Below, in pieces: positions 1-64,000 of a DNA stretch of 64,000 nucleotides. Origin of the DNA: Qipengyuania xiapuensis (GTDB taxonomy: Bacteria; Pseudomonadota; Alphaproteobacteria; Sphingomonadales; Sphingomonadaceae); contig NZ_JAIGNL010000001.1 in NCBI RefSeq assembly GCF_019711395.1, positions 992,001-1,056,000 of the forward strand, in the 5' to 3' direction. Each line of letters starts with the position of its first letter. Position 1 is the stretch's first letter. The position numbers were made by a program, and so were the translations under genes. The notes under the pieces are model-generated. The model was not told the DNA's origin. It worked only from the letters and a program-made list of their open reading frames with translations, and did not search any database.

Positions 1-485
1 TAGATGCCTCGGGTCCGCGGATCGGGGCCACAATCACGCCGCAGCATCTCCACATCAATCGAAACGCCATCCTCGTGGGCGGCATCAGGCCGCACATGTT
101 CTGCCTGCCGGTGGCGAAGCGAGAAGAGCATCGCCTCGCGCTGCGCAAGGCGGCGACGGGCGGCTCGGCGAAATATTTCCTCGGCACCGACAGCGCGCCG
201 CACCACCGGCACGACAAGGAAAGCGCCTGCGGCTGTGCAGGCATCTTCAACGCCCCCTTCGCGCTCGAAAGCTATGTGACGGTCTTCGATGAAGAGGGTG
301 CGCTTGACCGCTTCGAGGCGTTCGCGAGCCTCAACGGCCCCGCCTTCTATGGCCTTCCGGTCAACGAGGGGGATGTGACGCTCGAGAAAGCGCAAGTCGA
401 GGTGCCGGCCGAAGTGAATGGCGGAGCGGCCGAAATCGTGCCGTTCCACGCAGGCGAAACGCTCAGCTGGCGACTGGCTTCCTAG
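1..485 (+). CDS. pyrC: Dihydroorotase, C-terminal part (partial at window edge)
   Basis: This is the 3' part of a type II dihydroorotase, which cyclises carbamoyl-aspartate to dihydroorotate in pyrimidine synthesis in the cytosol. The reading frame is open from base 3, so the start lies outside the window. The visible 160 residues contain family landmarks in order: an ITPQHL stretch with its histidine, INRNAILVGG, the IRPHMFCLPV segment, the TGGSAKYFLGTDSAPH block carrying the metal/catalytic aspartate, and a GCAGIFNAP stretch near the C terminus. The stop at 483-485 lies inside the convergent rarD gene: the two 3' ends overlap by 23 bases. The identification is strong from motifs; nothing can be said about the promoter. 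Confidence 0.95.
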   Translation, partial: DASGPRIGATITPQHLHINRNAILVGGIRPHMFCLPVAKREEHRLALRKAATGGSAKYFLGTDSAPHHRHDKESACGCAGIFNAPFALESYVTVFDEEGALDRFEAFASLNGPAFYGLPVNEGDVTLEKAQVEVPAEVNGGAAEIVPFHAGETLSWRLAS

Positions 486-1365
486 AGCGCGACCAAAGGT
501 CCCATACAAAGACGGAAGCAGCAAGCCAGATGCAGGCGAAGCATGCTGCCTGCACGGGTTTCAGTTCCTCTCCGAACACGGTCAGGCCGAGCAGGAAGAC
601 GATGCTCGGCGCGAGGAACTGGATGAAGCCGAGCGTTGAGTAAGGCAGCAGGCGGGCCGCGATGGCGAAGAGAAGCAGCGGGACGGCGGTCAACGCGCCG
701 CCCAGCATGATCGCAAGGCTCAGGTCGAGCGACTGGGTGAACGAAGAGCCCGCTGCGCTCTGCGCGAAGTACCAGGCAACGCCCGCGGCGGGGATGAGCA
801 GGATCATGGATTCGATCGTCAGGCCGGGCAGTGCGCCGACATCGACTTGCTTGCGGATGACGCCGTAGGCACCGAAGCTCATCGCCAGCGTCAGGCTGAT
901 CCACAAGGTGGTGAGAGCGCCGCCGAGCAGCAGCGAAACGCCGAAAGCGGCAATCGCCACGGCTGCCCACTGGAAGCGTGACAGCCGCTCTTTCAGGAGC
1001 AGCGTGCCGAGCAGCACGTTCAGCAGCGGGTTGATGTAATAGCCGAGGCTCGCGGCGTAGACGTAATTGTTCTGGATCGACCAGACGTAGACGACCCAAT
1101 TCACCGCGATGAGCGCCGAAGACAGCAGCAGCCAGCCCATGGTCCGCGGATTGGTCAGCGCGGCACGCAACTGCGGCAGCTGCTTGCGAAACGCGACGAT
1201 CAGCAGGCACAGCGGCAAGGTCCAGATGATCCGCCAGCCGACAAATTCGAACGCCGGAACCTCGCGCACGAGGATCAGGTAGAGCGGCAGGAAACCCCAT
1301 ATGACATAGGCGCCGAGCGCTGCCCACAGGCCCGTCTTCGGGTGTTCGGTTTCTGTCGTCCCCAT
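463..1365 (-). CDS. rarD: RarD-type EamA/DMT family permease
   Basis: A 300-residue inner-membrane protein of the drug/metabolite transporter superfamily with about ten predicted membrane spans and the RarD hallmark near the N terminus (YVIWGFLPLYLILVREVP) followed by EFVGWRIIW. RarD homologues were named for chloramphenicol sensitivity, but their substrate is not established, so no substrate is assigned here. I chose the ATG at 1365 because the first hydrophobic span starts about 12 residues later; an upstream in-frame start at 1404 would add an Arg-rich tail and has no better ribosome site. The gene converges on pyrC with overlapping 3' ends and is divergent from the glycine-zipper gene. 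Confidence 0.88.
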   Translation of the reverse strand: MGTTETEHPKTGLWAALGAYVIWGFLPLYLILVREVPAFEFVGWRIIWTLPLCLLIVAFRKQLPQLRAALTNPRTMGWLLLSSALIAVNWVVYVWSIQNNYVYAASLGYYINPLLNVLLGTLLLKERLSRFQWAAVAIAAFGVSLLLGGALTTLWISLTLAMSFGAYGVIRKQVDVGALPGLTIESMILLIPAAGVAWYFAQSAAGSSFTQSLDLSLAIMLGGALTAVPLLLFAIAARLLPYSTLGFIQFLAPSIVFLLGLTVFGEELKPVQAACFACIWLAASVFVWDLWSRSRKPVAS

Positions 1366-1548
1366 GAATGAAGCGCGCCTAGGGCCTGCCATTCGGGGCC
1401 GCAAGCTTCATCTCGTCGCTGCCAGATATTCGGCTCGTCGATTAACGCAAATCTGACGTTCGCGTTGCATTCTGTTCAGATTGGTGGGCGTAAACCTTAA
1501 CGGCATCGGGACTCTTCGAGTCGCATACGATCCACAGGACACTGACCC

Positions 1549-2055
1549 ATGAACCGCATTCTGAAGACTGCATCGCTCGCATTGGCCGCCTCCGGCCTCA
1601 CGCTCGCCGTCCCCGCGGCGGCTGCACCCATTCCTGCCCATGCTGCACCTGCCGCGAATGCTGCGGTAGGCGACACCGTCTACGAGCACGGTAATGGGCA
1701 CCACAAGCACAAGCGCCACAAGCACCGCGACTATCACGGCCGTCACTATGACGACCGCCGCTATTACGATGACCGTCGCTACTACCGCGAACGCCCCTAC
1801 TACATGCGCTATGACCGCAACTGGGGTCAGCCGGTCTATCGCGATACCCGCATCTGGCGTGGCCGCGACAACCGCTACTATTGCGAGAAGGACGACGGCA
1901 CGACCGGCCTGCTGGTCGGTGCAGGTGTCGGCGCGCTGATCGGTCATGAAGTCGCCGGTCGCGGCGGTGACCGTACGCTGGGCGCCATCATCGGCGGTGC
2001 CGCAGGTGCGCTCCTCGGTCGCTCGATCGACCGCTCCAGCACCCGCTGCGGATAA
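1549..2055 (+). CDS. Exported glycine-zipper (17 kDa antigen-like) protein with Tyr/Arg/His-rich middle
   Basis: A 168-residue protein with a clear signal peptide (about residues 1-26, ending in AAAA before PIP). Residues about 48-110 are rich in His, Lys, Arg and Tyr, with repeated DDRRYY blocks like the basic linker of RcnB-type envelope proteins. Residues about 122-160 form a glycine zipper: GLLVGAGVGALIGHEVAG and, after a short turn, LGAIIGGAAGALLGRSI. Such two-hairpin glycine zippers occur in SlyB/17-kDa surface antigens and insert in or lie against the outer membrane. There is no lipobox cysteine, so it is probably a periplasmic or peripheral envelope protein. The gene stands alone, divergent from rarD and convergent with astD. 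Exact role unknown. Confidence 0.8.
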   Translation: MNRILKTASLALAASGLTLAVPAAAAPIPAHAAPAANAAVGDTVYEHGNGHHKHKRHKHRDYHGRHYDDRRYYDDRRYYRERPYYMRYDRNWGQPVYRDTRIWRGRDNRYYCEKDDGTTGLLVGAGVGALIGHEVAGRGGDRTLGAIIGGAAGALLGRSIDRSSTRCG

Positions 2056-2095
2056 TTGAACGAGCTTCGGGCTGCGCCCACCCGCAGTCCGGAGG

Positions 2096-2109
2096 CGACC
2101 TTCGGGTCG
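2096..2109. other. UUCG-capped small hairpin between convergent genes
   Basis: A 5-bp stem CGACC/GGTCG closed by a TTCG tetraloop lies in the 102-base gap between the glycine-zipper gene and astD. A second short GGGC/GCCC stem followed by TTTT lies at 2145-2159. Together they may end transcription from the left, but neither is a strong terminator. Confidence 0.3.
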
Positions 2110-2157
2110 TGCTGGGCGTCGTCTGCATCCTCCACAAGAGGAGCGGGCGGCGCCCTT

Positions 2158-3606
2158 TTACTTGTGGGCGTCCTTGCTCTTGCGCGTCGGCTTCACCGAA
2201 TCCTTGAGGCCCACGCCGATGCTGGCGCGCGGCTGGTCCAGTTCGGTGCTGGCTACCGGATAGGCGCAGTAATCTGCCGCGTAATAGGCCGCGGGACGGT
2301 GATTGCCCGACAGGCCGATGCCGCCGAAGGGCGCAGCTGAGGAAGCGCCGTTGGTCGGGCGGTTCCAGTTGACGATACCGGCGCGCGTCTCGTTCCAGAA
2401 GCGTTCGAAATCATCGGGCTTGCCGCCGATCAGCGATGCCGAAAGACCGTAACGCGTGTTGTTTGCCTCGGCGATGGCCTCGTCGAAGTCCTTGACCCTG
2501 ATCACCTGCAAGAGTGGGCCGAACAGTTCGACGTCAGGGCGTTCGGCGATTGCAGTGGTGTCGATCAGGCCCGGAGTGAGAAAGGGAAGGTCCTCGTCAG
2601 GGCGGGTCATCGGGAGAATTTCCTCGCCGCCGTGCGATGCCAGCGCATCGTAGCTGTTCATCAGCAGCTCGGCGGTTTCGTTGTCGATCACCGTGCCCAT
2701 GAAAGGCTGCGGTTCGGCAAAGGGCTCGTCGACCACCAGCCGCTCCGCCAAGGCTTTCACGGCCGGGACGATCTCGTCATACATGCTATCGATCACGACA
2801 AGGCGCCGGGCGGCGGTGCAGCGCTGGCCCGCGGTGGTGAAGGCCGACTGGACGATCGTGACGGCAGCATCCTCGATCTTGGGCGTATCGAGCACGACGA
2901 TCGGATTGTTGCCGCCCATCTCCAGCGCGACGATCTTCGAAGGATCGCTCGCGAGCTTGCGGTTGATCGCAATCCCGCCGCGCGCGGAACCGGTGAACAG
3001 CACGCCGTTGACGTCGGGATGGGCGACCAGCGCCTTGCCCGCTTCGGGTCCGCCATGGAGCACCTGGACGACGTCCTCGGGCACGCCGGCCTCATGGAAC
3101 AGCTTCACAAGAAATTCGCCCACTGCAGGGGTCTTTTCCGAGGGCTTGAAGACGACGACATTGCCCGCGATCAGCGCCGGGACGATGTGGCCGTTGGGAA
3201 GATGGGCAGGGAAGTTGTACGGCCCGAGCACGGCCATGACCCCGTGCGGCTTGTGGCGCAGGGCTGCCGATCCCTGCAGCGCGCTGTCGAGCTTCTTCTG
3301 GCCGGTACGCTCGGCATAGGCCGAGATCGAGATCTCGACCTTGTTCTTTACCGCTTCGACTTCGGTGCGCGCTTCCCACAGGGGCTTGCCTGTTTCGCGG
3401 GCGATGAGTTCAGCGAAAGGCTCGGCGTGCTTGAGGACCTCGTTGGCGAAACGTCGCATGGCTTCCATGCGCTGGCCCACGCTTTCGCGGACCCAGACGC
3501 CGCGTGCGCCGACGGCGCGTTTCATCACTTCGTCTACGTTGCCGGCCTTGCCGCGCCAGATCACGTTGCCTGTCGCGGGCTCGGTGGAAACCATCTTATC
3601 GGACAC
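2158..3606 (-). CDS. astD: Succinylglutamate-semialdehyde dehydrogenase
   Basis: A 482-residue NAD-dependent aldehyde dehydrogenase matching AstD, the step of the arginine succinyltransferase pathway that oxidises N-succinylglutamate semialdehyde to N-succinylglutamate. Visible landmarks are VLGPYNFPAHLPNGHI, the FTGSARGG nucleotide-binding segment, the catalytic Glu in ALEMGGNNP, the nucleophile Cys in AGQRCTAARR, and FGGIGLSGNHRP near the C terminus; AstD-type enzymes have this last segment. The start is the GTG at 3606, preceded by AGGGA at a workable spacing; the ATG four codons later has no ribosome site. No astA, astB or astE is adjacent: the upstream same-strand neighbour is selO, 73 bases away. 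The real substrate could therefore be a related semialdehyde. Confidence 0.85.
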   Translation of the reverse strand: MSDKMVSTEPATGNVIWRGKAGNVDEVMKRAVGARGVWVRESVGQRMEAMRRFANEVLKHAEPFAELIARETGKPLWEARTEVEAVKNKVEISISAYAERTGQKKLDSALQGSAALRHKPHGVMAVLGPYNFPAHLPNGHIVPALIAGNVVVFKPSEKTPAVGEFLVKLFHEAGVPEDVVQVLHGGPEAGKALVAHPDVNGVLFTGSARGGIAINRKLASDPSKIVALEMGGNNPIVVLDTPKIEDAAVTIVQSAFTTAGQRCTAARRLVVIDSMYDEIVPAVKALAERLVVDEPFAEPQPFMGTVIDNETAELLMNSYDALASHGGEEILPMTRPDEDLPFLTPGLIDTTAIAERPDVELFGPLLQVIRVKDFDEAIAEANNTRYGLSASLIGGKPDDFERFWNETRAGIVNWNRPTNGASSAAPFGGIGLSGNHRPAAYYAADYCAYPVASTELDQPRASIGVGLKDSVKPTRKSKDAHK

Positions 3607-3679
3607 AGAGCGTCTTCCCTAACCCGTCGCCTTTTGTGCAACGGCTATGTGACCTTGTCGCCCTCGCGTCAAATGGGGA

Positions 3680-5101
3680 TTAGGCCTTGTGCCCACTTGG
3701 CGCGGGCGCAGGGCCGTGCGCTTCTCCCATCCTCCTGAGGCGCTCGACCTTGTCCTGCAGCGGCTGCCAGTCGTCGCGTTCGTCGATGGCAGACCAGATC
3801 GCTTCCACCTCGTCGATCAGCATGCTCTCAGGCGCGTTTTCCTCCCAGTAGGGGTGGCTGTCCTCGACCTTGCGATATCCGGCGAGGATATCGGCGAGAT
3901 CGCCTTCGGAACCGCGTCCGGCGCGATTGCGGTAGAAGAAGGCATCGGGCTGCTCGCCGCTGTCGGCCATCGCCGCCTCGCATGCGCCGACGAGCTTGCC
4001 GTCGTCCTCGACACCGCGACTCTCAACGCCGAGCCGCCAGCACCAGCGCCTGCCCACCGCCGCCATGTAAAGCGGGCCGAAGCGTTCCATCGCGGCAATC
4101 AGCGGCGGTGCGTCGGCGAGCAGGCGAAGGGCGATGGCGAACTGGCCGCAATTCCAATGGAGAGCTTCCGGCTGCCGCCCGAAGGCATAGAGCCCCGCGT
4201 GGTCGAAATAGGCTGCGGTGAAACCGGGCTCCCACTTGGGCAGGAAGCGCCAGGGGCCGTAGTCGAAGCTCTCGCCCGAGATGTTCATGTTGTCGGTGTT
4301 GAGCACGCCATGGACGAAGCCTGCCACCATCCAGCTGGCGGCGAGATCGGCGAGCCGTTCGACGACGAGATGCATCAGCCGCACGGCGGGTTCGTCGCGG
4401 CCAGGTGCATCCTCGGGCGGAGGCGGCCCGGGGAATTGTTCGAGGCAGTAGTCCACGAGCGCTTCCATCTGCTCCTGCTCTTCGAGCGCAAGCAGGCGCT
4501 GGAACGTGCCGATGCGGATATGACCGTGGCTGAGCCGGGTCATCACCGAGGACCGAGTGGGGGAAGGCTCGTCGCCGCGGGTGAGCTCTTCGCCCGTCTC
4601 GACGATGCTGAACGTCTTCGAAGTATAGACGCCCAGCGCCTCGAGCATTTCGGTCGCGAGGATTTCGCGCACACCGCCCTTGAGCGTCAGCCTGCCGTCG
4701 CCATCGCGGCTCCACGGTGTCTGGCCCGAACCTTTCGTGCCGAGGTCGAGCAGGCGATTCTCTCCATCGCGCATCTGGGCGAACAGGAAACCGCGACCGT
4801 CGCCAAGGTCGGGATTGTAAGTGCGGAACTGGTGGCCGTGATACCTGAGCGCGAGGGGCTGGGGCAGGTTGTCGGGCAGCGGTTCGAAACGTCCGAAGTG
4901 GCGCACCCATGCTTCGTCGCACAGGTCGTCGAGCCCTACTGCTGCGGCCCAGCGATCATTGCGAAATCGCAATTCCGCCTTGGGAAATGCGGCCGCCTCG
5001 ACCGGGTCGCCAAGCCATTCCGCAAGCTCGGTGATAGGCGTTTCGGGGCGGTATTCTGCTTGTTCGGGGGCGCTCGGCATGGGTGCGGGGATGGGGTTCA
5101 T
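3680..5101 (-). CDS. selO: Protein adenylyltransferase SelO (YdiU family)
   Basis: A 473-residue member of the SelO pseudokinase family. SelO transfers AMP from ATP to Ser, Thr or Tyr of target proteins and is linked to oxidative-stress defence and S-glutathionylation in bacteria. Family motifs are present in order: YHGHQF, NPDLGDGRGFLFAQ, LGTKGSGQTPWSRDGDGRLTLKGG is the nucleotide-binding region (only its first part need be cited: GTKGSGQTPWSR), RTSSVMTRLSHGHIRIGTFQ-like segment around residues 165-185, and NTDNMNISGESFDYGP with the metal-binding Asn and Asp. It is close to the usual length for the bacterial family. The ATG at 5101 is preferred over a TTG five codons upstream. It shares strand with astD downstream and diverges from an alpha/beta hydrolase. 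Confidence 0.92.
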   Translation of the reverse strand: MNPIPAPMPSAPEQAEYRPETPITELAEWLGDPVEAAAFPKAELRFRNDRWAAAVGLDDLCDEAWVRHFGRFEPLPDNLPQPLALRYHGHQFRTYNPDLGDGRGFLFAQMRDGENRLLDLGTKGSGQTPWSRDGDGRLTLKGGVREILATEMLEALGVYTSKTFSIVETGEELTRGDEPSPTRSSVMTRLSHGHIRIGTFQRLLALEEQEQMEALVDYCLEQFPGPPPPEDAPGRDEPAVRLMHLVVERLADLAASWMVAGFVHGVLNTDNMNISGESFDYGPWRFLPKWEPGFTAAYFDHAGLYAFGRQPEALHWNCGQFAIALRLLADAPPLIAAMERFGPLYMAAVGRRWCWRLGVESRGVEDDGKLVGACEAAMADSGEQPDAFFYRNRAGRGSEGDLADILAGYRKVEDSHPYWEENAPESMLIDEVEAIWSAIDERDDWQPLQDKVERLRRMGEAHGPAPAPSGHKA

Positions 5102-5160
5102 TGCGCTACCATGCAAGTCGTCTCTCGAAATTTGCGTCAGGGCGCGCTAACTCGCCTTCC

Positions 5161-6030
5161 ATGGATAGCGAATTCAGCGAACGCAGCTGGCAGAGCCCCG
5201 ACGGGCTGGAGCTGTATTTCCGCGACTATGCGGGTGACGACAGCGGCAAGGTGCCCGTCGTCTGTCTGCACGGCCTCACCCGCAACAGCCGCGATTTCGA
5301 AGGCCTTGCGCCGCATATCGCCGCGCTCGGTCACCGCGTGATCGTGCCCGACATGCGCGGACGCGGCCAAAGCGCATATGCCGACGATAGCGCGACCTAT
5401 GCAGTGCCGACCTATATAGCCGACGTCATGGCGCTGCTCGAGCAGGAGGGCATCGACCGCTATGTTTCGATCGGCACCTCGATGGGCGGGTTGATGACTA
5501 TGCTCATCGCGCAGTTCGCGCCCGAGAAGATTGCCGGCGCGCTGATCAACGATATCGGACCGGTGGTCGACCCGCGCGGGATCGAGAAGATCCGCACCTA
5601 TCTAGGCAAGGGCGGCAGCTTCCCGACCTGGATGCACGCGGCCCGATCGCTGGAAGAGGTGCATGGCGCCTCGCATCCTACCTTCGAGACGAACGACTGG
5701 ATCGCCATGGCGAAGCGTTCGATGACGTTGTGCAACAACGGCCGCATCGCTTTCGATTACGACATGAAGATCGCCGATCCGTTCAACGATGCGGACGAAA
5801 ATGCGGTGCCGCCCGACCTGTGGCCCGGTTTCGACGCGCTGGCGGACAAGCCGCTGGTGCTGGTGCGCGGTGAAGTGTCCGAGATCCTCAGCGCGGAAAC
5901 TCTCTCGCTGATGCAGAAGCGCGCGCCCGATGCCGATACGGTGATCGTGCCCAAGGCGGGCCACGCACCGACGCTCGACGAGCCAGAGGTCCGCAGCGCC
6001 GTCGACGCGCTTCTTTCCTCCGTCAAATGA
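5161..6030 (+). CDS. Alpha/beta hydrolase
   Basis: A 289-residue cytosolic alpha/beta-fold hydrolase with no signal peptide. The oxyanion-side HGLTRNS segment is at residues 37-43, the nucleophile elbow GTSMGG places the catalytic serine at 107, and the catalytic histidine is at about 268 in KAGHAPTLDEP. The acid position that usually reads SD in this family reads SE here (RGEVSEILS), so the triad may use glutamate. The ATG at 5161 was chosen because homologous sequence begins there; an upstream in-frame start at 5083 overlaps selO's start region. Its stop overlaps the start of the glycosyltransferase by 4 bases (ATGA), so the two are translationally coupled. Substrate unknown. Confidence 0.85.
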   Translation: MDSEFSERSWQSPDGLELYFRDYAGDDSGKVPVVCLHGLTRNSRDFEGLAPHIAALGHRVIVPDMRGRGQSAYADDSATYAVPTYIADVMALLEQEGIDRYVSIGTSMGGLMTMLIAQFAPEKIAGALINDIGPVVDPRGIEKIRTYLGKGGSFPTWMHAARSLEEVHGASHPTFETNDWIAMAKRSMTLCNNGRIAFDYDMKIADPFNDADENAVPPDLWPGFDALADKPLVLVRGEVSEILSAETLSLMQKRAPDADTVIVPKAGHAPTLDEPEVRSAVDALLSSVK

Positions 6031-7130
6031 GCAAGCACTCCGACGGCATTCCGCCGCACGTCCTCCACGTATGCCCCGATCGCGAGGCGATGGAGCGTAT
6101 CGCCAGCTACGGGCGCAAGCTGCGCCACACGGTCGTGACCGGTGACGAGCTTGTCATGCAGGCCGCACCGCGCGGGCTGACCATCAAGCAGGCCTCGCAT
6201 TTCCCTTCGCTACAGGGGCTTCCGTCGCCCGGACGCATGCAGAAGCTGGCGCGCGCGATGACGCCCTTCGACCTCGTGCTGACGCATGGCTGGGACGCTC
6301 TGGACGTCGCGATGGCGCATACGCTGTTCAAGGATGCGATGCAGCTGCCGCCGCTGGTCCACCACGAGAGCGATCTGGGTGAAAAGGAAGCGGTGAGGCT
6401 TTCGAAGAAGCGCACCTGGTACCGCCGCATCGCGCTCGGCAAGTCATCGGGCCTCGTGGTGCCGTCCGAGAAGCTCGAGGAGATCGCCCTGGTCGACTGG
6501 CAGCAGCCGCTCGGCAGGGTGAAACGCATCGCGCCGGGCGTCGACACCAAGGCCTTCGCCAAGAAGCCCAAGACCGACGGTTTCCGGATGATCAAGCGCG
6601 AGGGCGAACGCTGGCTCGGCACGCACGCCGCTTCGGGCGACCTGCCGACGCTGGCGAGCGCATTTGCGGCGCTCGGCAAGGATTGGCAGCTGATCATCCT
6701 CGGCGAAGGTGATCGCAGCGAGATCGAGCCGCTGGTCGACAGGATGGAAATGAACGACCGCGTGCATTGGCTTGGCAGCGTCGGAACGCCGGAGAAGGTC
6801 TTCGGCCTGTTCGACATCTTCGCCGTGGCGGGTCACGCCGATGGGTTCCCCGTTCCCGTCGTGCAGGCGATGGCGTCGGGCGTACCCGTGGTCGCGCCCG
6901 ACGATGGCGAGATCGCCCACACCGTGGCAGAGCCGACCCGCGAACAGCTGTTCCAGCATGGTAACGAGGCCGCGTTGACCGAGAAACTGGTGACGCTCTC
7001 GCGCGATCCGCAGGCGCGAAGGGACGCGGGCGAGGCCAACCGCGCGCATGCGGTGGCCGCATATGACCGTGAAAAGTCGCTCGCGACCTATCGCCGCTTG
7101 TACGGCAGCGCGATGCAGTTCGAGCTCTAG
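6027..7130 (+). CDS. Glycosyltransferase family 4-like protein
   Basis: A 367-residue GT-B fold glycosyltransferase. The C-terminal half carries the group 1 signature: ILGEGDRSEIEPL, DRVHWLGSV, then HADGFPVPVVQAMASGVPVV with acidic donor-binding residues, and EKLVTLSRDP near the end. The N-terminal acceptor domain (residues 1-170) is less typical: it starts with HVLHVCPDREAMERIASYG and contains LVLTHGWDALDVAMAHTL. There is no transmembrane span, so it acts on the cytosolic face. The start codon overlaps the stop of the alpha/beta hydrolase, suggesting a two-gene operon. Donor and acceptor cannot be predicted; lipid or exopolysaccharide decoration is an inference from the family. Confidence 0.85.
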   Translation: MSKHSDGIPPHVLHVCPDREAMERIASYGRKLRHTVVTGDELVMQAAPRGLTIKQASHFPSLQGLPSPGRMQKLARAMTPFDLVLTHGWDALDVAMAHTLFKDAMQLPPLVHHESDLGEKEAVRLSKKRTWYRRIALGKSSGLVVPSEKLEEIALVDWQQPLGRVKRIAPGVDTKAFAKKPKTDGFRMIKREGERWLGTHAASGDLPTLASAFAALGKDWQLIILGEGDRSEIEPLVDRMEMNDRVHWLGSVGTPEKVFGLFDIFAVAGHADGFPVPVVQAMASGVPVVAPDDGEIAHTVAEPTREQLFQHGNEAALTEKLVTLSRDPQARRDAGEANRAHAVAAYDREKSLATYRRLYGSAMQFEL

Positions 7131-7261
7131 CCGCTTTCATCCGCCATTCACGCGGGCGGGGACAGGCTCTTTCCAATGGGCTCGAAGCCATTGCCCTAGC
7201 ACTGCGCGTTGCCTAAAGACCCGCGAACCGAAATCTAGCAAGGACGGGAGCCCGCCCCACA

Positions 7262-8041
7262 GTGGCCCGCACACCCAAGACCGAACCCACCCGCGAAGAG
7301 AAGAAGGCCAAGGCCGAAGCTGCAGAGCAGGAAGCCCTGCTTCGCGAAGTCGACGATGCCGTCCGCCAGGGCGACATGGACCAGTTCCTCACCACTTGGG
7401 GCAAGCCGCTGCTCGGCGTGCTCGCCGTCGGCCTCGCTGCTTTCGGTGGCTACATCTACTGGAACAACCAGCAGGAAGCGCAGCTCGAAAGCTCCAGCGA
7501 AGAACTCGTGCTCGCTCTCGAACAGCTCGAAAACGGCAATGAGGAAAGCGCGATGACGCGCCTCGCCGCGATCGAAGGTGCGGGCAGCGCAGTGATCTCC
7601 GCCAAGATGCTTCGCGCAGGCCAGCTCGCCGAGAACGGCGACGATGAACAGGCCGCCGAACTCCTCGGCGAAATTGCCGACGACGAAAGCGCTCCCGAGC
7701 CGCTGCGCAACCTCGCGCTGATCCGCCGTACTGCGCTGCGCTACGACGCCATGGAGCCGGCCGAAGTGGTTGCCGCAATGCAGCCGCTTGCCGTGCCCGG
7801 CGAGCCGTTCTTTGCCAGCGCGGGCGAATTGCTCGCTCATGCCTATCTCGCGCAGAACAAGCGCGATGAAGCCGGTGCGCTGTTCGGCGAAATCGCGCGT
7901 CACGAGGATACCCCGGAATCCGCGCGCGTGCGCATGCTCAACATGGCAGGCATCCTCGGTGTCGATGCCATCGACGATGTTCAGGAACTGCTCGAATCGC
8001 AGAACGGCAGCAATGCCGGTCCCGAAATCGTAAGCGAATGA
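7262..8041 (+). CDS. Membrane-anchored TPR protein (YfgM-like), BamB neighbour
   Basis: A 259-residue protein with a charged N-terminal cytosolic segment (Lys/Glu rich, residues 1-46), one membrane span at about 49-67 and a periplasmic helical region with TPR-like repeats. This is the architecture of YfgM, which sits next to bamB in many proteobacteria and links the Sec translocon with periplasmic chaperones. The start is GTG at 7262, with GGGAG upstream; no ATG precedes the membrane span at a sensible place. The stop overlaps an in-frame upstream start of bamB, and the two genes are clearly one operon. Function in envelope protein maturation is inferred from family and context. Confidence 0.8.
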   Translation: MARTPKTEPTREEKKAKAEAAEQEALLREVDDAVRQGDMDQFLTTWGKPLLGVLAVGLAAFGGYIYWNNQQEAQLESSSEELVLALEQLENGNEESAMTRLAAIEGAGSAVISAKMLRAGQLAENGDDEQAAELLGEIADDESAPEPLRNLALIRRTALRYDAMEPAEVVAAMQPLAVPGEPFFASAGELLAHAYLAQNKRDEAGALFGEIARHEDTPESARVRMLNMAGILGVDAIDDVQELLESQNGSNAGPEIVSE

Positions 8042-8058
8042 TACGAAACGGAAAACCG

Positions 8059-9408
8059 ATGAGCCAGACGACCAAGCCTTTCCTTCGCACCGCCTGCGTG
8101 GCGACGCTCGCCCTCGCGCTCGGCGCCTGCAGCGGCGGCCTTTTCGGCGGCGGCGACGGCGAAAAGGACACGCCGACGCTCGGCGATCGCCAGCCGATCC
8201 TCTCGCGCATCGCGACGGGTGCCGAAGTCGATCCGGCGCTTGCCGGAACGCCGGTCACGCTGCCGGCTGCGACCACCAACGACACCTGGGGCCAGGCCGG
8301 CGGTACCGCCAGCAAGAGCTACGGCCACCTCGCGCTCGCAGAGGCTCCGGCCCGCGCATTCACCGCCAGCGTCGAAGGCGCCGGTGAACGCCGCCGCCTC
8401 GGCTCGGCTCCTGTCATCGGCAGCGGCAGGCTTTACGCTGTGGGTACGGACGGTCGCGTCACCGCGTTCGACGCGCAGACGGGTGCACGCCAGTGGAGCT
8501 ACCAGGGCGATCTCACCGACGATACGCGCGCCTCGGCCTTCGGCGGCGGCGTAAGCTACGAAAACGGCCGCCTGTTCGGCACCGACGGTGCAGGCAATGT
8601 CTACGCTCTCGATGCCGAAACCGGCGCCGAGCAGTGGAAGGTGAAACCCGGCGGTCCGCTGCGCGGTTCGCCAACGGTCGCTTTCGGCAATGTCTTCGTG
8701 ATGAGCCAGGACAACCAGCTGTTCGCGCTCGACGCCAGCAACGGTTCGCTGCAGTGGCAGGAATCGGGTTCGACCACGATGGCCGGCGTCTTTGGCGTTG
8801 CTGCACCTGCCGCTGGGCAGGGCACTGTCGTTGCAGGTTATACCTCGGGCGAGCTCGTCTCCTACCGTTACGAGAACGGCCGCAGCCTCTGGGCCGACGC
8901 GCTGGCACGCACCTCGATCTCGACGCAGGTCGGCGCGCTTTCGGACATCGACGCCGATCCGATCATCCACAACGGCCGTGTCTATGCACTCGGCCAGGGT
9001 GGCCGCATGGCAGCCTACGAACTCGTGAGCGGCCAGCGCCTGTGGGAACTCAACGTCGCGGGCATCTCGACCCCGGCCATTGCCGGAAACTGGGTCTTCG
9101 CCCTGACCGACGAAGCCAAGCTGATGGCGATTGCCGCCGACACCGGTAAGGTGCGCTGGCTGACCCAGCTTCCGCGCTTCCGGAACGAGGAAAAGAAGAA
9201 GAACCCGATCTTCTGGCAGGGCCCCGTCCTTGCGGGCGGCCAGCTGTGGGCGGTCAATTCGGAAGGCCAGGTCTACCGCATCAGCACGGGCGAAGGCTCG
9301 GCTGCGATGGTCCAGGAACTCGACGAGGCGATCAGCCTGCCGCCGGTCGTGGCGAACAACACGCTCTACATCCTCGACGATAGCGGCACGATCACCGCCT
9401 ACCGCTAA
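8059..9408 (+). CDS. bamB: Outer membrane assembly lipoprotein BamB
   Basis: A PQQ-repeat beta-propeller lipoprotein of about 449 residues, the BamB subunit of the beta-barrel assembly machine. The signal peptide ends in the lipobox LGAC with the lipidated cysteine at residue 24, followed by a Gly-rich linker. Propeller blades show repeated blocks such as GRVTAFDAQTGARQWSY, NVYALDAETGAEQWKV, QLFALDASNGSLQW and MAAYELVSGQRLWEL. The ATG at 8059 has GGAAA just upstream; an in-frame ATG at 8038 that overlaps the previous stop is the alternative. In many sphingomonads the GTPase gene der follows bamB, but here the next gene is convergent and unrelated. Confidence 0.92.
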   Translation: MSQTTKPFLRTACVATLALALGACSGGLFGGGDGEKDTPTLGDRQPILSRIATGAEVDPALAGTPVTLPAATTNDTWGQAGGTASKSYGHLALAEAPARAFTASVEGAGERRRLGSAPVIGSGRLYAVGTDGRVTAFDAQTGARQWSYQGDLTDDTRASAFGGGVSYENGRLFGTDGAGNVYALDAETGAEQWKVKPGGPLRGSPTVAFGNVFVMSQDNQLFALDASNGSLQWQESGSTTMAGVFGVAAPAAGQGTVVAGYTSGELVSYRYENGRSLWADALARTSISTQVGALSDIDADPIIHNGRVYALGQGGRMAAYELVSGQRLWELNVAGISTPAIAGNWVFALTDEAKLMAIAADTGKVRWLTQLPRFRNEEKKKNPIFWQGPVLAGGQLWAVNSEGQVYRISTGEGSAAMVQELDEAISLPPVVANNTLYILDDSGTITAYR

Positions 9409-9411
9409 GGA

Positions 9412-9714
9412 TCAGCCGAGCGGCGCACCGTCGTCGGTCTCGTAGATACGGATATCGCGCGAGGCCGGCGGGTTGGCCGCCATCACCGCCTGGAATTCCG
9501 CCATGTGTGCAGACTGCATGTGCGCCTCGAGCGCGCTGCGGTCGCGCCAGCGCTCGAACAGGATCAGCGTGTCGGGATCGGCAAGGTCACGGGCGAAGGT
9601 GTAATCGAGGCATCCGTCCTCGTTGCGGCTGGCGCGCACCATTTCGATGATCGCCTTCTGTGTTGCCGCATCGATCGTCGTGCCAAGCTTGATGGTGCCG
9701 TTGATCTGGATCAT
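9412..9714 (-). CDS. Antibiotic biosynthesis monooxygenase (ABM) domain protein
   Basis: A 100-residue single-domain protein of the ABM/YgiN dimeric alpha-beta barrel family: INGTIKLG at the start, SRNEDGCLDYTFARD, ILFERWRDRSALEAHMQS and a C-terminal DIRIYE strand. YgiN-like members act on quinols or are small heme/flavin-free oxygenases; the true substrate here is unknown. It lies 3 bases from the end of bamB (convergent) and 15 bases downstream of gshA on the same strand, so it is probably transcribed with gshA, which would fit a redox role. Confidence 0.8.
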   Translation of the reverse strand: MIQINGTIKLGTTIDAATQKAIIEMVRASRNEDGCLDYTFARDLADPDTLILFERWRDRSALEAHMQSAHMAEFQAVMAANPPASRDIRIYETDDGAPLG

Positions 9715-9729
9715 GCGCTTACTCCCAAG

Positions 9730-11100
9730 TCAGAAGCTGTATTTGTAGACCCTGCTGACGTCGCCGCCCCATTCTCCGTGATAGCGGTCGAGCAGGACCT
9801 GCGCGGGCACTTTCCCGCTGGCGACGATCTCGTCGAGCGTTTCGAGGAAGCCGGTCTCGTTGTCGCCCGAGGTGTTGAGCCGACCGCGCGCTGCAAGGCC
9901 TGAACGCGCAATGGCGAGCACTTCCTTGGCAAGGTCATGCAGCTTGCCGCCGCCCGGGATGGGGGCGTCGAGCGCCAGCTTGGGCACTGCGTTGCGCAGC
10001 GCCTCGCGTTCTTCCATCGTCCAGTGCTTCACGAGATCCCACGCGGCATCAAGCGCGTGCTGTTCGTAAAGCAGGCCGACCCAGAATGCGGGCAGGGCGC
10101 AGATCCGGCTCCACGGGCCGCCATCGGCGCCGCGCATTTCGAGGAAGCTTTTCAGGCGCACTTCGGGGAAGGCGGTCGAGAGGTGGTCCCACCAGTCGCT
10201 TGTCGTGGGCCTCTCGCCGGGCAGGACTTCGAGCTTGCCCTCGAGGAAATCACGGAAGCTCAGCCCAGCTGCATCGATGTACTTCCCGTCACGGAAGACG
10301 AAATACATCGGCACGTCGAGCATGTAGTCGACCCAGCGTTCGTAGCCGAAGCCGTCCTCGAAGACGAAGGGCAGCATGCCGGTGCGGTGCGGGTCGGTAT
10401 CGCTCCAGATATGGCTGCGATAGGACAGGTAGCCGTTGGGCTTGCCCTCGGTGAAAGGCGAATTCGCGAACAGCGCGGTGGCGAGCGGCTGGAGCGCGAG
10501 GCCGGTGCGGAACTTCTGTGCCATGTCGGCTTCGCTCGAATAGTCGAGGTTCACCTGGATCGTGCAGGTGCGCAGCATCATGTCGAGGCCGAGATTGCCC
10601 ACGCGCGGCATGTGCCGCATCATGATCTCGTAGCGGCCCTTGGGCATGATAGGCAGCTCTTCGCGGGTCTTGTCGGGCCACATGCCGAGGCCGAGGAAGC
10701 CGACATTGTAGCGCTCGCCGATCTCCTTGACCTGCGCGAGGTGGCGCCCGGTCTCGTTGCATGTCTGGTGCAGGTTCTCGAGCGGGGCGCCCGAAAGTTC
10801 GAGCTGTCCGGCAGGTTCGAGGCTGACGGTGCCGTCATCGCCCTTCATCGCGATGACCTTCCCGTTCTCCTCGATCGGCTCCCAGCCGAACTCGCGCAAA
10901 CTCAGCAGGATATCGCGAATACCGCCGGGCTCGTCATAGGACAGCGCGCGGTGTTCCTTGCAGCAATAGACGAGCTTTTCGTGCTCGGTCCCGATGCGCC
11001 AGGCATCCTTGGGCTTCTCGCCCTTCTGCATCGGCGCAACCAGCTGGTCGCGGCTTTCGATGATGGGGTCTGCTGCCCCCGAGGCCTCTCTCGTGCTCAT
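9730..11100 (-). CDS. gshA: Glutamate-cysteine ligase (plant/alphaproteobacterial type)
   Basis: A 456-residue glutamate-cysteine ligase, the first step of glutathione synthesis. It belongs to the class shared by plants and alphaproteobacteria, seen in WRIGTEHEKLVYC near residue 35, SLEPAGQLELSGAP, TCTIQVNLDYSSEADM, the LKSFLEMRGADGGPW block and ALPAFWVGLLYE. Length fits the family. The ATG at 11100 follows rsmE on the same strand after a 42-base gap, so rsmE-gshA-ABM is a likely transcription unit, as commonly found in this group. Cytosolic. Confidence 0.95.
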   Translation of the reverse strand: MSTREASGAADPIIESRDQLVAPMQKGEKPKDAWRIGTEHEKLVYCCKEHRALSYDEPGGIRDILLSLREFGWEPIEENGKVIAMKGDDGTVSLEPAGQLELSGAPLENLHQTCNETGRHLAQVKEIGERYNVGFLGLGMWPDKTREELPIMPKGRYEIMMRHMPRVGNLGLDMMLRTCTIQVNLDYSSEADMAQKFRTGLALQPLATALFANSPFTEGKPNGYLSYRSHIWSDTDPHRTGMLPFVFEDGFGYERWVDYMLDVPMYFVFRDGKYIDAAGLSFRDFLEGKLEVLPGERPTTSDWWDHLSTAFPEVRLKSFLEMRGADGGPWSRICALPAFWVGLLYEQHALDAAWDLVKHWTMEEREALRNAVPKLALDAPIPGGGKLHDLAKEVLAIARSGLAARGRLNTSGDNETGFLETLDEIVASGKVPAQVLLDRYHGEWGGDVSRVYKYSF

Positions 11101-11142
11101 GGTCGGTGGCGATAGGCAACCGAACCCGCGTTCGCAAAGAAA

Positions 11143-11898
11143 TTATTCGGCGTCGAGCCAGTCGCCTGCCTCGGCCATCCATACGGATATTCCCGCGATG
11201 GCAGCCGTTTCGCCGCGCAGGATACGCGGGCCGAGGCTGATCGGGCTGGCATTGGGATGGGCGCGGATCATCTCGCGCTCTGCATCGTCGAAGCCGCCTT
11301 CGGGGCCGGTCAGCAGGGCGGCGGGACCCTCGGCATAGCAGAAGGCATCGGCTGCGCTTTCGCCGCCTTCCTCGTCGGCGAAGAACAGGATGCGGTCCTC
11401 GGGCCAGTCGCGCAGCAGCGCCTCGAGCTTTACCACCGGCGCGATCTCGGGAAGCGCGGTGCGCGCGCATTGCTCGGCGGCCTCGGTCACGATCGTGTCG
11501 GCGCGTTCGGCATTGAGCTTGTCGGCCACACAGCGGCGGGTGACGACCGGCGCAATGCGCGCAACGCCCAGCTCGGTCGCCTTTTCGAGGACCATGTCGA
11601 AGCGGTCCTTCTTGAGCAGTGCCGCACAAAGCCAGAAATCGGGCACTTCCTCGCGCGGGCGAAGGTGCAGCTTGGGGACCAGCGTGACATGACGCTTGCC
11701 CGCATCGACGACCTCGGCGGCCCATTCGCCGGTGATATCGTCGCACAGGATCACGGCATCGCCGGGCGACACGCGCATCACCTTGCCGAGATAGTGCGCC
11801 TGGTTGCCCTCGACCTTCACCTCGGTATCCGCGGCGAGCTGGGTTTCGACGAAAAGACGGGGCGCGCTCTTGGGCGGCCAGGCGGGTGTTGCAGGCAT
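11143..11898 (-). CDS. rsmE: 16S rRNA (uracil-1498-N3)-methyltransferase
   Basis: A 251-residue SPOUT-class methyltransferase that modifies U1498 of 16S rRNA. The N-terminal PUA-like part includes PRLFVE and HYLGKVMRVSPGD; the C-terminal knot carries LEKATELGV, TEAAEQCAR, LLTGPEGGF and LGPRILRGETA, which form the SAM pocket. The ATG at 11898 is chosen because homologous sequence begins there; longer upstream extension reads through ubiA antisense. It is divergent from ubiA with only 39 bases between the starts, so the two promoters overlap, and it precedes gshA. Confidence 0.95.
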   Translation of the reverse strand: MPATPAWPPKSAPRLFVETQLAADTEVKVEGNQAHYLGKVMRVSPGDAVILCDDITGEWAAEVVDAGKRHVTLVPKLHLRPREEVPDFWLCAALLKKDRFDMVLEKATELGVARIAPVVTRRCVADKLNAERADTIVTEAAEQCARTALPEIAPVVKLEALLRDWPEDRILFFADEEGGESAADAFCYAEGPAALLTGPEGGFDDAEREMIRAHPNASPISLGPRILRGETAAIAGISVWMAEAGDWLDAE

Positions 11899-11937
11899 GG
11901 CTTTGCAGGTGGCACGTGCGCTTGTAGGGAGCAAGCC

Positions 11938-12852
11938 ATGAGCGAAAGCGCAGCGTCCGATATCGTCCCTGACAGCGAGCATCGCGGCCTTGTCGCGCGC
12001 CTGCCGCAACTCCCGCGGGACCTTGCGCAGCTGGCGCGTTTCGACCGGCCGATCGGCTGGTGGCTGCTGTTCTGGCCCTGCGTCTGGGGCGTCTGGCTGA
12101 CGGGAGCGGGCTGGCAATGGGCGCTGCTCGGCTGGCTGCTGCTCGGCAGTATCGCGATGAGGGGCGCAGGATGCGTCTATAACGACATCGTCGATGCCGA
12201 TCTCGACCGGAAGGTCGCGCGCACCGCCAGCCGGCCTGTGGCGAGCGGGCGTGTGTCGAAGAAACTCGCGTGGGGCTGGCTGCTGGCGTTGTGCCTCATT
12301 GGCCTTCTCGTCCTGCTACAACTGCGCCCGCTGGCGCAGATCGTGGCGCTGGCCAGCCTCGCCATGGTCGCGGCCTATCCCTTCATGAAACGGATTACCT
12401 GGTGGCCGCAGGCATGGCTCGGTCTCGTCTTCACGTGGGGGCTGCTGGTCGGCTGGACGCAGCTGCGCTCCGATAATCTCGATGCGCTTGCGGCCATGTA
12501 TGCGGGCGCGGCGCTGTGGGTGATCGGTTACGACACGATCTACGCGATGCAGGACCGCGAGGATGATGCGCTGGTCGGGATTCGCTCTTCGGCGCTGCGC
12601 CTCGGCGGGCAGGTGAAGGGCGGAGTGGCGCTGTTCTACTCGGGCGCGGTTGCGCTCTGGGCGCTCGCCTTCTGGCTCTACCGCGCCGACTGGGTGGCTC
12701 TGCTGGCGCTGCTTCCTGCTGCCGGACACCTCGCATGGCAGGTCTCGACGCTCGACGGCGAGGACGGCGGCAATCCGCTCGAACGCTTCCGCTCGAACCG
12801 CTGGACCGGCGCGCTGGTGGCGGCAGCCTGCTTCGTCGTGGGGAACGCCTGA
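11938..12852 (+). CDS. ubiA: 4-hydroxybenzoate polyprenyltransferase
   Basis: A 304-residue polytopic prenyltransferase with about eight or nine spans that joins the polyprenyl tail to 4-hydroxybenzoate in ubiquinone synthesis. Both metal-diphosphate motifs are present: NDIVDADLDRKVART in the first half and YDTIYAMQDREDD in the second, followed by the GIRSSALRLG segment. FDRPIGWWLLFWPC is the typical N-terminal UbiA helix. The stop TGA shares one base with the ATG of the next gene, so ubiA, the SRAP gene and trmL look like one operon. Confidence 0.95.
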   Translation: MSESAASDIVPDSEHRGLVARLPQLPRDLAQLARFDRPIGWWLLFWPCVWGVWLTGAGWQWALLGWLLLGSIAMRGAGCVYNDIVDADLDRKVARTASRPVASGRVSKKLAWGWLLALCLIGLLVLLQLRPLAQIVALASLAMVAAYPFMKRITWWPQAWLGLVFTWGLLVGWTQLRSDNLDALAAMYAGAALWVIGYDTIYAMQDREDDALVGIRSSALRLGGQVKGGVALFYSGAVALWALAFWLYRADWVALLALLPAAGHLAWQVSTLDGEDGGNPLERFRSNRWTGALVAAACFVVGNA

Positions 12853-13472
12853 TGTGCAATCTCTACCGCATGACCAAGAACACGGACGAGGTCGCAGCCT
12901 GGTTCGACGTGATGAACGAGCTGGGCGGCGCGAACTTCGGCGCGGAAGTTTATCCCGGTTATCCCGGCGCGGTCGTGGCCGAGGGCAAACTCAAGCAGAT
13001 GAGCTGGGGTTTCCCGCTGGTGATGAAAGGCAAGAGCGGCCAGCCGCTGAAGCCCAAGCCGGTCAACAATGCCCGCACCGACAAGCTCGACAGCTTTTTC
13101 TGGCGCTACAGTTTCGAGGAGAGGCGCTGCCTGATCCCAATCACCGCATGGGCAGAGGCGGAAGGGCCGAAGGGCGGCAAGACGCGCAGCTGGCTATCCC
13201 GCCCCGATGCCGAGCTCTTCGCCTGCGCGGGCGTCTGGCGCAATTCGGATGAGTGGGGCGAATGCTATTCGATGGTCATGACCGACGCGGCCGGCCTTGC
13301 GGCAGAGGTCCACACGCGCATGCCCGTGCTGCTCGCGAAGGACGACTGGGGCAAGTGGACCGGCGGTTCGCCCGAGGATGCGCGCGCATTGTGCAAGCCG
13401 TGGGAAGGTGAACTCGAGCTCGACCGCACCAAGGTGCCGTGGTCGGGCAAGGGGCAGGTGGGGCTGCTCTGA
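12852..13472 (+). CDS. SRAP (HMCES/YedK-like) DNA-protein crosslink protein
   Basis: A 206-residue SOS-response-associated peptidase (SRAP) domain protein. SRAP proteins shield abasic sites in single-stranded DNA by forming a thiazolidine crosslink through Cys2. The protein starts MCNLYRM, so the catalytic Cys2 is exposed after Met removal; NARTD (the active-site Asn), RCLIPITAWAEAE with the conserved Glu region, and HTRMPVLL with the conserved His are all visible. The start ATG overlaps the ubiA stop by one base and trmL begins 5 bases after its stop. No LexA box is visible inside ubiA ahead of it, so SOS control would have to come from elsewhere. Confidence 0.9.
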   Translation: MCNLYRMTKNTDEVAAWFDVMNELGGANFGAEVYPGYPGAVVAEGKLKQMSWGFPLVMKGKSGQPLKPKPVNNARTDKLDSFFWRYSFEERRCLIPITAWAEAEGPKGGKTRSWLSRPDAELFACAGVWRNSDEWGECYSMVMTDAAGLAAEVHTRMPVLLAKDDWGKWTGGSPEDARALCKPWEGELELDRTKVPWSGKGQVGLL

Positions 13473-13476
13473 CACG

Positions 13477-13929
13477 ATGCGCATAGCCTTGTTCGAACCC
13501 GAGATTGCCGGAAATGTCGGCGCGGTCATGCGGACCTGCGCCTGCATGGGCGCGAGCGTTGACCTGATCGAGCCGCTGGGTTTCCCGTGGGACGACCGCC
13601 GTGTTCGCCGCGCAGCGATGGATTACATCGATCACGTCGAAGTCGTGCGTCACAAGAGCTTCGACGCGTTTCGCGAGGCGATGGGCGAGAGCAGGCTGGT
13701 GCTCTTCACCACGCGCGCGACGCAGTCCTCCTACGATTTCGAGTATCGCGCCGACGACGTGCTGCTGTTCGGCAAGGAAAGCGCGGGCGTGACCGACGAT
13801 GTTCGCGCCTCGGTCGATGCGAGCGTTCGCCTGCCGATGCGAGCGGAAGTGCGTTCGCTGAATCTCGCGACCAGCGCAGCGATCGCTCTGACCGAGGCGC
13901 TGCGGCAGACCGATACGCTTCCCGGCTAG
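13477..13929 (+). CDS. trmL: tRNA (cytidine(34)-2'-O)-methyltransferase
   Basis: A 150-residue SPOUT methyltransferase of the TrmL type, which methylates the 2'-O of the wobble base of certain tRNA-Leu species. Motifs: FEPEIAGNVGAVMRTC at the N terminus, FGKESAGV, and RLPMRAEVRSLNLATSAAIAL forming the trefoil knot (cited in part). The size is right for TrmL, which lacks extra RNA-binding domains. It follows the SRAP gene by 4 bases and converges on the amidohydrolase with a 4-base overlap of stop codons. Confidence 0.92.
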   Translation: MRIALFEPEIAGNVGAVMRTCACMGASVDLIEPLGFPWDDRRVRRAAMDYIDHVEVVRHKSFDAFREAMGESRLVLFTTRATQSSYDFEYRADDVLLFGKESAGVTDDVRASVDASVRLPMRAEVRSLNLATSAAIALTEALRQTDTLPG

Positions 13930-15188
13930 TTCACCAGTTCGCCGCCCTTGATGACGACATCGACATCGGCAAGCTCGCCGACGTCGGCCAGAGGATCGCC
14001 ATCGACGGCAATCATGTCGCCCCATGCGCCCGGCTTCACGACGCCTACCTGCCCGGCCTGTCCCAGCGCGTCGGCAGCATTCACCGTCGCCGCGCGGATC
14101 GCCTCGATCGGGCTCATCCCGTATTCGACCATCACTCGGAACTGCCCGCCGACATCCTCGTGCGGCATGACGCCTGCATCGCTGGCGAAGACCATCTTCA
14201 CGCCCGCCTCATGCGCGCGGCGGAAGTTGTCACGCTGCGCCTGGCTGAGCGAGCGTTCCTTCGCGAGGTTCTCTTCGAGCACCCCGTTCGCCGCGCCCTG
14301 GCTCAGCGTGTATTCGGTGTTGAAGATATCCATCGAGAAATAGGTGCCGTTCTGGCGCGCAAGCCGGATCGCCTCATCATCGGCGTAGCTGGCGTGCTCG
14401 ATCGTATCGAAGCCCGCGCGAATAGCGGCCTTGATGCCGTCTGCACCATGGGCGTGGGCGGCGGTCTTGAGGCCCCAGAAATGCGCCTCGTCGACGATAG
14501 CCTCGAGCTCGTCCGCGTGGAGCTGCTGGATACCGGGTGCCGTATTGCGGCTGAATACACCGCCTGTGGCGCAGGCCTTGATCACTTCGGCGCCGTATTT
14601 GCGCTGCTCGCGCACGGCGGCGCGCAGGGCGGCGGCTCCGTCGGCTGCGGCAGGGCTTTTCGCCCCGTAGCTGGGCGGGAGGAAAGTCTCGTCGCAGTGC
14701 CCGCCAGTCGCGCCCAGCGCGTGGTTGGCGGTGACGATGCGCGGGCCCACAAGCCAGCCTTCGCCGATCGCTTGGTCGACGCCGATCACGCGGTAATCGG
14801 TATCGCCGAGGTTGCGCACGGTGGTGAAGCCTGCATCGAGCATGGCGCGTGCATTCGAGACGGCGATGGCGCTCCAGAACTGGTCGGTAAACTGGAGGCC
14901 GGAATAGCCGCCATATTCGGGCCGCCCGTCGAGATGCACGTGCATGTCGATGAGACCGGGAAGCAGCGTGTGTCCGGCAAGGTCGATATGCGCGGCGCCT
15001 TCCGGCACTTCGCCGCCCGGGGTCACGCTCGCGATCTTCCCATCCACGATCACCACCACCGGCGCTTCGACATAGCGTCCGCTCTCGACATCGAGCAGGC
15101 GGTCGGCGGTGACAGCAACGGTTTCGGCGGCTGCCGGGGCTGCCGACAAGAGGGCAAGTGCGGCAGCGGCGTTGGCGATCGACTTCAT
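13926..15188 (-). CDS. Exported metal-dependent amidohydrolase
   Basis: A 420-residue amidohydrolase-superfamily enzyme with a signal peptide (residues about 1-21, ending AAPAAAE), so it works in the periplasm. The metal-site residues are visible in order: DMHVHLDGR (HxH), VIKACATGGV (bridging Lys), HAHGADG and IEHASYADD (His ligands), and FASDAGVMPHE (Asp). The closest known subgroup is the Xaa-Arg/imidazolonepropionase-like dipeptidases (prolidase-type), so it probably cleaves dipeptides or cyclic amides; the exact substrate is open. On the transcript, its ribosome site GGGGGA lies in a hairpin (15194-15232). A second exported amidohydrolase occurs at 61010-62572 and is not closely similar. 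Confidence 0.85.
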   Translation of the reverse strand: MKSIANAAAALALLSAAPAAAETVAVTADRLLDVESGRYVEAPVVVIVDGKIASVTPGGEVPEGAAHIDLAGHTLLPGLIDMHVHLDGRPEYGGYSGLQFTDQFWSAIAVSNARAMLDAGFTTVRNLGDTDYRVIGVDQAIGEGWLVGPRIVTANHALGATGGHCDETFLPPSYGAKSPAAADGAAALRAAVREQRKYGAEVIKACATGGVFSRNTAPGIQQLHADELEAIVDEAHFWGLKTAAHAHGADGIKAAIRAGFDTIEHASYADDEAIRLARQNGTYFSMDIFNTEYTLSQGAANGVLEENLAKERSLSQAQRDNFRRAHEAGVKMVFASDAGVMPHEDVGGQFRVMVEYGMSPIEAIRAATVNAADALGQAGQVGVVKPGAWGDMIAVDGDPLADVGELADVDVVIKGGELVN

Positions 15189-15193
15189 CTATA

Positions 15194-15232
15194 TTCCCCC
15201 GGATGCGGCCCCGCGCGGGGCCTTCCGGGGAA
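15194..15232 (-). promoter_or_regulatory. 5' leader hairpin covering the amidohydrolase ribosome binding site
   Basis: A nested inverted repeat lies just before the amidohydrolase start. The inner part is a perfect 16-base palindrome GGCCCCGCGCGGGGCC at 15207-15222; the outer arms are TTCCCCCGG (15194-15202) and CCGGGGAA (15225-15232). Read on the minus strand, the Shine-Dalgarno run GGGGGA is in the outer arm, 5 bases before the ATG at 15188. There is no T-run, so it is not a standard terminator of the upstream VOC gene. A role in translation control is inference. Confidence 0.45.
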
Positions 15233-15351
15233 TTCATACACGAACCGGCCCTGCTGGAAAGCGGGGCTGCGCCTCGCGCGTCTTCCTTGGCGCATCGCGG
15301 CGCTTGGACTTGTCCGGGCGCTGATCGAACAGCGGGCGGCGCAGGATGATC

Positions 15352-15735
15352 TCATTCATAGCTGACCACCTCGAATTCGATGCCGTCCCAGTCGAAGAAG
15401 TAGAACCTGCGGCCGGGCTCGTAATCGTCGTGACCGAAGGGCTTCAGGCCGTGGCGTTCGACCACCTCTTCCGCCTCGTCGAGATCGCCAACGGTGAAGG
15501 CTATGTGGTTGAGCGGCTGACCCTTCCTGTATTCGCCCTTCACGTGGTCGCCGGTGTAGAGCGCGACATAATCGTGATCGGCGCCGACGTGGATACTGCG
15601 TCCACCTAGCATCGAGGGGCCACGCCAGCGTTCTTTCCAGCCGAGTAGCTCTATCAGCAGGGCTGCGCTGCGGTCGGGATCCGTTACCGAGATATTGGCG
15701 TGTTCTAGGCGGCCTTGGGACCTTTGGGTTGCCAT
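15352..15735 (-). CDS. VOC family (glyoxalase-like) protein, probable SoxR target
   Basis: A 127-residue vicinal-oxygen-chelate fold protein with paired beta-alpha-beta-beta modules: LEHANISVTDPDRSA at the start, LNHIAFTVGDLDEAEEV in the second module and a final WDGIEFEVVSYE carrying the usual metal-ligand Glu. His residues of HAN and NHI are the likely other ligands. Members include glyoxalase I, fosfomycin/bleomycin resistance proteins and dioxygenases; which of these applies cannot be decided. A strong ribosome site AAGGAG precedes the ATG at 15735. A SoxR box with a 19-base spaced promoter points at this gene, so it is probably induced by redox-cycling compounds. Confidence 0.85.
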   Translation of the reverse strand: MATQRSQGRLEHANISVTDPDRSAALLIELLGWKERWRGPSMLGGRSIHVGADHDYVALYTGDHVKGEYRKGQPLNHIAFTVGDLDEAEEVVERHGLKPFGHDDYEPGRRFYFFDWDGIEFEVVSYE

Positions 15736-15790
15736 CGTGCATCTCCTTATGCGGCCTGCGCGTTGGGCAGGCCCGATTGCGATGCACAGG

Positions 15791-15821
15791 GATATGCAAC
15801 CTCAAGCTAAGTTGAGGTCAA
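15791..15821 (-). promoter_or_regulatory. SoxR box and overlapping promoter of the VOC gene
   Basis: CCTCAAGCTAAGTTGAGG at 15800-15817 is an 18-base near-perfect dyad closely matching the SoxR operator known from enterobacteria and pseudomonads. On the minus strand it lies inside the spacer between TTGACC (15816-15821) and CATATC (15791-15796), a 19-base spacing, the over-long spacing that SoxR is known to correct. The promoter faces the VOC gene; soxR itself starts 31 bases to the other side. Confidence 0.8.
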
Positions 15822-15848
15822 GCTTTGTTTTCGCTATCGCTGTGATCG

Positions 15849-16286
15849 ATGAAAGCGAACGACCTTTTGCCAATCGGCGATCTCGCCCGCCGCACCGGCC
15901 TCTCGGTTTCGGCGATCCGGTTTTACGAAGAGAAGGGGCTGGTCGAACCGCATCGCACTGCGGGCAACCAGCGGCGTTTCCTGCGCAGCGACATCCGAAG
16001 GCTCAGCTTCATCCTGATCGCGCAGAAACTCGGCCTTTCACTGTCGGAGATCGAGGAGGCGCTCGCCGGCCTGCCGCAGGGGCGCACACCCAATGCTGCC
16101 GACTGGAAGCGGATAAGCGGGGAAGTGAAGAAGAGGATCGATGCTCAGATCGCCGCCCTCGAGAAGGTGCGCGAGGATCTCGACGGCTGTATCGGCTGCG
16201 GCTGTCTCTCCCTCAAGAAATGCGCGCTCTACAACGCTGGCGACAAGTGGGGCGAGGGTGGCAGCGGCCCACGGGTGCTGCGATAG
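15849..16286 (+). CDS. soxR: Redox-sensing transcriptional activator SoxR
   Basis: A 145-residue MerR-family regulator. The winged helix starts with LPIGDLARRTGLSVSAIRFYEEKGL; a dimerisation coiled coil follows (about residues 80-112), and the [2Fe-2S] cluster ligands are C114, C117, C119 and C125 in CIGCGCLSLKKC, the SoxR signature. In non-enteric bacteria SoxR responds mainly to redox-active molecules and controls small sets of efflux and oxidoreductase genes. Here the matching operator lies in the 113-base gap shared with the divergent VOC gene. No soxS is present, as expected outside enterics. Confidence 0.95.
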   Translation: MKANDLLPIGDLARRTGLSVSAIRFYEEKGLVEPHRTAGNQRRFLRSDIRRLSFILIAQKLGLSLSEIEEALAGLPQGRTPNAADWKRISGEVKKRIDAQIAALEKVREDLDGCIGCGCLSLKKCALYNAGDKWGEGGSGPRVLR

Positions 16287-16396
16287 CTCTCCTGTTCCGG
16301 GCCAATCATATTTGCGGGTAGCAGCGCGCGCCTTGGCCGTGCATGAAGGGCATCGATCCCGGCCAATCCAGCAGTGCGGGGACGACGGGGAGAGAG

Positions 16397-17605
16397 ATGA
16401 AGATCGAATTCGCGCCCGAACTCGAGGCATTCCGAGCCGAAGTTGCAGAGTTCTTCGCTACTGCGCCAACGCCCGCCATTCGCGAGGCCGGCCGCAAGAC
16501 AACCAGCGTCTTCGCCCCGTTCAAGGAATGCATGGAATGGCACCGCATCCTTTACGAAAAGGGATGGGTGGCCCCGCACTGGCCCGTGGAATACGGCGGC
16601 ACCGGCTGGAGCGTGGAGCAGCGCTTCATCTTCGCCGAGGAATATCGCAAGGCCGACCTCCCGCCGCTGCTACCGCAGAGCCTCGGCATGGTGGGGCCGC
16701 TGCTCATCGATATCGGGACCGAGGAGCAGAAGGCGAAATATCTCGAACCGATCCTCAAGGGCGAGGATTTCTGGGCGCAGGGATATTCGGAGCCAAATTC
16801 CGGCTCGGACCTCGCCTCGCTCAGCTGCCGAGCAGAACCCGATGGCGACGATTACATCATCAACGGGTCGAAGATCTGGACCACTTATGCGCATCACGCG
16901 AACCGGATGTTCATGCTCGTGCGCACCAGCAACGAGGGCAAGAAGCAGCAGGGCATCACCTTCCTGCTGCTCGACCGGATCGACTATCCGGGCATGGAAA
17001 TCCGCCCGATCGTTGGCCTCGACGGCTTTCCCGAGCAGTGCGAGGTCTTTTTCGAGGATGTGCGCGTGCCGCAGTCGGGCCGCGTTGGTGAGGAGAACGA
17101 CGGCTGGAGCGTCGCCAAGCACCTCCTCAAGCACGAGCGAGGCGGCGGCAATGCCGCGAGCCCGACACTGATGCGCTATTGCGAAAGGGCTCGGGCAGCC
17201 GCCGCAAAGACGCCTTCTCCCTTCGGCGGAACGGTCGCGGATGATGCGGTCTTCCAGCGCGAGATCGGCGAGCTGGAAGCGGACATCGCCTCGCTCGGCC
17301 ACTTCGAGAAGCTGGCGATCAGCGGTCACGAGATCGCGCGCGATCCCGCGTTCCCCTCGATGAACAAGACGATCAATTCGGAGCTGGTGCAGCGCGCCTC
17401 GGTCCTGATGACCCAGGTTTCAGGCGTGGACGGGCTTGCGCGGCAGCTGGAGGCCCTGCGTGTGGGTTCGAATGTCGAACCGCTCGGCAGCGAGTTCGAC
17501 CTCGTTTCCATGCCGCTCTATCTCAACAGCCGCGCGACGACGATCTACGCCGGTTCCAATGAAGTGCAGCGCGACCTGATCGCCCGCACGGTGTCGGGGA
17601 GCTAA
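16397..17605 (+). CDS. Acyl-CoA dehydrogenase (subunit 1 of an adjacent pair)
   Basis: A 402-residue FAD acyl-CoA dehydrogenase with the usual three-domain order: N-terminal helical part, beta domain with QGYSEPNSGSDLASL and DYIINGSKIWTTYAHHAN, and C-terminal helical part ending SRATTIYAGSNEVQRDLIAR. The ATG at 16397 follows GGGGAGAG, a good ribosome site; an in-frame ATG at 16343 lacks one. The next gene, only 4 bases away, is a second, divergent acyl-CoA dehydrogenase. Such pairs, as in steroid side-chain degradation (FadE/ChsE enzymes), form alpha2beta2 heterotetramers; that this pair does so is inference. Substrate not assigned. Confidence 0.88.
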   Translation: MKIEFAPELEAFRAEVAEFFATAPTPAIREAGRKTTSVFAPFKECMEWHRILYEKGWVAPHWPVEYGGTGWSVEQRFIFAEEYRKADLPPLLPQSLGMVGPLLIDIGTEEQKAKYLEPILKGEDFWAQGYSEPNSGSDLASLSCRAEPDGDDYIINGSKIWTTYAHHANRMFMLVRTSNEGKKQQGITFLLLDRIDYPGMEIRPIVGLDGFPEQCEVFFEDVRVPQSGRVGEENDGWSVAKHLLKHERGGGNAASPTLMRYCERARAAAAKTPSPFGGTVADDAVFQREIGELEADIASLGHFEKLAISGHEIARDPAFPSMNKTINSELVQRASVLMTQVSGVDGLARQLEALRVGSNVEPLGSEFDLVSMPLYLNSRATTIYAGSNEVQRDLIARTVSGS

Positions 17606-17609
17606 AGCC

Positions 17610-18701
17610 ATGGATTTCAGCTTCACGGACGAACAGCAGATGCTGCGCGACGGCGTCGGCAAATTCCTGGAAAAGAGCTATGATTTCGATGCCCGCCAGA
17701 AACTGGTCAATTCGGACGCGCCCTGGTCAGCCGACGCATGGCAACAGTTTGCCGAATTCGGTCTGCTGGCACTGCCATTCAGCGAGGAACAGGGCGGTCT
17801 CGGAGGTTCGATCTCCGATTGCGTCGCCTTCGCCGAGCTGTTCGGCAGGCACCTCGTTATCGAACCCTATCTCGGCTCGGTCATGCTTGCCGGTTCGGCG
17901 CTTGCTCAGAGCGGCCATGCGGCCGCGCAGGAGTGGGTGGAAAGGATCGTTTCCGGAGAGGCGGTGGTCGCTTTCGCCTTCGAGGAAGGACACGGAACGG
18001 CCTCACCCGAACTGGTCGCGATGACCGCGCAGGGCAGCGGAAACAGCGCGCGCCTCACCGGCGAGAAGCGCCTCGTCCATGGGGGCGCCGATGCCGATGC
18101 CATCGTAGTGCTGGCAAGGAAGGGCGAGGGCGGTCCTCCTGCATTCTTCCTCGTGGAAGCGGGGGCGGACGGCCTCGATGCGCGCGCCTACACGACCATC
18201 GACGGACGCAGCGCAGCGAACGTCTCTTTCAACGATGTCGCCGCGACCGAGCTTGAGGCCTCCGAAGAGGCAGTCGAGAAGATCATTGCCGATGCGATCA
18301 TCGTACAGTCTGCGGAGGCGGTCGGCGCGATGGGCGCGCTCGTCGCCATCACCGGCGAATATGCCCACACGCGCAAGCAGTTCGGCGTGCCGATCGCGAC
18401 CTTCCAGGCAGTGGCCCATCGCCTCGCGGACATGAAGATCGCCTATACCAAGGCGCGTGCGACGCTGATCTACACCACGGCTCTGGCGGAATCCGGCGCG
18501 GCGACCCCGCGCGATATTGCCATCCTCAAGGGGCAGGTCGGCAAGCTAGGTCGGGCAGTGGGCGAAGCGGCCATCCAGACACATGGCGGCGTGGGCATGA
18601 CAGACGAGCTGAGCGTGAGCCACTATCACAAGCGCTTGCTAGCCTGCGACACGACCTTCGGCGATCACGCCTATCATTTCCGAAAGGTCGGGATGGGGTG
18701 A
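17610..18701 (+). CDS. Acyl-CoA dehydrogenase (subunit 2 of an adjacent pair)
   Basis: A 363-residue acyl-CoA dehydrogenase family protein starting MDFSFTDEQQMLRDGV. The central beta domain is shortened and lacks the clear FAD-loop block seen in its neighbour (it reads VVAFAFEEGHGTASPE instead), while the C-terminal part keeps YAHTRKQFGVPIATFQA and IQTHGGVGMTDELSVSHYHKR. A weaker FAD site in one partner is typical of heteromeric acyl-CoA dehydrogenases. It starts 4 bases after the stop of subunit 1, so the two are surely co-translated. Substrate unknown. Confidence 0.86.
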   Translation: MDFSFTDEQQMLRDGVGKFLEKSYDFDARQKLVNSDAPWSADAWQQFAEFGLLALPFSEEQGGLGGSISDCVAFAELFGRHLVIEPYLGSVMLAGSALAQSGHAAAQEWVERIVSGEAVVAFAFEEGHGTASPELVAMTAQGSGNSARLTGEKRLVHGGADADAIVVLARKGEGGPPAFFLVEAGADGLDARAYTTIDGRSAANVSFNDVAATELEASEEAVEKIIADAIIVQSAEAVGAMGALVAITGEYAHTRKQFGVPIATFQAVAHRLADMKIAYTKARATLIYTTALAESGAATPRDIAILKGQVGKLGRAVGEAAIQTHGGVGMTDELSVSHYHKRLLACDTTFGDHAYHFRKVGMG

Positions 18702-18792
18702 TTGCCGGGAGATTCCGGCAGTCACTGACTTGCGTCTACTTGGGCCGAGCGGGGATTGTTCTTTACTAATATTGCCGGTGGTCTAGCTTGCT

Positions 18793-20136
18793 TTGCATGG
18801 GGCGCGTCCTAGCAGGGGACGGACTATCGGATATGACCAGAAGCCGCCGCGAGCGATAGGTCTCGCGGGCGCCATCGTCATCAACCTCAATGCGGTGGTC
18901 GGTTCCGGCATATTCGCCCTGCCTGCCTTGCTGTTCGCAGCGGCTGGCACGTTTTCGCCATACGCCTTGATGCTGTTTGCCTGCTTTTACGGCTGCGTGA
19001 TGGCGGTGATCGCCAAGCTGTCCACGATCTTCCGGCAGTCGGGTGGGGCGCAGCTCTATGCGCAGCACGCCTTCGGCCCGCTCGTCGGTTTCCAGGCCGG
19101 TTGGCTGGCGCTCGCGACCAACATGATCGGGGCCTCGGCGAATTTCCATGTCCTCATGGCCTATCTTGCAGCGCTGTTTCCTGTGTTTGCCGATCCATTC
19201 CTGAAGCTGGCGACGATCGCGGTGCTGATCGCCCTGTTCACGGCCATCAGCATCAGCGGAACGACGCGTTCGGTGGGAGCGATCAAGCTGGGCACCATCC
19301 TCAAGCTCTCGCCGCTCCTGCTGCTTTGCATATTCGGTTTCGCCCAGAACGGCTTCCCGACCGAGGTCAGCCTGCCCGTCTTCTCCGAGTTCGAAGCAAT
19401 CGCACTGCTGCTGGCGTTTGCATTCTCTGGTGCCGATGTCGCGATTGCCGCTGCCGGCGAGACGAAGAACCCGAGGCAAACGCTGATGCGCGCCATCTTC
19501 CTCAACCTTGCTGGCATCGCGATCTTCTATGCGCTCGTGATGTGGGCCTACATCGCGATTGCTCCCGACCCCAGCAATGTGGACACGCCGCTGGCGGCCG
19601 CTGCGGAAAAGGTCATGGGGCCTGCCGGGATACTGATGATCAGCATCGCCGCGATTTTCTCGGTCGCGACTTTCCAGCTCAATGTATTCGTCGCCATCCC
19701 GCGAATTGCCTATGGCATGGCGCGTCGCGGTTTGATGCCGCACCCGCTGGCCTACGTCTCTCCGCGATTCCAGACGCCGGTAGCGGCGATTGCATTCTAC
19801 GGGGCGGTGGTCGCCATTCTCGCCCTGTCGGGCACCTTCACCCTCCTCGCAACCCTCATGGTCAGCGTCGAGCAGATCCTCTTCACGTCCAGTATCGCAG
19901 CGCTGATCGTCATGTGGCGGCGCAATGACGCCGGTCTTCGCGAAAGCATGGATGCGCGCTGGCTCGTGATCATCCCGATCGCGATACTATTCGTGGTCTG
20001 GCTGTTCTCTCAAGTGCCGTGGAGTACGGTCATTCCCACGCTTGCCTTCGTCGCTGTCGGCTTCGTGTTCTATGCGATTTCGCGTCGCAGTGCCGTGGCG
20101 CAGGACGGGATCGAGTTGCCGGAAGGGCGGGCCTAG
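18793..20136 (+). CDS. APC-family amino acid permease (start uncertain)
   Basis: A 447-residue protein with about twelve membrane spans. The first span holds the APC substrate-binding stretch VVGSGIFALPALLF; SGADVAIAAAGETKNPRQTL is the conserved loop of amino acid permeases and IPRIAYGMARRGLMP follows span 8. The only in-frame start before the first span is TTG at 18793. An ATG at 18833 in the next frame would give a natural start (reading through to QKPPRAIGL) if one base were added in the ACC that follows it, so the start may be damaged by a 1-base deletion or a sequencing error. Substrate not assigned. The 3' end faces the sixA-like gene. Confidence 0.82.
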   Translation: MHGARPSRGRTIGYDQKPPRAIGLAGAIVINLNAVVGSGIFALPALLFAAAGTFSPYALMLFACFYGCVMAVIAKLSTIFRQSGGAQLYAQHAFGPLVGFQAGWLALATNMIGASANFHVLMAYLAALFPVFADPFLKLATIAVLIALFTAISISGTTRSVGAIKLGTILKLSPLLLLCIFGFAQNGFPTEVSLPVFSEFEAIALLLAFAFSGADVAIAAAGETKNPRQTLMRAIFLNLAGIAIFYALVMWAYIAIAPDPSNVDTPLAAAAEKVMGPAGILMISIAAIFSVATFQLNVFVAIPRIAYGMARRGLMPHPLAYVSPRFQTPVAAIAFYGAVVAILALSGTFTLLATLMVSVEQILFTSSIAALIVMWRRNDAGLRESMDARWLVIIPIAILFVVWLFSQVPWSTVIPTLAFVAVGFVFYAISRRSAVAQDGIELPEGRA

Positions 20137-20141
20137 CGGTC

Positions 20142-20669
20142 CTAGTGCTCCGGCCCCAGCTCGGGATCGAGATCGCGCGGGCGGGCGAAATGGACGAGCT
20201 TTCCGCAGCCTTCGGCCAGGTCTTCCCAGTCGTCGATATCGAGTTCGAATACCGCGAAGGCCGCGGTGGGGAACTTGACCTTGGCCTCGTCGAACAGGTC
20301 GTTCTCGTTCTTCGGTGCGACCAGTTCGAAAACTATGTCGCCGAAGCCGGGGTTGTGCCCGGCCAGCAGAAGTGCGTCGGCATTGCCGCCGTCCTCGCGG
20401 ATGACATCGAAGATCGTGTCGGTGCTGGCCAAGTAGAGCCGGCGGTCCCATTCGGGTTCGAGGTTGAGCGCGGCCTCTTCGAGGGTGATCCTCACCCGCT
20501 CAGCCGGGCTGGCCACGAGCTTGTCCCACTTCACCCCGTGATCGCGGATATGCTTGCCGATCAGCCCCGCGCCCTTGCGGCCGCGCGCATTGAGGCCCCG
20601 GTCGAAATCGCGCTTGTCGCTCTGCCCCCAGTCGGACTTGGCGTGGCGCAACAATCCCAGGACCTTCAC
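20142..20669 (-). CDS. SixA-like histidine phosphatase
   Basis: A 175-residue member of the histidine phosphatase (phosphoglycerate-mutase-like) superfamily, close to SixA. RHAKSDW near residue 8 carries the phospho-accepting His; SPAERVRITLEEA holds the conserved Arg and LLAGHNPGF the second catalytic His. SixA removes phosphate from histidine phosphotransfer proteins; a small-molecule phosphatase role is equally possible. The start is GTG at 20669, overlapping the TGA of the helicase gene (GTGA), so it is coupled to that SOS-type gene. Confidence 0.85.
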   Translation of the reverse strand: MKVLGLLRHAKSDWGQSDKRDFDRGLNARGRKGAGLIGKHIRDHGVKWDKLVASPAERVRITLEEAALNLEPEWDRRLYLASTDTIFDVIREDGGNADALLLAGHNPGFGDIVFELVAPKNENDLFDEAKVKFPTAAFAVFELDIDDWEDLAEGCGKLVHFARPRDLDPELGPEH

Positions 20670-23410
20670 GATTCTCCGCTCTCCACCTGTTCGGGTTCGG
20701 TTGTCTCTCCAACACCCTTAGCGACCCGCTGTAAAGCCTCGTCGAGCGTCAGGCGTATGACAGGCGTGCCTTCGGGGAAGGCCGAGAGCAGCCGGCTGGG
20801 GAAGGCGGGCGAGAGGACCACGAAATGGCCCGAATCCTCGCGGCTGCGGATGAGGCGGCCGAATGCCTGCGCCAGCCGTGCACGGATGATCCTGTCGTCA
20901 TAGCGCTGCGCGCCGCCCGCTTCCTCGGCCGCGGCGGCGCGGCGCGCGCGGTGGAGTATGGTCGGGCGCGGCCAGGGTACGCTTTCCATGACCACGCAGC
21001 GCAAAGATCGGCCCGGCACGTCCACACCGTCGCGCAGGGCATCGGTGCCGAGCAGGCTGGCGCGTGCATCGTCGCGGAAGATGTCGGTGAGCGTGCCGGT
21101 GTCGATCGGGTCGACGTGCTGCGCATAGAGCGGGAGGCCTGCACGCGCGAGGCGGTCGGCGATACGCCCATAGACCGCGCGCATCCGCCGGATCGCGGTG
21201 AACAGGCCAAGCACGCCGCCCTTGCTCGCCTCGATCAGTCGGGCATAGGCTCCTGCGAGGGCAGGGATATCGCCGCGCTTGATGTCGGTAACGATCAACA
21301 CCTCGGCGCGGCCTGCATAGTCGAAGGGGCTGTCAGCTTGCGCGGTCTTGGGAAGCAGTTCGAGATGCGGCGCGCCGCTCTTGGCGATGGCATGCTCCCA
21401 GTCGGGCCCGCTCTCGTCGCGGTCGGTCAGCGTGGCGCTGGTCAGCATCACGCCGTGCGCGGGTTCGAGCACGACCTGCGCGAAAGGCTTCATCGGGTCG
21501 AGCCAGTGGCGATAGAGTCCGACGTCGAACTCGCGCGCATCGTTGCGATCGACCGCCAGCCAGTCGACGAATTCGGGATCGGCAGGCCCGCCAAGCCGCG
21601 AGAGCAGCGCTTCCCATGCCGCGATCAAATCGATGCGCCAGGCGAGCGAATGCCGCGCGCCCTCGATCCGTGCACGGCCCTGTCCGTCGAGCCAGTCGGG
21701 CGTATCCTCGAGCACGGCCTCCAGCCGTCCCGCCAGTTTCAGCAGCGGCGTGCGGATCTGCGCGAGGGCCTGTGCGGCACTTCCCGCAGCCTCGACCAGT
21801 TCACCCGGAAGCTGCGAGGTCTCGGTCTCTATGCCGTAGCCCGCCTCCTGCCCGCTTTCATCGCGCGCATAGGTGACGGCGCGGACCTGCCCGAGTAGTG
21901 CTTCGAGCGGACCCGAGGGCGCGCCTTCGGCTAACCGACCGAGCCAGCCGTCGGAGGGCAGCGCCTGCGCCGCCTCGACTGCTTCCTCGACCGCATCGCC
22001 GCCCGCCTCGTCATAGCTGGCGACATCGGCAAGGCGTGCGGCGAGGCCGCGCCGCCTCCCGCGCGAATTGCGTTCGGGACCGATGATCCAGCGGCGAAGC
22101 TCGATCGCTTCCTGTCCGGTCAGGGCGGCGGAAAAAGTGCTGTCGGCAGCATCGAAGACGTGATGGCCCTCATCGAATACGATGCGCGTCGGACGGCTTG
22201 CAAGGTCGCGCCCGCGTGCGGCGTTGACCATCACCAGCGCGTGGTTGGCGATCACGAGATCGGCCTGCGCCGCGTTCCTCGCACTGCGCTCTATGAAGCA
22301 CTTCCGGTAATGCGGGCAGCCCGCATAAACGCATTCGCCACGCTGGTCGGTCAGAGCCGCGATGCCGCGCTTCCTGAACAGCGTGCCGAGCCAGCCGGGC
22401 AGGTCCCCGCCGATCATGTCGCCGTCCTGCGTATAGGCAGCCCAGCGCGCCACCAGATGCGCGAGGATCGCAGGCCGTCCGGCAAATCCGCCCTGCAGCG
22501 CGTCTTCGAGATTGAGCAGGCAGAGATAGTTCTCGCGCCCCTTGCGAACCACGACCGGCGGCGATCCGTCGGGCCGCGCAGGTGGCCATGCGCGGGTGCT
22601 CTCCTGCCGCAACTGCCGCTGGAGGTTCTTGGTATAGGTGCTGACCCAGACCGTCCCGCCCGACTGTTTCGCCCAGAGAGAGGCGGGGGCGAGATAGCCA
22701 AGCGTCTTGCCGATCCCCGTGCCCGCCTGCGCCAGCAGGACATGCGGACGCTTCTCGCGGTCGCGGGGTGAGAAGACATGACCCGCACCGCGCGCATACA
22801 TGCGCTGCCCCTCGCGCTTTTCCGCCCCTTCGCCGGTCAGTCTCTCGAGATGTGCCTCGATCTCGGGCTCGTCGATCAGGACCTGCGCGGGCTGCGGGCG
22901 TTCGGGTGTCTCCTCCCATTCGGGCAGGCGCGTGAAGAGCCACTTCTCGGCTTTTTCGGGTTTGCGGACATGGGGGGCGAGCACGTTCGCCCAGGGCCAG
23001 CGCAGCCGCGCGAGCGATTGCAGCGTCGACCACGCGCCCTCGCGCTCGGCCCAATCGTCGCTTTCGCAGGTCGCCACCAGCGCGCCGGCCGCCTGCTGCA
23101 GCAGCAACGGCACGCCCGCATCGTCCTCCGGCTCCTCGAGATCGAGCGCATGCGCGAGCCCCTTGGGCGTCGGCACGCAGAACTTCGCCGGATGGACGAA
23201 GGCGAATAGCTCGAGCAGGTCGAGGCCGGAAAGGTCGGGATAGCCCAGCCGGTTTGCGACCAACGGCGCGTTCATCATCAGAAGCGGCGTATCGGCCGCC
23301 GCCATGACAGCCTCGCCTTTCGAACACCCCCGAGTAGCGCCGTTCGCATCGCGCAGCCAGGTGCCCGCGTGGCTTGCATGGAGGGAGGGAAGGGGGAGAG
23401 GCTGGCTCAC
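20666..23410 (-). CDS. DinG/YoaA-family ATP-dependent DNA helicase
   Basis: A 914-residue superfamily 2 iron-sulfur helicase. A lineage-specific N-terminal domain (residues 1-190) precedes Walker A QAGTGIGKTLGYLAP; the four cysteines of a [4Fe-4S] cluster occur in the region ALQGGF to YRKCFIER (with GECVYAGCPHYRKC), the DEAH-type box is FDEGHHVFD, and the C-terminal motifs LTSATLTDRD, GTDALRDGVDVPG and QAFGRLIRS follow. DinG-type helicases unwind R-loops, D-loops and G-quadruplexes during repair. The start is GTG at 23410; ATG at 23305 with GAGG upstream is an alternative but would remove sequence that looks conserved. A LexA box lies 13 bases upstream. Confidence 0.9.
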   Translation of the reverse strand: MSQPLPLPSLHASHAGTWLRDANGATRGCSKGEAVMAAADTPLLMMNAPLVANRLGYPDLSGLDLLELFAFVHPAKFCVPTPKGLAHALDLEEPEDDAGVPLLLQQAAGALVATCESDDWAEREGAWSTLQSLARLRWPWANVLAPHVRKPEKAEKWLFTRLPEWEETPERPQPAQVLIDEPEIEAHLERLTGEGAEKREGQRMYARGAGHVFSPRDREKRPHVLLAQAGTGIGKTLGYLAPASLWAKQSGGTVWVSTYTKNLQRQLRQESTRAWPPARPDGSPPVVVRKGRENYLCLLNLEDALQGGFAGRPAILAHLVARWAAYTQDGDMIGGDLPGWLGTLFRKRGIAALTDQRGECVYAGCPHYRKCFIERSARNAAQADLVIANHALVMVNAARGRDLASRPTRIVFDEGHHVFDAADSTFSAALTGQEAIELRRWIIGPERNSRGRRRGLAARLADVASYDEAGGDAVEEAVEAAQALPSDGWLGRLAEGAPSGPLEALLGQVRAVTYARDESGQEAGYGIETETSQLPGELVEAAGSAAQALAQIRTPLLKLAGRLEAVLEDTPDWLDGQGRARIEGARHSLAWRIDLIAAWEALLSRLGGPADPEFVDWLAVDRNDAREFDVGLYRHWLDPMKPFAQVVLEPAHGVMLTSATLTDRDESGPDWEHAIAKSGAPHLELLPKTAQADSPFDYAGRAEVLIVTDIKRGDIPALAGAYARLIEASKGGVLGLFTAIRRMRAVYGRIADRLARAGLPLYAQHVDPIDTGTLTDIFRDDARASLLGTDALRDGVDVPGRSLRCVVMESVPWPRPTILHRARRAAAAEEAGGAQRYDDRIIRARLAQAFGRLIRSREDSGHFVVLSPAFPSRLLSAFPEGTPVIRLTLDEALQRVAKGVGETTEPEQVESGES

Positions 23411-23422
23411 CCTGCGGCGTTA

Positions 23423-23437
23423 GAACACAAACGGAAC
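23423..23437 (-). promoter_or_regulatory. LexA (SOS) box upstream of the DinG-type helicase
   Basis: Read on the minus strand this is GTTC-CGTTTGT-GTTC, an exact match to the GTTC-N7-GTTC operator of alphaproteobacterial LexA. It ends 13 bases before the GTG start at 23410, where it would cover the promoter. The match is seen directly; regulation by LexA is inferred from the known operator of the class. Confidence 0.75.
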
Positions 23438-23632
23438 GCGGGGCAAGCGGGGAAGGCCGGTTTTCCTCGCGGGGATAGCGGCTTTTGGGAGCGATGGGAC
23501 TAAGCGGTTATCTCCGAATGTGGTGGGGAGCGGAGGTTGAGGCTCCTGCCCAAAAGGACAGCTCCTAAACAAACATTGTAGCATCTTTCATTGACCTGCT
23601 AACAAATTATCGGTCGCACAGATGGAGCAAGC

Positions 23633-25555
23633 GTGGCCGATATTTTCATTTCTTATGCACGAGCAGATCGCGCAAAGATCGAAAGGCTTGCACGAACTCT
23701 CGCGGCCAGCGAGTATGATGTTTGGTGGGATCGCGACATCACTGGCGGGTCCGAATTCAGCGCAGTCATTGAACGCGAACTCATTGCTGCCAAGACCGTC
23801 GTGGTTGCCTGGTCTGAAAATTCGCTCGGATCTCATTGGGTTCGTGACGAGGCTGAATTTGCCAGAACTCAAGGGAAGCTGTTGCCGATCTCGCTGGATG
23901 GCGTCCTTCCCCCTCTTGGTTTCCGGCAGATCCACGCCTTGAGCTTCGAAGAGTGGAATGGTGACTGCTCGCACTCTTCCTTTCACGAGCTGTTGGCTTC
24001 GCTCGGCAAAACCCCCTCTCAAGGCATTTCGTCGCGGTCCGAAGAGTTAAGCGCAAGAGCGCTTGGTGGCAGTGCTTCGATCGCAGTGCTTCCCTTCACC
24101 AACATGTCATCAGACCCTGAGCAGGAGTACTTTTCCGACGGGATTGCGGAAGACATTCTCAACGCCTTGTCCAGCTCGACTGACTTGCTCGTCGCTGGCA
24201 GGACCTCCTGCTTTGCGTTCAAAGGCAAGAATGCCAACGTGCAAGACATTGGTGCGCAGCTAAATGTAGATCATGTTCTCGATGGCTCGGTCAGAAAACA
24301 GGGCGATCGTGTCCGCATTACCGCGCAGCTCATTCGGGCCAGTGACGGGTTTCAATTGTGGTCGGAGCGATATGATGGAACGCTCGAAGACGTCTTTGAT
24401 CTGCAAGACCGAATTTCCGGGTCGATCGTCGAACAATTGCAGGCAGTCTTGACGAGCACGCCAGATGGACGTGTGGCTGAGCAGCTGACCGACAATCCGG
24501 TAGCCTATGATCTATTCTTGCGTGCTCGGGCATTGGTCAACAAGGTCTGGGGTGCTGACACGCTCACCCGCGCCGTGACGATTTTGGAGCAAACTGTCGA
24601 GTTGGATCCGGAGTTTGTGAGCGCGTGGGAGTTGTTGGCACGCGCGCATTTCCTCGTCCCGCAGTTCATTTCAAATAGTGACGAGAAACTGAATTACGCT
24701 GCAAGCGAGAAGGCCGCTCGCCGAGCGCTTGACTTGGATCCCAGCTCCGATCTCGCACAGTACCTCGTGCAAGCCGCGAGTTGGGACGGGATGGACATAG
24801 GTCAATTTCTTGAACGAATAGCGCGCCCCGTCGCCCGAGCGACCGCCGACGAGTTGGTCTTCGTGGGTGGACTTACGCAGCTCGTCCTGGGCCGAGTATC
24901 AGCGGCATTGCCAAAGTTTCGGGACGCATTAAATCGCGATCCCTTGTCCGGACGCATGGCCTATAATCTTGCAGAATGTCATCTTGAACTATCGATGTTC
25001 GAGCGCGCCGAAGAATTGTTCAATCAGTCGATCGAGAATGGCTTTAGCGCCGGTTTCTTCGGATTGGCCAAAATTAGAATGATGAAAGGGAGACCGGCCG
25101 AAGCACTTGATGTGATGATGTCTGCCTACGAAGCGATAGGGGAAGGCATTTATCCTCACATGCGCTCGCGAGAACAGTGGGAGTTGGTAGGACGCGCTGC
25201 TTATGCGGGTGATCAGGAAGCTCAAGCAAAGGTGGAAGCATCGATCATCGCGATGGATGCGGAGGGTTCGCAGCCTGTAAACTATTTGGTTTTGACGGTG
25301 CTCATTTGCGAGCAAAGCGCCGAGACTTTTTTTCGTCTCTACAAGAAGAAGAGTTCGCCTGCGATGCACTTTTGCATTGCTCATTCCTTCTGGCAGCCGT
25401 CAGATCGCGCCCACGGCTTTCGTCAGCACCCTGGATTCAAGCGATTTGCCGAGGAAATCGGTCTTGTGGATGCTTGGCAAAAATTTGGATGGCCCGATCT
25501 CGCGAGACCAAACCCCGGCACCGATGGTTCTAATGGAGCCTGGACGATCGATTGA
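23633..25555 (+). CDS. TIR domain - TolB/FlgO-like domain - TPR protein
   Basis: A 640-residue protein in three parts. Residues 1-110 are a TIR domain: DIFISYARADR at the first strand, YDVWWDRDITGGSEF, VVVAWSENSLGSHW and a Glu at 73 four residues after Trp69, the place of the catalytic Glu of NAD-cleaving TIR domains. Residues about 148-270 match the TolB-N/FlgO-like module often attached to class III adenylate cyclases (SIAVLPFTNMSSDPEQEYFS, LLVAGRTSCFAFKG, LDGSVRKQGDRVRITAQL, LWSERYDGTLEDVFDLQD). The rest is TPR-like. No cyclase domain, DNA-binding domain or membrane span is present. Start is GTG at 23633. Base composition is clearly lower in GC than its neighbours, pointing to transfer. 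It could be signalling or anti-phage; no partner gene is adjacent. Confidence 0.85.
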   Translation: MADIFISYARADRAKIERLARTLAASEYDVWWDRDITGGSEFSAVIERELIAAKTVVVAWSENSLGSHWVRDEAEFARTQGKLLPISLDGVLPPLGFRQIHALSFEEWNGDCSHSSFHELLASLGKTPSQGISSRSEELSARALGGSASIAVLPFTNMSSDPEQEYFSDGIAEDILNALSSSTDLLVAGRTSCFAFKGKNANVQDIGAQLNVDHVLDGSVRKQGDRVRITAQLIRASDGFQLWSERYDGTLEDVFDLQDRISGSIVEQLQAVLTSTPDGRVAEQLTDNPVAYDLFLRARALVNKVWGADTLTRAVTILEQTVELDPEFVSAWELLARAHFLVPQFISNSDEKLNYAASEKAARRALDLDPSSDLAQYLVQAASWDGMDIGQFLERIARPVARATADELVFVGGLTQLVLGRVSAALPKFRDALNRDPLSGRMAYNLAECHLELSMFERAEELFNQSIENGFSAGFFGLAKIRMMKGRPAEALDVMMSAYEAIGEGIYPHMRSREQWELVGRAAYAGDQEAQAKVEASIIAMDAEGSQPVNYLVLTVLICEQSAETFFRLYKKKSSPAMHFCIAHSFWQPSDRAHGFRQHPGFKRFAEEIGLVDAWQKFGWPDLARPNPGTDGSNGAWTID

Positions 25556-25742
25556 TATATGGGCGTGCAAACTATCGCCAATCGGGTCGTTAGCCGAATG
25601 ACCGCTTCTCGCAGACGCTTCCAGTCGCTGTCCTACTCCTCGCTCTCACGATAGAGCGTGAGGCATGCCGCAAGCGCTCTCGCCTCTTTCCCTTCTTTAC
25701 GTTCACCATTTGCCGGGCAGCGTGAACTTTTGCCTTAGGACC

Positions 25743-25760
25743 GTGTTCCATGTGTTCCAT
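25743..25760. repeat. Short tandem repeat GTGTTCCAT x2 ahead of lysK
   Basis: Two exact head-to-tail copies of GTGTTCCAT lie in the 291-base gap between the TIR gene and lysK. Apart from this and a weak CTCACG/CGTGAG dyad near 25644-25663, I see no gene, tRNA or att-like structure in the gap; it probably holds the lysK promoter and the right edge of the low-GC segment. Confidence 0.4.
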
Positions 25761-25846
25761 CCTGTGAGGTTCGCCGAGCGCCTCTCCAACATGCGTCCAG
25801 CACTTCGCACTTGCGAAAGCGTGGGCGAGCGGCAAAGGGAATTGCC

Positions 25847-27472
25847 ATGAGCATGAACGATCTGATCACCGCCGCACGTGTGTCCAAGGCCTGGCCCTTC
25901 CAGGAGGCGCAGCGGCTGCTCAAACGCTATCCCGATGGTGCTAAGCCTGATGGCAGCCCGGTGCTGTTCGAAACGGGCTACGGTCCGAGCGGCCTGCCGC
26001 ATATCGGCACCTTCCAGGAAGTGCTGCGCACCACGCTCGTGCGCCGTGCCTATGAGGCCATGATCGGCGCGAAGCCCGAGGACGGCAAGACACGCCTCGT
26101 TGCATTCTCCGACGACATGGACGGCCTGCGCAAGGTGCCCGACAACGTGCCCAACCAGGAACTGCTCGAGGCGAACCTGCACCTCCCGCTCAGCCGCGTG
26201 CCCGACCCGTTCGAGAAGGGCCACGAGAGCTTTGCCGCGCACAACAACGCGCGCTTACGCGAATTCCTCGACCGCTTCGGTTTCGAGTACGAGTTCATCG
26301 CGGCGAACGACATGTACAACTCGGGGCGCTTCGACGATGCGCTGCGCCAGGTCCTGCGCAAGAACCAGGACATCCTCGACATCATGCTGCCGACGCTGCG
26401 CGAGGAGCGCCGACAGACCTATTCGCCGGTGCTGCCGATATCGCCCTCCACGGGCCGGGTGTTGCAGGTGCCGGTCGAGGTCCTCGACGCGGAAGCGGGT
26501 ACGATCCGCTTCACCGATGAAGACGGCACGGTCGTCGAGCAGTCGGCGTTGGGCGGCATGTCCAAGCTGCAGTGGAAGGTCGATTGGGCGATGCGCTGGT
26601 ATGCGCTTGGCGTCGATTACGAGATGTACGGCAAGGACCTGACCGACAGCGGCGTGCAGTCGGGCCGGATCGTCAAGGTGCTCGGTGGTCGCAAGCCGGA
26701 GGGGCTGATCTACGAGATGTTCCTCGACCAGAACGGCGAGAAGATCTCCAAGTCCAAGGGCAACGGCCTCTCGATCGAGGAATGGCTGACCTATGGCAGC
26801 GAAGAGAGCCTCGGCTTCTACATCTTCCCCAATCCCAAGAGCGCCAAGCAGCTGCACGTGGGCGTGATCCCGCGCGCGGTGGACGATTACTGGCAGTTCC
26901 GCGAACGTCTTGCCGAGCAACCGCTCGACAAGCAGCTCGGCAATCCGGTGTGGCACCTCCAGCGTGCGAACGGGGGCTTCGACACCGACGAGGCACCGGG
27001 TGCTGGCGACACCCTCCCGGTCACCTACGGCCTGCTGCTCAATCTCGCGAGCGTGCTCGGTGCGGAGGCGACCGAAGAGAACCTGCGCGAATATCTCCAG
27101 ACCTACATCGGCGACGGCAAGATCACGCCTGAGCTCGAAGTTCTGATCGGCACGGCGGTTGCCTATACGCGCGACTACATCGTGCCGACGCTGTCGAAGC
27201 GTGCGCCGGAGCCCAACGAGGCCGAGGCACTGAAGACGCTCGACGCCTATCTTGCCGGCGCGGCTGCCGACACCAGTGCCGAGGATCTCCAGACCGAGGT
27301 CTACGAGATCGGCAAGCGCGAAGAGTACGGCTTCGAGTCGCTGCGCGACTGGTTCAAGGCGCTCTACCAGACGCTGCTCGGCAGCGATCAGGGGCCGCGC
27401 ATGGGCAGCTTTATTGCGCTCTATGGTATTGAAAATACGCGCAAGCTGATTGCCGATGCGCTGGCGCGATAG
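25847..27472 (+). CDS. lysK: Lysyl-tRNA synthetase, class I
   Basis: A 541-residue class I lysyl-tRNA synthetase, the archaeal-type enzyme that replaces the usual class II LysS in alphaproteobacteria. The HIGH-like motif reads LPHIGTFQEVLRTT and the KMSKS-like motif reads EKISKSKGNG; ETGYGPSG precedes the first, and KVDWAMRWYALGVDYEMYGKD is the core segment before the second (cited in part). The C-terminal alpha-helical cage ends with RMGSFIALYG. The ATG at 25847 is preceded by AAAGGGA; an in-frame start 36 bases upstream lacks a ribosome site. It is monocistronic, between the TIR gene and the LOV kinase. Confidence 0.95.
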   Translation: MSMNDLITAARVSKAWPFQEAQRLLKRYPDGAKPDGSPVLFETGYGPSGLPHIGTFQEVLRTTLVRRAYEAMIGAKPEDGKTRLVAFSDDMDGLRKVPDNVPNQELLEANLHLPLSRVPDPFEKGHESFAAHNNARLREFLDRFGFEYEFIAANDMYNSGRFDDALRQVLRKNQDILDIMLPTLREERRQTYSPVLPISPSTGRVLQVPVEVLDAEAGTIRFTDEDGTVVEQSALGGMSKLQWKVDWAMRWYALGVDYEMYGKDLTDSGVQSGRIVKVLGGRKPEGLIYEMFLDQNGEKISKSKGNGLSIEEWLTYGSEESLGFYIFPNPKSAKQLHVGVIPRAVDDYWQFRERLAEQPLDKQLGNPVWHLQRANGGFDTDEAPGAGDTLPVTYGLLLNLASVLGAEATEENLREYLQTYIGDGKITPELEVLIGTAVAYTRDYIVPTLSKRAPEPNEAEALKTLDAYLAGAAADTSAEDLQTEVYEIGKREEYGFESLRDWFKALYQTLLGSDQGPRMGSFIALYGIENTRKLIADALAR

Positions 27473-27619
27473 GAATTGCGGGAAAAAGCTCTAGCGCAAT
27501 CAGCCTGTTGGAGTGAAAATGGCAGGACTGGGGCAGAATTCGCTCCATTGTCTATTGCAAAACATTGGAATTGCGGCACTCTTTTGCACGGATCGTAAAG
27601 TGCTAAAGGGGAGGCAGCC

Positions 27620-28741
27620 ATGGGTCGTACCAATGGCGGTGGCGGGGGATCGCGTCCCCCGACGGAAGACAATCGCAGGTTCATGGAGTTTGCCGAGCGC
27701 AACGCGCGGCAGGCCGGACGTCTCGCTGATTTAAAGATCGGCTCATCGGAGCTGTTCCTTCAAACCACCGAACAGACGCGCATGGCGCTGTGCATTTCGG
27801 ACCCGAACAAGCCCGACTGCCCGATCGTCTACTGCAACCAGGCATTCGTGGAACTGACGGGCTACAGCCGCGACGAGATCGTCGGACAGAACTGCCGCTT
27901 CCTGCAGGGCAAGAACACAGCGCCCGAGGCAGTGGCCAAGCTGAGCCGCGCGGTGAAGACCGAAGAGTACACGGTCGTAGATATCCTCAACTACCGCAAG
28001 GACGGCACTGCCTTCTGGAACGCAGTCCACGTCGGGCCGATCTATCACGAGGACGGTTCGCTCGCCTATTTCTTCGGCTCGCAGTGGGACATTACCGAAC
28101 TGCTCGTCGCGCGTGAGACGATCGTCGAGAACGAGCGCGTGGCGAAGGAACTGCGGCACCGGACCGACAACCTCTTCGCCGTGCTGACCGCGATCGTACG
28201 CTTGTCCTCGCAAGGGGCGAGCGATGTGCGGGAGTTTTCCGAAAAGATCGAACGCAGGATCGAGGCGCTGGCCGGTGCCCACCGCGTCAGCCTCGCAGGC
28301 GACGGCCTGCGCGAGGGCAGGTCCAACCTGCGCGATCTCGTCGAGGCGGTGCTGCGCCCTTATCGCAATGCCAAGACCGACCGGATCGAGATCGAGGGAG
28401 GAAGCATCGAATTGTCGCGCAGGCAGGTGACCCCGGTCGGACTGACGCTGCACGAGTTGGCGACGAACGCGCTCAAGTATGGTGCCCTGTCGGACAGCAA
28501 TGGCCGCGTCCATGTGGACTGGACGGTTGATGAGGAGTGGCTCGAGATCCACTGGATCGAGCAGTTGGGCGAGGACAGCCAGCCGCTCAATGAAAGCCCC
28601 GAAGTCCGCGGCAGCGGTTCGGGCAGATTCCTGATCGAGGGCGTCATCAGGGGCGTGAAGGGCAGTTTCTCTTCCGCCTACCGCCCCGAGGGACTGCGCG
28701 CGACGATCCGCGTGCCGCTGGCGGTGAAGACGCTCTCCTAA
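27620..28741 (+). CDS. LOV-domain blue-light histidine kinase of the HWE family
   Basis: A 373-residue soluble photoreceptor kinase. Residues about 44-160 form a LOV (PAS) domain: GQNCRFLQGKNT places the flavin-adduct cysteine at 92, with NYRKDGTAFWN and the GSQWDITE exit strand. A short coiled-coil linker leads to ELRHRTDNLFAVL with the phospho-accepting His180, the N box LTLHELATNALKYGAL with Asn283, and the WxE element at 312-314 in LEIHWIEQLG that defines HWE kinases. Overall plan and length resemble the Erythrobacter litoralis LOV kinases EL346 and EL368. A strong AAAGGGGAGG precedes the ATG. No response regulator, PhyR, NepR or EcfG gene is next to it, so its partner is elsewhere. Confidence 0.93.
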   Translation: MGRTNGGGGGSRPPTEDNRRFMEFAERNARQAGRLADLKIGSSELFLQTTEQTRMALCISDPNKPDCPIVYCNQAFVELTGYSRDEIVGQNCRFLQGKNTAPEAVAKLSRAVKTEEYTVVDILNYRKDGTAFWNAVHVGPIYHEDGSLAYFFGSQWDITELLVARETIVENERVAKELRHRTDNLFAVLTAIVRLSSQGASDVREFSEKIERRIEALAGAHRVSLAGDGLREGRSNLRDLVEAVLRPYRNAKTDRIEIEGGSIELSRRQVTPVGLTLHELATNALKYGALSDSNGRVHVDWTVDEEWLEIHWIEQLGEDSQPLNESPEVRGSGSGRFLIEGVIRGVKGSFSSAYRPEGLRATIRVPLAVKTLS

Positions 28742-28748
28742 GCCGCGA

Positions 28749-29417
28749 TCAGCTGTGCTTGCGCGTGCGGTACCACTTGGTCAGCACGTATTTCGCGCCC
28801 TTGATGACGGGCGTCCCCGCATGCATCGTGCCCTCGTTGGGCTCACCTTCGGGCGTGGCGTTGTTCCAGATCAGGAGCACGCCCGGCTTTGGCTCGATCG
28901 AGGCGCCGACCTCGGTGAAGTGCGTGTGGCCGCCCTCTTCGACCGTGTTGAGGAAGGCCATGGCGGTCCAGCAGCGCTGCCCGCCGCGCTTGCGTTCCAG
29001 CTTCCAGTATTCCTGGTCGGTATAGAACCAGTCGTTGTGCGGCTTGAATTCCTGGCCCGGAAGGTAGCGCTGGCCCTGGATCGCCTCGCCAGTGACCGGG
29101 TTCATGCCGAGCAGGTCGTCGATCCGGCGCGAGATGCCTTTCACGAACGGATCGTTCGGGTTGAAATTGCCCGAATATGACGTGCGGAACTTGGCGACAT
29201 AGGCCGTCTCGTGCAGCTCGCTCGGCCGAGCGACCACGTCGATCATGGTGATGAAGCGGCGGCATTCGTCGGGGGTGAGGAAGTTCGGGACGGCGAAGAT
29301 TTCGGCCTTGTCCGTAGGAACCTTGTAAATCTCTGGATCGGCTTCGAGACGCGCGCGAACCTTGGCGCCGATGCGCTTGAGCGCGTCCTGGTCGGGAATC
29401 GAGGCGGTTTTCGTCAT
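28749..29417 (-). CDS. 2-oxoglutarate/Fe(II) dioxygenase, prolyl 4-hydroxylase-like
   Basis: A 222-residue cytosolic dioxygenase of the P4H family. The iron triad is visible: H127 and D129 in KPHNDWF and H199 in GTMHAGTPV; K209 in KGAKYVLTKW binds the 2-oxoglutarate carboxylate. YSGNFNPNDP and TAMAFLNTVEEGGHTHF are typical bacterial P4H segments. Bacterial homologues hydroxylate proline in proteins such as EF-Tu or small peptides; target unknown here. The ATG at 29417 was chosen over a start 36 bases further out because homology begins with MTKTASIPDQ. It faces the LOV kinase tail-to-tail and diverges from cytochrome b561. Confidence 0.88.
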   Translation of the reverse strand: MTKTASIPDQDALKRIGAKVRARLEADPEIYKVPTDKAEIFAVPNFLTPDECRRFITMIDVVARPSELHETAYVAKFRTSYSGNFNPNDPFVKGISRRIDDLLGMNPVTGEAIQGQRYLPGQEFKPHNDWFYTDQEYWKLERKRGGQRCWTAMAFLNTVEEGGHTHFTEVGASIEPKPGVLLIWNNATPEGEPNEGTMHAGTPVIKGAKYVLTKWYRTRKHS

Positions 29418-29521
29418 GATCTCGATAGTTAGCGCTGGCAGTGCTGGGTGCAAGGCATCATCTTGCAGCCTGTGGCATCTGCGCTAGTCTCTCCCCCACA
29501 ACGGGCGAGGGGAGACCGAGA

Positions 29522-30079
29522 ATGACAGATACCGCAGCGCTCCGCTATTCGACCGGGGCGATGATTTTCCACTGGGTGATCGCCGTCGCCGTGATCGTAA
29601 ACTGGCGGATCGCGGAGAGCGCCGAGCATGCCGAGGCTGTCGAGGACAAGGTCGCGATCTTTGCCGACCACAAGGCGCTGGGCATACTCATCCTCGTCCT
29701 GACACTCGGCAGGCTGGCATGGCGCTGGACCCATCCGGTTCCGCCGCTGCCGAGCGATACGGCCAAATGGGAAGCCGTGCTCGCTCGCACCGTGCACATC
29801 ATCTTCTATGTGCTGCTGATCGGGCTCCCGCTGGGCGGCTGGTACGCAAACTCGCTCTCAGGCCGCGAGATCGACATGTTCGGAATGTTCACGATCCCTC
29901 CGCTTCCGGTCGGAGAAGACTCGGAGGCGGCCAAGGCCATTTTCGGACTCCATGCGAGCGGCGGTAAGGCGTTTCTCATCCTGATTGCGCTGCACGTGCT
30001 CGGCGCGCTCAAGCACACCTTCGTGGACAAGAACGGCGGCATCTTCCGAATGCTGCCCTTCGGCAAGGTTCCGGACTGA
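29522..30079 (+). CDS. Cytochrome b561
   Basis: A 185-residue di-heme inner-membrane cytochrome with four spans. It begins LRYSTGAMIFHWVIAVAVIVNW, the canonical first-span pattern with the first heme-ligand His, of which FHW is the core; further ligands lie in FADHKALGIL, RTVHIIFYVLL and LIALHVLGALKHTFV. Bacterial b561 moves electrons between the quinone pool and oxygen or superoxide. The ATG at 29522 follows GGGGAGA. It stands alone; its 3' end is followed by a perfect 14-bp hairpin at 30095-30127. Confidence 0.93.
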   Translation: MTDTAALRYSTGAMIFHWVIAVAVIVNWRIAESAEHAEAVEDKVAIFADHKALGILILVLTLGRLAWRWTHPVPPLPSDTAKWEAVLARTVHIIFYVLLIGLPLGGWYANSLSGREIDMFGMFTIPPLPVGEDSEAAKAIFGLHASGGKAFLILIALHVLGALKHTFVDKNGGIFRMLPFGKVPD

Positions 30080-30094
30080 ACGAACCGGCGGATT

Positions 30095-30127
30095 TGCTCC
30101 GCACGGGCAAGGGGCCCGTGCGGAGCA
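30095..30127. terminator. Perfect 14-bp hairpin between convergent genes
   Basis: TGCTCCGCACGGGC and its exact complement flank a 5-base AAGGG loop. The hairpin lies between the 3' ends of cytochrome b561 and the small exported protein gene. There is no T-run on either side, so it would be a non-canonical bidirectional terminator or an mRNA 3' end stabiliser. Confidence 0.5.
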
Positions 30128-30146
30128 GGCGCCAGACCTCGTCAGC

Positions 30147-30599
30147 TCATTCGATCCACTGTCCTGTTCCGGTCGATACACCTTCCTTGAGGTGCATCGT
30201 CAGCACGCCGCGGCGCCCTTCGGTCGTACCGTCGCGGCCTTCCGCGCCGCCGACACAGCTCAGGCCCATGTCCTCGCCGAGCCAGTTACAGCCGTAGATC
30301 AGACTGGTGTTGGTCCCGTCGCTGCGGGTCGCGGTGCACGAGAAGTGCACATCGAACAGGCTGTTGTCGGGCTGGTCCATGCCGATGCACGTCACGTTTC
30401 CCGAAACCGAAGCCCCGCTGGCCGAGGTCGAGGTGAAGGGTCCCGACATGGTTCCCGACCTGCCATCTCGGCCTTCCTCGCCCATTCCGCCGACAAAGGA
30501 CGGTTCGCTGAACCGGATTTCGTAAGTGAAGTTCTCCGCGGCTGCGGGTGCGGCCAGGACGGCTGCTGCTGCGGCTGTAAGTGCAATGATGCTTTTCAT
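30147..30599 (-). CDS. Small exported protein of unknown function
   Basis: A 150-residue protein with a clean signal peptide (residues 1-21, ending APAAAE) preceded by the ribosome site GGGGAAG. The mature part is Gly/Ser/Thr rich, with FTYEIRFSEPSFVGG, two GRDG-containing turns, and four cysteines (in NVTCIGMD, HFSCTAT, YGCNWLG and LSCVGG), suggesting two disulfides in the periplasm. I do not recognise a family. It converges on cytochrome b561 and lies downstream of the Arg-rich RcnB-like gene, from which it is separated by a terminator. Confidence 0.75.
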   Translation of the reverse strand: MKSIIALTAAAAAVLAAPAAAENFTYEIRFSEPSFVGGMGEEGRDGRSGTMSGPFTSTSASGASVSGNVTCIGMDQPDNSLFDVHFSCTATRSDGTNTSLIYGCNWLGEDMGLSCVGGAEGRDGTTEGRRGVLTMHLKEGVSTGTGQWIE

Positions 30600-30769
30600 G
30601 CGTCTTCCCCTGCAAAGGCCTCGACGCATCGCCTTGGGTTCGCGCGCGCCAAGCAAGTTTACAAGGCGGCCCTAGTTCCCAATGTCCGCTTTCATACCAC
30701 GGGAAAGCGGCGGTTCGTGAATCCCCCGCAGCGCCAATGCCTTACCGGGAGGCGACTCGGACATACGAA

Positions 30770-30799
30770 AAACCCCCGCCGATCGCTCGGCGGGGGTTT
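30770..30799. terminator. Strong intrinsic terminator
   Basis: A perfect 13-bp stem AAACCCCCGCCGA/TCGGCGGGGGTTT with a TCGC loop. On the minus strand the stem is followed by a run of T (complement of GAAAAA at 30767-30772), so it ends the transcript of the RcnB-like gene at 30852; it would also work in the other direction. Confidence 0.85.
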
Positions 30800-30851
30800 C
30801 CATGCTCCCCCGGTCCACTCTCACGCCGGAGAAGCGGGGAATGAGGGCAAC

Positions 30852-31838
30852 TTACCAGAAGAAGTCGTAGATCACGTCGACCACTTCGCCGCTGTAGATG
30901 TCCACGAGCAGCACGTCGTCGTAGTAGCGGACCCAGCGATAGGGGCCGTAGACTTCGGGCAGGCGATAACGCCACGGGTCGTTGATCCAGTAGCGGCTGC
31001 CGAAGAACAGGCTGCCGATGCGGAAGCCGATTTCTAGGCGGCGATAACGGTAGTCCCGATAGGGAGCGTAGTACCGGCCCAGGCGGAAGATGCTGCGATG
31101 GGCATGGCGATAGCGATACCAGTCGTAGCGATGGTTATCGCGCCAGCGATAGCGGTCCCACCGGTCATAGTTGTGCCAGCGGCGGCCATCCCAGTAACGC
31201 GAACGACGCTCTAGCGTGCTGCGCGCTGCCCGGTCGCGGACGCTTCGCTCGCGCCAGCGGCGCTCGGCGCGACGGTCTGCACGGCGTTCTTCGTAGCGGC
31301 GCTCTGCGCGACGATCTGCACGGCGTTCCTCGTAGCGGCGCTCAGCACGGCGATCTGCGCGACGATCGGTACGACGCTCCTCGGCACGGCGTTCTGCGCG
31401 ACGGTCGGCGCGGCGTTCCTCAATCCGGCGTTCGGCACGGCGGTCCGCACGACGGTCGTCGGCACGGCGCTCTGCGCGGCGATCCACGCGGCGTTCGGTA
31501 CGGTCCTCGGCACGGTAATCGCGCCGGATCTCGCGAACGGCATCGCGGCGTTCCTGGCGGCGGTCGCTTCGACGTTCCTCACGGCGCTCGCTCCGTCGTT
31601 CCTGGCGACGTTCGCTGCGCTGTTCCTGACGGCGCTCGCTACGGCGTTCCTGGCGTCGCTCGCTGCGGCGCTCGCCACGGCGGTCGCTGCGGCGCTGGTA
31701 CTGCCGATCCTCGCGTTCGCGTTGTGATTGTTGTTCAGAAGCTGCAGCCGCTTCCGCCTGTGCAGGCAGGGCGGTGGCCGCCATCGCAATCGCGAGGGCG
31801 CTCAGCGCGCTGCCTTTCATCAGCTTTGTAAGGGTCAT
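30852..31838 (-). CDS. RcnB-like envelope protein with very long Arg-rich repeat region
   Basis: A 328-residue exported protein. The signal peptide ends near residue 27 (LPAQAEA). Residues about 35-210 are almost entirely Arg, Glu, Asp, Gln and Ala in a repeating xxRR pattern; the clearest DNA-level unit encodes ERRYEERRADRRA (39 bases), repeated at about 31255-31370. The C-terminal ~120 residues are Tyr/Arg/Trp rich and end with the RcnB domain (WRYRLPEVYGPYRWVRYYDD, then LLVDIYSGEVVDVIYDFFW). RcnB of E. coli is a periplasmic protein of nickel/cobalt homeostasis. The ATG at 31838 follows AGAAGGA by 8 bases; a further ATG 21 bases upstream is less likely. No metal efflux gene is adjacent. Confidence 0.82.
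   Translation of the reverse strand: MTLTKLMKGSALSALAIAMAATALPAQAEAAAASEQQSQREREDRQYQRRSDRRGERRSERRQERRSERRQEQRSERRQERRSERREERRSDRRQERRDAVREIRRDYRAEDRTERRVDRRAERRADDRRADRRAERRIEERRADRRAERRAEERRTDRRADRRAERRYEERRADRRAERRYEERRADRRAERRWRERSVRDRAARSTLERRSRYWDGRRWHNYDRWDRYRWRDNHRYDWYRYRHAHRSIFRLGRYYAPYRDYRYRRLEIGFRIGSLFFGSRYWINDPWRYRLPEVYGPYRWVRYYDDVLLVDIYSGEVVDVIYDFFW
31255..31700. repeat. Degenerate tandem coding repeats in the RcnB-like gene
   Basis: A purine/pyrimidine-biased stretch made of imperfect copies of a 12- to 39-base unit. The repeats encode xxRR tetrads (RSERRQERR, RADRRAERR and similar). Copy number is likely to vary between strains and the region is prone to assembly collapse. 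Confidence 0.75.
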
Positions 31839-32014
31839 GGAGCGTGTCCTTCTTTTCATTTTCCAAGCCGCTCCACACCTGCGGCTTCCTTGATGTCACA
31901 CTTTGTATCACATCGTCCTGACCCGTAACTGAACCGGTCTGTCTACCTTTCGTTCATGTTGGAGGGGTGGAATATGAATGTGAACCCGAGGCTCGCTTGT
32001 GCGTTGGAGCGTCG

Positions 32015-32584
32015 ATGATCGAAGACCTCTCCGCTGTTCGCGAGGACATTGTCAGCCGCCTCGGCGAGGCGGCCCGTAGCCGCCGCTCGGCCATGCATAC
32101 GCCCGTCGTAGTGACTCCCGATGCAGATGCGAGGATCATGGTCCTGCGCGAATTCGACGCCGCGAGCTGGACCCTGCGCTTTCACACCGATGTGCGCTCA
32201 CCCAAAGCTTCGGTCATCGGCAGCGGTGCGGACATGGCAGTGCTGTTCTACGATGCAGAAGCCAAGCTGCAGATCAGGTGCCGCGGGCGCGGCCATATCG
32301 AAAGCGACACGCCGCTTGCCGAGAAGGCATGGGCAGACAGCACAGCGTTCGCACGCCGGTGCTATCTTGGTGCGGGCCCGGGCGAGGAACGCGACGCGCC
32401 CTCGACCGGCCTGCCCGATTGGGCGGAGGGTGCGCAGCCGAGCGAGGAAGACCTCGTTCCTGCGCGCGAGAACTTTGGAATATTGCTGATCAGGGTCGAG
32501 ACGGCCGACTGGTATTGCTTGTCGCACAAGGGACACCGCAGGGCGCTGATCACACCGTCGGACGGTCAATGGCTGACGCCCTGA
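32015..32584 (+). CDS. Pyridoxamine 5'-phosphate oxidase-like flavin protein
   Basis: A 189-residue split-barrel FMN-binding protein related to pyridoxamine phosphate oxidase. Visible segments: RRSAMHTPVVVTPDADARIMVLREF (only MHTPVV need be cited), LRFHTDVRSPKASVIGSG, MAVLFYDAEAKLQIRCRGRG and a C-terminal WYCLSHKGHRRALI. True PdxH has additional substrate residues at the C terminus that I do not see, so this is a paralogue of unknown substrate. ATG at 32015 follows GGAG by 5 bases; a GTG at 31967 in the same frame is less likely. It is divergent from the RcnB-like gene and converges on the GGDEF gene. Confidence 0.8.
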   Translation: MIEDLSAVREDIVSRLGEAARSRRSAMHTPVVVTPDADARIMVLREFDAASWTLRFHTDVRSPKASVIGSGADMAVLFYDAEAKLQIRCRGRGHIESDTPLAEKAWADSTAFARRCYLGAGPGEERDAPSTGLPDWAEGAQPSEEDLVPARENFGILLIRVETADWYCLSHKGHRRALITPSDGQWLTP

Positions 32585-32612
32585 TGCGATAGATTCGTCC
32601 GCTCGAGTGGTG

Positions 32613-34415
32613 CTAGCTCTGGTGCACCGAATGCTGGTTGCGGCCGGCGCGCTTGGCTTCGTAGAGCGCCCTGTCGGCAGCGCGCATGAGGTCGCGTTCG
32701 TCCCAGCCGGTCGCAAGTTCCGCCACGCCGATACTCAGGGTAATTTCGACCGGTTCTTCCCAGTCGGCGGCAAGGATGCGTTCCTTGATGGCTTCGCAGC
32801 GGACGCCCAGATCGCCAGCGCGCCGGCGCGGGAAAACGAACAGGAATTCCTCTCCGCCGATACGTCCGACAGTGTCGCTGTCCTTCGCCTCGTCGCACAG
32901 GATATCGGCGACTTGCTTGATAACCTTGTCGCCGACGCCGTGACCGAATTCGTCGTTCACGCGCTTGAAGTGATCGATGTCGATCATCGCGACCGACAGC
33001 GCTTCGCCGGTGATTTCCGATGCGTCCATCGCTTCTGCGAGGTTGGCGAGGATGCAGCGGCGGTTCGGCATGCCGGTAAGCGGATCGGTCTCTGCCAGAT
33101 TGCGCACTTCGGCAGCCTCGCGTTCGGCGCGGGCACGGGCGGCCTCGAGCTGGCGCATGGTCTCGGCCCTCTCGCTCACATCCATGATCGTGCCGAAGAG
33201 CGCTACGACGCGCCCCTTCGCATCCGCCTCGGCTTCGCCGCGACAGTCGATATGGACGATCTCGCCGCTGGTGCGCCGGATGCGTGCTTCGAAAGCGAAG
33301 GGCAATGCGTGGCTTGTCGCTTCGACGATGAAGGAACGAACGCGGGCGCGGTCGTCTTCGTGGTGCAGGTCGAACCAGTCCTCTAGGTTGGGCTGGGCAT
33401 CCTCGTCATAGCCGCAGATGCGCAGGGCCTCGCGCGACCAGCGGGCCGAATTGTCGAGCGGGCTGAAACGCCAATGCCCGACCTTGGCGGTTCGCTCTGC
33501 AGTCTCCAGGAGGCTGGCGGTTTCCGCGATTTCCGCAAGATCGCGTCCGCGCTGGGCGAGCAGGAAGGCGAGCGGCATCGAGGAAATGAGCAGCGCCACG
33601 AGGTAGAGCTGGAAGAAGAGGACCTGCGTCTCGGTAACCGGGAAGAAGCGCGAGACCGGCCCCGTGCCCGCAGCGGTCAGCAGCGAGCCGATGGTCGCTA
33701 TGATGACCAGCGCTGCCGCCGCGCCGCTCAGACCGAGCGTCGCAGTAGCAATCGCCATGGCCATGACCGGCAGGAACAGCAGCGGGATATCGGCCTGTCC
33801 GAAGGCAGCGATGCTGAGGATCGCCACCACCATGACGGTCCAGAGCGCACGCAGCGATACCAGGTTGCGGTGTCCATGCGGGTCTTGTGCAACGAACAGG
33901 ATCACCGGCGTTACGATCAGCATGCCAAGCGTCACCGTGCTCATCCATGAGCTCAGGAACGCGAGGGTGAGGTTGCCCGACAGGACGCCTGCCATCAGTG
34001 CGCTGAAGGAACCTGCAAGTATCGCCGCTGCGCCGAAGCGCGCCATGTTCCACGGCTTCGACAGCATCATGTTGGTGCGCGCCCGTCCGCCCATCAGCGC
34101 GAATACCAGATAGCCTTCGAGAAGGTTTGCGATGGTGTAGCCGACGGTGGCGAAGAAGCCCGAGCCTGCCCAGAGGTTCGCCGCCATGCTTGCAGCGGCA
34201 ATCCAGCCGGCGGTCATCGCGCGGCGGCGCGGTCCGAAATGGAGGAGGGCGGCAACGAAGATACCGCTGGAGGGCCAGACCGCGGCAATGCCGTCGGCAC
34301 CCTGCGTCAGGTCCAGCGCGACGAAAGCGCAGACCAGCCAGGCGATGCCATAGAGCATCGGCAAGCCGAAATAGGCCGGACCGCGACTACCGTTCACCTG
34401 ATGAATAACCCCCAT
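32613..34415 (-). CDS. MASE1-PAS-GGDEF diguanylate cyclase
   Basis: A 600-residue membrane signalling protein. Residues about 15-290 form a MASE1-type sensor with roughly eight spans (ends LLISSMPLAFLLAQRG). A PAS domain follows (about 305-420: KVGHWRFSPLDNSARW, ICGYDEDAQPNLEDW, GTIMDVSERAE), then a coiled coil and a GGDEF domain with DPLTGMPNRR, DIDHFKRVND and an intact GGEEF active site. The inhibitory site five residues upstream reads KDSD rather than RxxD, so product inhibition may be lost. It should make cyclic di-GMP at the membrane. The gene is alone on its strand between the flavin protein and the FKBP gene. Confidence 0.92.
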   Translation of the reverse strand: MGVIHQVNGSRGPAYFGLPMLYGIAWLVCAFVALDLTQGADGIAAVWPSSGIFVAALLHFGPRRRAMTAGWIAAASMAANLWAGSGFFATVGYTIANLLEGYLVFALMGGRARTNMMLSKPWNMARFGAAAILAGSFSALMAGVLSGNLTLAFLSSWMSTVTLGMLIVTPVILFVAQDPHGHRNLVSLRALWTVMVVAILSIAAFGQADIPLLFLPVMAMAIATATLGLSGAAAALVIIATIGSLLTAAGTGPVSRFFPVTETQVLFFQLYLVALLISSMPLAFLLAQRGRDLAEIAETASLLETAERTAKVGHWRFSPLDNSARWSREALRICGYDEDAQPNLEDWFDLHHEDDRARVRSFIVEATSHALPFAFEARIRRTSGEIVHIDCRGEAEADAKGRVVALFGTIMDVSERAETMRQLEAARARAEREAAEVRNLAETDPLTGMPNRRCILANLAEAMDASEITGEALSVAMIDIDHFKRVNDEFGHGVGDKVIKQVADILCDEAKDSDTVGRIGGEEFLFVFPRRRAGDLGVRCEAIKERILAADWEEPVEITLSIGVAELATGWDERDLMRAADRALYEAKRAGRNQHSVHQS

Positions 34416-34571
34416 GTTGACCCCTATGGACCAGGGGTTCTGACTTTCGCCTTAACAAATGATGCAGTGCACCACTAGCGAGTAACCACGATCACCATGA
34501 TTGCTCTTGCCGAACGCAATTACTGCAATCTTGCGACAGTTCTACGACAGGGGGTCAAGTAAGGCGCGAGT

Positions 34572-34623
34572 GGCGGACGATCACTTTTCTTGCGGCAGTA
34601 TATGCCGGGTGTAATCGTCCGCC
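34572..34623. other. Structured 52-base element
   Basis: Outer 10-bp arms GGCGGACGAT (34572-34581) and ATCGTCCGCC (34614-34623) are perfect complements, extended inside by CAC/GTG, and enclose a second hairpin CGGCA-GTATA-TGCCG (34593-34607). It lies just after the FKBP gene stop and 156 bases before the GGDEF gene start on the minus strand. With no T-run it does not look like a normal terminator; a small structured RNA or processed 3' UTR is possible. The rest of the 217-base gap shows nothing else. Confidence 0.4.
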
Positions 34624-34632
34624 GGAACCAGG

Positions 34633-35070
34633 TCAGGCAGCTTGCTTGATGTCGCGCAGGGTCAGTTCGAAGGTCACGTCCTCGCCAGCGAGCGGGTGGT
34701 TGCCGTCGACCTTCACGGCTTCATCGCCGACTTCGAGAATGATGAGCGTCATCGGCTGGCCGTCGGGGGACTGGGCCTGCAGCGCCATGCCGGGCTGCGG
34801 GGCGGGTTCGGGCGGCAGGTTGGCGCGCGGGATGTCGATCACCAGCTCCTCGCGGCGCGGGCCGAAGGCATTGTCGCTCTCGATGGCGACCGTCGCGCTC
34901 TGGCCGACTTCGAGGCCGGTGAGCGCCTCCTCGATCTGCGGGAAGATCTGCCCGCTGCCGAGCTGGAGGTCCTGAGGACCGGTCTGCGCGGTAGTGCCGA
35001 CTTCCTCTCCGTCGCCCCGCTTGAGGACGTAGTCGATGGTCACGGTGTCACCGTTCTTGGGAGTGGTCAT
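34633..35070 (-). CDS. FKBP-type peptidyl-prolyl isomerase (SlyD-like)
   Basis: A 145-residue cis-trans prolyl isomerase with the FKBP fold interrupted by an insert-in-flap segment: VTIDYVLKRGDGEEVGTT, LQLGSGQIFPQIEEALTG, SDNAFGPRREELV (start of the flap insert) and GNHPLAGEDVTFELTL at the C terminus. Unlike E. coli SlyD it has no His/Cys-rich metal-binding tail, ending KQAA. Cytosolic chaperone/foldase. The ATG at 35070 is chosen because homology starts at MTTPKNGDTV. Divergent from the EEP-family gene. Confidence 0.9.
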   Translation of the reverse strand: MTTPKNGDTVTIDYVLKRGDGEEVGTTAQTGPQDLQLGSGQIFPQIEEALTGLEVGQSATVAIESDNAFGPRREELVIDIPRANLPPEPAPQPGMALQAQSPDGQPMTLIILEVGDEAVKVDGNHPLAGEDVTFELTLRDIKQAA

Positions 35071-35222
35071 GGTATTCCTTTTCGGAGAATTCGATTGGTG
35101 GGGCAGATGGGCCCCGGGGAACGCGGCAGCATGCCGTGCGTCTTCACAACAGAGTCTCGCAACCCACCGGTAGCGAGTCAACCGAAGTGGGCGATGGGGC
35201 CACAACAAGGGGGCTAATTGAA

Positions 35223-36326
35223 ATGACAGGCTGGAAGAAGGCCGCGATCTGGGCGCTGCGCGGCGTATCCGTGCTGCTGGTGGCGGGATCGCTGCTCAGC
35301 ACTACCGATCTCAACCAGTGGTGGATCCGCATATGGGACTTCCCGCGCATCCAGATCCTGGTCGCGATGATCCTATGCCTTGCTGCGCTCGCCAAGTTCG
35401 ACCGCGGCTGGCGGCCGTGGCTCCCGCTGGCGCTCGCCGCCTTCGCGATCTGGCAGGCATACCGCGTGCTTCCCTACACCCCGCTTGCAGGCACCGAGGT
35501 CGCGCGCGTGGCCGAGCAGCAGACCGATCGCACCGGCTGCTTCACCGCGCTCACATTGAACGTACTGCAGGATAACCGCGAATATGGCCGCACGATCGAT
35601 CTCATCGAGCGGCTCGATCCCGATATCGTCCTTCTGATGGAAACCGACCAAGCCTGGGCCGATGCCGTCGCGCCCGCGCTGGCGAGATACCCCGGACGGA
35701 TCGACCGACCGCTCGACAACACCTACGGCATCATGTTCGCCTCGAAGCTGCCGATGACGAATGCCTCGATCCAGGACCTCGCGCAGAAGGACACGCCCTC
35801 GGTCTTCGCGACGCTTTCGGTCGGCGGGCACGACTTCCGCATGATCGCCCTCCATCCGCGCCCGCCCGTGCCCGACCAGGACACCGAAGAACGCGATGCC
35901 GAGATCGTCATGGCCGCCAAGAAGGCGCAGGACCTCGCGCTGCCGGTGCTCGCGATCGGCGATTTCAACGATGTCGCTTGGTCCGACACGACGCGCCTGT
36001 TCAAGGATATCGGCGGCTTTCTCGACCCGCGTCGCGGCCGCGGGACCTATGCGACCTTCCCGGCGGGCATGGTGTGGCTTGGCTGGCCGCTCGACCACCT
36101 GTTCATGACCGAAGAATTCCTCTTCTCCGAAATGCGCGTTGGCGAGAGCGTCGGCTCCGACCACCGCCCGGTCATCGCCCGCCTGTGCCTCGACCCCGAA
36201 CGCGCGAAGGCGCGCAACGAGGAAGCCGAAGCGCCCGACGAGGACGACGAGGAAGAGGCGGGCGAGGTGATGGAGGAATTCGAAGAGGACACGGCGAAAG
36301 ATGCCGTGGAGGGTGAGGCGGGATAA
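35223..36326 (+). CDS. Membrane-anchored endonuclease/exonuclease/phosphatase family protein
   Basis: A 367-residue protein with about three N-terminal spans (residues 1-90) and a periplasmic EEP catalytic domain. Catalytic motifs: TLNVLQDNREY, VLLMETDQAW (metal-binding Glu), MIALHPRPPVP, AIGDFND and the final SDHRPVIAR with the general-base His. The last 40 residues are strongly acidic (EDDEEEAGEVMEEFEED). Homologues range from nucleases to sphingomyelinase-like and phosphoinositide phosphatases, so substrate is open. ATG at 35223. It ends 52 bases before ettA's stop, with the ettA terminator between. Confidence 0.87.
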   Translation: MTGWKKAAIWALRGVSVLLVAGSLLSTTDLNQWWIRIWDFPRIQILVAMILCLAALAKFDRGWRPWLPLALAAFAIWQAYRVLPYTPLAGTEVARVAEQQTDRTGCFTALTLNVLQDNREYGRTIDLIERLDPDIVLLMETDQAWADAVAPALARYPGRIDRPLDNTYGIMFASKLPMTNASIQDLAQKDTPSVFATLSVGGHDFRMIALHPRPPVPDQDTEERDAEIVMAAKKAQDLALPVLAIGDFNDVAWSDTTRLFKDIGGFLDPRRGRGTYATFPAGMVWLGWPLDHLFMTEEFLFSEMRVGESVGSDHRPVIARLCLDPERAKARNEEAEAPDEDDEEEAGEVMEEFEEDTAKDAVEGEAG

Positions 36327-36358
36327 AGAAAAAGGGCCGCGCCAGCTAGCGCGACCCT
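36325..36358 (-). terminator. Intrinsic terminator of ettA
   Basis: On the minus strand GGGTCGCGC and GCGCGGCCC form a 9-bp stem with one mismatch and a 6-base loop, followed by TTTTTCTTT. It is a classical rho-independent terminator 20 bases after the ettA stop; its T-run overlaps the end of the EEP gene. Confidence 0.8.
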
Positions 36359-36377
36359 CTCGTCTCCGGCGCTGGAA

Positions 36378-38051
<1,674 letters not shown>

Positions 38052-38174
38052 CGGGCGAATCCTTGAATCGATCTTGCGAGAATGGGAGAGTTGGTGGGGC
38101 AGATAGTGGCACGGTGCCCTCGGGGCAAGGTGGCACTGGCATTTGGCACACGGCTCGCCTAGGCGAATTTCACA

Positions 38175-39346
38175 ATGAGCGAGAAGCCGGGTCAGTCAGG
38201 AAAATTGCCGCAGGTCGCGATCCTGTTTTCGCAGTTCGCGGCCTATCACGTCGACCGCGTGGAAGCGGCCGCGCGAAGGCTGGCGGGGCGCGCCGAGGTG
38301 CTTGCTGTCGAATATGCCACCACCAGCGCGACTTATGCTTGGGAGCCTGCCGAGGGCATCGAGCATGCACGGCACATCACGCTGTTTCCCGGCAAGAGCT
38401 ATGACGAGGTCGGCCACCTCGCGCGCTACCGCGCCGCGATGAAGGCTCTGCGCGGCGCGGACATGGTATGCGTTGGCGTCCCTTACTCGGAACGCGACAT
38501 CATCGCGCTCTCGTGGCGGCTGGCTGCCACGGGCAAGCGCATGGTCATGATGACCGAGAGCAAGTTCGACGATTTTCCCCGTGTACTGGCACGCGAGGCG
38601 GCGAAGGCGAGGGTGCTCTCGCCCTACAAGGCGGCCATCGTTGGCGGTCTGAGGCAGCGCGATTATCTGAGGTTCCTGGGCTTCGGGGACAAGCCGATAC
38701 TGCCGGGCTACGATACGGTCGGCCTCGACCGTATCCGCGAGCAGGGCGGCGGCGAGGCGGTGCGCTTCGAGGATCGCGATTTCCTCTTCGTCGGGCGTTT
38801 CGTGGAAAAGAAGAACCTTTCGGCGCTGCTGGCCGGATATGCACGTTACCGCGAGCTGGCGGGCGATGCGGCACGCGGTCTCGTTCTGGCCGGCGACGGA
38901 GAGCTCGCCGACGATCTGAAGGCACAAGCGGGCGAAGGGGTCGAGTTCACAGGCTTCCTGCGCGCGGAGGACGTGTCGAAGCGGCTGGCCCGCGCATTGG
39001 CGCTGTGCCTCGTCAGCACGGAAGAGCAGTGGGGCCTGGTGGTGAACGAGGCGGCTGCGTTTGGCGTGCCTGCGATCGTAAGTCATGCCGTCGGTTCGCG
39101 CGACGCGCTCGTGCGCAATGCGGTCACCGGCTATGTCGTGGAGCCGCAGTCGGTCGAAAGCATCGCGCGCTCGATGCTGGCGCTTTCGCAGAGCGAGCTT
39201 GCGTGGCAACGCTATTCCGAGGCGACTGCAGAGCGCGCGCCGCTAGGCGATACCGAGCGCTTCGCCGATGCGGTCGAGGCGCTGTTCGACCCGGCGAGCG
39301 AAGGCGCCGCGCGCGCGCAGCAATTCTGGCAGGAGATTTCCGAGAC

Positions 39347-39350
<4 letters not shown>
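38175..39350 (+). CDS. Glycosyltransferase family 4
   Basis: A 391-residue GT-B glycosyltransferase without membrane span. Donor-domain landmarks: [46 protein letters not shown] and the acidic pair in [19 protein letters not shown]. The N-terminal acceptor domain includes [18 protein letters not shown]. The stop overlaps the start of the UDP-glucuronate decarboxylase gene by 4 bases, so the enzyme may use UDP-xylose made by its partner; that is inference. Likely acts in surface glycan synthesis. Confidence 0.88.
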
Positions 39351-40336
<986 letters not shown>

Positions 40337-40375
40337 GGCTTGGCATCGCCGCTGGCGCTGTTAGCAAGCCGCGCC

Positions 40376-41731
40376 ATGAACAAGTCGCTTCTCGCGCTCG
40401 CCGCGCTCTCGCTCTCCGTTCCCGCTCATGCCGATCGCGCCGATGACGCGCTGACAGGCGATACGCTCGCCTGGGACTTCGTCGAAGGGATCACCACCGA
40501 GGTCGGCCCGCGCATGCCGGGCACCGAGCAGGAAGCACGCGGCCGGGTATGGGCAATGGACTGGCTGCGCGCCAACGGCTTCGCAAATGTTGCCGACGAG
40601 CCCTTCGACATGCCGACCTGGGTGCGCGGGATCGAGACCGCCGAAGTGACCGCGCCTTTCGCGCAGCCGATGGCGATCACCTCGCTCTCGACGACCACCT
40701 CGACCGGCCCCGAAGGGATCGAGGCCGAAGTCGTCTATTTCCCGAGCTATGCCGATCTCGTCGCGGCTGAGGAAGGTAGCCTCGATGGCAAGATCGCCTT
40801 CGTGAGCCACGACATGCGGGCAGCGCAGGACGGCTCGCACTATGGCTTTGCAGGCCCGGCGCGCTGGACGGCGCCTTCGCTTGCCTCGAGCAAGGGCGCT
40901 CTGGCCACCGTCATCCGTTCGGTCGGTACCGACAGCCACCGCGTGCCGCACACCGGTACCACCACCTTCGCCGAGGGCGTAACGCCCACGCCGGCAGGCG
41001 CGCTCTCCAATCCCGACGCCGACAATCTCGAGCGCATGTTCGAGCGCGCCGACGGCACGCCGATCCGCATGAAACTGGTCATGACCCCGCGCGATCTCGG
41101 CATGACGCGCAGCGGCAATGTCGTGGGCGAAATCGTCGGCCGCGATCCCTCGCTGCCGCCGGTCCTCCTTGCCTGCCACCTCGACAGCTGGGACTTGGGA
41201 ACCGGTGCGATTGACGACGGCGCGGGTTGCGGCATCATCGCGGCGGCGGCCAAGCATGTCGCCGCCGAAGGCCAGCCGCTGCGCACGATCCGCCTCCTGT
41301 TCGCAGGAGCAGAGGAAACGGGCCTGTGGGGCTCGAAGGCCTATGCCGAGGCCCATCTGGACGAGCCGGTCTATGTCGGTCTTGAGAGCGATTTCGGTGC
41401 CGACCGCATCTGGCGCCTCGAAAGCAACTTCACCTCCAGCGATCCGGCGCTTTACCGCGAGCTGGCCGCTGCAGTCGGCCGCTTCGGCGTCGCGCCCAGC
41501 GGTATCACTGCCAGCGGCGGTGCCGACCTCAACCTCGTGCGCGAGCAGGGCGGTCCGCTGATCGACCTGCAGCAGGACGGAACGCGATACTTCGACCTGC
41601 ATCACACCGCCGACGACACGCTCGACAAGATCGACCCTGTCCAGCTGCGCCAGAATGTCGCTGTCTGGACTGCAGTTGTCGGCGTGCTTGCCAATCGCGC
41701 AGAGCCGATCTCGATGCCCGACGCACTTTAG
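40376..41731 (+). CDS. Exported M28-family zinc peptidase
   Basis: A 451-residue secreted aminopeptidase-like enzyme. Signal peptide about residues 1-19 (MNKSLLALAALSLSVPAHA). Zinc ligands of the M28 fold are visible: HLDSWDLGTGAIDDGAG (His and bridging Asp), GAEETGLWGS (catalytic Glu pair), LESDFGAD (Asp) and FDLHHTADDTLD (His). A PA-domain-like insertion lies between about residues 110 and 230. It resembles the plasma glutamate carboxypeptidase group. ATG at 40376 is placed to begin the signal peptide; an earlier in-frame start adds 12 residues. Confidence 0.88.
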   Translation: MNKSLLALAALSLSVPAHADRADDALTGDTLAWDFVEGITTEVGPRMPGTEQEARGRVWAMDWLRANGFANVADEPFDMPTWVRGIETAEVTAPFAQPMAITSLSTTTSTGPEGIEAEVVYFPSYADLVAAEEGSLDGKIAFVSHDMRAAQDGSHYGFAGPARWTAPSLASSKGALATVIRSVGTDSHRVPHTGTTTFAEGVTPTPAGALSNPDADNLERMFERADGTPIRMKLVMTPRDLGMTRSGNVVGEIVGRDPSLPPVLLACHLDSWDLGTGAIDDGAGCGIIAAAAKHVAAEGQPLRTIRLLFAGAEETGLWGSKAYAEAHLDEPVYVGLESDFGADRIWRLESNFTSSDPALYRELAAAVGRFGVAPSGITASGGADLNLVREQGGPLIDLQQDGTRYFDLHHTADDTLDKIDPVQLRQNVAVWTAVVGVLANRAEPISMPDAL

Positions 41732-41861
41732 GAAGGTCTCAATTGTGACCAGTTTGCAATAGGTTCGACATTTTTCGGACAGAACTTGTAAGAACGCGTC
41801 ACCCTAAGTACCCGTTAACCTTCTATGCCTAACAGGGGGCAAGGAGGTTCGGGGCGGAACC

Positions 41862-43073
41862 ATGAGAGAACAGATTATCGGCTTGATTACGCCTACGATG
41901 GCGGTGGTCTTTATCCTCGTGTTCCTTGTGATGTGGAACCGCGGGAAGATGGGCAATTACGTGCTCGCTTTCGCCGCGTCCTACCTGTTTTTCTGCATCG
42001 GTTTTGCTGCCACGCACCTGCTCGACACGAGCACCCTCTACATCTTCCACGTAACCCAGTTCTTCTACACGCTATCGACTGTCAGCGCGCTGTGGGGCCT
42101 CGCGACGCGCGTAGGCCAGCCGCCCTATCTGGGAGTGCACCTGACCATATACGGCCTGTCCGCGGCTACGCTGGCTATCGCCGTGGTCATGTCGTCCGAC
42201 ATCGCGCCGCGCCTGATCATCGTGAACACCGGCTATGGTGCCATGTACCTCATCGGCGTTATGACCTTGCTGGGTGCGCACCAGCGTGAGGCGATCGACA
42301 AGCTGATCATTGCTGCCCAAGCCCTGCTTGCAGCCCAGTTCCTTATCCGCCCGGTGCTGACCCTGTTGGTGGAATCTTCGATTGCCGCGGATGCCTATCG
42401 GGAATCGATCTACTACTCGGTCGTGAACCTGTCGCTTTCGCTGATCTCGCTGGTCGCGGCGATGGTTCTCGTCGGTGCCTGCGTCTACGACCAGATCAAG
42501 GCCGTGCGCGAGCGCGCCGAAAGGGACATGCTCACCGGCCTGAGGACACGCCGCGCTTTCGAGCAGGACGTCGTCGCCCAGATCGAGAAGGCGAAGATCG
42601 AAGGTATTCCCGTCTCGCTCGTTGTGGCGGATATCGATCACTTCAAGTCGGTCAACGACGTCTGGGGTCATCAGGTCGGCGACAAGGCAATCGCCGCTTT
42701 CGGCCACGTCATCGAAGATACTATCCGCGATACGGACCTCGCCGGCAGGATCGGTGGTGAGGAGTTCTGTGTCCTTGCCTGGAACTGCGATGGGGAAGCC
42801 GCGGTCGCCATGGCCGAACGTATCCGCAAGCGCCTTGGCGCGACGCAGGTCGAAGGCATGCCGGACGATCACCGCCTGACCGCCAGCTTCGGCGTGGCCG
42901 GCCGGAAGGAAGGCGAAGGCTACGGCAAGCTGTTCGCTCGCACCGATGCGGCGCTTTACAAGGCGAAGCAGGAAGGGCGGAACCGGACACTGGCCGATGG
43001 TGAGGACAAGGGCCGAAGCGCCAGTGTGACCCAGCTCGTGCCGAACACGTCGGACCTGCGCGCGAAAGCCTGA
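41862..43073 (+). CDS. Membrane GGDEF diguanylate cyclase
   Basis: A 403-residue protein with about six or seven N-terminal spans (residues 8-210, unassigned sensor type) and a C-terminal GGDEF domain: RDMLTGLRTRRAFE, DIDHFKSVND, intact GGEEF and ASFGVAGR. RDTD five residues before GGEEF is a proper inhibitory site, unlike the cyclase at 32613. The C-terminal tail after LADGEDK is polar and unstructured. GGAGG and a GGGGCGGAA stretch precede the ATG at 41862. No phosphodiesterase (EAL or HD-GYP) gene is in the window. Confidence 0.92.
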   Translation: MREQIIGLITPTMAVVFILVFLVMWNRGKMGNYVLAFAASYLFFCIGFAATHLLDTSTLYIFHVTQFFYTLSTVSALWGLATRVGQPPYLGVHLTIYGLSAATLAIAVVMSSDIAPRLIIVNTGYGAMYLIGVMTLLGAHQREAIDKLIIAAQALLAAQFLIRPVLTLLVESSIAADAYRESIYYSVVNLSLSLISLVAAMVLVGACVYDQIKAVRERAERDMLTGLRTRRAFEQDVVAQIEKAKIEGIPVSLVVADIDHFKSVNDVWGHQVGDKAIAAFGHVIEDTIRDTDLAGRIGGEEFCVLAWNCDGEAAVAMAERIRKRLGATQVEGMPDDHRLTASFGVAGRKEGEGYGKLFARTDAALYKAKQEGRNRTLADGEDKGRSASVTQLVPNTSDLRAKA

Positions 43074-43104
43074 TCGCGCTCTCGCAGCTACCTTCCAGAC
43101 CTGC

Positions 43105-44439
43105 CTAGATGCGCGACAGCAGTCGCGGCATAAAAACGATTTGCAGCGCGGCCCTGGCAAGGAGGAATGCCGTGAAGGAGAGCCACAATCCATGGCTCCC
43201 CAGCGGCCAGCTCAGCCAGAGACATAGCGCATAGATCGCAAAGGCACCGACCATCGTCATCAACAATGCGCGCGTCCAGCTTGCGCCGACGAAGACCCCG
43301 TCGAGCACGAAACCGGCAACGCCGGCAAAGGGGATGACGATCAGCCAGACCCCGAGCGCCTGTGCCGCCTCGCGGACGGCCGGCGTCGCTGCAAAACTTG
43401 CGAGGATCGGATCGGCCAGGATCGCAAAGGCAATCGCGACAAGGGCTGCGGCCGCCATGCCGCGCAGCATGATCGCGCGCACATAGGCCGAGAAGCCCGC
43501 GCGGTCGCTTGCACCGGCACGCTCGCCATTGAGGACCTGCGCTGCGTTCTCGAATCCGTCGAGCAGCAGCGCGGTGAAAACGAATAGCTGGTAGATGATG
43601 CCGTTCGCCGCCAGCACGACCGCGCCGCGCTCTGCCGAGAGGCGAGTGAGGCCGGCCAGCGCGATCATCAGGACCACCGTGCGCAAGAAGAGGTCGCGAT
43701 TGACCGAGAGGAAGGGGCGCAGTTCGGAAAGGCGAGCGATACCGCCTTCGCGTGCGCGCTTCAGGATCGTCGCACCGCTCGCCCCGCCAAGCAGCAGCGC
43801 GGCGACGGCAACGAGCTTCGCGTATTCGGCGATGAAGCTCGACCAGCCGATCCCGGCAATGCCCCAGTCGAGGCCGAGTGTGAGCCACAGACCCAGTCCG
43901 ACGTTGAGCAGATTGTAGGCGACCTCGAGCACCAGCACGGTGTTCATGCGCCGTTGGCCGACAAGGAAGCCTATGGCGGCGAAATTCGCCATGACCGCGG
44001 GCGCGCTCCAGTAACGAATGTCGGCATAGACTACGGCAGCAGCGCGCACTTCGTCCTCTGCGCCCAGGGCATCCAGCAGGAATGGCAGCAGCAGCGGTTT
44101 TGCGAGCAGGAGGATCGCCGCGATCGCGAGGCCCACGAGCAGTCCCCGTAGCAATACTGCCGCTTGCGCCTCACTGCCCGAACGTGTGCCTTCCTGTGCG
44201 ACCAGCCCCGTGGTCCCGGTCTTGAGGAAGTTCATGACCGTGAAGAGGACGGCAAACAGCCGCGCGCCGATATCGACCGCGCCCTGTGTCGGTGCATCGC
44301 CCAGCCGGCCCACGATCCACATGTCGCCGATCCCGATAAGGGCCGTGGCGACATTGGTCACCATCGCGGGGAGCGCGATCGCCCAGATCACGCGGGTGTC
44401 GATGGGCCTGGAAGTGGAGGGGGAGGCGGCTGCGGTCAG
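43105..44439 (-). CDS. MATE-family efflux transporter, probable CTG start
   Basis: A 444-residue multidrug/toxin extrusion transporter with about twelve spans: [27 protein letters not shown] in the first span region (partly cited as [11 protein letters not shown]), [37 protein letters not shown] and [16 protein letters not shown]. It is of the DinF-like subgroup. The reading frame runs upstream into tRNA-Pro, which cannot be coding. Between the tRNA and the first span there is no ATG or TTG; AGGAGA is followed 7 bases later by CTG at 44439, the best-supported start. A GTG at 44391 lies right at the first span and has no clear ribosome site. It is probably co-transcribed with the two tRNAs. 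Substrate unknown. Confidence 0.82.
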
Positions 44440-44467
44440 GTCTCGCTCTCCTGCAATATCGTCGACG

Positions 44468-44544
44468 TGGTCGGGGAGACTGGATTCGAACCAGCGACCC
44501 CTTGTACCCAAAACAAGTGCGCTACCAGGCTGCGCCACTCCCCG
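44468..44544 (-). tRNA. tRNA-Pro(UGG)
   Basis: A 77-base tRNA with encoded CCA. The acceptor stem is CGGGGAG/CTCCCCG, the anticodon arm CTTGT-TTTGGGT-ACAAG presents TGG, and the T arm CTGG-TTCGAAT-CCAG is standard. It lies 33 bases after tRNA-Ile2/Met and 28 bases before the MATE start on the same strand. Confidence 0.96.
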
Positions 44545-44576
44545 ACACGACGTCGACATTTACCGGACCCGCGGAT

Positions 44577-44653
44577 TGGTAGGCCCGGCAGGACTCGAAC
44601 CCGCGACCTAGCCGTTATGAGCGGCCAGCTCTAACCAACTGAGCTACGGGCCC
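44577..44653 (-). tRNA. tRNA with CAU anticodon, probably tRNA-Ile2 (lysidine type)
   Basis: A 77-base tRNA with encoded CCA; the anticodon loop is CTCATAA between GGCCG and CGGCT. CAT could be Met or Ile2. The acceptor stem GGGCCCG has C4-G69 and C5-G68, the pairs known to be recognised by TilS in E. coli Ile2, so Ile2 is favoured over elongator Met. The first pair is a G-U wobble. Confidence 0.9.
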
Positions 44654-44727
44654 CCGCCATCCGTCCGGCGAACCCGCCGCCTAGCGCCGCCGGTGCGAGA
44701 GGGCAAGCGGCGAGAAGCGGGTCATGC

Positions 44728-46398
44728 TCAACCCGATGCGTTTTCCGGGCTGGGTAGAATGTCCTGCAAGGTGAGGAGGGGGAGCGAGAGCACCAGCCGG
44801 TCGCCAATCCGCGTAAGATCGCCGCCAGCAACGCGCGCCTCGGCGCGGGCCAGCCGGAGCGAGAAACCCGCACCGAAGATTCCGGCGCTGACAGTGCTGC
44901 CGGAAGGACGCGTCTCTACCGCGAAAACGTTCTCCGCCTCGCGCAGGGCCGCTGGCAGGTCGGCCGCCAGCTCGATCTGCTCGGCTGCCGTGTCGAGGTG
45001 CAGCTTCACCGTCTCGCCTGCACCAGTTGCCCCCGCGAGAGTGGCAAGCAGGCGCCAGCAGAGCATCTCGGCTTCGGACTGTGCGAGTGCGAGCGGTGCG
45101 CGCGCCTCACCGAGCGAGGCATCGAACCGCGCGACGCGCGGGCTGAGCACGGTCTGAAGCTGCATCACCTGGCGGCGTGCGATGGCGGCGAAATCGGCCT
45201 CGCCAGCTTCGAGGTCGAGCGCGCCGACCTCGAGCTTCGCAAGGCGATCGAGTTCGTCGAAGCCTGCAAGGATATGCGCCGAATCGCCCGCGATGGTCGC
45301 TGCGAGCGAGCGGTATTCGTGCGGGACCGGTCCGATCATCTGCTGCTGGATGATCTCGGCATATCCCTGCATCGCGTTGACCGGCGTGCGCAGCTCGTGG
45401 AGCAACTGTCGCAGGCGGTCCGCCTCGGCCTCGCGGCGATCGGTGACGTCGGAGACTGCGCGGCGGAAGCGGCCGACATAGCCGAAGAAGCGTCCCTCCC
45501 CGCGGGTGAAGCGCGGCGCGGCATCGACGATCCAGTCGCCCTCGATCCGCTCGGCACCGCGCAGGGTAAGGCGCAGTCCGCTTATCGGCTGGCGCCGCGA
45601 AATCGCCTGCTCGATAGCCTGCGAACCGAGCGAGGTGAGGTCGGTGCCGAGTATCATCGGCGCGATGCTCTCTTCCGCCCAGTCGACGCGGCCTGCGGAA
45701 TCGGCACCGAAAAGGAAGTGATCCAGCGGCGGCAGGGGGCGCTCTTCCTCGCCCATCGGCAGGCGCGGTGCATCGGCGGTGTCCTTTTCGCCCGTGCGCG
45801 CCTTGCGGAAGCTCTCGATACGGTCGACCAGCGCACGAACGTCTTCCTTGCCCGGCGCCGGACGCGGCGTAGGTTCTTCCTCCGCAGAAGCGGGCGTTGG
45901 CGCAGGTGTCTCGTCCTCTTCGGGCGGCGCCAGCTCGTCCATGAGCTCGAGCGGCTCGGGCTCGGGAAGCGCGCGGTCCGATACGCCAAGCCGGTCGAGC
46001 ACGCGCTCGGCCTCGGCAGGAAGGTCCTTGCGGTGACGCAGGAAACCACGGGCACGGATCGGCAGCTGCGGAATCAGTTCTGCCCATTCGACCGCAGTAA
46101 GCTGCGCGCGATAAAGCGCGGCGGCAGCGATCTGCGGATGCGCCTCGCCGAACCATTTGACCAGCTCCGGATTGCGGAAGCGCCAACCGCTCTCGCCGAC
46201 GATTCGGGCTCGTTCGGCAACGGAAATCATCTCGCCGAGGGCAATCAGGCGCAGGTAGGCAGCGGCCTTCAGCGCCTTGTCGCCGGCCTGTGGACGCTCG
46301 CCCAGAAGGTCGATCAACTGCCGGAATTGTGTCTTCGCGGCACGCTCGCTGGCTGCGCGGATGCGCAGCACCGTGGCGAGGCGGTCGTCGAAGTGCAT
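44728..46398 (-). CDS. Soluble histidine kinase-like protein with degenerate ATPase domain
   Basis: A 556-residue protein with no membrane span or signal peptide. Residues 1-135 are helical and unassigned (a repeat-like region with AEWAELIPQLP-type helices); 150-222 is an acidic/proline-rich linker; about 225-315 looks PAS-like (FLFGADSAGRVDWAEESI, GRFFGYVGRFRRAVSDVTD); a HisKA dimerisation helix follows with HELRTPVNAMQGYAEI and phospho-accepting His334. The following ATPase region is poor: the N box reads AEMLCWRLLATLAGATGAG with no Asn, and only GAGFSLRLARAE recalls the G2 box. It may be a pseudokinase or phosphotransfer scaffold. No response regulator is adjacent. Divergent from the Lrp-type gene. 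Confidence 0.78.
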   Translation of the reverse strand: MHFDDRLATVLRIRAASERAAKTQFRQLIDLLGERPQAGDKALKAAAYLRLIALGEMISVAERARIVGESGWRFRNPELVKWFGEAHPQIAAAALYRAQLTAVEWAELIPQLPIRARGFLRHRKDLPAEAERVLDRLGVSDRALPEPEPLELMDELAPPEEDETPAPTPASAEEEPTPRPAPGKEDVRALVDRIESFRKARTGEKDTADAPRLPMGEEERPLPPLDHFLFGADSAGRVDWAEESIAPMILGTDLTSLGSQAIEQAISRRQPISGLRLTLRGAERIEGDWIVDAAPRFTRGEGRFFGYVGRFRRAVSDVTDRREAEADRLRQLLHELRTPVNAMQGYAEIIQQQMIGPVPHEYRSLAATIAGDSAHILAGFDELDRLAKLEVGALDLEAGEADFAAIARRQVMQLQTVLSPRVARFDASLGEARAPLALAQSEAEMLCWRLLATLAGATGAGETVKLHLDTAAEQIELAADLPAALREAENVFAVETRPSGSTVSAGIFGAGFSLRLARAEARVAGGDLTRIGDRLVLSLPLLTLQDILPSPENASG

Positions 46399-46652
46399 TC
46401 CAATATCGTCCTTTTCGGGCGGAAATTCGCAGGTTTATGCATGCCAGAGGCACATTCACCCTTGGACAATGGACATAGTTAAGTGCTGGTTGACCATCGC
46501 CTCGTTGTCATGCGTTGCAATGTGGGACAATTGCTGGCAAAGATAATAATGTTAGCCAATCGGTTGGTTGCGCCTTTTCAACATTTCTTGTGCGCCAGCA
46601 ATCGCCGGAGGCAGTTCGCGCGATTGCGCTTGTTTTTGAGGAAGACAGAACG

Positions 46653-47114
46653 ATGGCCAATCTCGACGATATCGATCGTCGGCTGCTCGCCGAACTCCAG
46701 GACGAGGGCAGAATTACGAATGTCGAGCTGGCCCATCGCGTCGGCCTGACCGCTCCCCCGTGTCTGCGCCGCGTGCGCGCGCTGGAGGAAGAAGGGGTAA
46801 TTCGCGGTTATCACGCAGAGCTTGATCCGTCGAAACTTGGCTTCTCGATCACCGTCTTCGCCATGGTCAGCCTGAAGAGTCAGGCCGAGGACGCGCTGCG
46901 CGAATTCGAAGATGCGATGCGCGAGCTGCCCGAAGTGCGCGAAGTGCACATGCTCAACGGCGAGATCGACTTCATCATCAAGATCGTCAGCCGCGACCTG
47001 CAGAGCTTCCAGGAGTTCCTGACCAGCAAGCTCACGCCTGCGCCCAATGTGGCCAGCGTGAAGACTTCGCTGACGATTCGCACCAGCAAGAACGACCCGG
47101 GCGTCCCGCTTTGA
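46653..47114 (+). CDS. Lrp/AsnC-family transcriptional regulator
   Basis: A 153-residue feast/famine regulator. The N-terminal helix-turn-helix is LDDIDRRLLAELQDEGRI followed by VELAHRVGLTAPPCLRRV; the C-terminal RAM/ligand-binding domain includes GFSITVFAMVSL, LPEVREVHMLNGEIDFI and TSLTIRTSKND. Members sense amino acids as octamers. The ATG at 46653 is where homology starts. The 254-base upstream gap, shared with the histidine kinase gene, has no other ORF I would support and should contain both promoters. Its stop overlaps the TTG start of the next gene. Confidence 0.93.
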   Translation: MANLDDIDRRLLAELQDEGRITNVELAHRVGLTAPPCLRRVRALEEEGVIRGYHAELDPSKLGFSITVFAMVSLKSQAEDALREFEDAMRELPEVREVHMLNGEIDFIIKIVSRDLQSFQEFLTSKLTPAPNVASVKTSLTIRTSKNDPGVPL

Positions 47115-47539
47115 GCGGGAGCATCAAGGGCCATTGCCTTTGCGGGGCGATCACCATCGAGCTGACCGACGCAAAGAACCACATCGAAATCTGTCAATGC
47201 GACATGTGCCGCCGCTGGTCGGGTGCGTTCTATACCGCGCTCGAGGGCGAGGGGGTTGCGATCACCGGCGAGGACAACGCGACCGTCTATCGCTCGAGCG
47301 ACTGGGCGGAGCGCGGCTTCTGCTCGAAATGCGGCAGCAATCTGTGGTTCCGCTTCTTGCCGACCGGCAATCGCAGTTTCTCCGCCGGCCTGTTCGACGA
47401 GGCGGCCCGGTTGGATGTCGAGAAAGAGATTTTTGTCGACGAGGCCGCCGAATGGAGCCGCATCCAGGGCGACCACCCGCGGCTCACCGGTGAAGAGATC
47501 ATCGCCGAGGCCAAGGCGGCCGGATTTACCTTCGACTGA
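47111..47539 (+). CDS. GFA (glutathione-dependent formaldehyde-activating) family protein
   Basis: A 142-residue zinc protein of the Gfa/CENP-V fold. Zinc cysteines are in GHCLCGAIT, CQCDMCRRWSGAF and RGFCSKCGSNLWFR. Despite the name, most relatives do not act with formaldehyde and their role is unclear. The start is TTG at 47111, overlapping the TGA of the Lrp gene (TTGA), a coupled start; no ATG is in frame before the first cysteine motif. Co-transcription with the Lrp gene is likely. Confidence 0.87.
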   Translation: MSGSIKGHCLCGAITIELTDAKNHIEICQCDMCRRWSGAFYTALEGEGVAITGEDNATVYRSSDWAERGFCSKCGSNLWFRFLPTGNRSFSAGLFDEAARLDVEKEIFVDEAAEWSRIQGDHPRLTGEEIIAEAKAAGFTFD

Positions 47540-47613
47540 GGTCAGAGTCCGGGGACTTGGGCTATAGCAACGGCCCGTGCTACCGGTTTGGCGAGTTGGA
47601 GAGAGGAGCCCCT

Positions 47614-47901
47614 ATGAAAAAGCTGATCACCGCTGCTGCAGCAGGCACCATATTGCTGCTCACAGCAGCCTGCGGCGCGCCCGACGAGGTTGCGGAAGTC
47701 GAAGCCGAAGCGGCAACCGAAAGCGGCACCGAGGTCGATCCGGCAACCGAAGCCGAAACCGCCACGAGCGAAGCTGTCGCTGAAGACACCATCGTGATCT
47801 GCGATGAAGACGGCAATCGCTACGCGTCGGAAGAACAGGCGAAAGCCGCCGGTCTCGAAGAGGCGCAGTACGGCGCGACCTATTGCCAGTACTTCGAATA
47901 A
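47614..47901 (+). CDS. Small acidic lipoprotein
   Basis: A 95-residue protein with a lipoprotein signal peptide: MKKLITAAAAGTILLLTAAC, lipidated Cys at 20. The next 45 residues are a Glu/Ala/Thr-rich acidic linker, followed by a short C-terminal domain with two cysteines (IVICDEDGNRYAS and YGATYCQYFE) that could form a disulfide. GAGAGGAG is an excellent ribosome site. The next feature is a strong terminator, so it ends the local transcription unit. Family not recognised; a similar short Cys domain occurs in uncharacterised sphingomonad proteins as far as I can tell, but this is not verified. Confidence 0.78.
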   Translation: MKKLITAAAAGTILLLTAACGAPDEVAEVEAEAATESGTEVDPATEAETATSEAVAEDTIVICDEDGNRYASEEQAKAAGLEEAQYGATYCQYFE

Positions 47902-47946
47902 CGGCATCGGTCCGCGCCCCCGGGTGAGGACCGAGGTCACGATGAA

Positions 47947-47987
47947 ACATCGGCAGCGCCGCACTGCGGCCTGCCGATGTTTGTTTT
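47947..47987 (+). terminator. Intrinsic terminator after the small lipoprotein gene
   Basis: ACATCGGCAG and CTGCCGATGT form a 10-bp outer stem; an inner GCCGC/GCGGC stem with an ACT loop extends it; TTGTTTT follows. It is a canonical rho-independent terminator and also separates this unit from the convergent accC. Confidence 0.88.
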
Positions 47988-48027
47988 CACGGTTGTAAGC
48001 TAGCCCGAAAGGCCAGGCCGCCGGACC

Positions 48028-49377
48028 TTAGTCCTCGCGTTCCTTGAGCCACTCTTCGAGCCACTTGATCGAATAGTCGCCGCTCTTCACATCGTCCTGC
48101 TCGAGCAATGCCTGGTGGAGCGGGATCGAGGTCTTCACGCCTTCGACCACCATTTCCTCCAGCGCGCGCTTGAGGCGCATCATGCAGCCTTCGCGGTTGC
48201 GGCCGTAGACGATCAGCTTGGCGATCATGCTGTCGTAATAGGGCGGGATACGGTAGCCGGCGTAGAGACCGCTATCGACGCGCACATGCATGCCGCCAGC
48301 CGGGTGGTAATAGCTCACTTCACCGGGCGAGGGTGCGAAGGTGAACGGGTCCTCGGCGTTGATGCGACACTCGATCGCGTGGCCGTTGAACTCCAGCTCT
48401 TCCTGTTTGACCGAAAGCGGCTTGCCTGCGGCGATGCGGATCTGTTCGCGCACGAGGTCGACGCCGGTGATGGCTTCGGTCACGGGGTGCTCGACCTGCA
48501 GGCGGGTGTTCATCTCGATGAAGTAGAACTCGCCGTTCTCCCACAGGAACTCGATCGTACCCGCACCGCGATAGCCCATGTCGCGCATCGCCTTGGAGCA
48601 GATCTCGCCCATGCGCATGCGTTCTTCGTCGCTGATGACGGGGGAGGGCGCTTCTTCGAGCACCTTCTGGTGGCGGCGCTGGAGCGAACAGTCACGCTCG
48701 CCCAAATGGATCGCATTGCCGTTGCCGTCGCCGAAGACCTGGAATTCGATGTGGCGCGGATTGCCGAGATACTTCTCGATATAGACCGTGGCGTCACCGA
48801 AAGCGGCTTTCGCCTCGCTGCCCGCCTGCTGCATCAGCGTTTCGAGCTGGTCCTCGCTCTCGCAGACCTTCATGCCGCGGCCACCGCCGCCCGAAGCGGC
48901 CTTGATGATCACGGGATAGCCGATTTCGTCGGCGATCTTGCGTGCTTCGGAGACTTCCGAGACTGCACCGTCGCTGCCCGGGACCAGCGGGAGGCCGAGC
49001 TTGCCGGCGGTACGCTTCGCCTCGACCTTGTCGCCCATCGTGCGGATGTGTTCGGGCTTGGGCCCGATCCACTTGATGTCGTGCGCCTCGACGATCTCTG
49101 CGAACTTGGCATTCTCCGAAAGGAAGCCGTAGCCCGGGTGGATCGCATCGGCATGGCTGACTTCCGCAGCCGAGATGATGTTGGCGATGTTGAGATAGCT
49201 GTCGGCCGCCGCGGGCGGGCCGATGCACACGGCCTGGTCGGCAAGGCGGACATGCATCGCATCGGCGTCGGCAGTGGAGTGAACCGCTACCGTCTCGATG
49301 CCCATTTCATGCGCCGCGCGGTGGATGCGCAGCGCGATTTCGCCGCGGTTGGCGATGAGGATGCGCGAGATCGTCAT
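48028..49377 (-). CDS. accC: Acetyl-CoA carboxylase, biotin carboxylase subunit
   Basis: A 449-residue ATP-grasp enzyme that carboxylates biotin on AccB in the first step of fatty acid synthesis. Landmarks: [17 protein letters not shown], the ATP loop [43 protein letters not shown], and [16 protein letters not shown] with catalytic and metal-binding residues. Length and all motifs are normal. It follows accB by 3 bases on the same strand, after aroQ: aroQ-accB-accC is the standard alphaproteobacterial order. Confidence 0.97.
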
Positions 49378-49380
49378 GGC

Positions 49381-49872
49381 TTACCCGATGACGACGAGCG
49401 GCTGGTCGAATTCGACCGGCTGGGCGTTCTCGACCAGGATCGACTTGACCGTGCCCGACTTGTCGGCAGCGATCGGGTTCATGACCTTCATGGCCTCGAC
49501 GATGAGGAGGGTCTGGCCTTCCTTCACGCTGTCCCCGACCTTGATGAAGTCGGCTGCGCCCGGTTCGGGAGCGAGATAGCAGGTGCCGACCATGGGCGAC
49601 TTGATCGCGCCGGCCATGTCGGCCTCGGCAGGTGCCGCTTCGGCTGCAGGGGCAGCCGCTGCCGGGGCGGGCGCTGCTGCAGGTGCCGCCATCGGGGCAG
49701 GTGCGGCTGCAACAGCCACGCCGCCACCGCGCGATACGCGGATCTTGCGGTCGCCATCTTCGACTTCGATTTCGGTGAGCCCGGTGTCGCCCAGCATCTC
49801 GGCCAGTTCCCGCACGAGAGAGGTGTCGACGTTCATGCCGGATTTGCCGGCGCTGCCTTTACGTTCGGCCAT
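49381..49872 (-). CDS. accB: Biotin carboxyl carrier protein of acetyl-CoA carboxylase
   Basis: A 163-residue BCCP. The N-terminal helix region ([19 protein letters not shown]) is followed by a long Ala/Pro linker (residues 52-85) and the biotinyl domain with EAMKVMNP, biotinylated lysine at 129. The ATG at 49872, preceded by AAGGGA, is preferred to an in-frame start 57 bases upstream that falls in the gap. It lies between aroQ and accC, co-transcribed. Confidence 0.95.
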
Positions 49873-49946
49873 GGGTATCCCTTGATAATTGTTGCGCCCG
49901 CCTATGCTCCGGCTGGACGTGCAAGACAAGGGGCAAGGACAGCCTT

Positions 49947-50381
49947 TTACAGAGCGGCAGCCTTCTCCAACGCTACGGAATAGCTATGCGGGCCGAGGCC
50001 CTGCACGCAATCCACTGCGGCCATCCCGACATAGGAAGTGTGGCGGAAAGCGTCGCGTTTCGTGGGGTCCGAGAGGTGTACCTCGATCACCGGCACGTCG
50101 ATGGCCTTGATCGCATCGAGCAGGGCGATGGAGGTGTGGGTATAGGCCGCGGCGTTGAGCAATACGGCCTTGGCGCCCTCGCGCTGCGCCTCGTGGAGCC
50201 AGTCAACCAGCTCGCCTTCGTGGTTGGTCTGGCGAAAGTCGATCGCAAGTCCGAGCTGCTCGGCCTGCCCGCGCAGGGCCGCCTCGATATCGGCGAGCGT
50301 GCCCGAGCCATAGATCTCCGGCTCGCGCGTGCCGAGCAGGTTGAGATTGGGGCCGTTGAGGACGAAGACGGTGTTGGTCAT
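49947..50381 (-). CDS. aroQ: 3-dehydroquinate dehydratase, type II
   Basis: A 144-residue type II dehydroquinase of the shikimate pathway. The N-terminal [16 protein letters not shown] carries the catalytic Arg and lid Tyr, [16 protein letters not shown] the substrate-binding Asn and His, and VIEVHLSDP the second active-site His. Type II enzymes form dodecamers. First gene of the aroQ-accB-accC unit; start ATG at 50381. Confidence 0.96.
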
Positions 50382-50488
50382 GCAAGAAGCGTTAGCGGCA
50401 GTTGGCGTGGCTGAGAAGCAGACTGTCGGCTAGCGACCCGATTGCGGAAACTGGCAAATATCCCGTGTGACCAATATACTATGCCGGC

Positions 50489-52738
50489 ATGAGCAAAGAC
50501 GCCGATCATAACCGGTCGGGTCATCACGATCAGGCCAGTTGCCAGGGCGGTCACCTTGGCGGGTATCGAGAGCCTGCTCGCGGTGGTAAGTACGACCTTG
50601 TTCCTTCGGACTACGAGGGGACGGTATTCACCTGCCCGATGCACCCCCAGGTGCGTCAGACCCACGCCGGTCCATGTCCGATTTGCGGGATGGCTCTCGA
50701 ACTCGAATCTGCGGCGCAAGCGGAAGAGGGTCCTAACCCGGAACTGGGTGATTTCACCCGTCGTTTCTGGATCGGCGCAATCCTTACCTTGCCTGTCTTG
50801 CTCATCGCCATGGGGCCGATGATCGGCCTTGGAGCGATCCGTGAGGCAATCGGCCAAGGGCGTGCGCAATGGGCGGAACTGGTTTTTGCCACGCCGGTGG
50901 TGTTGTGGTGCGGCTGGCCTTTCCTTGAACGGGGCTGGAAGTCTTTTGCCTCGTGGAACCTCAATATGTTCTCGCTGATCTCCATGGGCGTAGTGTCCGC
51001 ATGGCTGTTCAGCGTTGCGGCAGTCTTCGCGCCCGAAGTTTTCCCGGCAGGCTTCCGAGACATGCATGGCCATGTGCCGGTCTATTTCGAAGCCGCTGCG
51101 GTAATCATCGTATTGGTCCTGCTTGGGCAGGTAATGGAACTCAGGGCCCGCGAGGGAACGGGTAAGGCGATCCGGGCGCTGCTCGATCTTGCATCCAAGA
51201 CAGCGCGCATCATTCACGATGATGGCAGCGAGGAAGAAGTTTCGCTCGAAGAAATTCAGGTCGGCAACTACCTTCGCGTGCGGCCGGGAGAAAAGGTGCC
51301 GGTCGACGGACGGGTCATCGAGGGTCACTCAGCCGTCGATGAGAGCATGATCACAGGCGAACCCGTTCCAGTCGAGAAGGCGAAAGGCGATCCGGTCACC
51401 GGTGCGACCATCAATGGCACGGGCAGCCTTATCATCGAAGCCCAGCGGATCGGCGCGGACACGGTGCTGAGCCAGATTGTCGCGATGGTCGCAAAGGCGC
51501 AGCGATCGCGCGCCCCGATTCAGAAATATGCTGACAAGGTCGCCGGGTGGTTCGTGCCGTCAGTGATCGGCGTCGCTTTCATCGCCTTTATTGCCTGGGC
51601 AATTCTCGGTCCTGAGCCTGCTCTCTCTTATGCGCTGATCGCGGCTGTTTCGGTTCTTATCATTGCATGCCCCTGTGCACTTGGGCTGGCGACACCCATG
51701 TCGATCATGACTGCGACGGGTCGCGGCGCGCAGTCAGGGATACTCATCAAGAATGCCGAGGCCCTGGAACGTTTCGAGACGATCGAAACTCTGATCGTCG
51801 ACAAGACGGGCACTCTTACCGAAGGAAAACCGCGCCTCATCGCGGTCATCTCGGAAGGAGGCAGCACCGAGGATGAGTTGCTACGTGTCGCAGCGACGCT
51901 GGAGCGCGGCTCCGAACACCCGCTTGCCGAGGCAATCGTGAGCGGCGCGCACGATCGTGGCTTGCAGCTTTCGAATACCGAGATGTTCGAGGCCATAACC
52001 GGCAAAGGGGTCAAAGGAGTCGTCGACGGGAGGTCGGTCGCGCTCGGGAATGCGGCGCTGATGCAGGACCTGGGGCTCGAGCCAGCGAGACTTGCAGAAG
52101 CGGCCGGTGCGCGCCGGGACGAAGGTGAGACGGTCATGTTCGTTGCCATCGAGCGCGCGCTTGCCGGCATGATCAGCGTGGCAGACCCGGTGAAAGAGAC
52201 CACCCCTGCTGCCCTGTCCGCTTTGCACCAGTTGGGCTTCCGCATAATCATGGCCACAGGGGACAATGAGCGCACTGCTGTCGCCATTGCCAAGCGTCTG
52301 GGAATTGATGACGTGCGCGCGGATGTGCTGCCGGAAGACAAGGCGCGCATTGTTCGCGATCTGCAGCAGCAGGGCTACAAGGTCGCAATGGCGGGCGATG
52401 GCGTGAATGACGCTCCTGCTCTTGCTCAAGCCGACGTTGGCATTGCCATGGGAACAGGCGCGGATGTCGCGATCGAAAGCGCCGGGATTACTCTTGTGAA
52501 AGGCAATCTCGATGGCATTGTTCGTGCACGAAGACTCACGCTGGCGACGATGCGCAACATTCGCCAGAATTTGTTCTTCGCCCTCTTCTACAATGCGCTG
52601 GGTGTGCCTGTCGCTGCTGGAATTCTCTACCCTGTGATGGGTATCCTGATCAGTCCGATGATTGCCGCCTTTGCCATGAGCGCTTCTTCAATTTCGGTTG
52701 TGGCCAATTCTCTTCGGCTGAGGAGCATAAACATCTAG
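50489..52738 (+). CDS. Copper-type P1B ATPase with N-terminal YHS-like metal-binding domain
   Basis: A 749-residue heavy-metal pump. The N terminus is His-rich (HNRSGHHDQ), then a heavy-metal-binding domain with CPMHP (49-53) and CPICGM (63-68), not a ferredoxin-like HMA domain. Eight spans are expected; the membrane metal site is [11 protein letters not shown] (CPC 394-396), the phosphatase loop [12 protein letters not shown], phosphorylated D438 in [18 protein letters not shown] in the nucleotide domain and [20 protein letters not shown] in the hinge. CPC plus this N-domain fits Cu(I)/Ag(I) export of the CopA/CopB/SilP type. TATACT lies at 50475-50480 but too close to the ATG to be a sure -10. 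No CueR- or CopYZ-type gene is nearby. Confidence 0.92.
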
Positions 52739-52791
52739 CTGACCGGCGTGTCTGCTTTCCACCCAATTTCGGACGCCCAAAGGTCGGTAGA

Positions 52792-53202
52792 TCAATCCAC
52801 CCCTTTCACCTTTCCCCACTGCCGTGCGGCGGTGTAGCCGAGATAGCCGGTGCCGAAGAGAGCATAGAGTTCTTCGGGGAGGCCGCGCAGGTAGGCGGTG
52901 ATGCCGCTGCCGATCGCTTCCGCTGCCGTCGGGGAGAAAGCGCCGAGTATTCCCATGGGCAAGGCAAAGAGCATGATGGCGTACATCACGTAGAGGAAGC
53001 TCGGTCGCGCGCGGCTGGTCCATGGGTCTTTAGAGTTCGCCTCGGCAACGATGGCCGAAAGGCGCGCTTCGATGGCCTTCAGCTCGTGCGAGCCTTCGAG
53101 CGCGAGCAGTTCGAGCTTGGCTTTCGCGCGGGCTTCCTTGTCGGGAATGATCTTGTCGATGATCGAGGCGATGGGTCCGATGAGGGATTCGACGAGCGGC
53201 AT
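52792..53202 (-). CDS. Three-span holin of the gene-transfer-agent type
   Basis: A 136-residue protein matching the GTA_holin_3TM family: a charged N-terminal helix (KEARAKAKLELLALEGSHEL), SKDPWTSRARPSFLYVMYAIM leading into the first spans, a Gly/Ala-rich hinge and GTGYLGYTAARQWGKVKG at the end. The predicted spans are about 70-92 and 95-128. Holins make inner-membrane pores during phage or GTA release. AGGAGG precedes the ATG at 53202. No capsid, portal, tail or endolysin gene is adjacent: neighbours are a copper pump and a small exported protein. Confidence 0.83.
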   Translation of the reverse strand: MPLVESLIGPIASIIDKIIPDKEARAKAKLELLALEGSHELKAIEARLSAIVAEANSKDPWTSRARPSFLYVMYAIMLFALPMGILGAFSPTAAEAIGSGITAYLRGLPEELYALFGTGYLGYTAARQWGKVKGVD

Positions 53203-53359
53203 GGGGTTGTCCTCCTGATGGCCTGCATTCTCACCAGAGAGGTTCGAGTAGGAAAGATCGCAGTTAATCCACGGTTAGCGTTTGGCTTCGTGCACATTGA
53301 AAATTCATGTTTTGCGTGTAAGAAACGGGCTTAAGGTGAAACCTCGGGTAACCCTCGCA

Positions 53360-53785
53360 ATGCGCAGAATCCTACCGATCGCACTGTTTGCAGCCGCAGC
53401 ATCGCTTGCGGCGAACGGTGCGTTTGCGCAGGCTGATTCGGCGCCGATCGCCTCTGACAGCGCAGGCGCTCTCGAAGCTCCCGAAGACTGGGACTGCGAC
53501 CGCTACGACGAGGAATGGCGCGAGTGGATCGATGCCGGCAACGCACCCGAAGCCTGGCGTTTTTCCGGAAAGACCTATCGCGCGGTCTCTGACGGCGATC
53601 TCTATACTTGGGACGACTGGCTCGAATGGTCGGAAGACAATGGCTGCGTCGCGCCTGCCTATCTCTCTCCGGGTAGCTCGGGCGGCGGCATCGGTACGCC
53701 CACCGCCGTGGGCCTCGTCATCGGAGCCTTCGCGGCTGCGTTGGCGGCGGCGAGCGGCGGCGACAATGCGATGAGCCCCGGTTGA
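53360..53785 (+). CDS. Small exported protein with C-terminal hydrophobic segment
   Basis: A 141-residue protein. Signal peptide residues 1-25 (MRRILPIALFAAAASLAANG then AFAQA). The mature part is acidic with two cysteines (DWDCDRYDEEWREWID and DNGCVAPAY), a WDDWLEW motif, then a Gly/Ser linker and a hydrophobic C-terminal segment AVGLVIGAFAAALAAASGG, which could be a membrane tail or part of a small pore or glycine zipper. No family recognised. An upstream GTG start (53336) is possible; ATG 53360 gives the cleanest signal peptide. Confidence 0.7.
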   Translation: MRRILPIALFAAAASLAANGAFAQADSAPIASDSAGALEAPEDWDCDRYDEEWREWIDAGNAPEAWRFSGKTYRAVSDGDLYTWDDWLEWSEDNGCVAPAYLSPGSSGGGIGTPTAVGLVIGAFAAALAAASGGDNAMSPG

Positions 53786-53839
53786 AGCCGCGGCGCCCCG
53801 ATTGCGGGGTGCATTTTCACATATCGGATGGAAAACCAC

Positions 53840-53916
53840 TGGTCGGGACGACTGGATTCGAACCAGCGACCCCCACACCCCCAGTATGGTGCGCTACCAG
53901 ACTGCGCTACGTCCCG
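53840..53916 (-). tRNA. tRNA-Pro(GGG)
   Basis: A 77-base tRNA with encoded CCA. Acceptor stem CGGGACG/CGTCCCG, D arm GCGC-AGTCTGGTA-GCGC, anticodon arm CCATA-CTGGGGG-TGTGG with anticodon GGG, T arm CTGG-TTCGAAT-CCAG. It is isolated; 203 bases separate it from yajC, a stretch in which I see no other gene. Confidence 0.96.
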
Positions 53917-54118
53917 AAGCCAGTGGAAGCGGCCCTATAGGCAGGGTCTGGAAACATGGCAAGCATCTCTCGCCTCATTTCGTTGCGACTTTTCGGGTTT
54001 GCTGCTAACCGCCCGCCACCAAAGTGAGGGAGGGCGCCGCGGCGGCTCTTGAAGCATGCCCATGCATGACCCACCTCGCTTTCTAGAACGCTAGCTATAA
54101 CAAGAGACCGAACCTTCC

Positions 54119-54445
54119 ATGATCACGCTTCTCGCCGCTTCCGGTACCGCCGCAGCCCAGCCTCCCATCTGGCTGCAGATCCTTCCGTGGGTCGCGATTT
54201 TCGCCGTGTTCTGGTTCCTCATGATCCGCCCGCAGCTGCGTCAGCAGAAGGCGCACCAGGAAAAGGTTGCCGGCCTTCAGCGCGGTGACGAGGTCGTGAC
54301 CGCTGGCGGTCTCGTGGGCAAGATCACGAAGGTGGAAGAGCAGTTCGTCGAGCTCGAACTCGCCAAGGGCATGAAGGTGCGCGCGGTCAAGAACACCATC
54401 GGCGAAGTGCTGAACGCCAAGTCCGCCAAGCCGGCGAACGACTGA
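54119..54445 (+). CDS. yajC: Sec translocon accessory protein YajC
   Basis: A 108-residue single-span protein: hydrophobic helix LQILPWVAIFAVFWFLMIRP, then the cytosolic domain QQKAHQEKVAGLQRGDEVVTAGGLVG (family hallmark GDEVVTAGG). YajC associates with SecDF. It opens the yajC-secD-secF operon; secD starts 39 bases after its stop. Confidence 0.96.
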   Translation: MITLLAASGTAAAQPPIWLQILPWVAIFAVFWFLMIRPQLRQQKAHQEKVAGLQRGDEVVTAGGLVGKITKVEEQFVELELAKGMKVRAVKNTIGEVLNAKSAKPAND

Positions 54446-54484
54446 TCCGCCGATAGGCGACAGGGTAGGGGACACCAGGCCACA

Positions 54485-56080
54485 ATGCTCGATTTTCCGA
54501 CATGGAAGAAGGTAATGCTGTGGGGCATCGCGCTGATTTGCGCGCTCGCGGCACTGCCTTCGATCTTTTCGCTGACCAACAACGCCTGGCCTTCCGAGCT
54601 GCCCGAGCCGACGGTCAATCTTGGTCTCGATATTGCTGGCGGTAGCCACATCCTGCTCGAGGCCGACCCCGACTTCGTCGCGGCGACACGCCTCGAGAAC
54701 ATGGAAGAGGGCGTTCGCAATGCCCTGCGCCGTGCCGAGCCGCGTATCCGCATCGGTGATGTATCGACCGACGATGGCCAGCTGAGCTTCCTGCTCGACG
54801 ATGCCGGCGACGTCGATCGCGCTCGCGCCGAGATCGAGGACCTGATGAACGGCAGTGGCCCGGTCCGCGAATGGGACCTGCAGGTTGTCGACGGCCAGCG
54901 CTTCGTGCTGACCCAGACCGCGAACGGCCTTTCGAACGCCCTCAACGAGGCAATGGAAGGCGCGCTGCGCACCGTCGGCATTCGTATCGACGGTCTCGGC
55001 ACGCGCGAGCCGACCATCCTGCGTCAGGGCGATGACCGCATCGTGGTGCAGGTGCCCGGCCTCCAGGATCCCGAGCAGCTCAAGGAACTGCTCGGCAAGA
55101 CCGCACAGCTCGAGTTCAAGCTCGTCCAGCGCGCTGCCACGGTCGAGGAAGTCGAACGCGGCTTTGTCTCCGGCGGCGAAGTCGTCCCCTGGGCGGAAGG
55201 CGAAGGCGTTCCCGGAACCGGGCTCGTCGTCGACCGCCTCGGCGGTATCAGCGGCGACACGCTGACGAGCGCGCAGCAGAGCTTCGATTCGCAGACCAAC
55301 GAGCCGGTCGTCTCGATCGCCTTCAATCCCGAAGGCGGCACCCGCTTCCGCGTCATGACGACCAACTACACCGGTCGCCAGTTCGCAATCATCCTCGACG
55401 ATGAAGTGATCAGCGCACCGCGCATGCTCGAACCGATCGTCAACGGACAGTCGCAGATCTCAGGCAGCTTCACTGTCGAAAGCGCGAACAATCTCGCCAT
55501 CCAGCTACGTTCGGGTGCACTGCCGGTCCCCCTGGCGGTGGTCGAAGAGCGCACGGTGGGTCCGGACCTCGGCGCGGACTCGATCCGCCAGGGCCTGATC
55601 GCAATCGCCATCGGCACCATCCTGGTGATGTTCGTGATGATCGCCTCCTACGGCCGCTTCGGCGTCTATTCGACCATCGCGCTGTTCATCAACGTGGCCA
55701 TGCTGCTCGGCATCATGGGTATGTTGAACTTCACTTTGACCCTGCCGGGTATCGCGGGCTTCGTCCTGACCATCGGTGCCGCGGTCGACGCGAACGTGCT
55801 GATCAACGAGCGTATCCGGGAGGAGCGAAAACGAGGGCGCCGTGTGATGGCGGCGGTCGAGAACGGCTACAAGGAAGCCAGCCGCGCCATTTACGATGCG
55901 AACGTCACCAACTTCATTGCCGGCGTGCTGTTGTTCAGCTTCGGCTCGGGTCCGGTGAAAGGCTTCGCTGTCGTGCTTGTCGTCGGCCTCTTCACCTCGG
56001 TCTTCACCGCCGTGCCGCTGACGCGCATGTGGGTGGCAGGGTGGCTGCGCAAGACGCGGCCTTCGGATCTGAACATTTAA
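54485..56080 (+). CDS. secD: Protein translocase subunit SecD
   Basis: A 531-residue proton-driven secretion motor subunit with one N-terminal span, a large periplasmic P1 domain and five C-terminal spans. Conserved blocks: NLGLDIAGGSHILLE after span 1, IDGLGTREPTILRQGDDRIVVQVPG (core GLGTREP), SGSFTVESANNLAIQLRSGALPVPL (core LRSGALPVP), and GAAVDANVLINERIREE with the membrane Asp used in proton transport. secF starts 12 bases downstream with AAGGAGG as ribosome site. Confidence 0.97.
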   Translation: MLDFPTWKKVMLWGIALICALAALPSIFSLTNNAWPSELPEPTVNLGLDIAGGSHILLEADPDFVAATRLENMEEGVRNALRRAEPRIRIGDVSTDDGQLSFLLDDAGDVDRARAEIEDLMNGSGPVREWDLQVVDGQRFVLTQTANGLSNALNEAMEGALRTVGIRIDGLGTREPTILRQGDDRIVVQVPGLQDPEQLKELLGKTAQLEFKLVQRAATVEEVERGFVSGGEVVPWAEGEGVPGTGLVVDRLGGISGDTLTSAQQSFDSQTNEPVVSIAFNPEGGTRFRVMTTNYTGRQFAIILDDEVISAPRMLEPIVNGQSQISGSFTVESANNLAIQLRSGALPVPLAVVEERTVGPDLGADSIRQGLIAIAIGTILVMFVMIASYGRFGVYSTIALFINVAMLLGIMGMLNFTLTLPGIAGFVLTIGAAVDANVLINERIREERKRGRRVMAAVENGYKEASRAIYDANVTNFIAGVLLFSFGSGPVKGFAVVLVVGLFTSVFTAVPLTRMWVAGWLRKTRPSDLNI

Positions 56081-56092
56081 GGAGGACGGACG

Positions 56093-57070
56093 ATGAAACT
56101 TCTCAAGCTCGTCCCCGACGACACCAATATCAAATTCCTCAAGTGGCGCGTGCCTTTCTTCGTGGTCAGCATCGCGCTGATCGCGGCGAGCTGGGCACTG
56201 GTCATGACCAAGGGTCTCAACTTCGGCGTCGACTTCGCCGGCGGTTTGGAGGTCCGTGCGACCTTCACCCAGAGCGAGGAAGCTCCGGTCGCGCAGTTGC
56301 GCAGCGACATCGAGGGTCTGGGCTATGGCTCACCCGTGGTGCAGCGCTTCGGCGAAGACAACCAGGTCTCGATCCGCATTCGCCTTCCTGACGAAGTGGC
56401 TGCCGACAAGGAAGCTGCGCAGGAGGCCGCCAATGCCGTGGTGGCCGAATTGCAGTCGAGCTATCCTGACTTCCGCCTCGACGGGAACGACAACGTCTCG
56501 GGCAAGGTCTCGGGCGAGTTCCGCAACGATGCGACTTGGGCACTGATCTACGCGATGCTGGCGGTCGCAGCCTACATCTGGATACGCTTCGAGTGGCAAT
56601 TCGGCGTGGGCGCGCTTTTCGCGCTGTTCCACGACGTGTCGCTGACACTGGGCCTGTTCGCGCTGTTCCAGCTCGAATTCAGCCTCCAGATCATCGCGGC
56701 CATCCTCGCGATCATCGGTTATTCGCTGAACGATACGATCGTCGTCTACGACCGTATCCGCGAAAACCTGAAGAAGTATCGCAAGATGGAAGTGCCCGAA
56801 CTGCTGGACCTTTCGGTCAACGAGACGCTGGCACGTACGGTGATGACCTCGCTCACGCTGCTCGTGGCGCTGGTGCCGCTGCTGTTCTTCGGCCCGACGA
56901 GCCTCTTCGGCCTGACCGCGGCGATCACCTTCGGCCTGTTCGTCGGTACCTATTCGTCGATCTACATGGCAGCACCGCTGCTCATCTGGATGGGCGTCAA
57001 CTCGGACAGTTTCGTTCCGGAAGAGTCCATCGCCGACAAGCAGGAAAAGAAGCTTCGCGGCGAAGTCTGA
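56093..57070 (+). CDS. secF: Protein translocase subunit SecF
   Basis: A 325-residue partner of SecD with six spans. N-terminal FGVDFAGGLEVRATF is the SecF signature after span 1; the periplasmic loop ends DNVSGKVSGEF, and GYSLNDTIVVYDRIREN with the conserved Asn/Asp lies in span 4-5. SecDF pulls preproteins across the membrane using the proton motive force. It ends the yajC-secD-secF operon and faces the XRE regulator gene. Confidence 0.97.
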   Translation: MKLLKLVPDDTNIKFLKWRVPFFVVSIALIAASWALVMTKGLNFGVDFAGGLEVRATFTQSEEAPVAQLRSDIEGLGYGSPVVQRFGEDNQVSIRIRLPDEVAADKEAAQEAANAVVAELQSSYPDFRLDGNDNVSGKVSGEFRNDATWALIYAMLAVAAYIWIRFEWQFGVGALFALFHDVSLTLGLFALFQLEFSLQIIAAILAIIGYSLNDTIVVYDRIRENLKKYRKMEVPELLDLSVNETLARTVMTSLTLLVALVPLLFFGPTSLFGLTAAITFGLFVGTYSSIYMAAPLLIWMGVNSDSFVPEESIADKQEKKLRGEV

Positions 57071-57089
57071 CGATGCGTGTCCGCTGCCC

Positions 57090-57662
57090 CTAGAGGCGGC
57101 GGACCAGCATCTCCGCAACCCCGATCCAGGCAGGGCTATCGACGACCTGCTGCTTTTCGCCATGTCCCGGGGGGAGGAGGCCGACGAGATTGCCCTGCCG
57201 GTCGATCAGCCGGCCGAATGCAAAGCGGCCACCGGTCTTTGGCACCAGCACATCGCGATTGACCGCGCGTGCCGCTTCCTCGGGCGAGAGCTGACGCAAC
57301 CATAGCTGGTCGCCCGGGCGGTATTCGCCATGCGGGTAGTCGATCGTCATCACTACCAGCGTACCTTCGCCGCCGAGATCGGTGGCAAGGATAGCGTCGC
57401 GGGCCGAGGCAAGCGCTTCGGGGCCGGCCTGTCCGAGCGTCGCGACAACCTGGGGATGCGCCGCGTTCTCGGAGCGAACCAGCATTTCCGGTTCGACACC
57501 GAGCGCTGCGCCGATGCGCTCCATCCACTTGAGCGAGAGATTGCGCATGCCGGTTTCCAGCCGACCCACCGTTTGCGGCGTGGTCGGCGGATCGCAGGCC
57601 TCGGCAAGATCGGCCAGCGTCATGCCCTTCTGCTTGCGGATATCGCGGATGCGGTTGATCAC
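57090..57662 (-). CDS. XRE-family transcriptional regulator
   Basis: A 190-residue regulator with an N-terminal helix-turn-helix (IRDIRKQKGMTLADLAEA, then TVGRLETGMRNLSLKWMERI). The C-terminal part resembles a cupin- or S24-like sheet (MTIDYPHGEYRPGDQLWLRQL, DVLVPKTGGRFAFGRLI) without an evident Ser-Lys peptidase dyad. The GTG at 57662, with AGAAGGG upstream, is the likely start; an in-frame TTG at 57686 is less likely. It is divergent from the DUF6456 gene and the 99-base gap contains an 11-base palindrome that may be its operator. Confidence 0.82.
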   Translation of the reverse strand: MINRIRDIRKQKGMTLADLAEACDPPTTPQTVGRLETGMRNLSLKWMERIGAALGVEPEMLVRSENAAHPQVVATLGQAGPEALASARDAILATDLGGEGTLVVMTIDYPHGEYRPGDQLWLRQLSPEEAARAVNRDVLVPKTGGRFAFGRLIDRQGNLVGLLPPGHGEKQQVVDSPAWIGVAEMLVRRL

Positions 57663-57681
57663 GGCTCTTGAAACCCTTCTA

Positions 57682-57692
57682 ACCAAATTGGT
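57682..57692. promoter_or_regulatory. Palindrome ACCAA-A-TTGGT in the XRE/DUF6456 divergent promoter
   Basis: A perfect 5-bp dyad around a central A, 20 bases upstream of the XRE regulator start and 70 bases before the DUF6456 ATG. Its position in a divergent promoter beside an XRE gene makes it a candidate operator; no second copy is visible in the gap. Confidence 0.4.
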
Positions 57693-57761
57693 GTTTTCGC
57701 TTTCCTACAGTAACCGATTTTTTGCAAGTCCGCTGTCCACAGCCACCAAGGAGACAGCGAT

Positions 57762-58235
57762 ATGCGTAGGGAACTGGTCGAGCGCGAACTGACCGCAGTC
57801 GGGCCGAAACGCGCCGGAGGTGCGAGGGCGACCAAGCGCAGCGTGACGGTGAATATCGCCGAGAGCCCGCTGACCTGGCTGCATGCGCGCGGCCATCTCG
57901 ACAACAGGCAATTCGATGCGGGCGAGCGGCTGCGCGCCGATTTCGAGCGGGCTCAGATCGCACCTTCGATCACAATGCGCTGGGACCCCGTGCGGGTGGA
58001 TGGTGGCGGGGGTGACGGCTTGACGCCATCCGAGCGCCAGCTGGCGGCCAAGGCGCGTTTCGATGGCGCGATGGCCGAGGCGGGGAGCGGACTGAAAGAT
58101 GTCCTGTGGCGCGTGGTCTGTGCCTGTGAGGGCCTGCCCGATGCTGAAAAAGCCTTGGGCTGGCCCGCGCGGAGCGGGAAGCTGGTGCTGAAGCTGGCGC
58201 TCGACCGGGTGGCCGATTTCTACCGGATCAAGTGA
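57762..58235 (+). CDS. DUF6456 domain protein
   Basis: A 157-residue protein carrying the DUF6456 domain common in alphaproteobacteria: ESPLTWLHARGHLDNRQFDAGERL (core SPLTWLHARG), ADFERAQIAPSITMRW, and a second half with GLTPSERQLAAKARFDGAM and LALDRVADFYRIK. The domain is often found at the C terminus of helix-turn-helix proteins; here no separate HTH is present. Cytosolic; function not known. AAGGAG precedes the ATG. It is divergent from the XRE gene, and a regulatory link between the two is inference. Confidence 0.82.
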   Translation: MRRELVERELTAVGPKRAGGARATKRSVTVNIAESPLTWLHARGHLDNRQFDAGERLRADFERAQIAPSITMRWDPVRVDGGGGDGLTPSERQLAAKARFDGAMAEAGSGLKDVLWRVVCACEGLPDAEKALGWPARSGKLVLKLALDRVADFYRIK

Positions 58236-58243
58236 GCGTGCAG

Positions 58244-58819
58244 CTAGGTATGGCCAGAAACCGCCTCCCGCAGGACCGGTAGCACCTCGGCCTCGAACCA
58301 GGGGTTCTGCTTCATCCAGATCGCGCTGCGCCATGCGGGGTGTGGCAGTGGCAGGAAGCGGGGGAGGAAATCGTGGAACGCACGGACCCGCTCGGTCATC
58401 GAGAGCTTGCGCGTCTGCGGCAGGTAATGCGCCTGCGCATAGGTGCCGACCAGCAGGGTCAGCCGGTCCTCGGGCAGGACATCGAGCACGCGTTCATGCC
58501 ACTGCGGCGCGCATTCCGGGCGTGGAGGCATGTCGCCACCGCTCGCCTTGCCGGGATAGCAGAATCCCATCGGCACCAGCGCGACGCGCGAGGGATCGTA
58601 CATCTGCTCTTTCGAAAGACCGGTCCATTCGCGCAGCCTGTCGCCGCTCCTGTCGTCCCACGGGATACCGGTCTCGTGGACCTTCGATCCGGGCGCCTGT
58701 CCGATGATCAGGAGCCGTGCGGTGGGAGAAAAGCTTGCGACCGGGCGGACACCGTGCGGCAGGTGCGCTGCGCAGGTTCGGCAGCCCGCGATCTCTTCGG
58801 CGAGCCGCTCGTGCGTCAA
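58244..58819 (-). CDS. Uracil-DNA glycosylase family protein
   Basis: A 191-residue member of the uracil-DNA glycosylase superfamily. Motif A reads IIGQAPGSKVHETGIPWDD, and the C-terminal motif reads LPLPHPAWRSAIWMKQ with the conserved His-Pro; FCYPGK lies between them. Only one CxxC pair (CRTCAAH) is seen, so a four-Cys iron-sulfur cluster of family 4 enzymes is not obvious. Base excision activity is inferred. The start is TTG at 58819 overlapping the stop of the uup gene (TTGA), indicating coupled translation. Confidence 0.8.
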   Translation of the reverse strand: MTHERLAEEIAGCRTCAAHLPHGVRPVASFSPTARLLIIGQAPGSKVHETGIPWDDRSGDRLREWTGLSKEQMYDPSRVALVPMGFCYPGKASGGDMPPRPECAPQWHERVLDVLPEDRLTLLVGTYAQAHYLPQTRKLSMTERVRAFHDFLPRFLPLPHPAWRSAIWMKQNPWFEAEVLPVLREAVSGHT

Positions 58820-60621
58820 AGCGCCTCGACCTGCTCGGCCAGCATCAGCCAGCGTTCCTCGGCCGCGTCCTTCTCGGTGCGCGCGTTCTCGATTCCTTTC
58901 GAGACATTGGCGAAGCGCTGCGGATCGGAGGTGTAGAGATCGGGATCGGCGAGGATCTCCTCGCCGCGCGCGATCGCCGCTTCCAGTTCCTCGATCCGCG
59001 CAGGCAGCAGCTCGTAGTCGCGCTGGTCCTTGTAGGAGAGCTTGGTGGGCTTTGACGGCGGGGGAGGCGGCGCGGGCTTATCTTCCGCCTTCTCGCTCTT
59101 CGCCTTGCCCACGACGGGCTTCTGGCGTTTCTTCTCCCAATCCTCGTAGCCGCCCGCGACGACATCGACCTTGCCAGTCCCGTCGAGGCCCAATGTGATG
59201 GTGACGGTCCGGTCGAGGAAGTCACGATCATGGCTGACGATCAGCACGGTGCCTTCGTAGTCGGCGATGACTTCCTGCAGAAGGTCGAGCGTCTCGAGAT
59301 CGAGGTCGTTGGTCGGTTCGTCGAGTACGAGCAGGTTGGAGGCCTTGGCAAACTCGCGGGCGAGCAGGAGGCGCGAACGCTCGCCGCCCGAAAGGACGGC
59401 AACCTTCATGTCGACGATCTTCGGGTCGAACAGGAAGTCCTTCAGGTACGCCTGCACATGCTTGCGGTTGCCGCGCACGTCGATCCAATCGCCCCCCTCG
59501 GCCAGCACTTGCCGTACGGTCTTGTCGGCGGTGAGTAGCTGGCGCTGCTGGTCGATCATCACGCCGGTCAGCGTCTTTGCGATCTCAACCGTGCCGCTGT
59601 CGGGTTCGAGCTCGCCGGTGAGCATTTTCAGCAGCGTCGTCTTGCCGGCACCATTCGCGCCGACGATGCCGATCCGGTCGCCACGCTGGATGCGCAGCGA
59701 GAAGGGCTTGATGATGGTGCGGTCGCCATAGGACTTGGTGATCTTGTCCGCGACGATGACCGACTTGGACTTGAACTCCTCCTCGGTCGCCAGCTTGAGC
59801 TTGGCGGTGCCGGCAGCGGAAATCATCGATGCACGCTGCGCACGCATCTGCCAGAGCTTCTCGAGCCGGCCCTGGTTGCGCTTGCGCCGGGCAGTAACGC
59901 CGCGTTCGAGCCAGTGCGCTTCCAGCTTCAACTTGGCGTCGAGCTTTTCCGCCGCGCGCGCTTCCTCGGCATAGACCTGCTCTTCCCATGCTTCGTAGCC
60001 GCCGAAGCCGACTTCCTTGCGGCGCAGATTGCCGCGGTCGAGCCAGATAGTCGCGCGGGTCAGGCGCTTGAGGAAAGTCCGGTCGTGGCTGATGACCACG
60101 AAAGCGCCGCGATAGCGTTCGAGCCAACTCTCGAGCCAGTCGATCGCGCCGAGGTCGAGGTGGTTGGTCGGCTCGTCCATCAACAGGAGGTCGGGCTCCT
60201 GCGCCAGCGCGCGGGCAATAGCCGCGCGGCGCTTCTCGCCACCGCTCGCGCCCTTGGTCTCGCGGCTCATATCGATGCCGAGCTGGCCGGCGATCGCTTC
60301 GACCTCGTGCTCTTGCGGCGCGTTTTCGCCGGACAGTGCCCAGTCCATCAGCGTCGCGTGATCGGTGAGGTCGGGATCCTGTTCGAGCAGAACGATCTTC
60401 GCATGCGGCTTGATCTTGCGCGTGCCCGCATCGGTCTCGACCTGGCCGTCGATCATACGGAACAGCGTGGTCTTGCCCACGCCATTGCGACCGATCAGCG
60501 CAAGCCGGTCGCGCGGGCCGATATGCAGGTCGAGCGGTTCGTGATCGGGCCCGCCGAACAGCCAATTGCCGCCCTGCTGCAGGGCCATGCCTTCAAGGCT
60601 GAGGATGGGGGGCTGTGCCAT
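58816..60621 (-). CDS. uup: ABC-F ATPase of the Uup type
   Basis: A 601-residue soluble protein with two ABC cassettes. Walker A: GRNGVGKTT and GANGAGKTT; signatures GGEKRRAAIA and LSGGERSRLLLA; Walker B LLLMDEPTNHLD and LVLDEPTNDLD. The C-terminal extension after the Lys/Pro-rich linker (AEDKPAPPPPPSKPTKLS) is a coiled coil ending EERWLMLAEQVEAL, as in Uup, which binds DNA/ribosomes and affects transposon excision and ribosome assembly. It differs from EttA by this C-terminal arm. It is the first gene of a uup-udg pair. Confidence 0.9.
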   Translation of the reverse strand: MAQPPILSLEGMALQQGGNWLFGGPDHEPLDLHIGPRDRLALIGRNGVGKTTLFRMIDGQVETDAGTRKIKPHAKIVLLEQDPDLTDHATLMDWALSGENAPQEHEVEAIAGQLGIDMSRETKGASGGEKRRAAIARALAQEPDLLLMDEPTNHLDLGAIDWLESWLERYRGAFVVISHDRTFLKRLTRATIWLDRGNLRRKEVGFGGYEAWEEQVYAEEARAAEKLDAKLKLEAHWLERGVTARRKRNQGRLEKLWQMRAQRASMISAAGTAKLKLATEEEFKSKSVIVADKITKSYGDRTIIKPFSLRIQRGDRIGIVGANGAGKTTLLKMLTGELEPDSGTVEIAKTLTGVMIDQQRQLLTADKTVRQVLAEGGDWIDVRGNRKHVQAYLKDFLFDPKIVDMKVAVLSGGERSRLLLAREFAKASNLLVLDEPTNDLDLETLDLLQEVIADYEGTVLIVSHDRDFLDRTVTITLGLDGTGKVDVVAGGYEDWEKKRQKPVVGKAKSEKAEDKPAPPPPPSKPTKLSYKDQRDYELLPARIEELEAAIARGEEILADPDLYTSDPQRFANVSKGIENARTEKDAAEERWLMLAEQVEAL

Positions 60622-60669
60622 AGGGGGCGCCGCTTAGTCGAGCGCGGTTCGCCCCGCAAGGGAAAGGGC

Positions 60670-60984
60670 TTAGCTGCGGCTGGGATAGAGGCCCGCGGTC
60701 ACAACGCAGTATCGGGTGCCCGCCGGTGCATCGTTGCGCAAATCGGGCAGGCCGAAGGTAGTGCGCCCGTCCCCGCCGTATGTCGTCCCTAGCAGTGAGA
60801 AGAGGGCAGCATTCTTGGCAATCGGGAGAAGCTGGCCGTCGGCAGGCAGCGTGCCCCTAGGACAGAAATTCTGCCCCACAAGGATCACTTCCGCGAGATA
60901 GCGGTCCTGTGCCTGCGCTGGCACGGAGGTGAATCCTGCCGATATCGCCACGGCGGTAACGGCAAGCATCTTACCCGGTTTCAT
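60670..60984 (-). CDS. Exported tail-collar-domain protein
   Basis: A 104-residue protein made of a signal peptide (residues 1-25, ending PAQAQ) and one phage tail collar-type domain: LAEVILVGQNFCPRGTLPADGQ, LPIAKNAALFSLLGTTYGGDG and TTFGLPDLR (cited in parts). In phages this domain sits at the base of tail fibres; in bacteria it occurs in so-called microcystin-dependent proteins. Two cysteines (NFCPRG, RYCVVT) may pair. GGGGGAA precedes the ATG at 60984. No other tail gene is near. Function unknown. Confidence 0.8.
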   Translation of the reverse strand: MKPGKMLAVTAVAISAGFTSVPAQAQDRYLAEVILVGQNFCPRGTLPADGQLLPIAKNAALFSLLGTTYGGDGRTTFGLPDLRNDAPAGTRYCVVTAGLYPSRS

Positions 60985-61009
60985 ACTATTTCCCCCTTTG
61001 TGCGCGCCC

Positions 61010-62572
61010 CTAGTTCGCTCGCTGAGCCTCGACCATCGCCGCGACGCTTTCAAGCAGTGCGGGTGCGTCGTAAACAATGCCGTCCTTGATGGTCCAGCGT
61101 ACGCCGCCGACCTGTTCGATCTCGCCGGTTTCGTAGTTCAGCTTTGTGTGGCCGGTGCCGTAGAGCAGCTTGAGATTGTCGAGCGGATTGCCCGGTACGA
61201 TGACGAGATCGGCCAGCTTCCCGACCTGGATCGTGCCCATCGGCGGTGTTTCACCGCGCGCCTGGTAGATTTCCTCGGCTCCGGCGACGGTGGCGGCGCG
61301 GATCACCTCGAGCGGTTCGAGGCCGGCTTCGCGAAGCATCTCGAGTTCGCCGATATAGGCGAAGCCCCAGGTCTGGTAGATATAGCCCGGGTCCGAGCCT
61401 GCAGTGACGCGGCCTCCACGGCGATGGAACTCCTTCGTGAGGTCGAACCAGTAGCGATAGAACTTGCGCCAGGCGACTTCGTCCTCGGTCGACCAGTCCT
61501 TGTAATAGCTGCCGTGATTGGTGGCGCTGGGCGCGTAGAAATCCATGAGGCTCGGCAGAGTGTAACGCGCGTGCCAGTCGCGGTTCTTGGCGGCCATCAC
61601 GTCGCGGCTGGCGGAGTAGATGTTGAAGGTGGGGCTCAGCGTTACCCCGCTCTCTACCAGATGGTCGATATAGGCGACCCACTCCTCGCTGCCCGGCTCC
61701 ACCACCTGGTCGGCAAGGCGTGCGACCCAGCCGAAGCGAGATTGCTCGTCGTAGTAATTGTAACCCTTGGGGTAGGTCGGCAGCGCATTGTCGTCGAGCA
61801 GGCTTTCGAAGTGCCCGTAGAAATGGGTGATGCCGTCCATCCCGAGCTCGACGGCCTTGGCCGCGTTAACGCGCTGAACGCCCGGCTGGGCGAGGTGGGC
61901 GACCGTTCCGAGACCCTGTTTCTCCGCTTCATCGAGAGTGGCGGCCAGCATTTCCGGACTGAGGTTGTTGAAGAACTTGATGCCCCAGAAACCCTGCGCC
62001 TTCGCCCAGCGTACCCATTCGCGCGCGGCAGCCGGAGTTGCTGGATAGTCGCGGCCCCATTTGTCGCCGAACACGGCATAGGGGAACAGACGCGGCGCGG
62101 CGATGGTGTTGTTCCTGCTGCGCTGCGTATCGGTGAGGTCGGGCTGGCCCGGACCGAAGTAGAACGAAACTCCGCGCACACTGGTCACCCCGTGCGCAAG
62201 CCAGAGCTTGTAGCCATAGGAAGGCTGCGCTGCTTTCGACGGATCGCCATTGTGGCCATGCGTGTCGACGAAGCCCGGCATCACGGTCATGCCGCTGGCA
62301 TCGACGATCCGGTCGGCGCGGGCACGAACGTCGGCTGGCGCACCGCCGCCGTGGATGGCTGCGATCCGGTTGCCCTCGACCACGATATCGACCGGTCCCA
62401 TTGGCGGGGCGCCTGACCCTTCGATCATCGTCGCGCCTGAGATGATCAGCGTCCCGTAAGGGCCTTCGCCTTCGCCAGCCGCGCGATCCGGCACCGGCTG
62501 CATCGTCTGGGCCGTTGCTGCCGAGAACCCTAGCGTGGCCAGAGCTGCGAGCGCGAATTTCAGAAGTTTCAT
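61010..62572 (-). CDS. Exported amidohydrolase-family protein
   Basis: A 520-residue periplasmic amidohydrolase. The signal peptide ends near residue 21 (ATAQT). Metal-site motifs: DTHGHNGD (HxH), GIKFFNN with the likely bridging Lys, VAHLAQPG and THFYGHFES (His), and TAGSDPGYIYQ (Asp). The DTHGHNGDPS start of the barrel and the long insertion (YYDEQSRFGWVARL to FYRYWFDLTKEF) set it apart from the smaller amidohydrolase at 13926. Substrate unknown. ATG at 62572 begins a proper signal peptide; the longer upstream reading frame is antisense to the SIMPL gene and is rejected. Confidence 0.85.
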   Translation of the reverse strand: MKLLKFALAALATLGFSAATAQTMQPVPDRAAGEGEGPYGTLIISGATMIEGSGAPPMGPVDIVVEGNRIAAIHGGGAPADVRARADRIVDASGMTVMPGFVDTHGHNGDPSKAAQPSYGYKLWLAHGVTSVRGVSFYFGPGQPDLTDTQRSRNNTIAAPRLFPYAVFGDKWGRDYPATPAAAREWVRWAKAQGFWGIKFFNNLSPEMLAATLDEAEKQGLGTVAHLAQPGVQRVNAAKAVELGMDGITHFYGHFESLLDDNALPTYPKGYNYYDEQSRFGWVARLADQVVEPGSEEWVAYIDHLVESGVTLSPTFNIYSASRDVMAAKNRDWHARYTLPSLMDFYAPSATNHGSYYKDWSTEDEVAWRKFYRYWFDLTKEFHRRGGRVTAGSDPGYIYQTWGFAYIGELEMLREAGLEPLEVIRAATVAGAEEIYQARGETPPMGTIQVGKLADLVIVPGNPLDNLKLLYGTGHTKLNYETGEIEQVGGVRWTIKDGIVYDAPALLESVAAMVEAQRAN

Positions 62573-62708
62573 CGAGACAGTTCCCCTCTTGCGCCGGGGC
62601 GTATCTCGCCTCGCCGGGAAAGTGAAGCCGCCAGTGGAACCGACCAGTTCAGCAAGGCGTAAACCACCGGCAGGGATGATGAGCCGGAATTTCAAAGGAG
62701 TAGACATC

Positions 62709-63425
62709 ATGAGACACCTGATCGGAACCGCATTTGCAGCGACGCTGGTTGCGATGCCGGCCCACGCGGCGGAAGTCGTGATCGAATCCTCCGGACCGGT
62801 CGTCGAATTGACCGTGGTCGAGAAGATCGAAGCCGATCCGGATCTGGTGACGGTTGGGGCAGGCGTGACGAGCGATGCTCCCACGGCCGTAGAGGCACTG
62901 CGCCTCAACTCCGTCGAGATGCGCAAGGTCATCGACCGGCTGAAGGCGCTTGGGATTGCCGAGCGCGATATCCAGACCACCGGCATCAATCTCAATGCCC
63001 GCTATGACTACGACCAGCGTGCGCAGCGGCAGGTCTTTCGCGGCTACCAGGCGAGCAACAGGGTCAGCGTGAAACTGCGTGAGATCGACGAAACGGGCCG
63101 GATCCTCGACGCGCTCGTGGTGGCCGGTGCGACCAATCTCGACGGACCGCGTTTCAGCCTCGAAGACGATAGCCAGGCCAAGGCCACCGCGCGTGCCCGT
63201 GCGATGGAGCGCGGACGTACGCAGGCGCTCGAATATGCGCAGCTCGCCGGGTACTCGGAGCTGAGGCTTCTCGAGGTGAACGAGACGATCACAGGGCGCG
63301 GCGGCCCGATGCCCCAGTTGCGCAACGTGGCCACGATGGATGTTGCCGAAGATGCCGCTCCGGTTCAGCCCGGGTTGGTCAGTACGGCGGTCAACATAAC
63401 GGTGAAATACGAGATGGTTCGCTGA
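62709..63425 (+). CDS. SIMPL domain (DUF541) exported protein
   Basis: A 238-residue periplasmic protein with signal peptide (MRHLIGTAFAATLVAMPAHA). The SIMPL domain has the expected start ELTVVEKIEADPDLVTVGAGV, QTTGINLNARYDY, YQASNRVSVKLREI and a C-terminal NITVKYEM strand. E. coli homologues (YggE) are linked to oxidative-stress tolerance and form ring oligomers. AAAGGAG precedes the ATG. Divergent from the second amidohydrolase. Confidence 0.92.
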   Translation: MRHLIGTAFAATLVAMPAHAAEVVIESSGPVVELTVVEKIEADPDLVTVGAGVTSDAPTAVEALRLNSVEMRKVIDRLKALGIAERDIQTTGINLNARYDYDQRAQRQVFRGYQASNRVSVKLREIDETGRILDALVVAGATNLDGPRFSLEDDSQAKATARARAMERGRTQALEYAQLAGYSELRLLEVNETITGRGGPMPQLRNVATMDVAEDAAPVQPGLVSTAVNITVKYEMVR

Positions 63426-63487
63426 ACGGGTGACAACCCCGGTATTCACACCTTGTTCAATGCTCTCTGCGTAGTAACACTGCCACT

Positions 63488-63805
63488 ATGAAACGCGTTC
63501 TCGCATCCCTTCTCGCCTTCGGCCTCGTCGCCGGGCCGATTGCCGCGACCATCGGTGCGGCACCGGCCGAAGCGCAGCGTCGCTCCGACCAGGGCGAGGC
63601 GCGCAAGGAGATGCGTGCGGGCAATATCCTGACCTCGCGCGAGATCGAGAACCGGGTGCTGCCCTCCATGCGCGGCGCCGAATACCTCGGCTTCGACTAC
63701 GACCGTACCGCCATGGCCTATCGCCTGAAATTCATTCGTGACGGCCGTGTTCTCTACGTCGATGTCGATGCTCGCACCGGCCGCATCCTGCGCCGAAGCC
63801 GCTGA
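63488..63805 (+). CDS. Small exported PepSY-like protein
   Basis: A 105-residue protein with signal peptide (about residues 1-29, ending PAEAQ). The mature part has a single PepSY-like unit: GNILTSREIENRVLPSMRGAEYLG, then KFIRDGRVLYVDVDARTGRIL. PepSY proteins inhibit peptidases or modulate two-component sensors in the envelope. The next gene, 85 bases downstream, is a response regulator; this pairing is common and suggests a shared envelope-stress function. Confidence 0.83.
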   Translation: MKRVLASLLAFGLVAGPIAATIGAAPAEAQRRSDQGEARKEMRAGNILTSREIENRVLPSMRGAEYLGFDYDRTAMAYRLKFIRDGRVLYVDVDARTGRILRRSR

Positions 63806-63838
63806 TTTCCGCCATTAGAAACCTCGCGCACCTTGACG

Positions 63839-63856
63839 CGTTCATGTACATGAACG
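63839..63856. promoter_or_regulatory. 18-base perfect palindrome upstream of the response regulator
   Basis: CGTTCATGTACATGAACG is an exact inverted repeat located 34 bases before the response regulator ATG. TTGACG lies immediately before it (63833-63838) and could be a -35 element, which would put the palindrome in the spacer. It is a candidate binding site for the regulator itself (autoregulation). Confidence 0.55.
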
Positions 63857-63890
63857 ACACGCGCAAGAATATTAGCGAGGACGGAAATTC

Positions 63891-64000
63891 ATGAGAATCC
63901 TTATCGTCGAAGACGAGCCGACACTCGGCCAGCAGCTCAAGAGCACGCTCGAGCAGAACGGCTACGCCGTCGACCTGTCGACCGATGGCGAGGACGGCCA
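63891..64000 (+). CDS. Response regulator, N-terminal part (cut by window end)
   Basis: The first 36 residues of a receiver domain: MRILIVEDEPTLGQQLKSTL with the acidic pair EDE for Mg2+ binding, then NGYAVDLSTDGEDG. The phospho-accepting Asp and the output domain lie beyond the window. The start and the upstream PepSY gene resemble OmpR/PhoB-type regulators such as QseB/PhoP relatives. The preceding palindrome may be its operator. Confidence 0.88.
   Translation, partial: MRILIVEDEPTLGQQLKSTLEQNGYAVDLSTDGEDG

What the first reader, a model, noticed from the sequence alone, without database searches (positions are those of the whole stretch)
23633..25555. Acquired TIR - TolB/FlgO-like - TPR gene with an intact catalytic Glu
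Seen directly: three-part architecture with Trp69 and Glu73 spaced as in NAD-cleaving TIR domains, lower GC than both flanks, a GTG start, and no adjacent partner. Known: TIR domains in bacterial defence cleave NAD or make cyclic ADP-ribose; the TolB-N/FlgO module is usually attached to adenylate cyclases with TPRs. Inference: here the TIR replaces the cyclase as output or input, giving a single-gene sensor in which the TPR part detects a trigger and the TIR acts on NAD. This is the best candidate in the window for a poorly described system.
Basis: partly seen in the sequence, partly recalled or inferred. Interest (0 to 1): 0.58.

Follow-up and report, generated by a model that had tools for sequence, protein, structure and literature searches.

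The report
TIR sensor gene with distant partner
A bacterial gene joins an NAD-cutting TIR domain to a sensor module; it moves alone between related species, and its relatives often sit next to a membrane protein likely to receive the signal, so it is probably one of several interchangeable alarm proteins sharing one effector.

Summary
Window 23633-25555 (+) encodes a 640-aa TIR - TolB-N/FlgO-like - TPR protein; E73, in the NADase catalytic position, is invariant in 50 of 50 aligned relatives. It is foreign to its site: a 91%-identical block limited to this gene lies elsewhere in another species, with dS 0.33 against 1.32 for the neighbouring helicase gene; dN/dS is 0.11. 'Single-gene system' is not the best reading. 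TIR-TolB-TPR relatives repeatedly sit beside a SLOG-SLATT membrane protein: 8 genus genomes in one gene order, a divergent pair in another; in a family sample 18 of 42 SLOG-bearing genomes have a TIR hit within 5 kb (about 0.3 expected). All 20 genus genomes with TIR-TolB-TPR carry it; of the other 40, two do (plus one fragment), next to or one gene from another TIR-TPR gene. The window's genome has one such gene, 216 kb away, and five TIR_2 proteins. Best reading: an orphan TIR sensor whose ADP-ribose-type signal opens a shared SLOG-SLATT effector in trans, as in Thoeris. NADase activity, signal, trans coupling and phage defence are inferred. Phylogeny-corrected co-occurrence in the genus is only suggestive (p 0.0625). 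New variant of a known kind.

The parts
23633..25555 (+). TIR - TolB-N/FlgO-like - TPR gene, 640 aa, GTG start
23642..23965 (+). TIR domain (residues 4-111)
   Evidence: Pfam TIR_2; SARM1 and SPARTA TIR folds
23837..23839 (+). codon of Trp69
   Evidence: invariant in 50 of 50
23849..23851 (+). codon of Glu73, putative catalytic residue
   Evidence: invariant in 50 of 50; falls on the Glu of AbTIR and other solved bacterial TIR domains
24065..24460 (+). TolB-N/FlgO-like domain (residues 145-276)
   Evidence: TolB 4pwz Z 15.0, FlgT 3w1e Z 15.8; lowest dN/dS of the three parts, 0.053
24497..25267 (+). TPR superhelix (residues 289-545)
   Evidence: Pfam TPR models; model pLDDT over 80 in blocks 291-500, 60-78 in 501-550
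23529..25585 (.). block shared at 91% DNA identity with another locus of genome G027: the unit that moved (gene, about 100 bp upstream, 30 bp downstream)
23411..25846 (.). helicase-lysyl-tRNA synthetase spacer, a variable-content site in the genus
   Evidence: 178 to 11,746 bp in the 54 of 60 genomes where the two genes are linked; cargo differs
20666..23410 (-). flanking dinG-like helicase gene (name read from sequence); used for the species tree
25847..27472 (+). flanking class I lysyl-tRNA synthetase gene (name read from sequence)

Best explanation
The gene encodes a probably cytosolic signal-generating TIR protein. The TolB-N/FlgO-like plus TPR part senses or is assembled by a trigger; this brings TIR domains together, and they cleave NAD+ through Glu73 to an ADP-ribose-type product. 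The product is read by the SLOG domain of one SLOG-SLATT membrane protein encoded elsewhere in the genome (G000:C1:797722-799524, 216 kb away), which permeabilises the membrane and stops or kills the cell, most likely as abortive-infection defence. The gene is one of several interchangeable TIR inputs (five TIR_2 proteins in this genome) to one effector, and can travel between species as a single gene because the effector is already there. Shown: architecture, conserved catalytic residues, purifying selection, horizontal transfer, physical association of the family with SLOG-SLATT, presence of that partner in this genome. Inferred: NAD cleavage, nature of the signal, trans coupling of this member, membrane effect, phage trigger.
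For: E73/W69 invariant in 50 of 50; TIR fold. SLOG-SLATT gene directly downstream of a TIR-TolB-TPR gene on the same strand in 8 genus genomes: 6 read in sequence (L146, L148-L152) and G010, G012 by coordinates; divergent in G049 (L143); three genes on in G016 (L227); divergent and adjacent in Novosphingobium sp. RL4 (L273). Family sample of 199 genomes: SLOG in 42, a TIR hit within 5 kb in 18 of 42, about 0.3 expected if positions were random (in two of the 18, G117 and G196, the open frame of 361-404 aa is too short for TIR-TolB-TPR). Genus: 20 of 20 TIR-TolB-TPR genomes have SLOG, 2 of the other 40 plus a fragment in G024 (Fisher p 5.5e-14, not corrected for phylogeny). SLOG also lies beside or one gene from other TIR proteins: TIR-TM-TPR in G002, G035, G056, TIR-FHA in G016, and a TIR gene on a Caballeronia plasmid. 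SLOG-adjacent members occur on both sides of the deepest split of the TIR-TolB tree (quick tree). The partner's N-domain is homologous to phage proteins, 3 of 5 of which pass the Pfam YpsA SLOG cut-off, and a modelled relative has the YpsA fold, Z 16.0; its membrane part matches SLATT_1 in 17 of 18 members. Precedent: one ThsA served by one or several ThsB TIR proteins (PMC11204291, PMC7272460, passages); TIR beside SLATT in firmicute phages (PMC9503650, passages).
Against: No member of the window's own orthogroup (5 genomes) has SLOG in the stretch read around it. The genus co-occurrence is not significant after phylogeny: 5 supported independent pairs, concordant in all or all but one, p 0.0625. 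10 of 42 SLOG genomes in the family sample have no listed TIR hit, 11 have it over 10 kb away or on another contig, 3 at 5-10 kb. One TIR paralog and the SLOG gene of this genome flank a cluster of putative isoprenoid and redox enzyme genes, which suggests metabolism rather than defence. No PADLOC model fits over its length. SLATT_1 scores 25.1 bits against a curated cut-off of 41 for this genome's protein. No activity was measured.
Confidence: 0.42

Rival explanations
1. Stand-alone abortive-infection NADase: the TPR part detects a trigger and the TIR depletes NAD+ without any partner.
For: Intact catalytic residues, no neighbouring partner, the gene moves alone; SARM1 and SPARTA TIR domains, among the closest folds, act by NAD+ depletion (established knowledge).
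Against: Family tied to SLOG-SLATT by adjacency and co-occurrence; all 5 genomes with this orthogroup carry SLOG.
Confidence: 0.2
2. A non-defence signalling protein: TIR product and SLOG-SLATT regulate stress, membrane or isoprenoid/lipid metabolism, as CadC-like and cyclase-TolB-TPR relatives regulate physiology.
For: TolB-TPR relatives carry cyclase or DNA-binding heads; CadC fold. In 7 genomes TIR paralogs lie beside or, in G013, near a cluster with a polyprenyl synthase-like gene (read by eye), a saccharopine dehydrogenase-like gene (Pfam) and paired genes without a Pfam match; an NAD_binding_8 oxidoreductase gene of these neighbourhoods is in 16 of the 20 TIR genomes against 1 of 40 (Fisher). 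In G016 TIR-FHA lies beside SLOG with kinase- and phosphatase-like genes (read by eye).
Against: Patchy distribution, horizontal movement of the single gene, several divergent copies per genome, two different copies at one site; the oxidoreductase gene is missing in 4 of the 20 TIR and SLOG genomes.
Confidence: 0.28
3. The TIR is a non-catalytic protein-protein adaptor and the TPR array a scaffold.
For: TIR domains often act as scaffolds (established knowledge); TPR arrays bind proteins.
Against: Trp and Glu of the active site invariant in 50 of 50 while mean column identity is 25%.
Confidence: 0.07
4. A decaying acquired gene without function.
For: Low GC, acquired, patchy.
Against: Intact frame in all 5 orthologs and dN/dS 0.11 to 0.16 in the three ortholog pairs where dS was measurable.
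Confidence: 0.03

Closest known systems
Thoeris type I (ThsB TIR with ThsA SIR2-SLOG)
   Same: TIR protein makes an ADPR-type signal, a SLOG protein reads it; one effector can be served by several divergent TIR proteins (PMC11204291, PMC7272460, passages)
   Different: Here the TIR protein carries TolB-N/FlgO and TPR, the SLOG protein carries SLATT-like membrane helices with no SIR2 match, and this member is 216 kb from the partner
Thoeris with TM-macro ThsA
   Same: Membrane effector gated by an ADPR-type nucleotide (PMC11204291, passages)
   Different: SLOG instead of a macro domain; SLATT-like helices
TIR-SLATT gene pairs of firmicute phages (PMC9503650, passages)
   Same: TIR gene beside a SLATT effector predicted to respond to ADPR derivatives
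   Different: There the text names a 2TM SLATT gene; here SLOG and SLATT are fused and the TIR partner has a sensor module
CadC periplasmic domain, cyclase-TolB-TPR and wHTH-TolB-TPR proteins
   Same: The same TolB-N/FlgO-like plus TPR module
   Different: Output head is TIR; no transmembrane helix between head and module in the window protein
SARM1 and SPARTA TIR domains
   Same: TIR fold, Z 15.5 and 16.4
   Different: Other regulatory domains (ARM/SAM; APAZ/Ago)

Membership tests
TIR-domain NADases | TIR fold | tested here: met
   Pfam TIR_2; SARM1 9mw2 Z 15.5, rmsd 2.3, 119 aligned
TIR-domain NADases | Catalytic glutamate in the W-x-x-x-E position | tested here: met
   E73 in 50 of 50; falls on the Glu of AbTIR and other solved bacterial TIR domains
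TIR-domain NADases | NAD+ cleavage | not testable with these tools
   needs an assay
Thoeris type I | Adjacent thsA and thsB | tested here: not met
   Window gene flanked by other genes; SLOG gene 216 kb away
Thoeris type I | SIR2-SLOG effector | tested here: not met
   Members of the partner family match SLATT_1 and DUF4231 and no SIR2 family
Thoeris type I | ThsB profile over its length | tested here: not met
   PADLOC ThsB at most 18.9 bits over the TIR only; Pfam ThsB_TIR 15.8 against 21.2
Thoeris type III (NCBIfam ThcB4) | NCBIfam NF058526 cut-off | tested here: not met
   29.8 bits against 220
TolB-N/FlgO-TPR sensor proteins (CadC-like) | TolB-N/FlgO-like fold followed by TPR | tested here: met
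   TolB Z 15.0, FlgT Z 15.8; CadC E 1.2e-6
TolB-N/FlgO-TPR sensor proteins (CadC-like) | CadC itself: DNA-binding head and transmembrane helix before the TolB part | tested here: not met
   TIR head; best hydropathy in the linker 0.87
SLATT effectors (partner protein) | SLATT domain above curated cut-off | tested here: inconclusive
   SLATT_1 in 17 of 18 members, best E 3.4e-10, but 25.1 bits against a cut-off of 41 for this genome's protein
SLOG domains (partner protein) | YpsA/DprA-type Rossmannoid fold | tested here: met
   Tested on a viral-contig relative (L240), not on this genome's own protein: YpsA Z 16.0, DprA Z 11.7; 3 of 5 phage relatives pass the Pfam YpsA cut-off
STAND/NLR-type immune receptors | NB-ARC or NACHT ATPase | tested here: not met
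   None among the 15 Pfam families up to E 1 for the window protein

The most novel reading that the evidence does not exclude
A bacterial hub-and-spoke immune network: one SLOG-SLATT membrane effector per genome is driven in trans by a varying set of TIR sensors of several architectures (TIR-TolB-TPR, TIR-TM-TPR, TIR-FHA), and single sensors such as the window gene are exchanged between species like interchangeable receptors.
Probability: 0.35. Interest if true: 0.82.

Novelty: new variant of a known kind. Interest (0 to 1): 0.62.

Why it matters
It would explain why an apparently partnerless TIR sensor persists and spreads: its effector is elsewhere in the genome. It would extend TIR-to-SLOG signalling to a membrane effector with many exchangeable inputs, a bacterial parallel to receptor repertoires, and neighbourhood-based defence finders would miss such sensors (PADLOC gave only TIR-domain matches). 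A candidate partner gene is identified, so the idea can be tested by deleting one gene.

Tried and rejected
Low GC as proof of acquisition: the gene is 0.544 against 0.641, and its 4 orthologs are 7-8 points below their flanks at other sites, but only 28 of 51 TIR genes in the set are below their flanks, so low GC marks this orthogroup and not the family. The transfer claim rests on dS instead.

Terminal repeats at the ends of the moved block: nothing convincing among the short repeats found, so the transfer mechanism is open. Plasmid carriage of the window type: 591 plasmid records match, 0 over 80% of the length; the 40 rows shown are cyclase- or wHTH-type proteins or carry no annotation. 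A viral search with the full family alignment failed for lack of a conserved stretch.

SLOG by sequence alone was weak: 2 of 18 members match YpsA and 2 YAcAr, at best E 0.09-0.14, and the PDB profile search gave nothing believable. It rests on phage relatives and the fold of L240; Foldseek alone gave no match below E 0.001 for that model, whose mean pLDDT is only 62.6 although the N-domain is mostly over 80. TRPM2 rows (Z 7.3) are too weak to use.

Phylogeny-aware co-occurrence in the genus did not reach significance (p 0.0625), so the claim leans on physical adjacency across genera. That count is a lower bound because the listing was cut, and the chance figure assumes random positions in 3-Mb genomes. 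My notebook (entry 5) says 19 within 5 kb by eye; the computed number is 18. Entry 4 says about 13 paralogs with a TM helix; at the threshold used (1.6) it is 11 of 50. The window protein's most hydrophobic 19 residues (1.66, at 408) lie in a TPR helix of the model, its linker reaches 0.87; signal peptides were not tested.

Literature: none of the papers listed by ten searches is, by title and start of abstract, about TIR-TolB-TPR proteins. Some listings were capped (20 of 94, 15 of 33, 15 of 202), and one search returned mostly unrelated papers because of its terms. Subscription papers are not covered. A PDB entry 9m0n, 'Tetratricopeptide repeat protein' of 824 aa with an N-terminal TIR-like match (E 0.01), was not followed up. 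Four papers were seen as passages (PMC7159879, PMC9503650, PMC11204291, PMC7272460); all others as listings.

Full report
WHAT IS THERE. The ORF at 23633-25555 (+) is real: 640 aa from a GTG, TIR_2 at residues 4-111 and TPR matches between 308 and 469. The middle part is only a sub-threshold FlgO match by sequence, but the AlphaFold2 model (mean pLDDT 79.9, alignment A3 of 71 rows) gives three parts, and the aligner matches residues 1-126 to TIR domains (SARM1 9mw2 Z 15.5, SPARTA 8ifl Z 16.4), 145-276 to TolB 4pwz (Z 15.0) and 143-278 to FlgT 3w1e (Z 15.8), and the rest to TPR superhelices. Foldseek finds the CadC periplasmic domain (E 1.2e-6). The linker between TIR and TolB part is not hydrophobic (0.87), unlike that of 11 of the 50 aligned relatives (over 1.6), so the protein is probably cytosolic. 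W69 and E73 are as stated. In alignment A1 (50 TIR-TolB-TPR proteins: genus genomes, four from Croceibacterium salegens, one from Roseomonas rosulenta) both are invariant, with a mean column identity of 25%, and in the printed alignments they fall on W and E of AbTIR and other solved bacterial TIR domains.

THE MODULE. The TolB-N/FlgO-TPR part is a common sensor or assembly module with swapped heads: of 52 relatives without TIR that I scanned (of 116), 31 have a class III cyclase, 12 a Trans_reg_C head and 3 a GerE head. Of 51 TIR-bearing ORFs found, 50 were aligned (one was a cut copy of another) and all 50 match TIR_2.

ACQUIRED. The window's genome (two contigs, 2.71 Mb, unnamed) belongs to a genus with 60 held genomes. 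The orthologs are G027 (93% aa), G056, G059 and G003 (56-57%). They sit at three different sites: the helicase-lysyl-tRNA synthetase spacer here, beside a folE-like gene in G027, and beside an accC-like gene in the other three (gene names read by eye). Between G000 and G027 only 23529-25585 is shared at 91% DNA identity, i.e. the gene with about 100 bp upstream and 30 bp downstream; dS is 0.325 for the gene and 1.318 for the helicase gene, and dN/dS is 0.112. On a helicase-gene tree of 58 genomes (two of the 60 left out) the orthogroup needs 5 changes. So the single gene was transferred recently relative to the species split and is under selection. The spacer itself is variable: in the 54 genomes where the two genes are linked it is 178-11,746 bp (median 2,050; 7 at most 500 bp, 4 over 5 kb), with differing cargo. 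In G037 a different TIR-TolB-TPR gene, from another subclade, sits beside the same synthetase gene in the opposite orientation; likewise the G027 ortholog and a distant relative in G004 share one site.

A PARTNER. The neighbours of the relatives changed the picture. In 6 genomes (G003, G011, G014, G019, G027, G030) a gene for a 600-aa protein follows the TIR gene directly on the same strand; by coordinates the same holds in G010 and G012. In G049 a 678-aa relative is divergent from the TIR gene. These proteins have an N-terminal domain with motifs such as GVTGHR and WDG...GGT, followed by four hydrophobic stretches in two of the three measured, three in the other. The N-domain is homologous to phage proteins of about 150-200 aa, of which 3 of 5 scanned pass Pfam's YpsA SLOG cut-off (best 1.4e-15, L241), and the model of the full-length relative in viral contig L240 has the YpsA fold (Z 16.0, rmsd 2.4, 159 aligned). 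The membrane part matches NCBIfam SLATT_1 in 17 of 18 members, though under the curated cut-off for this genome's protein. I call it SLOG-SLATT.

CO-OCCURRENCE. In the genus, SLOG-SLATT is in 23 of 60 genomes, one (G024) a fragment. All 20 genomes with TIR-TolB-TPR (read by me) have it; of the other 40 only G002 and G035 do, apart from that fragment (Fisher p 5.5e-14). In G002 it abuts, and in G035 it lies one gene from, a different TIR protein, TIR-TM-TPR (domains of the G056 relative, TM read by eye). With phylogeny the genus alone gives 5 supported independent pairs that differ in TIR, SLOG concordant in 4.9 on average and never opposed, p 0.0625; of 7 pairs that differ in SLOG, TIR is concordant in 5 and does not differ in 2. 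This is suggestive only. In a family sample of 199 genomes SLOG-SLATT is in 42 (31 of 96 genera); 18 of these 42 have a TIR hit within 5 kb (about 0.3 expected if random; in G117 and G196 the frame is too short for TIR-TolB-TPR), 3 at 5-10 kb, 11 farther or on another contig, 10 none listed. SLOG also lies beside TIR-FHA in G016, beside TIR-TolB-TPR on a Novosphingobium plasmid and beside a TIR gene on a Caballeronia plasmid, a betaproteobacterium. SLOG-adjacent members occur on both sides of the deepest split of the TIR-TolB tree, a quick tree with long-branch warnings.

THIS GENOME. It has five TIR_2 proteins: four TIR-TolB-TPR and one relative of the TIR-TM-TPR protein (L337), and one SLOG-SLATT gene at C1:797722-799524, about 8 kb from one TIR-TolB-TPR paralog and 216 kb from the window gene. 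Judged by open-frame length and match range the TIR-TM-TPR type is in 18 of the 20 TIR-TolB-TPR genomes; I checked 10 of these 18 by sequence and all 10 hold a relative of that protein.

MECHANISM. The most economical reading is a Thoeris-like scheme: TIR proteins make an ADP-ribose-type signal and the SLOG domain of one membrane effector reads it. Thoeris has one ThsA and one or several ThsB (PMC11204291, PMC7272460; passages), and a TIR-SLATT neighbourhood is described in firmicute phages, with SLATT predicted as an ADPr-derivative-regulated membrane effector (PMC9503650; passages). The window gene would be an orphan sensor working in trans, which explains how it can travel alone. What is shown is anatomy, selection, transfer and association; NAD cleavage, the product, the trans coupling and the phage trigger are inferred.

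AGAINST. No member of the window's own orthogroup is next to SLOG. A cluster with a polyprenyl synthase-like gene (read by eye), a saccharopine dehydrogenase-like gene and paired genes without Pfam match lies beside TIR paralogs in 6 genomes and near one in G013; a NAD_binding_8 oxidoreductase gene of these neighbourhoods is in 17 of 60 genomes, 16 of the 20 with TIR and 1 of the other 40 (Fisher 5.0e-10). So a metabolic or stress role remains open (rival, 0.28). It is less regular than SLOG: 4 of the 20 lack it.

MEMBERSHIP AND NOVELTY. It is not Thoeris by the tests: no adjacent thsA, no SIR2 match in the partner, ThsB and ThcB4 models far under their cut-offs or limited to the TIR. It works like the TIR arm of Thoeris. 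No paper listed by my ten searches is about this architecture; several listings were capped and subscription journals are not covered. I rate it a new variant of a known kind. The nearest named organism among the hits is Croceibacterium salegens (L037); that the window is from the Erythrobacteraceae (Sphingomonadales) is my inference.

Noticed in passing
window 23411-25846 and 53 other genomes of the genus: The helicase-lysyl-tRNA synthetase spacer is a variable-content site, 178 to 11,746 bp, with different cargo from genome to genome.
   Followed up: partly
L037:707-7881: Four TIR-TolB-TPR genes in tandem in Croceibacterium salegens.
   Followed up: no
G136 contig C1: A 2.2-Mb genome with 18 TIR or TolB matches, several in tight clusters, and one SLOG-SLATT gene.
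   Followed up: no
L220, L230-L233, L121, L133, L135, L137, L138, L141, L142: A conserved cluster (polyprenyl synthase-like by eye, saccharopine dehydrogenase-like by Pfam, paired genes without Pfam match, a NAD_binding_8 oxidoreductase) beside SLOG-SLATT or TIR-TolB-TPR genes; the oxidoreductase is in 17 of 60 genus genomes, 16 of them with TIR-TolB-TPR.
   Followed up: partly
L235:6605-10072, L239:5979-9572: Proteins of 1155-1197 aa with an N-terminal TIR followed by what reads like a cyclase domain, an AAA ATPase and TPRs, near relatives of the same oxidoreductase (domains read by eye).
   Followed up: no
L226:10739-16707: SLOG-SLATT beside a TIR-FHA protein, with a protein kinase-like and a phosphatase-like gene next to it (read by eye; TIR and FHA by Pfam).
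   Followed up: no
L241-L271: Viral contigs encode stand-alone relatives of the SLOG domain, about 150-200 aa (3 of 5 scanned pass the Pfam YpsA cut-off), possible sponges or readers of ADPR-type signals.
   Followed up: partly
L240:7923-10049: A full-length SLOG-SLATT gene on a viral contig beside what read like phage or gene-transfer-agent tail genes.
   Followed up: partly
L337:5198-7408 (G000:C1:301197-303407) and 9 further loci L338-L346: A TIR-TM-TPR-type gene in genomes that also carry SLOG-SLATT, in most of the ten loci beside a gene of 160-202 aa; a guaA-like gene (read by eye) lies next in L337.
   Followed up: partly
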